From Diplosphaera chodatii (Eukaryota; Chlorophyta; Trebouxiophyceae; Prasiolales; Stichococcaceae), in the NCBI GenBank assembly GCA_032358165.1, contig JAALGY010000033.1:1178001-1242000 (forward strand): a DNA stretch of 64,000 nt. Reading direction: 5' to 3'. Within the stretch, counting starts at the first letter, position 1; every line of letters begins with the position of its first letter. Of the stretch, positions 1 through 64,000 are shown in pieces. The position numbers and the translations under genes are program-made. Below the pieces are notes generated by a model. That model made no database searches, was not told where the DNA came from, and saw only the letters and a program-made list of their open reading frames with translations.

Positions 1-3000
1 ACAAGCACAAGCTGGCACGTCGGCGCATGCAATGGGATCATTCCCTGCAGCTGCGCACTGCGCCGATGTTCTGCTTTGAGACCGCCATTCGCCTGTTCTA
101 CTGGTCAACGTTGGTGCGCCATCGCACGTCGAACGCTTGACGCTGATGCAACAAGGCCTCTGCTGATGCATAGTTGTGTCTGCAGCTGAGCACTGGTCCT
201 CTGCTGTGTGCAGATGTATCGACACGAGGTGGGTCCGCCATGGGTGGCTGTTTGCTGGCTCTCTCTGCAGGAACACTTTGCGGGTTGACAGTCAGCCTTG
301 ATGCTGTGACGACACGCAGGAACGCGTTCAGGACCAGTCCATCAATGTAGAGACTGCCATGAAGGTGACAATGATGATGGGATGATGCATTGGGGTAGCG
401 TGCCCCGTCTTTATTTGCACACCAATATCTTTGGCAAACTGCCACACGTGCTGCTGAGCAACTCCCGGATGCAGCTCTACGACCTCCACAGCTTCGAGCT
501 GCTCTGGGAGGCGGCTGAGGACACAAAGGCACTGATGGCGTGGAGTGCAGAGCGCATTGTGCTGTCATTCCGTGGCACCGCCAGCTGGGCAAACGTGCTC
601 GCAGACCTGCAGTTCTGGCTCAAGGGTGGGACAGTCGAGCATGCCTGCAGAGGGCTGTTGCTGCTGGTGCTCAGCGTTGTGTGGCACACTATGGTTGCGA
701 TTTGGTACTATGGCGTTCATTCACAGCATCTATGTGGTGTTGCAGAGCACCCGCCAACTAGAGGCAGAGGTACCTGGATACTTGGCAGCCGCCCACATGT
801 GCACTCTGGCTTTCTTCGCAGCTGGCAAGCCAGCGGCCTGAACGCCAAAGTACTGGAGCGGGTGCGCAAGATTGCAGAAGACAGTGCAGCCTGTGGTGTG
901 AAGCAGATGACAGTCTATGTCACAGGTGAGCTGTGATGCGAGGTAGCCTGGCTTCGCCACCTATGTGACACACACATGCTTGTGCCTACCTTGCTCCCCT
1001 TGGCCGACTGAATGAGAACTTGAGAACTTGCTCGGCTCTCTACGCACACTCAACGATACCTGACTTTGACAGGTCACAGTCTGGGCGGCGCACTGGTGAG
1101 CATGATGTTACCCGACAAGGTCATGGTTCAATCAATGCAGCCGACCATGTGAAAAGCAGCGTCAGTCGGGTGGCAGTCACCTCCTCAGTTGGTGGCGTTC
1201 AATGGAGTCAACAGAAGATCGTGTTCTCCTGCAGGCAACTCTGGCGGCATATGATATTGCTGCGTGCTTCCCAAGCTTGGGCGTCAGCTGCTACACGTTT
1301 GGGGCGCCACGCACTGGGAACCGCGCCTTTGCAGATGACTACAGTCGTGTTGTTGAGGACACCTGGCACATCATCAACGGCAAGCGCGATGCACATGGAT
1401 GCGGCATGCAATGCCTGCCTGTGTGCAGCACACATACGAGTATACCACTTGATGCTCTTTGCTGCTGCCACAGACCAGGATCTGGTCACACGTGGGGGCA
1501 AGCTCGCTGTATTCAAGAGGCCTGGACACAGGGTGCTTTTAAAGCACGGGGGCATGCTGGTGAGGAACCGCTGGGACCACCTGATGGCCGTTTGTCAAGG
1601 AAGTACAAAAGGTGTCTGTGGTTCTTCTTAAGGCCAGCATGCATGCATCTTTGTGAGTGCACATCGAGGGTCTTGTTGCTGGCAACTGCTGCAGGTTCGG
1701 CCATCGGATGTGGAGGTATCCTTGCATCATGTACCCTTCCGCAGCTCCGCGCGGGATCATTTCATCTTCAGATACAAGCAGGCATGTCCTAGCACAACAC
1801 GTCCGTCATCTAGTTGGCTGCTCCAACATCAACAGGTACCGCATCATGAAGCTGATGCCAGGTTGGACCCGTGAGGCGCCATAGCCCGCTGTCTGTGCAG
1901 GCTCTGATGGCGGTCATGCTGCAGCAGATGCGCAGCAGCAGCCGCAGCAGTGACACCCTGAGGGTATGTTGCTGGCTGCCGAGTTTGTGTCTGGAACATC
2001 TGTACGGCGCATCTTCATCGTGGCCTACTTTGGGTTGGGTAGGCAGAAGTAGATTGCCGTCACGGTACCACCCCTCCTTCTGGTACTCACCCTGATAATT
2101 ATTGCCCTGTTCTGCGGTGGCAGGACCTGGTGGCACTGGTCGAAGACATCCGGCTGATGACCCCGAGCGAGTCCAAGCGCGGCAATGCACACTTCAAGCA
2201 GGTGTATGTATATGTCCCCCATCTGATATACAGCAAGCTGTGCCAACAACCATCTCTGAGACCTGCAAGGAGTCGTCAGCACAGAGATGTTGTCACGTCA
2301 AGCTCGATTGTGATCTCACCTCGGCAATTTGCAGGAGAGACAACTGCTGGCCCGCGTCACAGAACTGGTGGGCCTGTCGTTCACGGCGATGGGCATCGCA
2401 GACCGTGCCGAAGCGGTGTCCGCTACAGCAGCAGGCGCTGGCAGCCTGCTTGTGCGTGGCGACCCCAGCATCTTTGGATGGGTGCGCTTCGAGAAACCCT
2501 GTACTAGACGACCTGGACCTGGCCCCACGCACTGGATTTTTTCTGGTGGTGGCACTGCTGCATGCTAACACGCCTTTGCAGCATCTGCATGATTGCATCC
2601 CCGGCACATTCGCCATTTACACCTGGCCACCCTGCAGGAGCCACCAAAAGGCAGCAGCAATACGCAAGATGAGGCTGAACAGGCGCGGCCGATGGGTTCG
2701 TGCTGCGAGGGCGAACCGCCAAAGCCTTCAGCACCACCGTCGCAGCAGCATCGAGCTACGCAGGCCTTTGGGGATGACAGCATACCCGTGCGGATGTATT
2801 CAGAGCTACCGCCGGCCAGCCTGCAGTCTGGGCGCCCATCTGGCCTGTCCGGCACCTTCAGACGGTTGGCGGCGGGCTGGTCACTATCCGAGGCTCGGCT
2901 GCCACGGCCCGACGGCGAGGGCAGTGACCGTGGCAGGCATGATGCAGCTCAGCGGCGAGGTGGCATCACCAGCTCTGGCACCTTCCAGCGGCTGGATCTG

Positions 3001-3111
3001 CAGCGGCTGCCACCCGACGGCGAAGGTCACTGCTGTGAGGGCACCCCAGGCGGCGACGACGCCAACAGCATCCCATGCATCGAAGAGGGTCTGGAGCGTG
3101 GTGTACAGTGA
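1..3111 (+). CDS. Class 3 lipase, tandem copy 1 (5' end outside window)
   Basis: C-terminal part of a class 3 (fungal-type) triacylglycerol/phospholipase-like hydrolase. The window opens inside the exon encoding MFCFETAIRLFYWSTL. A 15-nt exon (MYRHE) follows, then exons with VLSFRGTASWANVLADL, the nucleophile elbow GHSLGGAL, CYTFGAPRTGNRAF, and NDQDLVTRGGKLAVFKRPGH, which carries the likely Asp and His of the triad. The tail is Ser/Gly/Pro-rich and has two related motifs, LSGTFRRL and SSGTFQRL. Two introns appear to use GC donors (1380-1473 and 1782-1900). One intron (1096-1234) interrupts the coding sequence just after GHSLGGAL and is absent from the neighbouring copy. The membrane-spanning N-terminus seen in copy 2 presumably lies left of the window. 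Class is secure; substrate is unknown. Confidence 0.88.
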
Positions 3112-3811
3112 ACCCGGGCAGGCAGAAGGGGATTGAACGAGGCGAATGACCTGCTTGAGTGTGACGTACGAAGCATATGCTGAGCAATAGTAGTGGGCAC
3201 CTCCCCAATCTGCCAATCTGGTGAAGCAGCATCTCCACCCTGCCAGCTCATTGGTGTGACGCTGGTACGGGTCGCTAGCACCCTTCGTACCAACTTCTGG
3301 CTCAACGCCGCTGTGCACCCGTTGTCCGCACCCTCCTTCCACTTGGCAGCGCTTGATGCACCTGCTGGGCCGACAGCAGGCCCCCAGATAGTGAGGAGGG
3401 TCCGCATGGACGCCTCGCATCCAATGTGCCAGTGAAGTGCATCGCGGCGCCTGTCTCGTATATGCACCCATGATTGCTGAAAGCAGAAGCCAGGTCTTCT
3501 GCTGCGGCCGACCATGACGGTCCCAGCGGTCAGTCGGCCGCCAGAAGGTCAGTTGTGCTCAACGGTCCCTCAGGAACCCCACATATTGCAGTGCCCGCAG
3601 ACTGGGCAACATGCATGCGGCACCAGCCGTCCTTTGAGAGAAGACACCACCTCAACGCGCAGATGGCAGGGCAGGAGCCGCACCCGACACCGGTGACGGC
3701 CCTGGGGAGTGCCAGAAGGGCGCCGCGCCTCCGCCGCCGGCACCCCGCAGCTCCGCCGCCGCCAGCGGCCGCAGGGTGCCGCAGTCGTGCCGCAGCTTCA
3801 GGGACATCGGC
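3112..3811. other. Gap between the tandem lipases
   Basis: About 700 bp holding the 3' flank of lipase copy 1 and the promoter or 5' leader of copy 2. A GC-rich stretch at about 3690-3800 reads as an Ala/Pro/Arg-rich frame and could hold an upstream coding exon of copy 2, but I could not support it. No TATA box or other gene was recognised. Confidence 0.4.
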
Positions 3812-6800
3812 ATGAAGACGATGCCGAAGCTGCATTATGAGGACTACCGCGATGTGACCGAGGAGGTGGTTTTGCGCATCGAAGCCGCAGGGGACCGCTC
3901 TGTTCGGGTGAGTTGCACCCCAACTCTGACGATTACAGTGTGCAAGCTCATACCTCCCTCACGCTTTGGACACGCCGATCGCCAGCATGCCACCGTCGAA
4001 CATCCAGCAGACGGTGTGATTGCTTGCCCTACAAAGGTTGGCGTGGCGTGCGCCAAGGTTGTGGGCTTCGTTGGCGCCTCCGTCCTGCTGCTGCTCATGG
4101 TCTTCAAATTCGTCAAGGTCGGTGGTGTGCTGGCTCTCGCAACGCTGTCCATTTGAGACTTTGTATATGGTACAACAGCAGACTCTCGCATAGCCAGAAG
4201 CTCGCCCCCTTGCAACCAGCATAGTCCCTCGCAGACGGACGACTGGTTCCTCCGCAACGACACCATATACGTCCTGGATATCGTCTTTGGCAGCTGCTGC
4301 ATGGTTGCACTGCTGGCAAGCACCATCGTGTTTGGGCGCCGCCTCCATAAAGTTCGGCTGTCCGGCAAGCACTGGTACGTGTGGCGTCCGAGATGACAGC
4401 ACCAGCTGGTAGTTCCACGCAGCCTCTGCCTTCATGTATGCCGGGACCGCTGTCTCAACAGTGGCCACATGGTGCTTGGCAGGGCAAAGCGGCGGAGGTT
4501 CTTCTCAATCCTGACGTATGCCCAGCTGATCGTCCAGACGGTCAATGTGTTCTTCTTCCTGTCGCCCTCCATCTACCTGATCCTGCAGGTAGGCAGCCAC
4601 ACACACACGCTGCTGTGCTGTGCACATCCTGCCATATGACAGGTGCAGGCAACATCGCACTCTTTGACCAGTAAGTGACTCTGCAGGATTGTACATGGTT
4701 CTCCTCCTGGAGTCGGTGGGCTGCAGTCGTGCGGTGGCAGGTGTGGTCTTGAGAGGCACTGCTGCTGCACAATCTTAATGTTGAGTGCCTTTGTTAAAGG
4801 CTGTTAAGCATTCTTGCATGCACATGCCCTGCTGCTCCGACTGACTGACCCGCTGCCGGCCACCGCTGTGCCGCAGTGCTGGGGCCTCCTGTTCATCGGC
4901 TTCTGCATCCAGGCCCACGCTGTCACGCCTTGGAAGAACCCCGATGGTAGGCTCCATGCTGTGTTGATGGCTTGACTCCCTGTTGAGCGGACTCAGTGTC
5001 AGCACAGACCCCAGCTGGCTGAGGTCCTGAGGCGTTGCAGCCCGACTTGCAGATCCGAAGGCTGATGCACTCAAGATAGACGCACCGTCATACATTGCGG
5101 CGCATTGGCCGTTGTTTGTTTTGGGAGCGCTGTACGCCATGCTGGTCGTGGCAGTGGGCGTTGTGCTGGAAGTTGGTAGGCTTGGCACGCTGATGACTTG
5201 CAAGTGTATGCGCCAGCATGACGGCAGAGCATCTGCAGTTCGGCCCTCCCTGCTGGCTCTCGTCACGCTGTGGTGCCATGCTCCTGCAGAGGAATCTGCG
5301 TACAGGGCGTCCCCTGGCGCCGACGCACTGACAGTGCGTGTGCCCGTGGGCACATGCGTCAAAGGCGAAATCAAGTGCCCGCTGTCAACGCATGCGTGAG
5401 GGCACTTCCCACCTCCTGCATCAGCTGGTCCATCAAGCGCTGTCGTAGTGTGGCACATTACGAACCGTGCCATGACAACCCAGCTGAGCCATTGTACATG
5501 TTGCAGCTGCTACCGCACACCTGGGATCCTGCGGTTGCAGGTTTGCGCTGAAGCTTGCCTGCCAGTCGATCCTGATCATCTTCCTGCTGCTGTGGATGGT
5601 TCTCATCACGGTGGCGTTGGCACGCGCCAGCAAATCCAGGCAGCAGGACCACCACCGTGTGGCAGCGCTGTCCGTCCGCATTGAGGTACCCCAGCACTGC
5701 CGCTGTATGTCAATGGGCTCCAGCCCCTGTACTGAGACCACTGCATCACGGACATGCTCCATCACTCGAGACTGAGAAGCTCTGTGTGCGCCCTGCAGCT
5801 CAGAAACAAAGCGTGCGTGCCCAAGACACTGATGGCGGCCCTTGTCTGCAACCCAACAATTTCCACTTGCCCCCTTGCATGAGTCGCAACAGAGAAGCCA
5901 AGCCTTGAGCAGCTTGACGCCCGCTGATTCTGGCGCAGGTTCCCTGTCTTTTTCTTTGCACTTAGCATCATTCTGCTGGGCTACATCCGGCCGCAGAGCT
6001 GCGCGTCCTTTGTGATGTCGTGGCTGGGCCTGCTGCCCAACACGGTGCGGCTGCCTGCTCGCCGGCTGGCCATATGTTTGGCACATCGTAACTCATCACT
6101 GTGTCGAGGCACTCCTGTCGCCTGCAGGTGGTCATGACGATCGTTGCCATCAGCAGCGCTCTGACGTACATGCCGACAAACCCCCACGACCCAGAGCCCC
6201 CAGTCCTCCAGGCATGAGCACATGGCGCTGCAGCTGCAGCATCGACAACCGACCTACCCACCTTCATCCTCTATTGCATGCGGCTCATTCTGTGTTTTGC
6301 GGCGCAGGTGTGGCTGCAGGACTTTGCGTGGACGGAGCGGGAGCACGGCGAGAAGCTGGGGGAGCGGCGGGTGCAGCGCGGGTGCGGCACGCAGCTGCGC
6401 TCGGCCAGCATGTTCTGCTTCGAGACCGCGATCCGGATGTTCTACTGGTCCACTCTGGTGCGTTACAGTCCGCCCTGCTGTGCCTTGCGCCTTGCGCATC
6501 ACATTGACGCATTACGCTGTGCTTGGGCGCATTGACACATCGACACAGTCAGTGATGGTTGCTCCTGCTCTGTGCAGACCTACCGGCATGAGGTGAGTGG
6601 CAAGGGCTTGCAGCTTTCGGTGGTGCCTGTAGGGTGCCTGATCGTGATGCAATGGCTGTGCTGCACGCCAACCACGTTGCCCATGCTTCAGTACGTACAC
6701 TGTGCAGGAGAGCAACAAGGACCAGTCCATCACGATCGACACCGCAATGAAGGTGCTGCTGCTGACTTCGTCCAGGCTGCCAGGCTTTTGTGTGCCGTCT

Positions 6801-9462
6801 GCCGTCGCCACTGACATACTGCTGCTGCCGCTGAGTTGATGATGATGCCATTCCTTTGCAGCTGTACGACCTTGAGGAGTTTGAGCTGCTCTGGGAGAAA
6901 GGGGAAGACACCAAGGCATGCTGGCTCTCATCAGCCGCCAAGTCCATGCTCTTGCATGAATGGCTGGTGCATGCCAACGAATGTCTCACATTTATCAAGG
7001 ATTTCAATGAGCTGTGCAGGTGCTGGTCGCATGGAGTGCGGAGCGTATGGTGATCTCCTTCCGGGGAACAGCCTCCTGGCAGAACGTCCTTGCAGACCTG
7101 CAATTCTGGCTGACAGGTGCGCCCGCAGCCTTGCCACCTTATAATTGGCCGTCCAGTTGCAGAGCGCAGTGCTGGCGCGTGCTGAAGCTGCTGCTCTGCA
7201 GGTGACATGAGCCATTTGTTGGCGTTCCTGACTTTGCTGCTCCGTGCGTCTGCCTACACAGGGCACCCGCCCATCAGGGGCCGGGGCAACTGGCTGTGCG
7301 GCACGCGGCCCCATGTGCACGCCGGCTTCCTGCGCAGCTGGCAGGCCAACGGGCTGAACCAGAAGCTGCTGAAGCGTGTCAAGGGCATCATGAAGGCCAA
7401 CACGCCCACTGGCCAGCTGCCGCGGCAGACGGTCTACGTCACAGGTGACTGCACTATCACACAGGTCGTCAGGCATGCCTGCCTCCGCCTGCTCACCGTG
7501 CAGCGATGCTCGGATTCGTACACCACATTTGACTGCGGCGCAGTTTGAGCTGCAGGCCACAGCCTGGGCGGCAGCCTGGCGATGCTGGCGGCGTATGACA
7601 TTGCCGCGCGGCTGCCGACGCTGGACGTGCGGTGCTACACCTTTGGGGCGCCGCGCACGGGGAACCGCGCCTTTGCTGAGGACTATGGTCGTGTGGTAGA
7701 GGACACCTGGCACATCATCAATGGTGAATTTCCCTGGCTGCGGCTGAGGTCTTGGTTGCAGTTCCTGTGAAACATGGGGATGTTGGCGTCACTCACTCCT
7801 GTGCTGTGTGCCTGCGCAGACCAGGATGTGGTGGCAAGGGGCGCCAAGTTTGGCGTCTACAAGCGGTAAGTGGCGACAGCAGATGATGTGCTGCTGCGTT
7901 GTGCGCTGCCACTACAAGTGTGATCTGTTGCGTAACAGCTCAGCCACAAACATGCCATCCATGCAGGCCAGGACACAGGGTGCTCATCAGGGGTGGCGAC
8001 ATGCTGGTGCGTGCATGTGAATGGTGCCAGCAGAGACTGACTCCCGAGCAGGTAGTCTGCTCGCAGGTTCACCCCAGGCAGCTGCATGTCTTTCACACAC
8101 CAACACCCTGTCAGTGACTCGACAGGTGCGGCCGTCGGATCTGGAGGTGTCCCTGCACCATGTACCCTTCCGGTCCTCGGCCCTGGACCACATCATAGCC
8201 AGCTACAAGGGCGCGCTCACAGCCGTGCTGCTGGAGCAGATCGCCAGCAGCCCCGCCACAGGCAGCGTGCAGGTGCGCAGCCTGCAGAGACCGCGCAGCA
8301 GGTCTTGCCCTGCTTGCCCTGCCTGCTTGTATCCGGCAAAACCATCTGCACTTAACATGAGCTGCGCTGCATGCATTGCGAACATGAGGAGTGACCTGCA
8401 GAACTGTGCTGTGGTGCAGGATCTGCATGACCTGCTGTCCGTGATGAAGGACATCCAGATCATGGCGCCAGTTGACTCGAAGCGGCGGCGACGCATCGCC
8501 AAAGTCAGCGGCAGGACGCTCGCGATGCTTGGTATGTTCGAAGCGTTCTGCCCTGCCCATTGTCATCGCAACCTCTGCCACAGCACTTCCACAGGCCCGA
8601 CATAATGTAGAGTGGGTGATAGTGGGCGTGGTGACGTTCCTGCAGGCATGTCGACCACGGCAGCAATGGCAGCGAGTTCCACCACAGACCCAGTCGCTGA
8701 GGGCGAGGAGCCACTGCTGCAGGGGGACCCTGACATCTTTGCGCAGGTTCACCGCCCTGCTGTCCTGTGACAGGCCATGCACTTGCGACTGTGCCATTGC
8801 CGATGGCGTCATTGACTGCTCTAAGCAAGCTGGTGGTGGCTTGCAATCTGATCACCCACATGGGATGTCAAATGCTGCAGATGTCGCCGGCAGAGGTTGA
8901 GGAGGCTGAGGACCCCCTGGCGGCTCCTGAGCCGGATGCCTTCGATGAGGAGGCGGCTGTGGGTGCCCCGGTGGCCGTGCCGACGGTCAACATCAGCGTC
9001 AGCTCGGCGTCTGCAGCGGCTGCGGTCAAGGAGGCGGCGCTGCGGCGCTCGCAGTCAGCGCACCCACAGCGCTCCGCCCCGTCCGCCACCTGGATGCAGC
9101 TGGCGGGGTTCGGGTCCGTGTCGGGCGCCCGGGGCAAGGTCGCCGGCAGCAGCGCCAGCGAGTCCTGGCGGCACGGCGGCAGCATCCGACCCGGCGGCAG
9201 CATCCGCCCCAGCGGACTGGTAACTTCAGGAACCTTCCGACGGCTGGACACCCTGCGGCGCCCGATGGGCGAGCACCTGGCCTCCTTCAGCAACGGCGGC
9301 AGCGGGGCTATCGGTGTCGGCGGCAGTATACCTGGCAGCCTCCATCACAGCAGCGGCAGCGGCAACGCCAGCGTGCATGGCCGCCGACAGCACGATCGGT
9401 CGTCGCTCAGCGGCCTTGAGCGCATCGTGAGCCTGCCGATCGACAGTGATCTGCTGGGGTAG
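3812..9462 (+). CDS. Class 3 lipase with multi-pass membrane N-terminus, tandem copy 2
   Basis: Membrane-bound class 3 lipase of roughly 950 residues. The first half carries about seven hydrophobic helices, for example in exons with VGFVGASVLLLLMVFKF, LIVQTVNVFFFLSPSIYLIL, FVLGALYAMLVVAVGVVL, SILIIFLLLWMVLITVALA and FPVFFFALSIILLGYI. The catalytic half follows: MVISFRGTASWQNVL, GHSLGGSLAMLAAYD (Ser nucleophile), CYTFGAPRTGNRAFAEDY and NDQDVVARGAKFGVYKRPGH. The tail from about 8880 is Ser/Gly-rich with a tandem GGSIRP repeat and one SGTFRRL motif. Two microexons are required by the reading frame: 14 nt (LRNKA) and 15 nt (TYRHE). Introns 6212-6307 and 6916-7019 seem to use GC donors. The overall plan resembles diacylglycerol-lipase-type enzymes (membrane segments, then lipase_3), but this is inference. 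The start is the first ATG of the first convincing exon, so more 5' sequence is possible. Confidence 0.85.
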
Positions 9463-9991
9463 ACAACTGCACCACTGTTACAACACAACGACTAGTACAG
9501 CTACTATACCTATGCTTGTTTGGGTTACTGGGTTGGTGGCGGGTTGCTCTCGTCATGTTGCTACCCCGTATTGGTTTGACTTCTGAGCATCCTATCGGCG
9601 TATCGGTATGAGTTGAGCTTTGAATTAGCAATCAAGCAATGGACAGCATTTGCGGCAACGCTAAGCAAACCTGTCTGTCTGCGCAAACTGTGTAGTGAAT
9701 CTGCTGGGAAGCCATCCTGTCCGGTGTGCAATGCTGAGAGAACACTGTCGCCTTCTGCTTTGGGACGTGCAGACAACCTGTGGCCATCCGTTGTCTTGTG
9801 GCGTGTCTAGGGGCAAGAGCCCCAATGTGCCAATGAAACCTCTGCAGTCAAACCCTATTGCGGACGGCGAGATTACGCAATGCTGCCGTTTGAACAAGGT
9901 GGCGCACTTTCACAACACCTTCGTGCCAATCTGTGCGACAGCCGCGCAGCTGACGTGCATGTGACAGCACACGCAACGACTGGCAAGGAGG
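9463..9991. other. Intergenic stretch
   Basis: About 530 bp between two plus-strand genes. It is less GC-rich than its neighbours and should contain the lipase 3' UTR and the next promoter. I saw no coding exon, RNA gene, TATA box or repeat. Confidence 0.4.
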
Positions 9992-10932
9992 ATGGGACAA
10001 GGCGGCTCGGGCGGCCTGCTGTTGCCGCTCAGCGTCACGGGCACAGCTGTTGTCGTCACACTGCTGGTCTTCTGGTGGTGGAGCCGGCGCAGCGCGGGCA
10101 AGGGCAGCAGGGGCACGCACATCACACACGAGAACGGGCAGCCGGTTCGCCGCAGCACCAGGTAAAGGGGTCTGCGCAGGGCAGTTTGGCAGCCATTCGC
10201 TGGCAGGCCGGCTGTCTGGAGGGCTGCCTCAGACACAGCAAAGCACTCAGCGGCGGCCTCAACCGTCTCCGTTCGCATGCAACTGAGCGGTAGCAATGTC
10301 TATCGTTCGGCTTGCTGCATGCGAGCACTGTGCAGACGCCCTGCCTGTGCTGCTCTACAGGAACCGAACAAGCGTCACCAGATGGTCGCCAGATGACCTG
10401 GTACGTGGTCCTGCAAAAGCCTGTGACCATGTACAGCTCCATTAGCTCCCTGCAGGGTGCGACCTCCGTGCAACGGCTGCAAGTCCGGTCGGTGCACCTG
10501 GTCCCACAGCTGATGTTCACTTCTGACTGACTGGGCACACGTGGTCGCAGGGGTCGCCGACGGGCTACAGCTCCCCAGGAGCCGAGTCGTCCTCGGTGAC
10601 GAAGGTGCGGTGTGCGCGACCAGTCCGCAGCGTGTGCGTTGCACGCCTGGAGCTTCAGACCCCTCCTGTGGACTGCACACCTGACTGCTGGCGCAGCTGC
10701 GCAGCCTGCTGCAGCTGGTGACTGTCGCCCCCATCAGCCCACCCAACTGCTGTGGTGTGCCCCGCTGGTGCAGAAAGCCGCGAGCGCGGTCAGCAGCCTG
10801 GCGAACGGCACCAGCCCCGCCAAGACGCCAGCAGCCACCAAGGGGCGCAGCCGGCTGGCATCCGCGGCCAAGACCCCCACAGCCACGCCGCGGGCCACCC
10901 GCGGGGCCGCCAAGACGCCTGCAGCGAAATGA
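9992..10932 (+). CDS. Small single-pass membrane protein with Lys/Ala/Thr/Pro-rich tail, function unknown
   Basis: Four exons give about 135 residues. The ATG at 9992 follows GGAGG by chance and starts MGQGGSGGLLLPLSV, leading directly into a hydrophobic helix (TAVVVTLLVFWWW). A basic stretch (SRRSAGKGSRG, then PVRRSTRNRTSVTRW) comes next, then a Ser-rich exon (GYSSPGAESSSVTK). The last exon repeats Ala-Lys-Thr-Pro units (SPAKTPAATKGRSRLA, then AAKTPTATPRATRGAAKTPA). The tail resembles the low-complexity basic tails of linker histones, but the membrane anchor argues against a histone. Gly at position 2 could allow N-myristoylation; this is speculative. Splice sites (ACCAG|gtaaag, CTG|gtacgt, AAG|gtgcgg) keep one frame through to the TGA. 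I do not recognise the family. Confidence 0.6.
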
Positions 10933-11483
10933 GTTGTGCATTCGGGCGACTGGCTGGTGCAAGAGGGTTGCGCCGTCAATGGCGGCGGGTGGAACATCAG
11001 ATGTACGTGACGCCTGATTAGAGGTTGCCATGCGGGCCAACAGCCAGACCTGCATATGTGCAGTACATCTGTGGGGAATGTGCACCGTCTGCAGCACAGG
11101 GGCAGCGTGAGGGGCTGTTGCGCCCTGCCAGCTGCGTTCGCGTGCAGCTGAGACGTGCAACGTGCTGAACAACATGTCTCGCGTTCCGGTTGCAAACTGC
11201 TCACGACGAGTTGTTATTTGGTTTGAGTGGTTTCACGGTTGACCTGTCGTGCGACCTGCCACAGGTGCTTGTCCAGATATGTGGTTTGCACACCGCTGAG
11301 CATGCTCATCTGAATCGGAATGCACAACCTGTGAGTTGGTCAGCAAAGTGCAAACGCAGTAAGCAGATGATTCGAGTTGGCAGCAAGTCTTGAAGCTATA
11401 TGTGGTCACTGCACATGGCTTCTGGTACTATCACGAAAGCATTGCCGAGGCCCAGACACAAGACTTGTGCCAGCTGCAGGTCA
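10933..11483. other. Convergent intergenic stretch
   Basis: About 550 bp between the 3' ends of the small membrane protein gene (+) and CstF-77 (-). It presumably holds both 3' UTRs. It is relatively AT-richer around 11200-11400. No coding exon or structured RNA was recognised. Confidence 0.4.
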
Positions 11484-14400
11484 TCATAGTCGTCGCTGCT
11501 TGTTCCGGTTGCCATAGGCATCCTGGTCTGGTCCAACGCCGTTGTTGTGTGGCCCGCCATAGCCCTGCAGCACCATGTGCGCCGTGACCATGACAGCCGT
11601 GACACCTGGGTCTGCCCATCTCGCATGATGGCACACTGTAGCCATGCCCGAGAGCTGTAGCCAATGGTCCGGCCCAGCTGGGTGTATCATGCAATATGTT
11701 TCGGGTCCTGCCGTACCTGGTGGTGTTGTGGTTGCTCATAACCGCCAGGCGCATGCCGCTTCATGGGCGCGCCCCCCTGCCGGCCATACCGTGGCGACCC
11801 CCGCCCCTGCAGTGCCAAGCGCGACGCTCCCAACTGGACCGCAGGGACTGACCGCTGCAGAACTTCAAGCAACAGCTCTCTGTCTCGATGCACACCATGA
11901 ACAGCGTCAACAAGTTGCAAGTCGTGGTCGCAGGCTGCGCTGAGGCCGTGGAGCTGCAACCCACCCTGGGGTCCTGGCCGCGGGGGCCGGCGTCCCAGTG
12001 CTGCTGCGGCGGCGGGCCGCGGCCGCCGTACGCCGCCGCCGCCGCCGCCACGCCGACGGCCGGCGACATCGGCCGGGGGTGGGCGACCGGCGGGGGCAGC
12101 GTCACCGGCGGCGGGGCCGCACCCCGGGCACCATTTGTCCCTGCAACCGCGCACAGCAGGGTGTAGGAGCCATCGGCTGCAGGTGCATCGTCTCCAAGAC
12201 AGCTGCACAGCCACAGCACCCTGCTGCTGCGAGGTGTCGCCGATGGGTGCATGCAGGGCGAAGGAGCATGGCCGATGTCCTGCTGTGAAAGAGGTGCCGG
12301 CAGGGGGCCGCAGGCCACCCACCCAGCCGGGGGTAGGGCTGCCCGGCGGCGGTCGCGGCGTCGCCGGCGGCTGTGCCCCCGGGGCTGAGGTCCACGTCCA
12401 GCAGGATGTCGATCACAGCGTCCACGTCCGGCTGCGCGAGCAGCTTTTGCGTATCGTGAGGTGCTTATGATCTCCAGGGTGGACCGTGGTGCAACATGCT
12501 GCTGCACTGGACAAGAGCCGACAGAGGCTCGATGCCCAGGTTGACACCACCGCCATCTGAGGTGCTGCTGCATTCCTCACGATGCACTGCTGGTTGCCGT
12601 TACATACAGAGCATTGTGTATGTCGGTGAGCACCTGGGAGCCGGTGAGGGAGCGCGGCGGCGGCAGCGCCCCCAGGAAGTTGCTCAGCTCCAGCGGCAGC
12701 TGCTTGATGTCGCCACCCGGGACAGCCTGCACGCACAGCATTGCTTGCTACTGCAGGGGCATGCTCTGAGCAGTCCAGCCGCAAAACATCTGCACAGTAC
12801 CAACGTAGCAAGCAGCTGTGTCTCAGTTGTGCCTATGGGGGCATTTGCAGCTGCCACGAGGTACGAGCAGTGACTTCTAGGAATTTGAAGGGGCAGGCGC
12901 ACCGGAACCGGCTGGACAGGCGGCGGCACCACCACCGGGGGCGGCGCCACGACGGGCGGGGGCTGCACCGCTGCCGGCAGGGGCCCCGGCCGCACGGGGG
13001 GCGGCGTGGGGGCGGCCCCGCTGCCGGCCACCGCCGGCGGTGACGCGACCGCGGCAGCGGCCAGCGGCTGTGCTGGCGGCCTGCATGGACACAAAGAGCG
13101 ACCATGGCGATCTTGGTCATGCGTCCACTGCCGCCGCAATATGTTCCCTCACTCAAAACCTGACAGCCAAACGACAGCAGCACATGCTTGGCAGATACTG
13201 GGCTGCATGGACATGAGCCCCTAACCTGGAGGGGCCGGCCAGCTGGTCGACGACTGGCGCGGGCGGGCGCTCCAGGGGGGGCGCCTCGCCCGTCATGCGC
13301 GCCAGGTGCTGCCGAGTGCCCTCGCCCACCACCGGCGGCAGACCCTCATACCTGATTGAGGGATACACTTCTTGATGAGCGTGTGCTGGCACAACACAGT
13401 AAAGTCGGCTACTTTCCACAGTATCACTGTCAAAGCCACTGCTGCGCGTTCGGTGCAGCAGCACGGTGAGGCAGCTGGTGCTGTTTGTGATTCGCTGTCC
13501 TCTGCTCCACAGTGGCAAGGCTTGCATCTGTGCAGGGGTGCACCGCGCAGCACCTGTACTTCAGCAGCGCCACGCGGACATCGTCGCCCGGGGGCGGCCC
13601 CGCCGGCGCCGTGGCATCGCCCGTCGCCTCCGCAAGCGCCTCCGCTCTCCGCTCCTGCCACAATGGACACCTAGCGCTTGGTTCACAGGTGTTGCGCATC
13701 ACTCTTTGACACACGAGGACAACATGCAGGCGTGTTAAGGGGTCCCCCTCTGAGGCCTCCTGCAGCGAGGGCGCAGACAGTGCTGTGTGCAGCTGCAACA
13801 TGCACCTGGATGGCCAGCGCCGCGGACAGGCTGCCGTGCTCGTGCTCAAACGCCAGGAAGCGGTCCCACAGGCGGGGCGCCCCCTCCGCCGTCGCAGCAG
13901 TGAGCGCGCGCTCGAACAGCGCCCGCGCATTGTCCATGTTGCCGATGCCTGCAGGAATGGCACAGCGCTCATCAGCATCAGCATTTGGGCCGGTTGGGAT
14001 GACTTCAGCAGGCTGCACGGCTGCCTGCAGACCATGCAAGGGGAAGGGTGCGAAGGACATGATGACCTGTGAGGAAGTCGGCGTACGCGAGCACGTAGTC
14101 AGGCTCCTGCAGGAAGTGGCGCAGGCCCAGCTCCCAGATGTTCACGGGCACCTGCAACCAGGCGGCGGCGCTCCGGTTGGCAATGCTGCCAGGGTTTTCC
14201 CAGAGACGACATGCTGCTGTGCACTTGACTACAGGCATGCAGGTCTGCAAGCTTGCCAAAGGTGCGAGTGCACAGTGCACTGGGCACCTTCTCGTTCTTG
14301 TCGCCGCCCCACTCGAGGCGGGCGCTGGCGGCGTACACCCGCCACCCCGCCGCCGGCGACTTGCGCGCCCGCAGGAACACCTGCCCGGGTCGCGCGGGGA

Positions 14401-17400
14401 ACCGTGAGCTTCTTCAGCCACAGCAGCACTTTGCCCCCGCACCTTGGCGATGCACGCTCCGCAGTCGATGATCACGGAATTTCGCAGCAGGTGCAAGTGC
14501 CTCGGCATGTTGGAGACCTCGGCGCATGTGCGCCACAATCAACCGCGTGACCCCCTGCTGCGGTCTGGCACACCCGCGGCGCACCTGGCGGGAGGCGCGC
14601 ACGCCCTCGGAGCGCTTGGCAAAGCGCTGGTACTGCACCCACACCAGCGACCCCGCCTCCTGCGCCGCGCCGTCCTGCTGGCCCTGCAGCGGCGGACAGC
14701 GGGCCTCGCCCGCGTGCACCCCAGCCACAAAACTCGCAGATGCTGCAGGCGGCATGCTGCAGTCACAGAGACGCACGGACCCCGCAAAGCTGCAGCTCGG
14801 TTGGCTGTCAGTCATCGCTCCGCAGCGAGATGCGACGGGCCAGCACCTGCGCTGCGGCGGGCGCGGCGGCGTCCTTGGCGTCGGGCGTGGCGGGGGCGGC
14901 GGCGTCCCGGTCCCCCTCCAGCGGCGCCGCCAGCCCCTCGTACACCTCCCGGGCCGCCGCCACGTCGCCGCCCGCCTCGTGCAGCTCAGCCGCCGCGAAG
15001 CGCAGCAGCAGGGCGTCCGGCACCACCTGACGCCGGCACGGTGTGCGCAGGTGTTTTGCTGCTGTACGACTGTGACTGCGCCTTTCTTCGCCCGCATGCG
15101 TGCTGCTCGTGGTTTGTGCGGCTGTAACTGAGCACCACTCAGCTGCGCACGGGCCTCACAAGATAGCCCGACAGAAACAGGTTGCCTGCTCAAGAGACAG
15201 GGGATTTTAAAGCGTGGTGGCACCTTGGAGCCGCGGTCCAGCACGGCGAGGGCGGCGTCCTTGCCGCTGCCGCCGGCCGCGATGCGCGAGTGCCACAGCG
15301 CAAACTCCAGCCAGACGTCCGGGTAGTGTCGGCCCACCGCAGCCAGCGCCTGACGAGGGGTTCCAACTTGCACTTTAGCATAGCGCTGACCGGCCAAACA
15401 CGGAGTAGCTGCTTCAGTCGTGACGCCCTCACAACCATGCGGGTAGGGCAAGGTCATGGCTTGGGAAGCACATGTGCCTGGCAGAGTGTGACTGATGTGC
15501 TCATGCCCCCGCTGGAACAGCTGGAGTGCACGGGCTGCTGCTCCATCGCACAGCAGCACCTGCTCGTAGGCCAGCACCACGCGCGCCGCCAGCGCGGTTT
15601 GGTCCAGGCGCTGCACGTTGCTGGCCTCCCAGGCGACGTAGGCGTACCACCGCGACAGCTGCTCGTCCTGCACGAAGCCGCCCTTGCCTGCGGGCCGGGG
15701 ACGATAACATGAAGTCGTATCACCTGAACCGGCCACTGTTGCAAGGACGCTGAAAGTGCGCAGCTGATCAGTGCACATTTGTATTTGCGTCTCCGGAGGG
15801 TCCACTTGGCAGGTGCGCTCACCCGGCGGCAGGGCCAGCTGCTCGGGGTCCAGGCCCTCCAGGTGCTTGCGGCGCAGCCTGTACGCGGCCTTGGCCGCGT
15901 TGTGCCGGGGCCGCATGTCATCGAGCGCCCGGCGGCCGAGGGCCTTGGCGGCGCCCTCCAGCTCGAAGCGCTCGTACGCGGACCACAGCGCCTCCAGCGA
16001 CGCCGTCGGCACCACCACCGCCCGCTGGAAGGCGCTCCTGTTGGCCCACCCAGCCGAAGCCGTGTCAGTCAGCCACCAAGGCAAGTCGATCAGGGGCCAG
16101 CCTGCGAACGCAGCTGCTCCAGCTGCACAGCCACGCGGCTGCTCGTGTTGACCTGCGCAGCATCTGGTTTGGTTGTAGTGCGTGCTACGCGCTGCCCGCT
16201 GTACAGTGTGAGGGACGTGCTGCGCCACCCGCGTCAGGTGGCGCACCCCGCCAGCATCAGCTGCCAGAGGCTGCCGGCTGGGTCACGTGCAGGTCGTGCC
16301 TGCACATGACAGCATGAGTGACCTGGTATATGCTTGTGACATGCAAGTAGGTTTTAGGGTGTAGCGGCGCACCGCACGGCGGCGGAGCGGGCGGCCTCCT
16401 CCTGGCCGGGGGGCGGGCTGCCGAACAGCGCGGTGAAGTCGGTGGTGCCCGCCCGCGGCCGCTGCAGCAGCGCGCAGTACTGCATCCACAGCGGGCCCGC
16501 CCCCGCGGCCGCCCCCACCCGGTCCAGGCAGTACTCGAAGGCCTTGCGCACCTCCGGCAGCCCGTCCGCGCCCCGCGGCTCGTTGGTCTGCCGGCAGTGC
16601 ACGCGGGCGGCTCAGGCATGCACAATGGCGCTGGCGCTGCATGCATGCGAGTGGCATGCACTCATGCACCGGCCCCCTGCTCAGGCTGACCCTTCTGGGC
16701 ATGCCTGGCTGGGCATGCAGTCGTTGGTCGATAAACTTTTCGACATGATGCCAGCCATGATATCAGTGCATGCATGGACTGTATCACATATGCCAACTCG
16801 GTGGCAGCCAGTGCAATGCCAGGCACTGTGCATGGAATGTTGTGGGTTGCTGATGTCACCTTCTGAATGAACGTGAGATACGTCTGCCAAAGATCGACAC
16901 TCGGGCAGCTGAGCAAGCAGCGGCTGAAGATGGTTTTGACTTGCTGTGTGTTGCCAGCTGCCATCTCCACTTCGGCGTACTTCTTCCAATGCCTCGCCTG
17001 GATGCACGACGTCAGCTGACCGTGCAAATCACGATTTCACTGGTGGATGCGGAGGTTTGTAGGACATCGACCAGCTGGTTCAGTGAGCAGTTGATGACGG
17101 CATGGACACATACAAGTGAACGTGCTGGTTGTCACATGATGGTGGACTGCGGAGGGTACAGTGGCTGGCTGGTGTCTGGACTGGCTGAAGCCAAGGGGTT
17201 TGCAATGTGGCAGGGGTTTGCAATGCGGCAGAGGCGGAGGCGCACTGCTGTAGGAAAGCGGGCTAGCATGTCATCGTAGAATGCCCGCTGCTCTTCGAGA
17301 CGAGCGGCCACCGTGGAATCCCGCTGGCTCATGTCGTGTGCCAGCTCAAGCCAAGCCGAGGCATCCCACGGATCATTGGCAATCCGAGCGTGATGCGACG

Positions 17401-17404
17401 TCAT
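11484..17404 (-). CDS. CSTF77: Cleavage stimulation factor subunit 77 (Rna14/suppressor of forked)
   Basis: Nuclear mRNA 3'-end processing factor; the HAT-repeat scaffold dimerises and bridges the cleavage machinery. Exon 1 (17404-17246) reads MTSHHARIANDPWDASAW and ends at FPTA. The next exon continues ARHWKKYAEVEMAAGNTQQ and SVDLWQTYLTFIQK, both hallmark HAT helices. Later exons give AFEYCLDRVGAAAGAGPLW, FQRAVVVPTASLEALW, LSRWYAYVAWEAS, VVLAYEQ joined to ALAAVGRHYPDVWLEF (same spacing as animal CstF-77), VWVQYQRFAKRSEGVRASR, EPDYVLAYADFLT and RALFERALTAATAEG. The C-terminal part is Pro-rich, then QKLLAQPDVDAVIDILLDV, a Gly/Pro-rich segment, and the basic end DAYGNRNKQRRL, matching the conserved C-terminal box of the family. 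At least fifteen exons. Family assignment is secure; a few C-terminal exon limits are approximate. Confidence 0.92.
17195..17230. repeat. 18-bp tandem duplication in CstF-77 intron 1
   Basis: Two adjacent 18-bp units, GGGGTTTGCAATGTGGCA and GGGGTTTGCAATGCGGCA, differ at one base. They lie just inside the first intron, close to its donor. This looks like a recent slippage duplication; no function is implied. Confidence 0.8.
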
Positions 17405-18690
17405 GGTTCCCAGCCGCCCCCGGCAAAGCACCTCGTTGGTTTCCTCTTCAGCACATGCCCTCAGGATTCGGACTTCTCTGAGGATTTGTACGTCATTTTA
17501 CATCCGTTTGAGATGTTACACACGCAGCTGTGATGGTTGCACACGTTTGCCGCAACACGTAGCTGGTCTGAAGGGCAGAATGCAGACCGCTGCGCCAAAC
17601 CAACACACGCAATTGCTATCGTTGAGTTGTGGTGGCGATTAGCTGCACGGCACTGTGGTAGCCGGCGCCCCAGCAGTCGATTAGGAATGTTGATGGTGCA
17701 ATCCGAAGGTGCTGCGTCACTTTGTAGCGGCGAACGGCTGCGCCAATGGAAAGGTGATACTGAGCCTGCCGTGATAATCGACCTGCCGTCATCAGACGGT
17801 CGCGGGCTGACAATGATCTACACACCATGAGCGCATGAGGCAACAGTGCAAGTTGCTCAAAACCCTTCACCCTGGTGTGTCAACACGCCACCCTGTAGCT
17901 AAGCCTGTCTTGTGCGGGCACAGGTGCAGAGTGCAATACCTTACAGACGGTTGGTCGCAGGGTGCAGGCTGGGGGCCTGGCCATGTCCAGGTCGGGGTCA
18001 ACTGTGTGTATTACAGATAACGTAACTTGGTCCTAGCCAACACCACCCCCTAAGTGTATACTCGACAAAGGCAGCCTACATGCCTACAGCCATACAACAA
18101 CCCCGCCCCAAGCCGTACCCAGTCCTAAAGCATCCGGCCAACGCTCTCAAAACGCCTTGGCACCTTAGATGCACCGTCAAAAGCCAACTCCGTCATCAGC
18201 CACACAGTATGACAACCTCCTGAACGACATCCTCTGCTGTCTTGAGTCCCCCGCCCATGTGTCCCGTAGCTGGTGGACCTAACCCTTGTCAGTTAGCAGC
18301 AAGCTAACCTGAGGACACAACGAATGCAATGCCCAGCGCATGGCACCGCCGTACCAATCGACCCAAGACGGTTGGATCGGCAGGCGCCATGACTGATAGC
18401 ATATACAGACATCGTCCAAACACGCAAAACCTTAGTGGCCAGTAGAATGTGCTGAGTATGAAATATTGCGCAGCATCCAAAACAGTACAGCGGCCTGCAA
18501 GAAGGCCCCTCGCTGCGACAGCTGACACCTCAAAAAGTATTGTTGGTCCCATTGTGCACCCCACAACCGGGTGTGACCTTGCTCAAAACCCTGCGAGCAC
18601 TCCACGTGAGCCCAGTGCTCAAAAATGGCTGAAGGAGCCAGTCGCTCGTCAAAATAGCTGTATCGTCTCAGCCCCTGCTCCTGCGCAGCT
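17405..18690. other. Long gene-free stretch, probably the kinase 3' UTR plus CstF-77 promoter
   Basis: Nearly 1.3 kb without a convincing exon. The part at about 18030-18300 has a different texture from its surroundings: on + it is C/A-rich and poor in the TGCA words common elsewhere. A TGTAA on the minus strand at 18011-18015 could end a roughly 690-nt 3' UTR of the upstream kinase. The rest (17405-18000) should hold the CstF-77 promoter. The short open frames here look like nothing I know. Confidence 0.45.
18011..18015 (-). terminator. Candidate TGTAA poly(A) signal of the kinase gene
   Basis: TGTAA is the usual polyadenylation signal of chlorophyte nuclear genes. This copy lies about 675 nt past the kinase stop codon. 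The word is only five bases long and is expected by chance about once per kilobase, so the assignment is tentative. Confidence 0.3.
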
Positions 18691-21028
18691 CTACGCGAAG
18701 TTGGCTGCTGCATTGGCCCAGCTGCCGGCGTAGCTGCGGCCGACGCTGGCGACGCTCTTCTGCATGGCCTCAGCAGCTGCGGCGGCGGCCACCGGGGACG
18801 CCTTGGCGCTGCTGCGGCGCTTGCTGCGGCTGCTCTCGAGCGGCACGATGTTGCTGCGCTGCTTCAGCGGCGGCCGCTTCATCTGCTGCTGGAACCAGGG
18901 GTGCGCCAGCGCCTCGCGCGCCGTCATGCGCTCCACCGGGTTGCGGTTGAAGAGCCCCTGCGCGTGACCGGAGCAGCGGCTGCTCAGGTCCGGGCGACAC
19001 CACACCACGTTGCACGCGCCACCCAGTAGCTGACATACACATCCCCATCACAAGATGTGCATCGCAAGCACGGGCGGACCTGGAGCAGGTCCAGGCCCTC
19101 TGGCGACATGTGCAGCCAGGGCCCGTTGTCGAAGGTAATATCATCCACAATGACCGCCTTCATGACCTGGTCCAAGGACTTTTCTCTGCAGGCTTCCAGA
19201 CTCGACCTGCAGCAGTGAATCTGCAATGAGCCGCGTTGCTGGCAACATCACGTGATCTCACTGCAGGAGAGCAGCATGCGCAGCTGGCAGCTGCTGCAGA
19301 TGCTGCTGAGGCGCGGCGCACCAAAATGGGAAGCGGCATGTCATGAACTGGAAGAGCATCATGCCCAGGCTCCACATGTCAGCAGCTGTGCCGTATTCCC
19401 GCTGGAACACCTCAGGCGCCATGTACACTGCAGTGAGCAGAGTGACAGAGGTCAGCAAGCCTGCACACGGATGATCAAGAGGTCAAACCACAGGATGATG
19501 CACTAGCAAGTCACCATGAAGACCGCATGCGCGATGCAGCATGGGCTGCCATGCCAGGCAGGCACAGCATGAACACCTGGCGTGCCGGTGCGGCGGCTGA
19601 GCTGTGCGCCGCGCGTGTCCTGGCTGCAGCCGAAGTCGATGGCCTTGAGCCACCCGCGCACGGAGCCGGAGTCGATGAGCGCGAGCGGGTTGCGCATGCG
19701 CTGCTTCAGCAGGAAGTTGGCGGGCTTCACGTCGCCGTGCACCAGGCCCTCGGCATGGCACGCGGCCACTACCTTCAGGCACTCGTACAGCACCAGCGCT
19801 GCCTGCCGCTCTGTCAGCGGGCCATGGTCCTGCAGCGAAGCACATGCAGGTGGTAAGCACACCTCCTGGCAGAACAGTTTCTGCAGTCGCCACAGCACAC
19901 AGCCACATTGCAGCAATAGCAATGCATACGGCCTGGCAGTTTAAACGCCAGACAGGCCCATGTCTGGGGTGCAAGCAAGGGGTCATTCTTGCCCAAGAAC
20001 TCGCACCTCCAGCAGCTGCTCGAGGTCACCGCCCTGGCACAGCTCCAGCACGATGTACACTCGCTCGTCGTCCTCAAAAACGGACTGCAGGCGGGCCACG
20101 TTGCCGCAGGACTGCACGCGGCTGAGGAGCTCCACCTCCTGCCAGATCTTCTTGGCAGTCTTCGCCGGCGTGAGGCGCCCCCGCACCTTGGGCAGCACCT
20201 TGCAAGCGTACTCCCGCCCCGAGCGCCGGTCGACGCACAGGTTCACAACGCCGTAGGCGCCTGCAGAGTGGCAAGAAAGCTTCAATACGACACCAACATA
20301 GTAGGTGCAATTACCCCTACACCACCAATCGCGACCAAATGAACACAGCTGGTTCCCCAGAACGACCGCAAGGCTCCTCCTTTGGGGCACAGATGACACT
20401 TGAGCACCACTGACATGGCTGACACGGAAGGCCGCGCCAAGGCAACTCAGCAACCAGTCGCAACTGAAACGGCATAAAACGGGGCCGCTTTTAGGGCAGC
20501 AGGGCTCGCACGCTGGCCCGGCTGTTCACTGAAGGCCGCCAGCATGCACTTCAGGCCGCTCAACCATGCACAAAGGCCACGAGAACGGCCGGGGCGCGCA
20601 GGCAAGCGTCAAGCACCCTGGAGCCACAACTGCGCGCACGCCAGCGAGAAGCCACACCAATGGCGACCTTTGAGCGCCTCACCGCTGCCAATGTGCCGGC
20701 CGAGCGTGAAGGCGGTCGCAAAGCCCGTCTGGAAGCCCAGCGGGCCGCACGCGGGCTCGCAGGCGCTGGTGCTGGGGCCCGTGAGCTCAAGAGCTCCCGC
20801 TGCTGCCGAGGCGCCGACCCACGGCCGCTGCGCCCGCCGGCAGGCCGCGGCTGGCCGCTGTGAGCTGATCAACTGCGGCGGCAAGCACTGCCGCAAGCAG
20901 CGGGCCGCCCGGAGCTGTGCTGGCGAGCCGCTACGACACAGAAGCTGACTCGACCGGCTGCCATACTGCTCAGTTTGTGCGCCCGGGAGCGCCACTGGTG
21001 GGCGGGCTGCCCCCAGGAGGACGGTCAT
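18691..21028 (-). CDS. Ser/Thr protein kinase, CDPK-like catalytic domain, non-RD
   Basis: The first exon starts at ATG 21028 with about 105 residues rich in Ala, Arg, Ser and Pro (MTVLLGAARPPVALPGA...), possibly a transit peptide. It ends in the glycine loop, FTLGRHIGSG, joined by a phase-1 intron to AYGVVNLCVDRRSG. Then come the ATP-binding Lys (YACKVLPK), VYIVLELCQGGDLEQLLE, the catalytic loop LVHGDVKPANFLL, the magnesium motif DFGCS, and TGTP joined to VYMAPEVFQREYGT. AADMWSLGMMLFQFMTCRFPFW and the C-lobe end REALAHPWFQQQMKRP complete the domain. The catalytic loop reads HGD instead of HRD, so the Arg that usually contacts the phosphorylated activation loop is missing. After the kinase domain there is only a short basic, Ala/Ser-rich tail; no EF-hands follow, so calcium control is not encoded here. 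Substrate and compartment are unknown. Confidence 0.85.
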
Positions 21029-21716
21029 GCAAGCTGCTGGGCGGTAGGGGCCGCCGTGCTGGCTCGCTGTGCCGGTGAACGGCGAAACGCGTTGATATTT
21101 CTCGCAAGGCTGGAACGTTGGTGGAGCGCGCGGGTGTGCCCAGACAGAATGGCAATGCAAACGCTTGCCAGTCTGTGTCAAAATTGGGCGCGCGCAGGGG
21201 TAGTTGGGGCGGAGCTCGGAGCTGGTGGTGTGGTGAGCAGTTATGCGGAGCCAGGAGGTGCGAGTACCGCCTGACTCGGCTGGGGGTTGTTGACCAAGCG
21301 TCCGGTGAGCGTGCAAGTCCTCACCGCGTGAAGACCATCCTCAGCAGGAGCAAAGGGGTATAAAGGCCCTCGCCCCTTGAGCAGAGCATGAAGCAATGCA
21401 GAGATTGGCAGATTGCAGACAGCTGATTATAGACGTACCTTCCGAAATGCATCACAACAGCTAGACCACAGACAAGCATCGTAATAACGCAGCACAGAAG
21501 GGCGCTCGATCTTGCAGTCTGCAGCTGCGAACAACTGATCTGGTCCTCGTCCCACTCTTGATTCCGGACGTGTTTTCAGCTGTGAACTCAGGTGCGTACA
21601 AGAGGCGACAAGATTCCGTTACTTTACCTCAGGGCACTGCCTGAGGTCCATTGCCACAATACCCGCAACACCTGCAAGCGAGTGTGCCCACGCGCTCATC
21701 CGCAGGTTGCCTGCGG
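21029..21716. other. Divergent promoter region, kinase / WW-domain gene
   Basis: About 690 bp between two start codons facing away from each other. It contains a clear TATA box for the plus-strand gene (21359-21365). The region after the box is probably a 5' UTR, perhaps with an intron (AG before 21592). No independent gene is supported. Confidence 0.5.
21359..21365 (+). promoter_or_regulatory. TATA box upstream of the WW-domain gene
   Basis: GGGGTATAAAGGCCC is a near-ideal TATA element flanked by GC-rich sequence. It lies 358 bp before ATG 21717, so transcription would begin near 21390. It is the only textbook TATA box I found in front of a gene in the window. Confidence 0.6.
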
Positions 21717-22499
21717 ATGTCTGCAAGAGCGGCTGCTGCACTTCTGCACGGCCGTCTGCGATCCGCGTGGCAGATTTGCAGCCAGAGTAGCACGGCAGTG
21801 CGGGGATTGGCGGCCGCGGCGGACGGGGGTGACACAGGACCGCCGCCAGTGCTGCCGCCATTGCAGGTTTGTGACATGTCGGCCTGCTCAAGGTCTTAAA
21901 GACGCCGGACTCTATCGCAGTGCAACGTGGTCGCCGCTTGCCGGTATGCTGGACATGGGCGTGTCTGACTTTCGCTTTGACAAGATGCAGCGCCAGAGCG
22001 GGTGGGGCATCGTGCAGCAGGGGCCGGTGGTGACCGACGTGATTGAGAAGGCGGGGGATCCCTGGGCCGAGGTGACCGTGCGCGAGACGGGCGAAGTGTA
22101 CTACTGGAACAGGGACACAGGTGCGCCGCCTTGGCAGCTGTGGGGTGTGTTGGCTGTGTCCTGGGATCGCATAGTGCCTCTTTGTGGAATGATGTCCATC
22201 TGGCCATTCTCGCAGGCGAAACGACAGCAGTGGGCGAGCCGCGGCCGACTGCAGCTGGGCGCGTGCAGCAGCAGATCCCGCACTTTGAGCAGCCACTTCA
22301 GGGCGGCGGGCTGGGGTTGGGCAGACTGGTGGCCATGGGTGAGCCCTTGTCGGCTGGGTATTGGATGTAAACAGACCAACGAGAGGATGTGTTGCCTGAT
22401 GCACAGCAGAAGCATCTGTGGCTTCAAACTCCTGTATCATACACAGGTGCTGGCGTCGGCCTGGCATTTGGCCTGATCGGCAAATTGCTGGGCGGCTGA
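21717..22499 (+). CDS. Organelle-targeted WW-domain protein with C-terminal hydrophobic Gly-rich segment
   Basis: Exon 1 begins MSARAAAALLHGRLRSAWQ, an Arg/Ala-rich amphipathic leader without acidic residues, typical of mitochondrial (or plastid) import. The next clear exon holds SDFRFDKMQRQSGWGIVQQ and DPWAEVTVRETGEVYYWN. Spliced in phase to RDTG/ETTAVGEPRP, this gives a WW-like fold: a Trp, then G..YYWN, then T..TT and a final Pro. The last exons encode GGGLGLGRLVAMG joined to AGVGLAFGLIGKLLGG and stop, a Gly-rich helix that could insert in a membrane. The exon between LPPLQ and VSDFRF has an uncertain 5' limit. Similar proteins exist in plants, but I know of no established function. The next gene starts only 55 bp downstream. 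Confidence 0.7.
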
Positions 22500-22554
22500 A
22501 CCCCGTCGCGGCTGTGCTTCTTGTCGGCCCATTTGCAAGCGAAGTCAGCACTGC

Positions 22555-24493
22555 ATGCTGCGCACGCAGCTGGTGCCGCAGCGCCGCCAACGCCGCAGCC
22601 GCACAGCCAGCCGTCTCCGCTGGCTGCTGCTCCTTGGGGTCGCGACCAATGCAGGTGTGCAGCAGGGCCCTATATTCAAAGGCTTCGACATGTGACTACT
22701 CATGCCCCATGTGCTGGATCTGGCCAGCCTGCAGAAATATTGGCTGTGCCATTCGCTGCAGGACTGTGGATGTGGCATGTGCGGAGGGCAGCAGTCAACC
22801 AGGACCACTCTGCTGGAATGTGCTCGGCGCGACTGGCAGCCCTCGGCATTGCGCCGCCAGCCAGCGGCACCACCAACGCGGAGGTGCGGCTGGTGCCAGC
22901 AGCGGCGACGGTGCATGTGACGGCTGCCACGGTGTCGCGCCGGCAGCTGTACGCCAGCATGGCCCAGCAGCTGGATGTGGCACCCCTGCAAGTTGGTGAG
23001 CAACATCAGCTGCAGGTGCAGACTGCCTGACGTCAGGTGCAAAAGCAAAGCTGCCACGATGTGGTGCCGCAATCAGGTTTGCTTTGCTGCTCGCCCAGAG
23101 TAAGCGGCTGCTGTGCTTGTCTGAACGCAGGTGCTGTGGCAACACAAGGTCTGCAGCAGTCCAGCTTATTCAGCTTCGAGGGGTCTGCCATCAGGCCGGT
23201 ACTGCGGCGCCTGGATGTGCCGGTGCGCGCGATTGTGGCGCCCTTCCCGGACAGGGCAATGGCGGGGCAGGTGGTGGCGGCCCTGCAGCGGCACCTGCTG
23301 CCGGTCATGGCGCCCGCCGGCGTGTGGCTGCAGGACGACAGCATGTACCACACCACGCTGTGGCACGCCTCCCACCACCAGGCGAGCAGGGCCCCTACCA
23401 CATGGCGACGCGTCGCCTTGCAACCCTGCCTGTGCACGCACAGAGCTTCTTCGGTCCAAGTCCCGAGCTCGCACGTCTCTTGAATGTTTGAGGAACCAGG
23501 AACTTCTGCCGTCTGCAGAACCCTGTGCCTGCGACGCCGGCGGCCATCGATGTCGAGGCGGCTGGGGTGCGGGCCGTGGGGAGCGCCGCGTGCCCCATGC
23601 GGGTGGCGCTGGAGCGTGTGATAGCCACCTCCACCGGCACGGTGATCCTGATTGACACGCCACTCCTGCAGCAGGGCCTCCTGCACAGAAGCCATCATGG
23701 CGTTGCGGTGTTGTTGTGGTATGAGGGCCTCCGCACCCATATAGCACTGAACACCAACCGACACCACTGAATGCTGCTGCCGGCAGGGGCATTCATGTGC
23801 TGGTGATGAAACAACAGCGTGTTGTCATCGGCTGACACTCACAATGTGGCATGGTGTTGATCCCCAGGTGCTGGCTTGCTGGCAGCTGGTGGATGGCGCT
23901 GAGCCTGCGCAGCTGCGCAGTCAGCTGGCAAGTGCGCTGCCCAACGCGCCGCGCGCCGCGGTACAGGCCGTCAGGTGCCCTGACGAGAACGTGCTTCCAC
24001 TGTATGCAGCCCTTCTATTGTCTGACTGTGGCACATGTCCTCAACCTTAACAGCACCAGCTCGACATATGCCGCAGTCTTCCTCATGTACATACGTCCTG
24101 CATGTTAGGCAGCCGGACATTCTGCACATGACACTGGCGCGGGTGCTGAAGCCCCCGGTCGGCAGCGGCAGCGGCGCAGCTGCACTGCAGCGGGCCGTCA
24201 CCGCCATCTCAGCGGATCTGTGCGGCACCCAGACAACCCTGCACGCCATCTGGTGCGGAAACACCTACAGTGCAAGTCGCATACACTGCCCAGCTGCATG
24301 CGCGCTAAAATTTACACAGCTAGCTGGACACCTGCAGACGAACGAGTCTGCTGCGGTGCATCAGATCCTTTGTGCCAAAGCCGATGTGCATTTGTGCAGG
24401 TACGTGGAGGAGCTGGATCTGCTGGCGCTGGCACTGAGGGGTGCATTCAAGCAGCGGTCAATACCCTTGCAATGCAAAGGCGCAGCAACTTAA
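22555..24493 (+). CDS. 2H-phosphoesterase-like protein with N-terminal membrane anchor
   Basis: Starts at ATG 22555 with a strongly basic stretch (QRRQRRSRTASRLRW) followed by LLLLGVATNA, a signal-anchor pattern. Two histidine motifs of the 2H (LigT-like) superfamily are present: MYHTTLWHASHH at about 23343-23380 and DILHMTLARVLKP at about 24115-24153. They are separated by a segment with GTVLACWQLVDG once the intron between STGT and VLAC is removed. 2H enzymes act on 2',3'-cyclic or related phosphodiesters through paired HxTx motifs, and both are intact here. One intron (23382-23518) has a GC donor immediately after WHASHHQ. Substrate is unknown; the anchor suggests a secretory-pathway or membrane location. 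It ends CKGAAT at 24493. Confidence 0.72.
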
Positions 24494-24987
24494 TTTTCGA
24501 TTTACCTCTGGCAGTGCTTGCTGCTCGCATACATGCCGTGTACCGCAAAGGCTGTGGTCAGTCATTGCGTGCACCGGCTCTGTCCTGAGTCCACCTGCAA
24601 TGGGCTCCGCTGCTGCTCCTTCCCACTTCCCGCCCCAGCCAGGTCCCCAACCAGAGCTGCAATGACCAATGAGCGCATCGCCACTCGTGAGGCATCTCCA
24701 AGCTGTAGGCCAGTTGTCACCGCATCTCTTGGTTCTATTGATCCGTGCATTGCCGCGACACGGCGGAGACCATTGCAGCCTCAACGCCTGCGCATGCATG
24801 AGGTGCCGCAGCACGGGAAAGGGACGCACCAACGCTGATCAAATTTTGCATAGCTGACGGAAGCAGTCGCACATCAGGGTCGTAGCTCCGCCTGTGTGCG
24901 TCGCTGAACTCCCAGCACCTTGAGTAAGATTGGACAGTGCAGACTCGCAACTTGCTGCGGCGCGCCATGTGATCCTGGTCAGCGACG
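24494..24987. other. Intergenic stretch before LEO1
   Basis: About 490 bp expected to hold the 3' UTR of the 2H gene and the LEO1 promoter. No TATA box, RNA gene or coding exon was recognised. Confidence 0.4.
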
Positions 24988-27665
24988 ATGTCAGACGCAG
25001 AGGGAGATGTCGACAAGCTATTCGAGTCGTCAGACGATGAGGAGGCTCAGCAGCCGCAGCGTTCTGAAGGTGCAGCGGACGATGATGCGGCGCCCGATCA
25101 GCTGCGGGATGCGCAGCCGGATGGCAGCGAGGCGCAGCCGGCGTCCAGCCCCGGCGACGACGACACACCGGCAGCAGGGGAGCCGCTGACCGCAAACAGG
25201 CGCGCTTGGTGGTTGTGAAACAGCCAACTGCACACACGCCTGGCGCATGCAGTTGGGGACCAGGTGCAGGCTTCTCCTGTGCCCAGCGGGCTCTGCACCA
25301 GCAGAGACAGGCACCCTGTCAGCAGCGCAGGCGGTTTGCGGAGGATGAGGAGGAGGAGGAGGAGGACGATGCCGGGGGCGGGCGGGAGCGGCCGGAGGCG
25401 CCCCCGGAGGCGGAGCTGGGCCCGCCGCTGGAGCTGGAGGCGCCCCTGGTGCAGGGTCCCGACTCCAACAGCATTCGCCTCGTCCGGGTGATCAGCCAAG
25501 CACAGCCGCCCCTGCCGGCATGCCCGTGCTGCGTCACCTGACAAGCAGCGGCCAGGCGCAGCAGGCAAAATCAGCATCTGTGACGGCCTTCGGTGCTATG
25601 CAGGCGTCAAACATTTTGGGGGTGCAGTCGAAGCCCTTCTCGCCAGACACGCACGTGTTCGAGCCCGACGAGTATGAGGACGTGGTGCGCTCCCACTGCT
25701 TTCCCACAGCCAACATGTGCAGGCTGTGTTCTGTCCTTTTTGTTGCATCTGCTCGGCAGTATCTTCTGGGTCACTGGCGTGTCATGTCTTCGGTGCCTGC
25801 AGGAGACGGGGGAAATGAAGGTGCGGCTTGCCAACTCCATTCGCTGGCGCCACGCGGTGCAGCCCGACGGCACCACCAAACCCGAGAGCAACACCCGCTT
25901 TGTACGGTGGTCTGACGGCAGCCTGCAGGTGGGCTGCTTATGTGGCCTGCACATACTGCGCACGCCAGAGATCTGCACACACCCATCGCTGACTTCCCTC
26001 TGGTGTGGACCGCCCACTAATGCTGATGCTGATGCTCGGCAGCCCTGTTGCCGATTATCCATTTCCACATATTTGCAGCTGATGGTGGGTGATGAGGTGC
26101 TCGATGTGGCGGAGACGGATGTCAGTGGGGACCAGCACTTCATGTTCGTGCGGCACACGGGCTTCATCCAGGTGCGCATACATCATGTGCAACTTGCGTG
26201 GAGTGCTGCTGGCACATCCCAGTGACACAGTACATGAGCTGCTTGCAGATGCCTTGATGTCTTGACGGCACATGTCATGCCCGTGCAGCGCAACACGCCA
26301 TGTGCGATTGCATCCGTGTCAATGGTGTATGTGTTGTGGTGAGCAGGCACAGGCGCAGCTTGCGACGCGCATGGCGTTCCGGCCCAGCAGCGTCAAGAGC
26401 TCAGCGCACAAGCGGCTAGCGGCGGTCATGGACAGGTGCGCTGGAAGAGTCACGCACCCGTTCTCAACCTGATAGCAAGTATGTTGGTCAAGCTCTTGGC
26501 TGAAATCGCGCTCAATCTTGCCTCAGGCGACATGGCGTCAAGAGCGCTCGCATCCAGGCAACGACCACGATGATGGACCCAGCTCGTGAGAAGGCGCAGC
26601 GTGCCAAGATGGAGGAGGCGCGCATCCGTGACAGGTGCCACGAGTCAGTTTGAAGGCCCAGCGTCCACTGCCAGCATTCGCACCCTTGACACAGATGACT
26701 GGCATGGTTGTGCACTTCCAGTTGGTTTGCACACCTGCACATCTGACACATGTGTGCGTTAAAACACTGCAACCAAGCTGGTGCAACAACAGGCACCGGT
26801 CCCTGCTCACACCACCCCACCCTCGTGCGCGTGTTTGCGCCGCAGGGAGGGCCTGCAGAGGCGGCAGGACAAGGAGATGCGCAAGTATACGCGCACGCCC
26901 GCCCGGTCGGCCACGGCGGGCGGCCTGTCCGCGGCGTACCTGGAGGCGGCTGACGAGGATGTGGAGGAGGAGGAGGACTACGACGGCGGCCTGACGGCCA
27001 GCGAGCGCGCCCGCCAGTCGCTGGCGCGGCCCCGCCGCGACGCCCGTGATGAGGTGCCGCACCGGACGCAGGGCCGTGGTGCTGTGCCGCTGTTCCTGAG
27101 CCATCTGCGCTGTCTCAAAACCTGCTGCTGGACAGCGCCTTTGTCAAGCTTGCACGCAGGGTTCTGTCAGTGGTGTCTTTGCTCCCACTGTAGGGAGGAA
27201 TCACATGTGTTAATCTAGTCACTGAGTTGTTGAGCCAACTGTCGCCCGCAGGAGGAGGCGGAGCGGCGGCTGGCGAGCGCCAAGCGGGGGGCGCCCCCCG
27301 GCGCCTCGCCCCCTGCCAAGCGCCCCCGCGCCGCCTACGACCTCGACGAGGTGCGGCCCCGCCACTGGCGCAGCGCAGCTGGCTGCTGCTGGTTTGGCTG
27401 GGGCTGCACAGAGCACACTGCACTTCGTACCATGCCCAGCCCGGGGCGTCCTGGCATGCAAATCAGGCGCAGCACCCCACTTGCTGAACGCCACCCTGAA
27501 AGTCCGACTACTCGCAAACTCCTGCAGGACGAGGACGGCGAGATGCGGGACTTCATCGTGGAGGAGGGGGAGGAGGAAGCCGACGACGATGAGGAGCAGG
27601 CGGTGGGAGTCCGCAAGCCGGCGGGGGGCCGCCGCCGCCTGGCCCTCAGCGATGAGGACGACTAG
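24988..27665 (+). CDS. LEO1: LEO1, subunit of the Paf1 transcription elongation complex
   Basis: Nuclear Paf1-complex subunit that travels with RNA polymerase II and supports histone modification during elongation. ATG 24988 starts MSDAEGDVDKLFESSDDEEA, the acidic N-terminus usual for LEO1. The core follows across several exons: SNILGVQSKPFSPDTHVFE, GEMKVRLANSIRWRHAVQ, SNTRFVRWSDGSLQ, GDEVLDVAETDVSGDQHFMF, LATRMAFRPSSVKSSAHKRL and EKAQRAKMEEARIRDR. Then comes RKYTRTPARSATAGGLSAAY, the conserved block near the end. A basic stretch and a very acidic tail (FIVEEGEEEADDDEEQ ... LALSDEDD) close the protein. The first intron (25200-25330) has a GC donor. Order and motif spacing match the family. 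Confidence 0.93.
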
Positions 27666-27962
27666 ACGAGGGTCCACCCTTGCGTTGCAAGAATGACAAC
27701 TGGCGACGAAAACGAGGCTTACCATCCAAACGTCTCTGGTAACCTTGACAAACGTGGGTTTGAAGAGATCAGCTGTGGTTGAATATCCTGTCCGAGAGCC
27801 CATTAACTGAGCAATCGCCTGATTAGGACCTACAACACTATGCATTGCATCCACAGCGATGGACGCAGGAGAGTCACCAATGCTGCGAGACGTGCTAAAA
27901 GTTGGCATCAATATTGTGATACATGTCACAGTCCCTGAGTGGTTGCTTCCATGCCATCAGCT

Positions 27963-30900
27963 TCACCGGCCTGAGTCCGCAGCCAGTGCATCCGCGTACT
28001 GCAGTCCACTTGCTGATGTTGTGCCACTGGCTGCTGTGGGCATCGGTGGCGCAGCATTGGCATGCATCAGGTTTGGTGGCCTGCGATGGTGTGTCTGCTG
28101 CTCATAGGCACATGCAAACTTCAGCAGCGTTCCCTCGTCCCAGGGTCGCGCCAGGAACTGCAGACCTGTGGGCAGCCCTGCAGCGAGAAATATCCACGAG
28201 GTGTTGGGTAGTCCATGGCAGGCACTGATCGGCTGTGTAAAGAGCAACAGCGAAGGCAGAAGCAAGCATGTAGATTGATGACTTGAATGCAACCCCCACC
28301 TTCGGCAGTGAAGCCAATTGGCACGGTGATTGCTGGCGCACCGGTGTGGGGCGCCACTGCGGGGCTGAAGTTCATGGCTTTGTCTGCAGCAGTTGCCACA
28401 CTGAGTTGCAGCTGCCTTGCCTACAATGCCATGACAAGCAGCGCAACATCTCTGATTGCCATCAACGAGCTGGCCTGTGTGTACTCGCCTTCGGTTGAGG
28501 GGCCAATGTCAGCTAGGCGCTGCGGGGGGGCGCCCCACGTCGGGTGCACGATGGCCTGCACATTGGCGCGATCCATCGAGCTGATTTGGTCCTGCAGAGA
28601 CGCATCATGTAGTGTTATGCCAAGGGACCACCCAGACCACCACCAGGTTGTTCTTGTCAAGGTAAAACTATGCGTTGGTGACTGGTGCTGTGCAGGCATG
28701 GCAAAATTGAGTTGGCTTGCAACGCGTACCTTGCGAAATTCCCTGCGGCACACGTCCTGCCAGTACTCCCGGCAACCGCAGCGCACACCCCTCGTCCGCA
28801 GCCAGGGCGGCGGATACTGCGCTGAAGTGTAGTTCACCTACTGTGAAGCAGAGTGCATTCGTAAACAAACAAGCAGCGATCACTTAGGCTGGCGGCACTA
28901 CACTGGTAGCTGTTGTGATGCATCTGTCATCGACACCCACCCAGGACGCGGCCACGATGCCAGCAATGATGCTTGGGTCGATCCCTCCACCCTCCACGAG
29001 AGCCTGCAATGCAGGTCACTCGTGCAAACTGAGCCGGGTAGCCTTGCTGTATGGGTCAGATTTGATGTCACATTGGCATTGGAATGTCCGTATGACATAA
29101 CCCCGGCGACGACAGAGAGAATCAGGATCAGTACCTGCACCGAGTTGTAATGTAGCCTTGGGTTGGTCGTGGCCGCCTTCGCAAGATAGGCATTGACGTC
29201 CTCAACAAAGCTGGCCTGCCACAAAACATCGTCACAACGCTGCACTCGTCACTCTGATTGCTAACGGATGCAGCGCGAGACATGACCGACCAAGCCACCA
29301 AGGCTCATCGCTGGGTGGGTTGAGTGGGAAATGACGGCTCACCTGGCACCTCCACAGCACCTCCCAGGTGCCGTTGCCGACATTCCAGACGCCCTTGGCC
29401 AAAGTGCTGCTGGTGGCCGCGCCTGCGCTGCCATCCCAGTCGGCGCCCAGCTGGTTGCCGGTGATGTTGATGTCAACGACAGTGGCGCCTGCACACTGCA
29501 ACCACATGCTGTAGAGAGGGCAGGATGCATCACATGCAGTGTTCCTGCCTCTGGCAGCACCTGTTGCACAAAGAGATGCCTTCATGCCTGGCAGTTTCTC
29601 CGCATGAGTCAAAGCAAGCTCACCCAGTCCTTTGAGAGTGTCGATGGCTGCGCTAAACAACCCAGATACCTCTGGACCTGATGCATCTGCAAAGCTGCGC
29701 AGCACGCCAACACGGGCACCTTGTAGCCTGCCACGAAGATACACATCGGAGTGTCATGCCATGTCACGTTGAGTCTAAGGACAATGAACATCATCATGAG
29801 GTATATGGCAGGTTGCAATAGCACCAGGGCTGTGGTGCTATTCCTCAAGACCCGTGTTATTAGTACCCATGTCTGTCAAGGAAATATGTCCAGTCGTCTG
29901 GCTGTGGCTGTGTCTGCACCAGCTTTGTCTGCGGATCGGACGGATCATAGCCCGCGACTGCACCCAGGACTCGCGCCGTGTCCTCCACAGTGCGAGTAAT
30001 GATGCCGATGGTGTCACGGTTGAGTCTGCAGCAGGAATCAGCAGCTTGATGCCATACAGGAAAAAGGAGGTGCCATGCAAGCAGCTTTTGCACTTCATGA
30101 CCTGTAAAGCGTGAGCACTGTGCATGGCAGCATATTGGAGCTCGGGGCACTGCACAATGACCTGGCGGGGATGGTGCCGTTGCGGCTGGTGCGGCCGATG
30201 GTGGGGCGCAGCCCCACGCAGGCGCAGTGCGAGGCGGGGCCCCGCGTGCTGTCGCCCGTGTCCGTGCCCAGTGCCGCCTGCGCAAACCCTGCAGCGACGG
30301 CTGCGGCGCTGCCCCCGCTCGAGCCTGCCAACACAGCACCCAGTCGTGCCAAGGAGGCCTCGCGAGCACATGCTGACCTGCGCAGCATGCTGTTGCCCAG
30401 ACATTGCACGCAGCTGCAGTGGCTGACCGCGTGTGCATGCTTCACACCTGCCACAGTCCTGGAGGCGTCGTAGGGGTTCCTCACAACCCCGAATAAAGAG
30501 CCCCGCGATTCGAAGGGCGACCATGCAAACTCGCCCATATTGGTCTTAGCCAGAATCACAGCCCCGCGCCGCCGCAATCCCCTCACCTGAGCCATTGTGG
30601 GTCACATGGTCCACTGGCAGAGGGAGTGCAGGTGTTGAGAACAACCGCGAAGGGACATCCAACTCAATGGTTGACCCACCGCAGCAGCATCCACCTCTGG
30701 AAAGTTGTCGGTCAGTGACATCGAACCTGCTTCGGAGGACACAGCTGTCATCTTCATCATATTCTGCAACATAGCGTGAATTTGCAGCACTACTGTACAG
30801 TGTGAACAGGGACCGCCACGGGTCGCTGGCAGCGAGTGCAGTTGGCCTCACCTGCTGTGGTCGCGGTCCCGACAAGATCAAAGCTGTCCTTGACACATAC

Positions 30901-31406
30901 TGGTACACAAAACAGGGCGGGGAACGCAGAGCCGTTGAGGCGCATCTGCCGTAGCTGCCATCCATCGACACATCCAAAGTCGATCAAGTGGCAAAGCACT
31001 TTGGGCATTGAGTCGAGTGCCACGCCCATCAGCGGCTGCGTACCTCCGTGTCCCGCGCGGCCGCTTCATCAAGGACAGCAGGGTTCACGATGCGAATGGA
31101 GTTGATCAGTGAGTCGTCATGTGCCTTGTCTTGCTGCGCAATCAGCCGCAAGAACCCCTGCGGCGATTCTATGAATGAGCGCCAAAGCCCGACATATCTT
31201 GCGCCAAACAAGTGCTGTTGTGATGCAACATGGTACTGTAGACGACAGCACCCTGGCAGCTGTCTGTATGGCTACTGCACCACTCACATGCACCAGCCCG
31301 CTGCACGTCAGGCTGCCGTCGAGCATGGCAGCATGCAGATCAGCAATGCTCTGCTCAGGCGGTAGAGATCCATTACTATCCTTGCCGATCGCCGCTGATG
31401 GGGGTG
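27963..31406 (-). CDS. Amidase-signature family hydrolase (first exon not found)
   Basis: Amidase-signature enzyme, related to GatA-like and plant amidases that hydrolyse or transfer amides through a Lys-Ser-Ser triad. The 5'-most supported exon has [16 protein letters not shown]. Then come [38 protein letters not shown] (catalytic Lys), [39 protein letters not shown] and [20 protein letters not shown] (both Ser). Further on are [73 protein letters not shown] and [19 protein letters not shown], which closes the fold. The usual GGS in the signature is GDS here, but the nucleophilic Ser is kept. One intron (28384-28488) uses a GC donor, GAAG|gcgagt. The natural substrate cannot be read from sequence. 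The start codon must lie a little upstream of 31406. Confidence 0.85.
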
Positions 31407-31422
31407 CTGCAAACAGTGTCAA

Positions 31423-32019
31423 CGATGGAAGTCAACTCGGCGCAGTGCGTGGCTGCTGCCAACACTATTTTGTGACTCGATGCCGTCAGTGCGGTGCTGA
31501 GCAAGTGCATCAGCAATAATCTCGCTTTGTGAGCAAGCAAGTATGCGCTGTGGAACCGTATGTTTTGCCGTGTCTAGCGAGCTGTTGGCTGCTGGCACGG
31601 GACAGGAGGAAATACAGGACGGCGGACAAACTGGCGGAAGCCCTTGACCTCATGGCTTCTGTTTGATCTGTGCAAATGTGTCATCGTGCATGGACAAACA
31701 ATGTTGCACCACAGAAGCCATTGCAGAACGTGTCATTGCAACTGTGGGCAGGCTGCCGTGTGACGCACTGGTCTGCGTCGCGTCAGACCTAGCGTTGAAC
31801 TCCTGACATCAGGTTGGGGTCAAAGAACTGTTGCTTACAGTTGCCGTACTGCATCATCGAAGCACCACGAACGTGTAGGTCAATCTCCAACATCAACGCC
31901 CTCACCACTGCAGCACTTGCCACAAATGCTCGCGACCATTTGCATGCAAGCTGCTTGCCCTTCATGGTTGATGACGCAAGGAGGCAGAATCAGTCCAGAA
32001 CAAGGAAGTAACCAGCCCC
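31423..32019. other. Gap between RBM22 3' end and amidase start
   Basis: About 600 bp carrying the RBM22 3' flank and the promoter of the amidase gene, both on minus. A short first amidase exon may lie near 31420-31500; an ATG there opens MHLLSTALTAS, but its splice to the next exon is weak. No other feature recognised. Confidence 0.35.
31835..31839 (-). terminator. Candidate TGTAA poly(A) signal of RBM22
   Basis: Minus-strand TGTAA about 180 nt beyond the RBM22 stop codon, a fitting distance for the chlorophyte polyadenylation signal. Chance occurrence is not excluded. Confidence 0.35.
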
Positions 32020-34510
32020 TCAGGACGCTGCTTGTGCTGCCGGTGGTTCTGCTGGCAGCCCTGCTGCTGGGGTGGCCGCTGCCGGCGCTGCTGCTGCTGC
32101 GGGGGGCCCTGTAGGCGGTGCCGCGTTCATTGGCGGCTGCATCGAAGGTGGGCCCCCGGCAGCGCCAGGCCGCCAGCCGTTGAACATGGGCGGCGGGGCT
32201 GCCATGTACCCTGGAGGCGGCCCGTACCCGGGCGCAGGCATGAAGCTGCCAGGCGGCGGCCCGTAGTAGCCGCCTGGTGCACCCTGAGGCGGCCCCATCC
32301 GCTGCTGCTTGTTTGGCCCTGTACATCGTTGAAAGGTGCATCGGAATCTGGGTCGCCGAAGTCAGGATGCGCAGCCAAAACGATCCAAACAATGTAGGAT
32401 GTTATGACACATGCTACCGAGGTCAAGAATCAGGCTGAGGGAGCACCTTCGCCAGGACCGCCATCACCAGCGGGCCGCTTGCCAAGTGCCATGTTGGGGT
32501 TCTGACCGCGTGTGCCCATGGCTGTGGGGTCCATCGACGCATACATGGGCGCGCCCGGCGGCGGCAATGCAAAGAAGTTTGCCGGCGCGCCCGCTGCCGG
32601 GGGGGCTGCGCCAGGCGCCAGCTGTGCTGCGCCCGCTGGGGCTGCCTCTCGCTGCACTTGCACCTGCAATCGACCCGGTAGGTGTCAGTGAACCAGCTAC
32701 TGTTGCTGTTGTTCACACATCCGCACGTCCCACACGTAGCAGAACACCAACATGCAGGCAGCCAATGAAGCCTGTGAGCACAGACTAACATCGCAAGGGA
32801 TTGAGAGCAGCACGTGCCTGCGGCGGCAGCATGGAGGTCGCGGGAGAGGAGCGCTGTGCCTGCGGGCGGCCCCACAGCAGGCGGCAGCGCTGCCCCTGGA
32901 TGTACAGCCGGCCGGCAAGGCCCTCCGCTGCCTTCTCCGCCGCGCTGCGCTCCACAAACGTCACGAAAGCGCAGTGCCGTGCCTCCAGCTTCCGCACAGA
33001 CTGGATCTGCGCACCCAGAGCCAGCAGGCTTTAGTTGTTGTGTCCTGAACCCATGATGTAGCAGGCAGGCAAGCGTGTGCCGCAGCAGGCAGATCGAGGC
33101 TGATGTGCACCTCGCCGAATGGTACGAAAGGCTCCACGATCTCGTCCTCGGACATGGATGGGGTGATGCTGCCGACAAAGAAGGTGGTGATGGTGGTGTC
33201 CTCGGGCGTCTCCAGCTTTGCTGACTCGCCCAGCCGGTCCATCATCTGCAGGTGGCAGGGCGGTGGCAGGCAGTCAACACCTCAGGCCACAGCACATCAA
33301 TCTCTGAGGTCAGACTGCACACTGAAGGGCAAAATGCCACCAAGCCCTGGCCTGCAGGCTGCAGCAGGGACGCACACACATCTGCTAATGCAGCTGAGCG
33401 CCAGCTGCAGATGTTGGGTATCCACATACCTTGTTTGCAACGGGGTCGTTTACACCGAAGTACCGGTCCTTGATGTTCTGCTCCGACAGTGGCCCGCTCG
33501 TCGGCATCTCATGCCGGTAGGGACACTCTGCACCGCGCTTGCACTCGCCCCGCACGAAGAAGCTGCATATTTGCGCCTTGTTTCTCTGCGAGCACGGCAC
33601 ACACACATCGTCAGCACAGCTCGCCCAGAAAGTGCATCAAGCCACTGCATCTCTGGATTTTCAAATTACCATGCTGAGCATCTTGCATGCATGGCGGCAT
33701 AAAGACAGGAAGCACAGGAATGGCAGGCACCTTGTAGTAGGGCGTGGTGCGCTGCAGGCGCATGATGGTGTCGTTGCCGGCCGCCTTGGCGAAGGAGGAG
33801 GTGGTCATGCCCTCCTTGGACATGGCGTTCAGCGCATACTCCCGGCCGGCGTCCGACTGCGGCAGCGCCTCGACCACCTCGCCCGCCTCCGCCAGCGCCT
33901 GGTCCCGCACTTGCACCGGCAGGTTGTAGTCCAGGTCCAGCAGGCACACCTGTGCGGGGTGAAGGGCACGTCAGCAGCCAGGGCTTTGAGTGGTTGCATG
34001 ACAACTTGCAGCATGCACGCACGGGGTTCAAGGCTGCAGGCAAGGCCTAGCGTCCAAGTGCCCTGCAGTCGGGCGCGGACGCTCGACGTACCTGGCAAAC
34101 GTTCTTAGCCTTCGCCACCTCCTGGCAGATGATGGTGCTCTTGTACCGTGCATCGCTGCCAGGCCGCCACCGGAACTTTGTGTATGGCCGCCCCGAGATA
34201 TGACACTCGCCACCGTACTCCATCTGCGTGAGCAAGCAGGCACTCAAAGTCAGCTCGCTTCACGCGCAGCGATACGTTCAAATGTGAGACAGCACCTGCC
34301 GCTAGCGGTGGTTACACACATGCAAAAAGGTTGGGACAGGTGCCGAGCCTGCAGCTGCGCAACACAGCCGCGCGTTCTGCGAGGAGGAACAGTACTTACC
34401 CGCTGCATCCTAACGTAGGGGTTGGGCCCCAGGCATGTCTCGCACACGATGGGAAAATCACTGCGCTCCCAGCCATCGGCCTCGGGGTCCGAAAACAGCC
34501 GCGCTGCCAT
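32020..34510 (-). CDS. RBM22: Splicing factor RBM22/Cwc2 (CCCH zinc finger plus RRM)
   Basis: Spliceosomal protein that joins the Prp19-related complex and contacts U6 snRNA and the pre-mRNA near the catalytic core. ATG 34510 gives [20 protein letters not shown], then [38 protein letters not shown] and [16 protein letters not shown], the Cys-rich N-terminal zinc module. Next is the CCCH finger [20 protein letters not shown] followed by RH, then [16 protein letters not shown]. The RRM begins [20 protein letters not shown] and ends with [20 protein letters not shown]. The tail is Pro/Ala/Gly-rich, and its final exon (about 32320-32020; [19 protein letters not shown]) joins the previous exon by GAAG|gtgctc in frame. 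All landmarks of the family are in the expected order. Confidence 0.93.
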
Positions 34511-35085
34511 GGCTATCGGCTGATGTGACGCTCAGAGGCTGCTTGTTTCACCAACCTCCTCACATCTGCAGCTCCTGCGGCTGGCAAGCTACGCTTGCAT
34601 CAGCTGCTGCTGCTGCGACTGCTGTCACGATTGTCGGTCCACACGCACGCAAACGAGGCGAACAAGAAGTGCACAACGATACTCTGGGAAAGGTTTCACA
34701 CGGCTGTTTTGGTAGAAGGTGCGCACAGTCTGCAATATGCATACTATGATTAGGCCATTTAGGGTGACGTAAGTCGCTTAGGCCTCAGCATATGGGACAT
34801 CGGACAGCACACCTGGAACACACAGGAACACATTCTCTATTGGCCTTCAGGTTCCAAATGCACCATCTCAGCCACCTGTGCACACAAGTCCATACTGGCC
34901 ACCTGTATCGACAGCGGTTGTTCACGACCGGCGTAGTACTTGCGCAGCTGGCACTGCCGCAGTGCCACCAGCCACTGTCAGCCAGGAGGGAGGCAACTCT
35001 AGGCAGCTGCCCGAAGTCGTCGACACATTCCTCCACAGCAAGGCGCAGCACAACATCTGCGGCATTTGGTGTCAACCATTCAGAC
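34511..35085. other. Divergent promoter region, RBM22 / DUF427
   Basis: About 575 bp between opposing start codons. It contains a TGACGT word (34765-34770), the core of bZIP-type binding sites, but a single match is weak evidence. No TATA box or gene seen. Confidence 0.35.
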
Positions 35086-35803
35086 ATGCTAAGCCGGCCC
35101 ACGCCAGCACCTGCCGGACCCGGCCAGGAGTCCGTGTGGAGCTACCCGCGACCCGCGGTCGCACAGCCCGCTTCAGCTACCCTTCGAGTGGACTTCAATG
35201 GCAAGACCATTGCCGAGACCTCCAGGGGCTTCAGAACCATCGAGACCAGTCATCCACCGACGTGCGTCGCACTCGGCCAGGCCCATGCATGCAGCTGGCT
35301 CTCACAGCTAAGCCGCCACACGAAGTGACTGGTTCAAGGTCATTCAGCAGGTATACTCACCCTCGCTTGTGTCCTTTCAGGTACTACATCCCACGCGAGG
35401 ATGTCAACATGCAATATCTCAAGCGCAACCCCGCAGCCGGCAGCATCTGCGAGTGGAAGGGCCGTGCAGAGTATTGGGACCTAGATGTCGACGGCCGCAA
35501 GGAGTCACAAGCAGTAAGCGGTGCCAACTGTTAAGCAGTGTACATACGTACATAAGTGCAAGTCATCATGACATGCATGCCTACATCTCATGTTGTCAAC
35601 CCGTGTGCCTGCAGGCGTGGAGCTACCCGAGCCCAACAGAGTCATTCAGCATGATCAAGGATTGCATTGCATTTTATTGTTTGGATGCCTGCTACGTGGA
35701 CGGCGAGGGTGTCACGCCGCAGCCCGGGAACTTTTACGGTGGTTGGATAACATCAAAAGTTGTGGGGCCTTTCAAGGGAGTGCCTGGTAGCCAGTTTTGG
35801 TGA
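35086..35803 (+). CDS. DUF427 family protein
   Basis: Three exons, single DUF427 domain. After a short Pro-rich leader (MLSRPTPAPAGPGQESVWSY) comes LRVDFNGKTIAETSRGFRTI, then ETSHPPT spliced to YYIPREDVNMQYLKRN. SICEWKGRAEYWDLDVDGR, AAWSYPSPTESFSMIKDCIA and the end PGNFYGGWITSKVVGPFKG follow. These are the conserved blocks of the family (NG..IA.T, E..HPPTYYIPREDV, KG.A.YW, AW.YP.P). DUF427 proteins are small beta-rich proteins common in cyanobacteria, plants and fungi with no assigned biochemical role. Length is full for the family. The leader is too short and too poor in Arg for a confident targeting call. Confidence 0.9.
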
Positions 35804-35903
35804 AACTGGTGTGTTGTTGGGTCCTGGCGGCAATTCGCACTGAACAATCTGTATGGAAACCATGATTACTAGTTTGTGGTCAGCATCGTTGCGACCTCTT
35901 TCG

Positions 35904-35908
35904 TGTAA
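35904..35908 (+). terminator. Candidate TGTAA poly(A) signal of the DUF427 gene
   Basis: TGTAA 101 nt after the DUF427 stop, inside the 170-bp gap before the convergent DUF1350 gene. Position fits a chlorophyte poly(A) signal; chance is possible. Confidence 0.35.
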
Positions 35909-35973
35909 AGTTGCTTGTCTGCTGACTCGAACACACTGGTTGTATTATCTTTGTATGAAAGCCTTCATGCGGT

Positions 35974-38009
35974 TCAAGTTGTCCTGCCTGGCGCTGGCAG
36001 CGCTGGCAGCGGCTGCAACAGTAGCGAGTCTGACATCCATTCAGCAATCTCGTCTGCCAGCGACTGCATCTCTGCTGTTGCGGCATCATTGGTCGACGCC
36101 AGGCTGCCAGTGAGTGCTGTGCCCAGGTTAGTGATACCCTTGGCGAAGTCGTTGAGCGGCTGAGTGGCCTGCAAGACAACAAACACCTTATGTGCATCCA
36201 CAGCCCCGCTTGCTTGGCGCAAATGGGTTGCTCAAGTACGGGTATTGCACACACCCCAATGGGCAACATACCCTGGCAACCCTGCATTTGGTGCATGCAG
36301 GGATCAGGCTGCACCTGTCCGAAGCCGGCCTGCGCGACCGCGCCCGTGAGGCGGTTGAGGAAGTCCTCGCCCTGCGACTGGATGGATGATGCTGCCTGGC
36401 GCAACTCGGGTGGCACATCACCCACTGTCTGCAGCAGTGGCCGTGTATGGTCTCCAGGCAGCACCTAAACGTCAGCAGAGGACTGTAACTCAGCAAGACC
36501 ACTTCAAGCGTGTAGCACTTGCACCATCACAACGTAAAGCGGTTGTGTCACCGCTGCGCCCGTTTAGACTGGCTATCAGATCTGACTTCCACGTTGGGCT
36601 ATGCAAACTACGGAGCACGCTCATGACGATTGCTCACCCTGTAGCTGAGCCGGCGGGCTACCGTGCTGTTGCCTTGCAGCACCCTATGGAGCCGCGGCGA
36701 CTCATCAATCGTGTCATCCTCAAACTGGATGATGAGGTTGCGCGGCACTCCTGCAGTGGCAGTAACCATGACAGTGATCCTTTGCGAGCACAACATGACT
36801 GCATCACCAACAATGACAGAAAACCTGTGCAAGCACAGCACATGCATCACCACGATGCACGCCTAACATGGTAGCTAGCAGGACCTAGCACCCCACATGT
36901 CTTGTAGCAAAGCGCACCATACTGGGTGCGCAGCTGCTCGGACGTCTCCGATGGGTGCGGCACAAACTCCTGCGTGCCGTCCGCCAGGCTGCCGAAAATG
37001 GGTTCCAGCTGGTCCAGGATGGGCAGGAACTGGCGCACCAGTGAGGGGCTGGTTCGGCGCAGGCCCTCCAGCGTGTTGATCAGAGCAGAGCGGGCCGGCG
37101 ATGTGGACAGCTGCATGAATATCAGCAGGGCAGCGTGAGCGCCCCGACATGCATTGAGTATGTGGAAACATAGCTGTGGAGAAAGCTGTGGAGAAAGCTG
37201 TGCTTCACATGCATACTGGCACTCCCAGATTGACCCGAAAGGCATGCACCTGGCTGAGGAGGGGCCCAACGAACTGGGACGCCGGGCCGAGGAACGGCGC
37301 GATGAGCGGCACGTCGTCCATCGGCTTGTTGTTGAAGGAGATGAGCACGTTGCCGGCGCGCTGCGAGGCGTAGCGCACGGAGATGAGCAGCTGCACCAGC
37401 GAGCCCAGCGAGTGGCCCATGCCGTACACCGGCAGCGTCCGCGCGTCCGCCGTGTCCGGGCGCAGCGCCAGCGCTTGCAGGCAGCGGTCGAACTTGTACT
37501 GCGCCTCGTCCGCGATGCGCATGTGGTTGAAGCCCGTGTTGAAGGGCACCGCCACGACCTGCGAGCCACAGGAGGCGTAGTTCAGCATCGGATGGAGACC
37601 ATCAGCTGATGTGGCGCCAGTGCCAGGCTAGGACACCAAACTCCTCTCATTGCAGCCGCACCAGGATGTTCCGGCGCGCCAGGCACTCCAGGAGCAGGCG
37701 GTAGGTGAGCTGTGGGGCCGCGCCGGCAAAGGCGCCACCGCAGAAGAAGGCCACCGCCCGCGGCCGCCCGGCCTCCGGCGGCGGACGCAGCACCCAGCAG
37801 CCCTCCACCTCCAGCCAATCGGTGCGCCCGCCAGTCTCCTGCTGCTGCACCGCCTGCGTGGCCACCAGCCGTTCGAGGCTGGTGAAGCCCTGCGGCGTGG
37901 TGCTGTTGCTGGGCACTGGCGGGGAGGAGTCGTTTGGCGACTGCCCATCAGGTGCTGAGCTGGCCCGCGGCTGGTAACGTGCCCACCGTTGCCGCCCGCG
38001 GCGCAGCTC
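35974..38009 (-). CDS. DUF1350 family alpha/beta-hydrolase-like protein (first exon uncertain)
   Basis: DUF1350 proteins are found in cyanobacteria and plastid-bearing eukaryotes, so a plastid role is likely. The first supported exon has a basic leader (ELRRGRQRWARYQPRAS), then TPQGFTSLERLVATQ, WLEVEGCWVLRPP, VAFFCGGAFAGAAPQLTYRL and LLECLARRNIL. A phase-0 splice continues VVAVPFNTGFNHMRIADEAQ. The nucleophile elbow YGMGHSLGSLVQLL is followed by VLISFNNKPMDDVPLIAPFL, a family signature. Downstream exons carry IIQFEDDTIDESPRLHRVLQ and VLPGDHTRPLLQ, giving Asp and His candidates, so a full Ser-Asp-His triad can be proposed. The C-terminus (MSDSLLLQPLPALPAPGRTT) is short and Pro-rich. The initiating exon was not fixed; it may lie near 38.4-38.6 kb, close to the antiporter start. 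Confidence 0.87.
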
Positions 38010-38709
38010 TGCGTTGCGATACAGATAATGACTAGTTACCAGACGTTTGACATCGGTGCTTGGAGGTGCAATGGTGCATGATGCGCTGGACAGCGCGCAT
38101 GCTGCTGTCTACATGCAACTGCAGCCATGTCTGCCATGGCAGCCCTGCCGGCATACCTGGGCTCAGGCTTGATGACCTGAGGTTCGCATGCAGCTGGAGT
38201 GCATGGACAGTTGGCTGCTGTGGCCTGGTGTAGATGTGCTGCTGTCCCTGGTGTGCACCAGCAGGCACATGGAGGTGACCATGGCGCCTATGTGCTGATG
38301 CTGGCACCCTTCAAAGCCTGACAGAGCCAGCCTGAGACGGATGTGTGGTTGCAATGCGTAAGTAAATCGCGGCAAGCTCACCTGCACCAGCAGTGATGTT
38401 GGCACGTAGCACATGCCCAGGGACTCCCAGCTGGCAGCGTCAGAATCTAATAGTAGGTGTCTTGCCGAGACAAGCCTCTGTGCTGGACGCGTTGAACCGT
38501 ACACGTCGGCTGCAGCCGCGCCTCGGCGGTCGCTTGTGTGCGACTCGTGACTTGTGCCCACGCCGTGCTGCCCGCAAATGCCAAACGCTGCTGCCGTGCA
38601 GCTCGGTTGGCCTTCCTTTCCGGGCCGCTGAGTCGTGCCAGGGCTCAGGGCAATTAGACACGGAGCGAGCCGGATCTGTGCGCACGACTGCCTTCCCGTG
38701 GCAACAATC
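38010..38709. other. Divergent region between DUF1350 and the antiporter
   Basis: About 700 bp. It should hold the shared promoter region and probably the missing first DUF1350 exon. On minus, a frame ending ESLGMCYVPTSLLVQ before a good donor (CAG|gtgagc, near 38382) is a candidate exon but does not splice in phase to the next one. Confidence 0.3.
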
Positions 38710-40653
38710 ATGCACCTCAAGGAGGCGAAGGGGTGGAAGGGCCTGCTGCTGTGGAGCACCCAGACGGTCAGACACATCACCCCAGCAGACATATGGAACG
38801 CAGCAAGCCTGACCATCATCCTGCTGGTGCTATATGCTGGCTTGTACCTGTGCATTGGGGACCCTTTCCTACCTGGGAGCCAGGGCTCTGCCTGGGCTAT
38901 TCTGGTGGTATGGATTGGTGGTCATGTCGGCGCTTTCCTTGCCGAGCTGATCAACATCCCGGCGCCTGTGGGTATGATCTGCGTGGGCTTGTTCCTGCGC
39001 AATGCTGCCGGTGCCGTGCTCATCACGGGGCTCAAGCCGTCCTGGAGCAAGGAGATCCGGGCAGCTGCCCTTGCGATGATCTTCCTGCGCTCTGGCCTGG
39101 AACTCAACCTTTCGGTGTTCAAGACGATTGGCGTGCCGGCCGTCAAGCTACTGCTGATACCCGGCCTTGTTGAGGCATTCTTCAACGGTGGCCTTGCGGT
39201 GGCATTGTTTGGCATGACGCCCCTCTTTGGCTTTGCGCTGGGGTTCATCCTAAAGGCTGTCGGACCAGCGCTCGTCATTCAGCTCATGTTTGAGCTACAG
39301 CAAAAGCGGCTTGGCGCCGAACGCAATCTGCCGACAATCGTGGTGGCAGCCGCCAGCTTTGACGACATGGTGGCCATCACAGGGTACACCATCTTCATCA
39401 ACATCGCGGTGCAAGGGTCGTCAAACAAGGCCTGGCACATCGCGCAGGGGCCGCTGTCAGTCGTGTTTGGGTTTGGCTTGGGCGCGATTGCAGCTCTCTG
39501 CTGCTCTGCCACCCGCCTGTGGAACAACAAGTACAAGCGCGTGCTTGCGCTTGTGATCTCAGCACTGACCATGAAGTACTTCTTCGACCAATTCGACTTC
39601 GAGAGCGGCGGCGCGCTGGCCGCCCTGATGCTGGGCCTGCTGGTGAAGGAGTTCTGGCGCCGCCAGTGGCCCCGCTTCCTGGCGCTGCAGAACGATGAGC
39701 CCGATGAGAATGTGAGGCAAGCGGAGCATGCAGTGCGCTTCCTGTGGCGCTTCATCCTCATGCCGCTGCTGTTCACGCTCATTGGCACCTCCATAAACTT
39801 CTCGACCCTCAGCACCAGCACCATCCAGAAGGCCTGCTCCCTGGTCTTCGCAGGCCTGGGTGTGCGCATGCTGACCACGTTCTTCGTCATGAAGACCAGC
39901 CACTTCACCTGGCTCGAGTGCCTGTGGTTCGCCATCGCTTGGACGCCAAAGGCGACTGTGCAAGCAGCGCTGGGTCAGCTGCCATCGGACGCGGTGGCTC
40001 GTGCATACCCAGTCGGCAGCCCGAACTACGAGCGGTACACGCAGTACGGCACAGACGCGCTCACCACGGCAGTGTTTGAGATCATCATCTCAGGCACCCT
40101 CGGCAGCCTGATGGTCCGGTGGCTGTCGCCCCTGCTGCTCAAGGCGGAGACAGAGGATGCAGCGATCAAGCGTGCCAAGAGCGCAGCGCTCACCAGTGAG
40201 CCGGCGACGGCACTTGAGCGCGGCTTCAGCAACACGGACTTTGGCGGCTTCGACCACAGCAACATCGTGGAGGACCATGTCCAGCGCCTCGAGAAGCTTG
40301 CTACGGCGCTCATCAGCACTGGCAGCCGTGACAACGATGAAGAAGCGCGCTTGTACGGCCAGCGCCTCAAGGCGGGCGTTCGTGCGCTGACCTCGCGTAT
40401 GCACTACGAGATTGTCGCGAAGGACGTCATCGGCGCGGATGCGTACCGGGAGGCGGTGCAGGAGCTGCAGCGCCGGGAGCGGGGCGGCCTCACCGGCGCA
40501 TCCAGCAGGATGCTGGCCGACATCGAGGCCAACGCCGCCTCTGTGACGCAGTCGTCAAGGCACCACCCCTCCGGCAGCAACCTGGACGGTGCTGGACCCT
40601 CTGAAGACAGCGGCAGCGTCGAGGTTGTGGAGCATGTGGCCCGCTCCGCCTGA
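38710..40653 (+). CDS. NHA/SLC9B-type cation/proton antiporter, intronless
   Basis: A single uninterrupted frame of 647 residues from ATG 38710. It has about a dozen hydrophobic helices, for example TIILLVLYAGLYLCIG, AILVVWIGGHVGAFLAEL, LLLIPGLVEAFFNGGLAVAL and TKYFF-adjacent VLALVISALTMKYFFDQF. The decisive motif is IVVAAASFDDMVAITGYTIF: the paired Asp residues (218 and 219) correspond to the ion-binding pair in SLC9B2/NHA2, which shows the same SFDD..AITG pattern. Proteins of this group exchange sodium or lithium for protons across cell or organelle membranes. A hydrophilic C-terminal region of about 180 residues (from ETEDAAIKRAKS) contains possible regulatory coiled-coil segments. It is the largest intron-free gene here, whereas its neighbours have an intron every 100-200 bp. 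Membrane location is unknown. Confidence 0.92.
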   Translation: MHLKEAKGWKGLLLWSTQTVRHITPADIWNAASLTIILLVLYAGLYLCIGDPFLPGSQGSAWAILVVWIGGHVGAFLAELINIPAPVGMICVGLFLRNAAGAVLITGLKPSWSKEIRAAALAMIFLRSGLELNLSVFKTIGVPAVKLLLIPGLVEAFFNGGLAVALFGMTPLFGFALGFILKAVGPALVIQLMFELQQKRLGAERNLPTIVVAAASFDDMVAITGYTIFINIAVQGSSNKAWHIAQGPLSVVFGFGLGAIAALCCSATRLWNNKYKRVLALVISALTMKYFFDQFDFESGGALAALMLGLLVKEFWRRQWPRFLALQNDEPDENVRQAEHAVRFLWRFILMPLLFTLIGTSINFSTLSTSTIQKACSLVFAGLGVRMLTTFFVMKTSHFTWLECLWFAIAWTPKATVQAALGQLPSDAVARAYPVGSPNYERYTQYGTDALTTAVFEIIISGTLGSLMVRWLSPLLLKAETEDAAIKRAKSAALTSEPATALERGFSNTDFGGFDHSNIVEDHVQRLEKLATALISTGSRDNDEEARLYGQRLKAGVRALTSRMHYEIVAKDVIGADAYREAVQELQRRERGGLTGASSRMLADIEANAASVTQSSRHHPSGSNLDGAGPSEDSGSVEVVEHVARSA

Positions 40654-41410
40654 GACATTGGGTACTCGAGATCCATTGAAGTAAGGAACATCAGGCGGCT
40701 CCATGCTGCAATGCCAGCCCACGGATTTTGCATAAATCGCATGTAGGCACTCCATTTTGTGTGGGCAACATGCTCAGCTTGCTCACAAGGCTGTCAACAC
40801 TACCGGTTGGTGTCAAAACCGCCAAACCGGCTGTGTTGGCAGCATTTTCAGTGGCGCATGGCATCGAGCTCTGGTCAATGAATATTTTGTTGCAACTTGT
40901 GTGGCAACTGGTGCTTGCATGGCCAATCCGTGAGTTTGTGAAGTTGTTGAAGTGAGGGGTCTGTCACGATGTACATGTAAGCTCATCGATTATGCCATGC
41001 TTAACACGTATCCTGGGTATTGGCACTACCTTCCGGATGTGAGCAGCGCTCTCTGATCTCTTTACACCATGATTACCCCGGCACACACAGCACTCATTCA
41101 TTGTTCCAGCATGCTGCATATTGCAGCAAAACTGTGGTTTGCAATGGCACACAACAGCTCGCAGCACACAGTGATCATCCCAGACACCCATATCCCAAGA
41201 TCCCGATAGACGGCCACAAGCCATCAACTCGCATGCGGTGGTGCTGTACATCTTCCGCTCAATCAATCGCCAGTGAATGCTGCTGCACAACAGAGTCACT
41301 CGATGCAGCAGAAAATGCAACCAGGGCCATCCCCGATAACCTGCAAATTATGCCGCTTGCCATTGGGGAAACAGCAGTTGGCCTGACCGTTACAAAGGCC
41401 GCCCTGGTCG
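40654..41410. other. Convergent intergenic stretch after the antiporter
   Basis: About 760 bp between the antiporter (+) and galactosidase (-) stop codons, presumably both 3' UTRs. It is AT-richer than the flanking coding DNA. Possible TGTAA signals exist for both strands (plus 40976-40980; minus at 41062-41066). No gene seen. Confidence 0.4.
40976..40980 (+). terminator. Candidate TGTAA poly(A) signal of the antiporter
   Basis: TGTAA in the context GTACATGTAAGCTC, 323 nt after the antiporter stop. It fits the chlorophyte signal but is a five-base match only. Confidence 0.35.
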
Positions 41411-44400
41411 TCAAAATTGCACGTGTACGTCGTGGTCCAGCTTGCTGCTCTGCGGCAGCGTGATGGTCAGGCTGCCACTCGCACTATCGTAGGCATGCTC
41501 AACGCCGCCACCATCCACTGTGATGCACTTCGGCGCCGCATCGGCATACAGCAGGAGTGCGCCATGGCCCTTGACCTGCAAAGCAGTGCTGACAAGCGCA
41601 TTGAGACCTGACACTGGGCAGAGAAGGGTGGCAGCCAAGTACCATTCAGGCTCACAGCTGGGTCCTGCCCCATGAAGTTCTGGCAGGCCCAGCTCATCAA
41701 CCCTTTCACAAGGTGGCCATCTGCTTTCCGCAGGCAAGCACCTGCACGCTGGCCATGGCATCAGAGGAGTCGCCATTGCGACTGGAGTCGCCCGCTGAGA
41801 GCTGGAAGTCCTTCACGGCGCCGCCCGCGTTCATCATGTTGGCCAGGCCCACCGCCGCGACACTGACGCCACCCGCCTGCTGCACCGCCGCCATCGTCAC
41901 AATGGTGCTGCGGCCGGCTGCACATCGACACATGGTCACCTCAGTACCACTGGAACAATTTGCAATTCCACACACTGCCAAATGACCTTGCAGGTTGCCC
42001 TTAAGACTAACGCTGTTCTGGCATGTGACAACCAAATTGTAATGATGCCGAGGCAAGAGTGTGACCTGAGCAGCATGCGACTTGTTAGTGCAATTTGATC
42101 CTGCTACATGTCGGACTCATCGGAATGCAGACTGCATCACGGCACACTCACCCTCCACCCAGACCGGCAGGGTGTCCTCCCGGCCCAGCAGCTGCATCCG
42201 CTGCGTCGCATCATCGTAGGCCACCCACCTGCAGCGCATCGCACGAAGCAGTCTCACGCCTTGATCCCTGCCCGCCTACGTCTGAAGCTTCTCGTGACAG
42301 CCCCGCTGAAGGGGACAGTCCACGCTGGCGCCGTGATCGTGACATCGACAGTGGCAGCAGCCAGGCAGCTGGCGCGGCGGGGCTCACGTGTCGGCGGGGG
42401 AGCCGGCGGCCAGCAGCGGCTCCACGTCGGCGACGCGCACGGTGGTGCCGAGGGGCGGCGGCGTCGCGTCGTGGATCAGGAACTGGCGCTTGCGGCGGGA
42501 CCAGGCCGCGCCCTGCAGGTGGAACACCCCCACCAGCCCCGAGTGCTTGTTCGTGTTCCACACCTGCGCCGGCGTGGCAGCACGGCCGCTCAGAGAAGTG
42601 CGCCTGTGGATTGCCCGATAGCAGCGGCTGTCTCGGCTGTCTCGGGGCCTGATCAGCTGACCTCGATGGATTACGCAGCGGCAGGGACATGTGCCAATCA
42701 GCAGTGGGCACGCGACAGCACACCTTCAGCAGCGACTTGTTGTCACGCAGCGGGTCTCGGAACAGCGAGTCGCGTGTTGGCCGCCCCGGCAGCTGCGCCC
42801 GCAGGATGCTGCCGTCCGGCAGCACCAGCCGTCGCAGCAGCTGCAGGCATTGGCAGGACCGCACATGAGGCAACCATCCTACATTGGGCAGCCATGGTGG
42901 TGCCCCTGCACATGCGCATGGTACAGCAGGAGGATGGCCTACGGTCTGGTAGCCCATGCTCAGGAACAGTGGCGCACGTCAAAGTCATGCTGGCCGGGGT
43001 AGTCGGACACGTAGATGCTGCCGCCGCTGAGCACGCGCGCCGTCGCGTGCAGAACAGCCGCTGGGTGCTTACTGCAATCCGCCACGACATGTCAGTAAGT
43101 GAACCATGCAGATGATGGTGCGCTTGACAGCCAGCAACCACACTATCCAGATGGTTCTGACAGCATGCGACGGTGTCAGCCATTGTACTGCTGGTACAGT
43201 ATGGGCACCTGTGGAACATGTCCCAATCGGGCTGCACGAGTGGTGACAGGAAGAGGCTGAGGAATGCGCAGGCCGAGATGTGCGGCGTGCTGCTGGCTGG
43301 GTCCCGCGGGTAGAAGTCGTCTGAGGCCCGGGCAACCGCTGTGTCTCTCCACCTGCAGCGCCACACAGACATCTCGTGGGTACGAGTCGTGGCAGCAGGA
43401 CGTTCAGCACGTAGTGAGGTATGCTGGACGACGGATGTTGCAAGCTGGTGTGTGACATGGGAAGGTTTAGCATCACAACGACCCTCAGCAAGGCCACAAG
43501 GTATTGAATAGGACGCCAGGCTGCGCGCCTGTAGATGTTCTCGGTGGAGTGGGCCATGCAGTTGATGGCGTGGTTGCCGGGGAAGTGGGTGCGGATGCTG
43601 TCCTCCAGGGCGCCGTGGAAGGCGGCAGCCACCGTGGGCCCGCCCCCGCGCTTGCTGCCCATCAGCCCGATGCCTGCCTGGCAGTCCACCTTCACGCCGC
43701 TTATGCCTGCAGCAGCACAGCACACTGCTGGGCGTCCCGCTCTGTTAGCCACCGGGCCTGAGCGCTCTTGATCCCTGGCGCACATGCACTTGCCGCTCTG
43801 CTACATCATGAAGCACCCACCCACATGGGTTTGACCAGGCAAATAGAAAAAGCATCGTCACAGACCTGCAGACGCGAGGTAGGAGTGCATGTCGCGGTAC
43901 AGGGGTGCTGGGTCGGGCATCATGCCCACCCCCGCGACCACCGCCGGGTTCCACCGCATGCTGGGCTCGATCTCGTACAGCCCATCCGTGCCCTTTGCAA
44001 ACACCAGCTCTGGGCCATACACAGACGTTCCTGCCGACAAACACCACGAGCCTGTTCAGCACTGTGCTCTGGTGTCTGACAAGATGCCAAGCAGGGACAC
44101 AAGTCAAGCAGCGACACATGGTGTGGGCCACCAGCAGTTGGTCCTTGACGAGCCAGCTGACAGTGGCAAAAGACCTGCGGTTAGCCTCACCTGGATCCTC
44201 TACACTGATGCCAGACCAGTAGGCCGGCAGGCCATGCCAGCAGTAGATGTAGTCCACCCCATAGGTTGCTCGCAGGCTGGAAACCACAGACTTCAGGTCC
44301 TCTTCCTCACCCTGCATTGTTTCAGTGTCAATGCATGCTCGATAGCTGGCGCGCCTCTGCCACACAGTAGGTACTCTCAGTGTCCGCTCACCTGGGCCGT

Positions 44401-47400
44401 ACGAATGGGTCAATCTACAAAAGCGTGAACACTCACCGAGTACAGATCATCTGGACCAGCAGCTGGGGATGAGAACTTCGAGTTGGCTTTGACAGATGTC
44501 AGCCGCCGCGTGAAGTCGCCGGACGCTGCGTAAAACTCCAGCAGCATCTCCCTGCGGATCCACAGCCGCGCTCAGGTCGCCTGTCGCTCGGCACAGGCGA
44601 GCTGTGGCAGAGTGACACCAGACTTGCAGTCGCCAGGACGTGCCGCATGGCGGCGCGCACCTGAAGGGGCCCGTGGCCAGGTAGGTGAAGGTGCGCACGG
44701 ACCAGCTCTCCGGGGGCGCGGTGTCCACCACCCACTGGTAGAACTTGAGCAGCCCCACCTCCAGCAGCCCCATCGACAGCCCCGCCAGCCGCTGGAAGAT
44801 GGCGACGATCAGCCTGCACAGCACAGCACGTAGTGCACAATTGAGACCTTGCAATGGTGCAAGCATGCCAGCAAACACCCCGTGCTGTGACTCCCGACAT
44901 CACAACGCCTATCGGTGACCAGAAGCACGACTCACCCGATGATGGGGCCGACCACCCGCTGGCCCGGCCACCGGATGTGGTGGCGCTGCACGGCGGTGCT
45001 GCCGCTGCTCTGTGCCAGGTCCGCGCGCTCCTCGTCAGCCGCCAGGGTGCCCGTCGGCGCCCGCGACTTGGAGCGCACCAGCTGCTCCATGGCCGGCTTC
45101 TTGCCGGGCGTCGGAGCGTCGCCGCTGCCATCCTCCAGGCTGCCGACTGCGCCGTCGCCTGAGGCGTCCTGCGCAAGCAACAGCGGGCTTGTGCACTCAG
45201 TACCCTGTTCAGCAAGCCCGCAGAACGCATGGTGCGTACGCTGGCTGCCCATGGCCGGATGGCACAGGACCCACCATGGAGCTGCGGCTGCGCTTCCGCA
45301 GTGCGGACGGCGGCGGCATCTCGTCATCCGAGTCGTACAGGTCCTCGTTCATGGAGATGCTGGTCATCGTCTCCTTCACTGTCTCCGCAAGCCACTTGCC
45401 CTTCTCACGCCGCTTGTTGTTGCGGATGTTGGCGTGGTACGGCCGCCCCTCGTTGTCTGTCAGCGCCTTCAGCGCCAGGCCTGCACAACAGACACGACGC
45501 ACGGTGACAGCTCCTTGAAGGGGTATGCACAGGTGGCTTTTGCAGGGCGTTCACCTGGCATGTTGGTGGTGCAACAATGAGTGCCATGCCGCCTCAACAA
45601 CCATCCGACAGCTGCACGGACCCAATGTCATGCATTGCTTCGTTCAGGCTGGATCCGCCATGACAGACTACAACGCATCAGCGCACCAGCGGAGGATGAG
45701 GGCGGGATGTCCTTTTTGGCGTCCGCCAGCACCTCGATCTCAGCGCCGAAGTACTCGTCGCTGGCGTCCTGCATCTGCTTCATCTTGGGCATGGAGCGCG
45801 AGGTGGGCGGCATGCGGAAGCGCTTGTCCACGTCCGTGTTCTGCCAGCCGTCGTCGATGATGAGGAAGCGCGGCGGCACGCCCCCCTCCACCAGGGACTC
45901 CAGCCCCTGGTGCAGCCCTGCAATTGCGGTGTCCCGCCACCTGTCACTGTGTGCTCTGGCACCAGCCGCCCACCTTCCACTATTGCAGCAGGCCGTGCGA
46001 CGATGATGCTGCGGCTGTGTGCTTGCTGACATGCATGAACCACGGACAGAGGTGTCCATGACGTGTTGCAGACAGAGCCATGTGCATTTGCAGTGACGCG
46101 CACCTTGCGCAGACACTCGGCTGTAAAAGGCGTCCCATGTGCACCAGCCAAACACATCCAGCGTGGGCGGCAGATGCTTCTCCGTCCGCGGCTTGGCATC
46201 ACCAGAGATTGCGGCCGCGGCCGCGACCGCAGAGTCCACCAGCTCGAAGGGGTCACCCCCTGCCGCCACATACAGCGCCGACTGCCAGCGCTCGCCCAGC
46301 ACGCTGTCATCGCCCGACTCTATCCGCAACAACAGCTTCTCTGCGTCCTCCACGCTGCAAAGCACAAAGGCCCCATGTCAGTTGCGAACAACATGCCCGA
46401 TCTTGTCCATACTTGCTGGGTTCCCACCCCAATGCCAATCAGAAGGGAGTTGGAACCCTTTCCTGGGAAGCTGGTCGCCTATCCCCTCGCCCTGGGGCTA
46501 CACACAAGGGCTACCCTCAAGCCCGAGTCGACAGCTTGGTTCGCATGTTATTTGCAGTACCTTTTCTGGCAGATGATCGTGCGTTGTAACGACGCAACTT
46601 GTATGCAACATGCAGAGCTGGCAGAGACTCGCACGGGAAACAACTCAAGTTCGAATCACATCGTCGGACGAAAGCCTTTGAGCAACCACAGCCACTAGAC
46701 CTGTTTGATTCACGGGGATGGAAGAACTTCCAACGCAAGTTGGCGAGAAGCGTCGTCGCATGTCTGACTTCGGACCCCTGGCAGCTGTGCAGCTGAGCAC
46801 AGAGGCTGACGCAGATGCATCACCAGCAGACATGCTGGCATTCTTCGCAGAACGTGGCAGCCGAGCACACGCCCTGCAGAGAGAGCTCTTGCAGCTACAG
46901 GAGCGTACACAGCAGCAGGCTTCGCAACTGGAAACAGCTGAGCTGCGGCATGCAACGCTGCAGGTAACGCCAGCATGATTGTCTCCATGGCTAGTGCATT
47001 GTTGCACTCCTCAGGAGCAAGCAACAGTCTTTCCCCGTGCAGGCCGAGAACAGCAGGCTAGCAGCTCTGAGCGAGGCCCAGAGCAACCAGGCTGCACAGG
47101 AACGCCGCAAACTGCAGGCAGCTCTGGAGGCTGCGTATAGGCAGACAGCCGAGCTGGCGCGACAGCTCGAGGGCAGCAAGCAGCGTCAGCAGTCTCAGTC
47201 AGGTGAGCATCGGCCCAGCCCTGCCGCCGGCGCCACCAGCAGACACACAGGGCAAGATGGCGCAACAGTCCAGCTGCGAGAAGAGCTGGATCAGCTGCAG
47301 CGCCAACTGCGCCATCAGCGTGAGGAGTCTGAGGAGCTGCGCCGACGGGACGAGCAGGACCTGCACCAGGCTCAGCAGCAGGCTGCAGCCAGTGCGCAGC

Positions 47401-50400
47401 TCTGCAGTCAGCTGCAGCAGCAGCTTGATGGAGCGCAGGAGATGGTGACTGAAGCCAACGCAGCCAAATCAGAGGCAGTGCAGCAAGCCGCAGCAGCTGA
47501 GCAGCGGGCGACGGCTGCCGAGAGCCTGGCAGCCAACACCAGCAACGATGAGGTCAGACACCCTGATAACGCCCCAGCTCAACTGTTGCCGGTGTCCAGC
47601 AGCGATCAGGCCTGACCAAGCCGCTGGCAGTGCGCAACACTGCTTTTGTCTTCTGCAACAGGAACTGCGGAATCTGCGGGAGGAGCTGGCTGCATCAGAG
47701 CAGCTCGTACGCGAGGCGCAGCGGCTGAAGGAGTATGTCAGCAATGCTGAGATCCTTAAGGAGAAGCTGCATGCCGAGCAGCAGCGGGCGCAGCGTGCCG
47801 AGGCCGCACTGGCAGCTGCCAACGACGCTAAAGCAGACATCTCAGCGCTGCAGGCACAGCTGGCTCACTGGCAGGAGTTCTACAAGGTGTGCGACCTGAA
47901 ATCTTCAATCTGCCAGTAATTTTAGTCTCAGCTTGTATGACTACAAACGTGTTGCCCTGACACACTTCCCTGAAACCGAGCACAATTTGCTATCCTGCAT
48001 GTGCAGGGCACAGCAGATGTCCAAAAGCCGGAGGACCTACTGCACCGGCTGCAGCAGCTGCAGCAGGACACCCTCGCCCAAAATGAGCGACTGGCACAAG
48101 CGTCCGCAGCAGCCAGCAGCCTGCAAGGTGGGCTGCGCTGCTACCAGCACACAGCTTGCATGCCCTACTATCAGGGCACTGGTCTGGCCCTATCATGGTG
48201 AGCGCCACGCAGGAGGTGTCGCTGTTTGATGGCAGGTCAGCTGCAAGCAGCGGAGGCACGGCAACAGGAGCACGAGGGGGTACTTGCAGCAGCACATGCG
48301 GCTCGCGATGAGGCGGACGCGGCCGCAGCACGGTTGGAGCGACAGCTGGCAGTGCTGGGCAAGGAGCGTGATGGCCTGAAGCGCATCTTGGCCTCCTACC
48401 AGCAGGACGCAGCCCGTGCGCACACTGCTCTGGCTTATGTCTGATGCCCAGAAACTCTTTTCATGACACTCACTCTGTGCCATACTGAATTTGTCAACAG
48501 GCTACTTTGTGCTGCAACGATTTCACGGCCTCGACCATTGTGCTGTAGGCTCTGATGTGGAGAACGGCGGTGCATTGGGTGCAGCGCGCACACAAGCGCT
48601 GGAAGGAGCGCTGCAGGCGCTCCAAAAGGAGCTGAACCTGGTCAGTCCCGACGGAGTGCCGAGCTGCAATGCATCAGGTTGCCTGTCGCCCATTCACCAA
48701 ACGGTCCAAACATCCCGGTGCCTATATCCCATGGACGGTGCTGAGCTCGATAGCCCCGAACAACACATGCCTTGCAGGCCGAGGCTGCGCTGAAGGCCAA
48801 GGGCGAGGAGCTCAGCTCTCAGCAGGCAGAGGCTGCAGCGGAGCGGCAGCGTGTGAAGGCTGCCGAGGCGGCTGCACAAAATCTCGAGGCGGAGGCCGAG
48901 CGCCTGAGCGAGCAGGTTGCAAGCATGCAGGTGTGATGACACATCAACTGACTGAGTAATGCTTGCTTGCACACGCTGCGCTGCAGGCATGCTCAGCTGC
49001 GGCGCTGTCACCCTGACAGCAAGCACATCCCACACAGGCGCGCCTGGGCAGGGGCGAGTTCAACCCCGAGACCACGCGTGTGCTGCACTATGTGCGCAAC
49101 CCCGAGGCCGAGGCGCAGCGCCAGCTGGCAGACACACACCTTGCTGAGCTGGAGGCTGAAAACAAGGTGTTGCTGGGAAGCTTGTGCTAATTTGTGGCTC
49201 GAGCACAGTGTGGACTGCGGCACCACTGATATAATAGCGCCAGTCAACTTGAACGGCCGACGTCTGCAACCGTGCTGACGCAGGCCATGCGAACACAGCT
49301 GCAGCAGATGGAGCAGCAGCAGCGGCAGCAACCACCTGACGCAGAGGGCCTTCCCGCTGCGTCTGGCAGCCAGCCTGGCATGGCCAAGGCGCTAGCCGAT
49401 GCCGAAGTCACCATCACCAGACGCAAGGTGCATGCCAGAGCCGCTGCTGCTGCACAGGGTATCTGACAGCCTCTCGAGGCTGCTTCCAAGCCCCTGACCC
49501 GTGTGCCACATGCTGACCTGTTGCTTACGCGCCCTGCCGACCGCCTGCACGTAGCTGGCGGAGGCAGAGAAGCGGGAGGCGCGCCTCAAGGAGGTGTTCA
49601 ACCGCCAGATCGTCAACTTCCGGGAGGCGTGCTTCTTCCTGTTCGGCTACCGCGTCGACATGGCGTCAAAAGCCACCGCTGCTGCGGGCGCTGGCGCGCC
49701 CGCCGCAACCTTCGTGCTGACACCCCAGGTACTGCTGTCGCGGCACGGAGCCACCCACAGTGCATGCTGTCACGAAGTGACACCAGCGATATTGCACAAT
49801 GTTGCAATTCGTCACATGTTCCTGCCGCAGCACGGCGATGAGCGCACGCAGCTGCTGTTCGCGATGAAGCCCAAGGGCTCGGGCATGGAGCTGCTGCCAA
49901 GCGAGTATGTGGCCAAGCGGCTGAAGACGGAGGTGGAGACATTCATAGTGCGGTTCAAATCCATCCCCGCATTCACCGCGAACCTCACGATGGAGAACTT
50001 CCAGAAGCACACCAGCAGCTGACGCTCCCCATGAAAGGGGTAGAGTGTGGACGCTTGCGGACCATCTGTGTGGCCAACCGCCAGCACTGCCCTGCTATTT
50101 TGCTGCGAACAGCAGAGCTGTTGAATATATTAAACTGATCCGAAGCCGTTGGAAACCGTCTACGAGGCTAAATCAGTTGGATTTTGTGGAGTCACACCTC
50201 GGCGGTCGTAGGGTGGCACGGAAGGTGCTGCTGTCAATGAGCGGCAGCAGGATGGCGTAGGGGCCGCCGTCCTGGAGCTCCAGCAGCATGAACTGCGTCT
50301 CTGGGGGCAGGTCTCCTGGCTCCGTGCCCCACTCCGGCGTCATCCACCAGAGCTTCTTGCGTGCTGCCGCCAGGAACCGGGTGAATGTCACCTGCCATAC

Positions 50401-51007
50401 ACCGCACCACAGCAGAGCATCATGCAGGTCCCATCTACTGACGGCGCGCATTGCCACAACAATCGAACGTGTAGAGCACGTGCAGCTTGGCATAGTGCGA
50501 ACAGCTGCTCATAGCATGAACAGCTGCAGGCTCTGCCAACACTGGGAGATGTCAGCAGACCTTGCCGATGGCAGTATCCACCATGGACTTGGCGCCTTCC
50601 GCACTGCGAAAACCCAGCACCAGCCCGTGCTGCTGCCTTTCTGACACGAATGCTTGGCGGCTGAGCTGACTGATGATGGGCAACTGCGTGTTGGCAATGA
50701 GGACATCCCCGCCGCGTTCCTGCAGAGCAGACCGTGAAGCGACTGCATGGCACACGTTCGTTTGCCAATCCAACCCAAGTCGTGCAGGCAGAAGCCTCCG
50801 CGGGCCACCAGTCGCCAGGGTCCACTGCAGACGTTGGCGAGGGGACACAGGTGCATGCATGTCAGCATACGCTGCTGACAGCAAGCCAACCCGCACCTCG
50901 ACCGCGAGCAGCTCCCTAGGTGCTGGCCTGGTCTTCTGGATTTGCTTTGGATCCGCGCGTACCACATCGCTAGCGGGTGCTGAGGCTGTGGCTGCGATTG
51001 ACCCCAT
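41411..51007 (-). CDS. Sip1/raffinose-synthase-like galactosidase (GH36 relatives) with large insertion; hosts MAD1 in an intron
   Basis: Family of alkaline alpha-galactosidases and raffinose synthases. ATG 51007 starts [16 protein letters not shown]. Exons to 50198 carry [39 protein letters not shown] and [20 protein letters not shown]. After a 3843-bp intron the frame resumes with [32 protein letters not shown] and [20 protein letters not shown]. Later exons give [40 protein letters not shown] (nucleophilic Asp in KVDCQ), [11 protein letters not shown] (acid/base region), [50 protein letters not shown] and [20 protein letters not shown]. About 215 residues are inserted between the DDGWQ and [14 protein letters not shown] regions. 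One intron beginning near 43528 uses a GC donor. Whether it hydrolyses or transfers galactose cannot be told. Confidence 0.9.
46355..50197 (-). other. 3843-bp intron of the galactosidase gene containing MAD1
   Basis: Donor CCGAG|gtgtga (exon end 50198) follows TFRATLRPP. Acceptor ctttgcag|CGTGGAGG (exon start 46354) precedes [16 protein letters not shown]. Joining AG to C makes one Ser codon and keeps the frame; the two exons encode neighbouring parts of the Sip1 domain in the correct order. Most introns here are about 70-250 bp, so this one is an outlier, and 3305 bp of it is the MAD1 gene on the opposite strand. Confidence 0.85.
46718..50022 (+). CDS. MAD1: Spindle assembly checkpoint protein MAD1
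   Basis: MAD1 recruits MAD2 to unattached kinetochores. ATG 46718 starts [19 protein letters not shown]. Nearly all of the middle is coiled coil (for example [50 protein letters not shown]). It includes [20 protein letters not shown], which resembles the conserved MAD1 block before the MAD2-binding region. Then come [20 protein letters not shown], typical of MAD1, and the C-terminal RWD-type domain: [20 protein letters not shown] followed by [26 protein letters not shown] and [19 protein letters not shown] end the protein at 50022. A canonical MAD2-binding sequence was not pinned down by eye. All exons lie inside one intron of the opposite-strand galactosidase gene, with 363 bp and 175 bp to the host exons. 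Confidence 0.93.
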
Positions 51008-51811
51008 TCGCAATGGCCCGCGCTGTACCAACGGCGCTCTGTGTGAGCACACCCTCCGCTGCAAAGACCTGCAGGGCAATGCGAGTGACACCGTTGTGGT
51101 TGGCAGACGACCAGCCTGCTGTCAGCCAGCTCAACTGAGTGGTGCCGAGCTGCAAGCTGGTGCCTGCGGCGGGCCAGGTACAGTGCAGTTGCCTGGCGCC
51201 ATACCTGCTGTCCCGCGACCCTGCGAGCTGCCGCTGAACCCCAGGGCACGCCCGCTGACACCTATACACTACCTGCACCTGACTAAACACTGGCCGCAGC
51301 GTGAACGCGCTGCACATATTCCCGTGTTTGCCAATCCACCCAGTTGCAGTTGTCAACCTGACAGTCGCATGCTACTGCCCCGCGATTGCATCACTTTCGA
51401 TCTCGCGTGGCGCAAGCTGACTTCACTTGTGAAGTTGCAAACACAAGGTGACCGCTGGTCCCTGTCAGCAACATGGCAGACACTCTGTCGTGCAAAACCC
51501 GCCCGGCTTGACCATGATCAGCAACCGTTGACGCGCCAGCTCAATGCCGCAGTTGCGCTCAAACTTACGTGCTTTCATCCTCGTTTGCTCACGTACAGCT
51601 TCGCGGGATCTTCGCTCAAGCTGACACACAGCTTTAGCTGGCTGCCGCCGTGGCATTCTGTAGGCGGGGTGGCAACTGTCAAAGGCAGTCGTATCAGGAG
51701 CGCATGCTCGTGAAAAGCTGTCACACTATGTTGAACTGACAGTGAGCTGCATCGAGGACAGCTGCTGCTGGGAGCGAGGCCCCAGGTCTTCATGCTCGCA
51801 ACTCCCTCGGC
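51008..51811. other. Divergent promoter region, galactosidase / prefoldin 4
   Basis: About 800 bp between opposing start codons. In the host gene's frame the sequence stays open somewhat upstream of 51007 (SLQRRVCSHRAPLVQRGPLR), so a longer N-terminus such as a transit peptide is possible. No TATA box, repeat or extra gene recognised. Confidence 0.4.
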
Positions 51812-52171
51812 ATGGCGCTGCAGTTTGGACCGGAGGACCAGCGGAACATCAACACCTTTAGCAAGCTCAACACACAGCTGCACGAGCTCAATGCGATGAT
51901 GTCCGTACAGCAGTCGAATGTGGACGATCTCGAGGACGCCAGCAACGAGCTGATGTTGGTGGACGACGAGCAGGTCATGTTCAGCTTGGGGGAGGGCTTC
52001 GTTCAGACACCGGTTCCTGATGCGGAGGAGAAAATAGCAGCAGCCTCAGAACAGGCCCAGCAGGAGCTTGACAATCTGAAGAGCCAGATAAAGGAGGTAG
52101 AAGGCAAGATGGCCGAACTGAAGAAAGTCCTGTATGCCAAGTTCGGCGACTCGATCAACCTTGAGGAGTAA
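51812..52171 (+). CDS. PFDN4: Prefoldin subunit 4
   Basis: Complete 119-residue beta-type prefoldin subunit in one exon. Prefoldin is the hexameric cytosolic chaperone that hands unfolded actin and tubulin to the CCT chaperonin. The N-terminal helix (PEDQRNINTFSKLNTQLHEL), the link NVDDLEDASNELMLVDDEQV, the hairpin region FSLGEGFVQTPV and the C-terminal helix ending MAELKKVLYAKFGDSINLEE match PFD4 along the full length; the ending is diagnostic. There is no intron in this short gene. It lies head to head with the galactosidase gene and 490 bp before the GOST-like gene. Confidence 0.95.
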   Translation: MALQFGPEDQRNINTFSKLNTQLHELNAMMSVQQSNVDDLEDASNELMLVDDEQVMFSLGEGFVQTPVPDAEEKIAAASEQAQQELDNLKSQIKEVEGKMAELKKVLYAKFGDSINLEE

Positions 52172-52661
52172 GGGCCGCGGACTGGCCTGCAGCAGTGCGT
52201 GTGTGCCATATGTACCTGGTCGTTTGTTGACCAGACAACACCCAAATACTAATGAGCTGCACCATTGGCAATTTGTTCTCCAAGGAAAGGCCGCACGTAC
52301 CCAGCAAGCCGGAGCCAACACATGCTAGTGCTCAAGACTTCAAGTTCAACTGGCAGCTTGATGACATAAGGGTCTTCACCCAGTCACCATCAGCTGCATG
52401 CCTCGAGAGGCCCCGTGCTACACAGCTGCATTCGGCAGCAGCTGCCATTCCGTCCATATGTGTGCACACAGCCTACTCAGTGCTCTTCCTGTCAACCTGG
52501 CTGTGTGTAGGCATCGACCCCTCACGCTTGGATGTTGGCGATCTTCATGATTCAAAACGCTGCCAGTGTGACATCCTGTTGTTTATTCGTGAGCTGACGT
52601 CCACAAGCAGCTTGCAGCTGGGCTGTCGTAGTAGCGAAGGCGGTCTGTGAACAGAGGCAAC
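52172..52661. other. Gap between prefoldin 4 and the seven-TM gene
   Basis: About 490 bp. An open frame at 52252-52650 (MSCTIGNLFSKERPHVPS...) might supply a 5' exon to the next gene, but no family similarity supports it. No TATA box or RNA gene seen. Confidence 0.35.
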
Positions 52662-55100
52662 ATGGCAGGGCAAATTCTTATGTTGCCAGCCTATATGATT
52701 CCAAGAACCGCGCTGTGGATCGTACTGCTGGCTCTGGCGGTGCTGGATGGCCTCAGGCACATACATGAGAACGCACGCGCCCGCAAACTGTACTTTGCGG
52801 TTGTCGTCGTCATCGCAGCGATGGTGGCGCAAGATGTGTTGCTGACGCTGTATGCAATCGGCGGCGGCGACCATTTTGGGGCGGGCATCCTGTTTCAGGT
52901 CTACATATTCGTCACAGACGCGGCGGACTCACTGTGGACGGTGCGTAGCATGATGTGTATGCATGCTTGCGAATTAACCACCTGCATGCATGCGCAGATG
53001 CAGCAGATCCTAAGGTGCAGGAGCCGCACGTTGATCTCGCCATGTTTGCATCGCAGGCGCTGCTGCTGACGATTGCAGCTGGCTTCTGGTAAGCAGTCTG
53101 CAAGCTCAGTGCAGCATTGGCGTTCCACTTTCGTCTGCACTTCGTGAACATGACCAGGGTGCTTAGCCATGTATCAACGGCCGTACTTCGCCCCATGCAG
53201 CATCACACGCCAGGACCTGGGACCATACAAGCTGAAGGTCATCGTCATTCCGACGGTCTACTTTGTGACGATCATCATCGTCGACTTCATCATGTACAGC
53301 GTCCGGGGTCGCACAGCCTTCAACGTGGCAGACTTTGACAAGGGCGACCCCATCGAGCTCAGATTGTCATCATGGGAGCGCCTGCTGCTGATCGTCTGCG
53401 CGGTGAGCCTGGGTCGCTGCAGCTGCTTTCCGTGTGCACATCGGCCAGCCTGTCAGGCCTGAGGCGCCCCCACATGGGAGTGCCTGTCCTGTGCACTGGT
53501 CCCCTGGCAAGGCAGCTGCCGTACTGCAGAGCAGCAGTCCATGTTTCGGTGCTCCCTTCTGTCCTCACTTCAGGAGCATGCTTGCTGCTGCAGTTTGTGA
53601 ATCTGGTGGCACTGATGGCAGCGTGGGTGTACATCTTCGACACAATTCAGAAGGAGCGGGAGGCTCTTGAGATGGATGAGCGGGACGTCTATGCAGAGGC
53701 CGAGGCTGGACAGCGGCCTGGCGAGGTCAGTACTTACTGCGTGAATTGCTGTGAAGGATTGGGAGGTTCTTTCAAACATCGGCACGCCGAGTCTTGTCGT
53801 GCTGATCAGGCCAGCCACACCGCCAAGGCTTGTACGCGATGCCAAGCCTCTCTGGCCCCAGCTGCACTCTGCCATGGCGGTAACTTCGTACCCGTAGCAT
53901 TGCTTGCGGTGACGAAGCAATGCTGTGCCACAGGTAGCCACGCAGCAGCGTGAAACAGAAGGCGAGGGTGCAGGCCATGCAGTGCAGCCAACGATGGAGG
54001 ACGATGTCCCGCAGACCTATGGCGGCGTCACAGGTGAAGCGTCTGCCGCTCTGTTCAAAACACAGATTACATGGATCGAAGCAGCAGTTCGCATTTTACA
54101 CAGGGGTGGCCATTGCCACACAGAGATGTGTGACAGCCATGTACTGGCAGTCATCGTGGCAAAATGCACAGGTGAGGACCTGGACGGGCCGAAGACAGTG
54201 GAGGAGAAGGTGGCGCGGCTGGCCAAGATCCGGCTACTGAAGCAGTTCAGCTTTGGCGTGATCGCCTATGTGCTGGCCACCGCACTGGTCGTGCTGCTGC
54301 CCATCTTCGTGTCTCCGGAGGTGCGTGGTCAAAATCGGCCATGAATTTGATGACACCAAAAGGTTGCGACCATGATGCGCCCTCATCAGCAGCACCTCTT
54401 GATGCTGAAGCTGATCACGCCGCGCGTCACGCAGGCAAGCGCGGGCGAGACGGCGGTGCGGGTGGTGCTCATCCTGCAGAACCTGGTGCTGCTGCTGTTC
54501 ATGGGCGGCCTGGCCTGGATCTTCCGCATGCGCGGCGACAGCCCCTACCTGATGGTGGACGAGGAGGAGGGGGGCACCAGCGAGGGCGACGCCCACCTGC
54601 GCACCGAGCTGGGCGTCCTCGGCGAGGTGGGTGCTGCGGGCGCCCTTTACCCGTTGCTGAATGTTGTCATCCTATGTGCACCTGCCTGACCACCAGGACA
54701 CCCATCCGTTGCACAGTTGACTTCTCCTCAGCTTGACGGTGTGACGATCACTGCTCCACCTGCAACCATGCAGGACGAGGCCAACGGCAGGGACACCCCA
54801 CACTCAGACGACATGGATGCGTTCACCCTCCATGACATCGAGGTGCTGCAATGACATTCGTTGAGGTTCAATTGGTTGTGGCATGTTTTTCGCATGTGAA
54901 CAAGCGGGCGTCTTGTGACTATGTCGACACATTCTATGACTTTTGTGGAATCGCAGGATGACGAGCCAGAGGTGCATCAAAGGGGTGCAGAACAGCTGCC
55001 AACCTCAACAGCAACAGCGCCAGCTCTTGACCCGAAAGCAGAGGCGGGCAAGGCTCAGCTGTTGAAGGGCATGCCGAAGAGCGATGTCCCATCACAATAA
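52662..55100 (+). CDS. Seven-TM membrane protein, probably GOST-like (GPR107/TMEM87/Lung-7TM type)
   Basis: Nine exons encode seven hydrophobic helices: ALWIVLLALAVLDGL, LYFAVVVVIAAMVAQDVLL, FQVYIFVTDAADSLWTALLL, KVIVIPTVYFVTIIIVDFI, LLLIVCAFVNLVALMAAWVY, FSFGVIAYVLATALVVLLPI and VLILQNLVLLLFMGGLAWIF. A charged loop of about 80 residues between TM5 and TM6 ends in ARLAKIRLLKQF, similar in place and character to the LxLFRQF segment of GOST proteins. The cytosolic tail is acidic and disordered (LMVDEEEGGTSEGDAHL through the TAA at 55100). GOST proteins act in the Golgi/endosomal system and normally have a luminal domain before TM1; here the first ATG is almost at TM1, so an N-terminal exon may be missing or the domain is absent. 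Family call is moderate. Confidence 0.65.
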
Positions 55101-55294
55101 TGCTTTAGGCAGCAGACAGCATCCTCTCTGGTGCATCCCAGCAGGCCTCATTGCCAGTAAAGCTGGACCTGTTGTTTGGTCTTCGTTGAGCTGGTCTTGG
55201 CAACACCCTGAGAGGAGCAGGGTGGTGATGCACTCGCTACAACCAGAGCAAATATGTCGTCATCACAATCGGACAGACCCCAAACCACAGCAAG

Positions 55295-57506
55295 TCACTC
55301 CGCGCTCCTATCAAAACGCCATATTGTCCCATCGTCACAGCTGAACAGCAGCGTGTGGCCGTCTGGTGACAGAGCTGTTTGGCGCACCTGCAGCCATCAA
55401 GGGAGCAGCAAGGGGTTGGGAGGCCGTGCTACTGCAAAACGGTACTGGACATTCAGCACTATGCTGCACAAGCAGAATCCTGGTGAGCGTGATCAGTGTG
55501 TCAGTCAAGCGACTTCGAGCCACTCACGGTGTTGTCTTTGCCGAGGGGGCGCTTCACGCGCCATTTGCAGTGCGGCGACACGGTGTCCATGTCCCACATG
55601 AAGACGCGCCCAGTGCGCGACCCGCAGGCCAGCAGCTGACAGCCAGCATCCATTGAGAAGCGGATGAACCACATGTCGGCGTCCTCTAGGGCCAGCTCCT
55701 GCAGAAGCACATTGGCTGCAGCATAAGCTCATTATATACAACTCACCATGTCGCTACGCGGTTGCATCAAAATGGCCGTGATTGCCCTGTTGTCCTGATC
55801 ACGCAGTAATGGCTCAGAATCACGACAGCCGACTTGCAAAGCTGCACGAGTCGCATGGCGAAGCCAATCAGGTGCCTGGATGAGGTGGATGTGACCGTCC
55901 GCGCACATCCTCGCATCCTCTGGCCGGTTGCCTGGTGGCTTCCAGACCAGGATGCGGTTGTCGACGCTCTTCGACACAACAAAATCGCCAAGCCACCGCA
56001 CGCAGTCGACATAGCCCACATGCACCTGCATCCAGTTGCCTCATTCGTTGAGCGCGTGCAAATGATAAAGGCTCAGAGCGCGCTGTATTGCAGTATCTTG
56101 GGTTGCACAGCGCGCCTTCCGAGAAGAGAAAATGGGATTGCTGATGTGCGCAGGTTCGAAGGCCTCTGCGCCAGCTTCCCAGGTCATTGACTCGGCCATC
56201 TTCTGTCGCGCCATGCCGGTGTCTGCATGCCACAGCAAAGCTGGGCTGCATGACATCAGGTGCCGCTTGTGTATGGCAGAACGACCTCAGTGCTGCTGCG
56301 GAAGCTCACCTGTGAGCGACCAGATCTTGATGGCATTGTCCATCCCAGCCGACACAAACTGATTGACATCTGCCGGGTGAAAGTCCTGTTGTATGCGAAT
56401 CAGCACAACCCATGAGCAGCTGACCGTTTGCAACAACATGTTCCGTGCAGGGATGTGCAAGTATATCACAGCAACAGGATCTGCACGAGTCACAAGCTTT
56501 GCACAGGCTTCACCACGCTGAGGATCTCGTTCCTGTGGCCCCCATCCCCATGCAGCATGGCAACGCACACCTTCGACTGTATGTTCCACACTCTGAGCGC
56601 CTGGTCCTGCAGGCAGCACCACGCTTGATGGCACCAGCACTTCTGCATTGGCGCTTCAGGCGTTATTGTCCGGTGGGTGGTCAGGGCACTCCATGAGCCT
56701 TCCATGCAGCACCTACCCTGCTGGCCGTGACGACAATGCTGGGGCGCAGCGGGTGCACAGCAATGTCATTGATTGGGTCGCCATGGCCCTGCGCTGTCTG
56801 CCGCGGACAGCAAACACCAACAGCTGCAGGGGCAGTCATTTGTACAACATTCTTTCAGTTTCAAGGTGCTGGATTGCATGTAGACATTGCAGTATTGAGT
56901 GCCTACCCATTGGAGTGTCTCATTGCTGACATTGATCACACGCAACGTGGCATTCAGGCCAGCAGCCAGCAACAGGTTGTCTCCGGTGGCCTCGTTCACG
57001 GTCCACTTGCATGCAAAGAAATCCTCGTCTTTCTGCATTGCGAACATGAAGCTTGGCCACAGCGCGAAAGCAGATCTTTGACCATGCGCACGCTGCTTCA
57101 GCAGGTCTGCCCAGCTGCAGGCATGGCACTTGCAAGGCACACTCATGCAGTACACATACGTGTTCATCTGTGTAAACTTGCAGCAGGGCAATGCCACCAT
57201 CTGCTGCACACTGGTACACTGCCGCCTGCAATGCAAAATATTCGAGGTGACTAGTCGCGTCTGGATGCAACAGAGGTATTGAAGCATCAGCTTCTATTGA
57301 ACCGCCATACAAGGTACCTTGTTGCCGCCGACACTTGCGAAAACATCATGGTGTTGGGGGCTGACGGTGTTGAAGACCACACTCCAGACCTTGACGTCAC
57401 CCTCTTTGATCCTGCTCGCGGTGCACGCGCATCATCGACACCTTTCAGCACGTGAGTTTGCAGCACAAGCAGAAGATCCTTGCGTGTTCGTAATGCAGAC
57501 GCACAT
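55295..57506 (-). CDS. FIE: Polycomb PRC2 WD40 subunit FIE/EED (ESC)
   Basis: WD40 propeller that binds the histone methyltransferase E(z) and reads H3K27me3. Conserved blocks run in order: [20 protein letters not shown], then [165 protein letters not shown] and [20 protein letters not shown], then IWRFDRSAE. This matches plant FIE and animal EED closely, including YVDC.RWLGDF and the WYIRFSMD-like block. The start at ATG 57506 ([17 protein letters not shown]) is inferred from an in-phase splice to RIKEGDVK; the N-terminus is variable in the family. It is divergent from FAB1. Confidence 0.92.
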
Positions 57507-58266
57507 GTTGGTCTGCCGCCACATGGCGCCGGTGCACGCGCACTGTGCGATCCGCGCCCACAATCCAGGTCATACTGCTCCGATATGCGCCACAGGTTTG
57601 TCAAAGCGCATCGTTCATGGTGGTTGTGCACCCACAAGCGTTGGCACCAATGCGTGCAGCATGCCACCCCGGTATCAGCTTATGCAATGTCGAGGCAAGG
57701 TCATGCGTTTGCTCGGCGACCAGTCAACAGAGAACGTCTCCAACTGTTGCGTTGTTGCTGGGTGCAAGCAAAGCCGGTCGTGAAGATCAGTCACTGAAGA
57801 AACCTTGAGCTGGAAGCAGCTGAGGTGGACACATGACACACAGTGATTTGCACAGGCAGGCCTTAAAATTCATGCTCCAGCATGTAACGGAGTTTCAAGC
57901 AGCTGCAGAGCTGCAGAACCGCCTATGAGCGCATGGTGATACCCTGCTTGGTGTATTGCTGGCAGCCAGTCTGACTGTCACCAACATTGCACTAGTTGCT
58001 GAGAGGTCACCTTGCCACCGCAGCCGACATGCTACTGCTGATGACAGTTTCGATCTGCTTGCGCTGAGACAGCGGAATCGCCGTCGGCGGTGCAGCACTT
58101 TGGCTCACTGCTGCCAAACTCTCGGCGTGCCGACGAGGCACGGCCTGCGTCAGACAGTGTGCACGTGGCCGACGCACGTTGGCGAGCTCGCTGAAAGTCA
58201 ACCAGGACTTGTGCGTGATGCCACAGCGGTGACACCGGCTGCAGGGCCGCACCGGCCTGTCAGTCA
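57507..58266. other. Divergent region between FIE/EED and FAB1
   Basis: About 760 bp between opposing start codons. I looked here for an upstream FAB1 exon with a FYVE zinc finger (RRHHCR-type motif) and saw none. No TATA box or RNA gene recognised. Confidence 0.4.
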
Positions 58267-61200
58267 ATGCCCGACACAAAATCTCGAGGCGTCGGCCTGC
58301 CGCTGCTGGAGGCTGGTGTGCTGCCAGCGGCTAGCCAGACGCCCAGCGCCCCTCAGTCTCTGGCAAGCAGTGTGCAGCAGCGGCTGGAGCGGAGCAGGAG
58401 CGGCAAGGAGCTCAAGGACGGAGATGGCAGCACAAGACCGCCGCGACGCCCGCGCAACTGTGCGCTGACGTGGGCAGTGCCGCCAGCACTTGAGGAGGGG
58501 CCCGTCCAAACACAGTCCGGTGCTTCAGCAGCGCCAGGTCAGCCCAGCAGGGCTACTGCAGACAGCGGGAAGCCCAGTGCTGGCGTGCACCCGCTTGTTG
58601 CGCTACATCGGTCTGCATTCAAGGATGCGGCGGATGGCCACTTGCGGGCGATTGTGCAGCAGCTGCTGGGTGGCGAGGAAGCTCCGGTGAGCTTTTGAAT
58701 AGGCTTATATAGCTCTACAAACATTGCGTGCACCGTGCTCACTCTCTGACACATGGTTCATGCCGCCCTCAAATGCACAACATCCCTGTCGGTTGGGTGG
58801 GCCATGTGAGCAACCTTACCTTACAAAGCAGGTGGCACAGAAGTGGGAGGATGCAGTGGTGAGCCTGGCGTATGAGGCAGCCAATGCGCTAGCACCATCT
58901 GCGCTCGCTGCCTTTGGCGTGAATGATCCCCGCTTCTATGTCAAGGTCAGCAGGGGTTGCGTCCAGCACTGTCGTGTGCCTCCGGTGTCACTCCAAGGCT
59001 GCAAGCTCAGCTGCTGAGTCGTACTCTGATGCGCCTGCAGGTGAAGTGCATCCCCTTCGATGGCATTAGCGGCGAGAGCTGCCTGGTGGATGGGCTGGTG
59101 TGCCGCAAGAATGTGGCGCACCGGCGCATGCGCACAAACATCAAGCAGCCTCGCATCCTGATGCTGCGCGGGGCACTGGAGAACCGGCGTACCTCCACCA
59201 ACCTCTCCAGCTTCGACACGATGCTGGATCAGGTGTGAGCTGTCACAAACGCTGCCAGCATGGATGCAAGCTCAAATGTAGCGAGTATATGTTGTCCTCA
59301 AGCTGTTAGAACCCCATTGTTGACAGCAGCCTTGCTGCTGTCGCGCTGACCTTCTGCTGTACACTATTGCCGGTACAGGAGCAGGCGCAGCTGCGGAAGG
59401 CAGTGGACCGCATTGCCAGCTTCGAGCCAGACATACTCCTGGTGGAAAAGTCGGCGGCCCGCTTCACTCAGGATGCACTGCTGGAGAAGCGCATAGCACT
59501 GGTGCTCAATGTCAAGGGCAGCCTGCTGGACCGCCTCGCCCGCTGCACCGGAGCACAGGCAAGCAGTAAACATAGCATGTTCCATAGTGGCAGCAAATCA
59601 ACAAGCCATGCACAGTTCAAATATCCATAACATCAGCGAAGAGCAGTCCCAATACCAGTGTGCATGCTGGAACAGGTGGCTGACTCTGTGGAGGACCTGA
59701 ACCCAAAGTGCATCGCCCACTGCCAGGAGTTCAGCGTCGAGGCGCTGCAGTCGCCTCAAGTAGGTCTTGCCACGGCCTCCTTGCAGCAAGCAGAATGCAG
59801 ACATCTGTCAAGTGGGAAAATCCCTATGCTCTAGCATGTTGCCATCCAATGTTGCCCCTGGTCATTGCAGAACGGCATGACGCGTGGTGCCTCAACCTCA
59901 GACCTGCCATCGCTCCCACTATCCGATGGAGAAGGCAGCGAGACAGCAGTTGCGCAACGAGAGTTCAGCGAGCTAGCCCGCAGGGCTGCCTCCAACACCA
60001 CAGGCGCTCGGACGCTGATGACATTCCGGGGGTGCCCCCAGCGCATGGGTTCCACCATACTGCTCAAGGTGCCGGCATGCGCAAATTGACTTCGCCCACA
60101 TTGTGCCAGGATAACGCCGAGCCGGCCCTCAGTCTCACCGCATATCCTGTTCTCCTGGAGCAGGGTGAGACGCCTCAGCAGCTAGCGCGGATCAAGGTCA
60201 TCATGCAGTTCGCAGTGTATGCGGCGTACCGCCTGCGGCTGGAGACAGCGCTGCTTGCTGATCAGACAACCTCAGCCGTTGCTGCCACTGCAGCCCTCGA
60301 TGCCCCACCAGGCAGTCCAGAGGCGCACAAACCGGAATCTCCGTTTCAGGCAGCCGCCAAGCAGCATCAGGCAGTGGTGCAGGCAGCTGTGCAGTCGCCT
60401 TTGCTGCAGCAGGGGTCTCAGGCGCTTGAAGGGGATACTGCTGCTCTGCCGGCAGCCCTGCAGCTAGAAGCACCTGTGACGAGTGCATGGAGTGAGCAGC
60501 AGCGCAGCAGGACTGCAGAGGCGGCACGTGATATGGTCCAGGCCTCCGTGCGTCTAGCTGCTGACGACCGCGGAGGCACACATATCCTGTCATGTTCGCC
60601 GCATGTCACCTGCTCTCCGAAGGCAGACAGCCCACAGGCAGAGGCTGCACCTCTGCACACTCACAGCCAGGGCACAGCACCAGCGGCAGGCGCAGGGCAG
60701 CAACCAGCGGCAGCACAGCAGCCGGTCACAGAGGCAGGTGCAGGGGCAGCAGCAGGCGGCCAGGACGACTCGAGTGCGTCAGCTGCAGCATCGCCACCAG
60801 CATCCGCACCGCCATCGCCACGACCCTTGGCCGCCGTCCAGGGCATTGCAGAAGCGCAGCGATTGTTCATGAGCACTGCCTGCAGGAATCCGACGAAGAA
60901 GCTGCTGTGTGAGCCGTCGACAGTCCAGGTCATCCACACCTATGAGTCTGGAGGTGAGGGTCGTTTCAGGCATGTCAAGGGCTGGACTTTCCCACCACAC
61001 AAGGCTTATCTCCGGCAAAGCATGTTGATGCTAGGGAGTTGTTTGCAGCGGATCAACTGTGCACACTCTCAATGCGTTGCAGACAAGCCACTGGCGGCAT
61101 TCCTTGCTGGTGCTTTCCCCGCGCCGGACCGCAAGTGCCCGCAGCCCAGCTGTGGTGATGGTGCAACCCACCACCTACGCACGTTCGTGCACCGGGGGCA

Positions 61201-64000
61201 GCGCGTCACGCTGTCAGTTGCGCTGCTGCCTGCTGGGCAGGAGCTTCCTGGCGGCGACCGTGGGCAGGTGCAGACAAATGCCTCCAGCAATGACGACTGC
61301 TTTGCGTTGGTGGAGCGTTACAAATCCCACTGTGGGCCTGTCACATGCACAAATGTACGAGATCCGTCCCAAGGGCATGTCAGTAAGTCAATGGTCTTGG
61401 CCCGGCAGATGTGGATGTGGGCACGGCCACTGCCGCCTGGGGACCGACCCTGCCCCGGCGTGCGGAGGGTGCCGCTGTCTGAGGACGCCGTCTGCATCTC
61501 TTTCGGTACTCAACAGCGCAACACATGCATAAGCATGCGTTGGGTGCATCATTCAGGAGTGGCATCAGCTCAAGGAGAGGGTCAGCTGCTTCTCTAGCTC
61601 GTTGGACCATGAGAACCGAGCATTGCTCATGTGTTCTTTGTGTATTTGCCATGCAGGGCACTTTCTGGAGCTGTCGTTCGCAGCGCAGCACCTAGAGGTG
61701 CACGGCTGGCATGCTCACAATGAGTGGGTGCGGTACATTGGGCGTGGCAGCTGCGTGGCGTGTTTCCACTGTGAGGCGGTGTCGCCCAACACCGTGGCGC
61801 TTCCCCCACCCCGCATCGAGTACAGCCCGGTGCTGCAGCAAGACTGGCTGCGTCAGGAGCTGCAGGAGCTTGCCAAGGTGCGGCTTGATCAAAGTCGATG
61901 TGGCAACTGTGCCATAAGCCTAGTCGAGTGTTGCGGTGCCAGTGTGTATGGTACCCCGCCTGTCAAAGTGATGAGGGTGGCACCAGCGCCATATCATTTG
62001 CCGCATCATGCAGGAGGCACAGTCGGCCTTTGGCGCGATCGAGTTTGCCCTAAAGAATCATCAGCCATCACAGGCGCCCATCAGCAAGATTGAGCAGCTC
62101 AGCAAGCAGCCCGTGCCAGATGACAGCAACAGCATCATACAGAGTCTGCTGGAGGGTCTCAGCAGCGAGCAGCAGGTGCACGTCATGAGACCAGCTTGTG
62201 ATGTAACTTGGCAATACGTCCCAGGACCACTTCTGCCTGCACCCCTGTCCCTCTGCACAGCTGTCGATCGTCCTGTCATGAGATTGCAGGTGTACAACAA
62301 TGACCTGATGGACATCGCAACCCTGCTGCGGTTGAACAGTGGCGAGATGGCCAATGGTGCAACGGCGAGTGCCCCTGTGCGAGAGCACATCCTGGTGAGT
62401 TGTGCAGGGTTGACCTCCTGTGCTGCCCTCAACTCTTGCACAAGAAAAGCCTGAAGTAAAACCGCGTGTATGCCAGCCACATGTGACCGTGAGTCGTTGC
62501 AGGTGGAGGGCTTGTTGTGAAATTTGTACTCCCGGCGGAACCAGTCGCAATGATCTCATACCTGTGGCTGCAGGTGGCGATCGTATGGGAGCTGAACCGC
62601 CTGCGGCATTCACTGATGCTGACTGTGCTGGCGTGGGCCAACAGCTTGCACGACCCTGCCACCTACTCGCGCTCCTACTCGGGGCCGCCGTCCAACGCCA
62701 GCAAGTCCGGCATCAGCGCGCTCATTGGTGCGCACAGCCCGCGGCTCTCCTTTGGTGCACATCCTTTTATGTCTACTGTACGCTGCTGCTATCTGAGGGG
62801 CCCTGGCCAATCACATCCAAACCATGAATTGTCCTTGTGCAGCGGACTCTGCGGCAGCGGATGTAGCTGCAGAGGAGGCAGCATTGGCACAGCCAGCGGA
62901 CGCAGCAACGGATCACAGTGTCAACAGCAGCGATAGCAGGCCCGTCCTGAGAGCTCTCAGCCCCACCTCGCCGTCAGAACGCAGCAATTCGCAGGGACCC
63001 CAGCAGCAGGCTGCGCCTACTGGCATCGCCACTCTGCCGTCCAGCACCCCGCACGAGTCCCTCTCGCCCACCATGGGCTACGACGCCCAGCAGGCAGACA
63101 AGGACAGTGCATCTGCGTATGCTGTCACGGCGCTGGCAGACGCCGTCGTCGATGGTGCAGCGGACGGTGCGGCTGAGCAGCAGATGCCGCTGGCAGCGCA
63201 AAGCAGCGCAGCCGCACAGGCTGTGGACTGGCAGAAGGTCGCAGAGCATGCTGACTCACATGCAGCGGCGGCTGCGCTGCAACCGCAAGGGTCAGTGGCG
63301 CGGCTGCGTGCCATCTTCGAGCAGCAGACGGGGTGCGATGTCCACCCTGTCCCAGTGTGCATGTGTCTGTGCATGTGTCTGTGCTACACTGTAAGTGACA
63401 AGGGATCACAGGCTAATGGCAAACACATCACTGCTGCAACCATTCACTTCGGCCTGCAGGGATGACTTGCCCAAGGAGAGCCACACACTGCAGCGCCAGC
63501 GCACTCTGGAGTGGCTCAGCGCCATGTCAAAGCCGTCGGCGCCCAGCACACCCAACCGCCGGCGGCAGAGCGCGGACACAGCGCTGTTGCCCAGGCAGGA
63601 CAGCGGCCCCTGGGGCCCTGTTGTGCGACGCCGTCGACCATCCTTCTTCGGCAGGTGCGCTGTGCCTGTCATGGCTCAGGCACATGCACAACTCTGATGA
63701 CGACTTTGCTTGTGCCTGCACACCAGCATGAAAGGCGGGCTCCGAGCAGCAAATTCGAGGGTTTGGATGCATTCTGCATACTGCAGATCGTACCCACAGC
63801 TCGGGGAGGGTGCGCCTCCAGCCAGCTCCAGCACGGAAACCGGCCCCGGTGATGCGCCCAACCGCCTGCAGTCAATCAGCAGCCCCAGAGCTGGTGCGCC
63901 TATATTGTGCTGGTGTTGTCCTGGCACAGCGCTGCATCGTGTCGTGTTGAAAGAACAACGCTTTCCCTGCACGCATGACCATGGCGGTATGCATGCTTGC
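58267..64000 (+). CDS. FAB1: FAB1/PIKfyve phosphatidylinositol-3-phosphate 5-kinase, N-terminal part (3' end outside window)
   Basis: FAB1 makes PI(3,5)P2 on endosomes and vacuoles. The chaperonin-like (TCP-1/Cpn60) domain is clear: WEDAVVSLAYEAANALAPSA, YVKVKCIPFDGISGESCLVD, GLVCRKNVAHRRMRTNIKQP, RILMLRGALENRR, FEPDILLVEKSAARFTQDAL, VLNVKGSLLDRLARCTGAQ and ARTLMTFRGCPQRMGSTILL. A long Ala/Gln/Ser-rich linker follows, then the Cys-rich domain (KCPQPSCGD, RTFVHRGQRVTLSVALLPAG, MWMWARPLPPGDRP, HFLELSFAAQHLEVHGWHAH, GRGSCVACFHCEAVSPNTVA). Next is a spectrin-like helical region (WELNRLRHSLMLTVLAWANS). The window ends in a disordered stretch before the lipid kinase domain. Exon 1 from ATG 58267 lacks a FYVE finger, as in plant FAB1C/D-type proteins. 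The intron at 59559-59675 has a GC donor. Confidence 0.9.

Follow-up and report, generated by a model that had tools for sequence, protein, structure and literature searches.

Results

A MAD1 gene lies antisense within one intron of a sugar-metabolism gene

The green alga Diplosphaera chodatii carries a complete MAD1 gene within the third intron of a raffinose-synthase/Sip1-type gene encoded on the opposite strand, and this arrangement is preserved where the locus recurs, in diverged form, on a different contig of the same genome (C26); judged by its sequence in both copies, the antiparallel nested pair is genuine. The window, by which we mean the whole analysed stretch of 64,000 nucleotides, contains one copy (Table 1). 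We regard as quite likely an explanation in which the host is read through MAD1, the nesting is ancient and passively retained, and Coccomyxa elongata has lost it.

Table 1. Features of the nested locus, in window coordinates
Feature	Position	Strand	Remarks
Host gene, raffinose synthase/Sip1 type, coding part	41411..51007	-	19 exons, 1021 aa
Host exon 1, with start codon	50897..51007	-	aligns in C26 and at the start of P0001
Host exon 2	50561..50719	-	gene model and C26 alignment
Host exon 3, phase 2 end, last ahead of MAD1	50198..50391	-	model and C26 alignment
Host intron 3, containing MAD1	46355..50197	-	3843 bp; 3858 bp in C26 copy; paralogs have introns of only 116 and 115 bp at this position
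Host exon 4, first past MAD1	46104..46354	-	model and C26 alignment
Host exons 5-19	41411..45917	-	separated by introns of 106-234 bp; model and C26 alignment
Host exon 4 to MAD1 start, putative MAD1 promoter place	46355..46717	+	363 bp; 76.0% identical to C26
MAD1 coding part	46718..50022	+	11 exons, 721 aa; model, PF05557, solved chains, intact C26 copy
MAD1 exons 1-4	46718-46963, 47043-47552, 47662-47886, 48007-48127	+	
MAD1 exons 5-8	48236-48415, 48549-48640, 48778-48930, 49038-49166	+	
MAD1 exons 9-11	49284-49427, 49555-49728, 49831-50022	+	
MAD1 stop to host donor	50023..50197	+	175 bp; 64.2% identical to C26

When spliced, the host model in the window encodes 1021 amino acids with no internal stops and matches Pfam profile PF05691 (E=7.9e-181) in two stretches, the best of which spans profile positions 260-749 of 750; by this profile it is a member of the raffinose-synthase/Sip1 family, its sequence leaving the substrate, and hence raffinose synthase versus alpha-galactosidase activity, undecided. 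A match to the solved plant chain 7exf_B was obtained for its relative P0001. Seventeen of the 18 host introns in the window begin with GT and one with GC.

The spliced guest (721 aa) aligns with positions 7-661 of the 661 in profile PF05557 (E=4.1e-51), and its residues 481-563 and 593-719 match solved chains 1go4_E and 4dzo_A plus 7b1f_B, respectively, all of them named MAD1; we take 1go4 to be the Mad2-binding part of MAD1. The guest is a MAD1 family member over the length of the profile, with a predicted role in the checkpoint. The five matches obtained on searching the alga's own genome for this family fall exclusively at the window locus and its C26 counterpart. Scans of viral contigs and prokaryote genome contigs with the MAD1 alignment returned zero relatives, and NCBIfam returned nothing useful.

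The MAD1 coding part is wholly enclosed by host intron 3 in the window and likewise in C26, as measured on coding extents. The intron runs from a donor (CCGAG|gtgtga, 50198/50197) to an acceptor (gcag|CGTGG, 46355/46354), across which a Ser codon is restored (AG|C, phase 2). The initial annotation had described a complete MAD1 nested antisense in this Sip1/raffinose-synthase intron, and its reading is borne out by both gene models, their domains, the second diverged copy and the spliced-looking relatives described below; its intron coordinates, length, splice sites, rebuilt Ser codon and kept frame are all correct.

A diverged copy conserves MAD1 and each half of its host

In C26, all 19 host exons and all 11 MAD1 exons remain in frame, and GT..AG boundaries are found in 18/18 host and 10/10 MAD1 introns; the kept frames argue that the nested models are not due to chance. 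Comparing the window copy with C26 yielded dN/dS values of 0.072 (host exons 1-3), 0.080 (host exons 4-19) and 0.127 (MAD1), indicating purifying selection on both host halves and on MAD1. A misjoin of MAD1 into the host, through faulty assembly or annotation, is exceedingly improbable: although the locus was read from the assembly, two diverged loci on different contigs independently display the nesting, and the two genes are also linked in other genomes (below).

Intron-free relatives unite the host exons on either side of MAD1

Three full-length relatives join exons 3 and 4: P0001 (1019 aa, 92.3% identical to the host) on a single contig of 3724 bases, P0002 (1020 aa) on a single contig of 4036 bases, and P0013 (1176 aa), whose longest contig is 3791. 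Since 3724 bases are too few for the unspliced gene, the relative encoding P0001 probably splices across host intron 3. With splice sites and frame kept and intron-free sequences available from relatives, host intron 3 itself is probably spliced. By contrast, public models in many algae are annotated as if exons 1-3 encoded an independent short protein, or an early-termination isoform, and exons 4-19 a separate enzyme. We consider two such genes very unlikely, because P0001, P0002 and P0013 unite the two parts, donor, acceptor and phase are kept in both copies, and plant enzymes, by the Pfam profile, hold both parts in one chain. Exons 1-3 are, moreover, constrained like the rest of the gene, which, like the intron-free relatives that join them to exon 4, speaks against the separate 5' fragment that the initial annotation had contemplated. 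A short isoform may exist alongside the full-length host.

The host intron probably predates the insertion of MAD1

Paralogous raffinose-synthase genes in the same genome (C13 and C53) belong to the same family and share with the host an intron at the position and phase of intron 3; unlike the host, they fall outside its group in the tree and their introns are free of MAD1, at 116 and 115 bp. An intron of about 115 bp at this position and phase in a paralog indicates that the intron predates the nesting. As MAD1 has introns of its own, it would have been inserted into the pre-existing intron as DNA rather than as a retrocopy.

Split gene models and linkage point to a probable nesting in other algae

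Among the matches listed, 107 of 120 short models lose host homology at residues 152-155 of the host; the search was limited to proteins of about 85-271 aa with the N-terminal profile, and therefore tells where short models end and not how often the gene is split. In all 25 short models with an NCBI, UniRef or EukProt source, from 17 named algae, host homology stops exactly at host intron 3. By score, 22 of 24 short models from annotated sources lie closer to the host type than to the paralog type, and so, clearly, do 15 of the 17 named algae; Botryococcus is nearer the paralog type and Apatococcus is tied. C-terminal models align only from host residue 158 (P0006, Myrmecia), 162 (P0029), 164 (P0025) or 166 (P0003) onward. 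P0003 may be short through a partial contig or the choice of start. Volvox reticuliferus (P0026) and Bryopsis (P0011) have unsplit models.

MAD1 is linked to a piece of the sugar gene, by common contig or consecutive gene numbers, in eight cases that include Trebouxiophyceae and one chlorophycean, the classes of the algae having been checked. Seven of these rest on a MAD1 match and a sugar-gene piece with exactly equal contig size, and in two of the seven the locus tags are consecutive as well (Edaphochlamys, HYH03_012420/012421; Micractinium tetrahymenae ABPG75_006414/006413); the eighth has consecutive gene numbers (P0137 g5609, P0178 g5610). Nesting in these species is read from split models together with linkage, the N-terminal part, MAD1 and the C-terminal part never all being seen together. 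The tree fork that unites chlorophycean-side with trebouxiophyte host-type genes has a support of 89/90, below the starred level, so orthology of the host-type genes of the two classes is likely, not firm.

Not every alga shares the arrangement. In Coccomyxa elongata, the host-type gene is unsplit (P0005, contig 3,061,597) and MAD1 lies on a different contig (P0122, 2,614,173), and in Tetraselmis the tags of the sugar gene (P0021, TSEL_013640) and MAD1 (P0138, TSEL_025249) are far apart. Nannochloris (P0035) and Coccomyxa subellipsoidea (P0019) were set aside as counter-examples, since their listed sugar genes group apart from the host in the tree and are thus silent on the host type; the placement of P0035, on a long branch, is unsure. 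As to whether the pair is nested in related algae, a check suggested in the initial annotation, the records point to the same pairing in the same intron in several of them, but not in Coccomyxa elongata.

These observations bear on whether the nesting is confined to this lineage, with the split models and linkage elsewhere reflecting mere neighbourhood or independent insertions. Gene order and strand were read in the Diplosphaera chodatii genome only, Coccomyxa elongata and Tetraselmis are without linkage, and the fork at 89/90 leaves room for such a reading; we nevertheless hold it to be unlikely, given that the 25 short models all stop at the same codon region, that the C-terminal models begin just behind the same point, and that seven exactly shared contigs and three sets of consecutive gene numbers tie the genes together. 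From these records of other species, we infer that the nesting is probably ancient and masked by split gene models, having arisen before the split of Trebouxiophyceae and Chlorophyceae.

Transcription and retention of the pair

In the explanation that we prefer, RNA polymerase would transcribe the host through MAD1, splicing of the 3.8-kb intron would take out the antisense MAD1 stretch, and MAD1 would use a promoter of its own in the interval that separates its ATG from host exon 4. The pair would have been retained because freeing either gene is hard without harm, and the nesting would have been lost in Coccomyxa elongata. Alternatively, regulatory coupling could retain the pair, host transcription restraining MAD1 or the reverse, and thereby tie sugar or stress state to mitosis. 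The antisense layout and the apparently long retention would fit such coupling, and the initial annotation had suggested that expression of the two genes may interfere and may be linked to the cell cycle. Identity of the two inter-gene stretches between the copies (76.0% and 64.2%), however, lies inside the 56.9-82.7% range of host introns and so gives no hint of a control element under unusual constraint; nor does Coccomyxa elongata need the nesting. We therefore think coupling improbable, and similarly doubt its fullest form, in which MAD1, locked antisense since before the Trebouxiophyceae-Chlorophyceae divergence, is kept there by sugar-gene transcription that restrains it and so lets carbon status or stress adjust the mitotic checkpoint.

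The motif TGTAA, which usually serves algae as polyadenylation signal, is absent from the plus strand between the MAD1 stop and position 52500. Depletion of this motif on the host strand of intron 3 was considered and dropped as uninformative (0 seen, 0.94 expected from 500 simulated sequences).

Discussion

Overlapping gene pairs show poor conservation over long evolutionary spans: in a comparison of five animal genomes, one overlapping cluster was shared by worm and human and two by fly and human, and all three are nested and antiparallel (PMC2330155). The closest known case to ours is TIMP within the synapsin gene of animals, where an antiparallel protein-coding gene occupies an intron of a host to which it is unrelated; widely separated species retain it, and one lineage, the nematodes, has lost it (PMC2825198, PMC2330155). 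The antiparallel intronic guest is common to both; conservation across distant species and loss in one lineage would be so too if the records of other algae reflect the same nesting. The cases differ in genes and kingdom; TIMPs occupy different introns, albeit at a conserved point of the protein, several occur at some loci and others lie outside synapsin, whereas MAD1 matches here occur only at the nested loci.

Other pairs are similar in part. Drosophila 2mit lies inside an intron of timeless2 in the opposite direction, but is an animal pair of other genes that has been studied experimentally (PMC3786989); LRRTM genes nested in alpha-catenin genes have a traced origin and loss, but concern vertebrates and other genes (PMC3933685). 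For nesting of MAD1 in a raffinose-synthase gene, open-licence literature, searched partly for nested genes generally and judged by title and opening of abstract, yielded no prior description. In the green lineage, the pair would be a long-conserved nesting whose guest is a core checkpoint gene and, since Coccomyxa elongata appears to be without the nesting, a natural test of passive lock-in against antisense regulation. A nested gene would also explain the pieces in which this conserved algal enzyme is annotated, gene finders presumably having cut it at MAD1; such fragmented annotation across many public genomes undermines orthology tables and hampers research on these enzymes.

Gene models and splice sites

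Both gene models were spliced by hand from the window sequence and then tested (see table). The host, whose closest named matches come from green algae such as the Trebouxiophyceae Coccomyxa elongata and Myrmecia bisecta, is a raffinose synthase/Sip1 gene (Pfam, E=7.9e-181), and the guest is MAD (Pfam, E=4.1e-51, profile 7-661 of 661), its residues 481-563 and 593-719 matching solved MAD1 chains. Splicing of the sequence reproduced the donor, acceptor and split Ser codon that the initial annotation had proposed for host intron 3; the remaining host introns measure 106-234 bp. Nested antiparallel gene pairs are a known kind of arrangement: according to PMC2825198, synapsin-TIMP, an animal pair of the same nested antiparallel form, is retained across animals, nematodes excepted, and according to PMC2330155, overlaps are poorly conserved across Metazoa, with nested antiparallel pairs the best retained overlap class between human and mouse (51.97%). 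Among the open-access papers searched, no report of MAD1 inside a raffinose-synthase gene was found.

Features of the nested locus and its surroundings (window coordinates)
Feature	Position	Strand	Details
Host coding part	51007 to 41411	minus	19 coding exons, 1021 codons
Host intron 3	46355-50197	minus	3843 bp
MAD1 coding part	46718 to 50022	plus	11 coding exons, 721 codons
Host intron 12	43353-43528	minus	GC start (gcgcgc)
Host start to prefoldin gene	51008-51811		~800 bp
Prefoldin-subunit gene	51812-52171	divergent from host	PF01920

A second intact copy of the nested locus

Elsewhere in the genome (85.6 Mb, 55 contigs), contig C26 carries a second copy of the locus in the same order, aligning in three pieces at 82.3, 77.0 and 78.2% identity, introns counted in. 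Base-by-base alignment revealed all host (19/19) and MAD1 (11/11) exons present and in frame, with GT..AG at 18/18 host and 10/10 MAD1 introns and a 3858-bp copy of intron 3; the proteins are 96.3% (host) and 92.9% (MAD1) identical between copies. Comparing the two copies by the Nei-Gojobori method (own script) gave a dN/dS of 0.072 in host exons 1-3, 0.080 in host exons 4-19 and 0.127 in MAD1; the two wrong reading frames of the host gave 2.0 and 4.9. The host exons upstream of MAD1 are thus no dead remnant. A MAD1-family search of the same genome gave five matches to exons, each within one of the two loci. At the start of host intron 12 the window has GC and C26 has GT, making it a GC-AG intron in one copy.

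Probable splicing across MAD1 in relatives

Two related proteins, P0001 (92.3% identical to the host over 1019 aa) and P0002 (1020 aa, 71.3%), each lie on one contig, of 3724 and 4036 bases. As these are too small for a gene that spans 9.6 kb in the window, both contigs would be spliced products, provided that the relatives share its structure. A further protein, P0013 (1176 aa, longest contig 3791), continues across the exon-3/exon-4 junction, whereas the short model P0166 (longest contig 31,757 bases) ends there. The two agree completely over one compared piece, and identity is 93.2% (222 residues) once the differing first residues are counted; they resemble a cDNA and its genomic counterpart from a single species.

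Split gene models in other green algae

Searching with the N-terminal 155 aa of the host gave 217 matches, many of them short gene models; the best 120 were examined by BLAST against the full host. Alignments ended at residues 152-155, the exon-3 donor, in 107 of these 120, while 12 continued to 157-208 and one ended at 91; many derive from metagenome-type data, in which a lone exon may be annotated as a gene, and carry little weight. Among the same best 120, all 25 short models from NCBI, UniRef or EukProt end at the junction (19 within 3 residues, six after 7-17 more), and none ends at the next intron (residue 239), although such models fell within the size limit. They represent 17 named genomes: two Trebouxia, Apatococcus lobatus, Gonium pectorale, Symbiochloris irregularis, Sanguina aurantia, Edaphochlamys debaryana, Chlorella variabilis, three Micractinium, Chromochloris zofingiensis, a Scenedesmus, Tetradesmus obliquus, Botryococcus braunii, Chlamydomonas sp. 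UWO 241 and C. eustigma (the codes Chrzof and Botrbrau were taken to mean Chromochloris and Botryococcus). Of 24 compared, 22 are nearer the host type than the paralog type; Apatococcus is a tie and Botryococcus is nearer the paralog type. Models lacking the first part align from host residue 158 (Myrmecia bisecta P0006), 162, 164 or 166 onward. Such uniform stubs would be accounted for by gene finders that forbid overlaps and would break the host model at MAD1. In the public models P0159-P0263 and P0006, one conserved enzyme gene of many green algae appears to be divided at intron 3, leaving a stub on one side and a C-terminal part on the other.

Linkage of MAD1 and the sugar gene

For 35 of 38 MAD1 matches a contig size was available and was compared, by exact equality, with those of contigs carrying a sugar-gene piece; linkage was taken as a common contig or consecutive gene numbers, irrespective of strand. 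Seven of the 35 agreed exactly: Myrmecia bisecta (5,582,648 bases), Micractinium tetrahymenae (4,329,782), Edaphochlamys debaryana (605,484), Symbiochloris irregularis (266,232) and three others (419,357, 76,731 and 58,520). Since a rough control with sizes 1-59 bases apart gave only 3 pairs among contigs >5 kb, far fewer than one exact match should arise by chance. MAD1 and the sugar piece have consecutive locus tags in Micractinium and Edaphochlamys, and an eighth pair, from EukProt, is likewise consecutive (scaffold1.g5609, MAD1; g5610, sugar stub). Edaphochlamys belongs to the Chlorophyceae; Micractinium, Symbiochloris and Myrmecia belong to the Trebouxiophyceae. Against linkage, Coccomyxa elongata has a whole host-type gene with MAD1 on a different contig, and the locus tags of Tetraselmis, whose place in the tree is unsure, are far apart. 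For the other MAD1 matches, the listed sequences included no sugar gene recognisable as host-type from the same source, and in no other species were the N-terminal part, MAD1 and the C-terminal part all seen together.

Origin of the nested arrangement

In a tree of 43 proteins, the host's group does not include the raffinose-synthase genes on contigs C13 and C53. In each of these, an intron of the same phase interrupts the corresponding codon; it measures 116 and 115 bp, respectively, and contains no guest. The intron thus seems to predate the nesting. Arrival of MAD1 as a retrocopy is improbable, because the nested gene has ten introns of its own. Support is 89/90 at the fork that unites the host-type genes of the chlorophycean side with those of the trebouxiophytes, which makes their orthology likely but not firm. 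The simplest account would be an old insertion of MAD1 into a pre-existing short intron before Trebouxiophyceae and Chlorophyceae split, followed by lock-in, in which freeing either gene would need a clean rearrangement. A bolder version would add possible antisense regulation between the two genes.

Flanking sequence and possible genome duplication

The two spacers between host and MAD1 are 76.0% and 64.2% identical between window and C26, values within the spread seen for host introns (56.9-82.7%); this two-copy comparison therefore does not point to any unusually constrained element in them. TGTAA, the usual algal polyadenylation signal, does not occur on the MAD1 strand after the stop codon of MAD1 (window 50023-52500), so the MAD1 3' end could extend into host exons 3-1. 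The interval between the host start and the prefoldin gene is 84.5% identical to C26, above every host intron, and is possibly a shared two-way promoter. Contigs C27 and C26 are colinear around the host (window 41411-52200), contigs C13 and C53 are colinear along 9.5 kb at 77.6%, and the neighbouring prefoldin gene matches at exactly two places, the second at 94%. Two diverged chromosome sets thus seem to be present in the genome, possibly reflecting hybrid origin or an ancient doubling of the genome.
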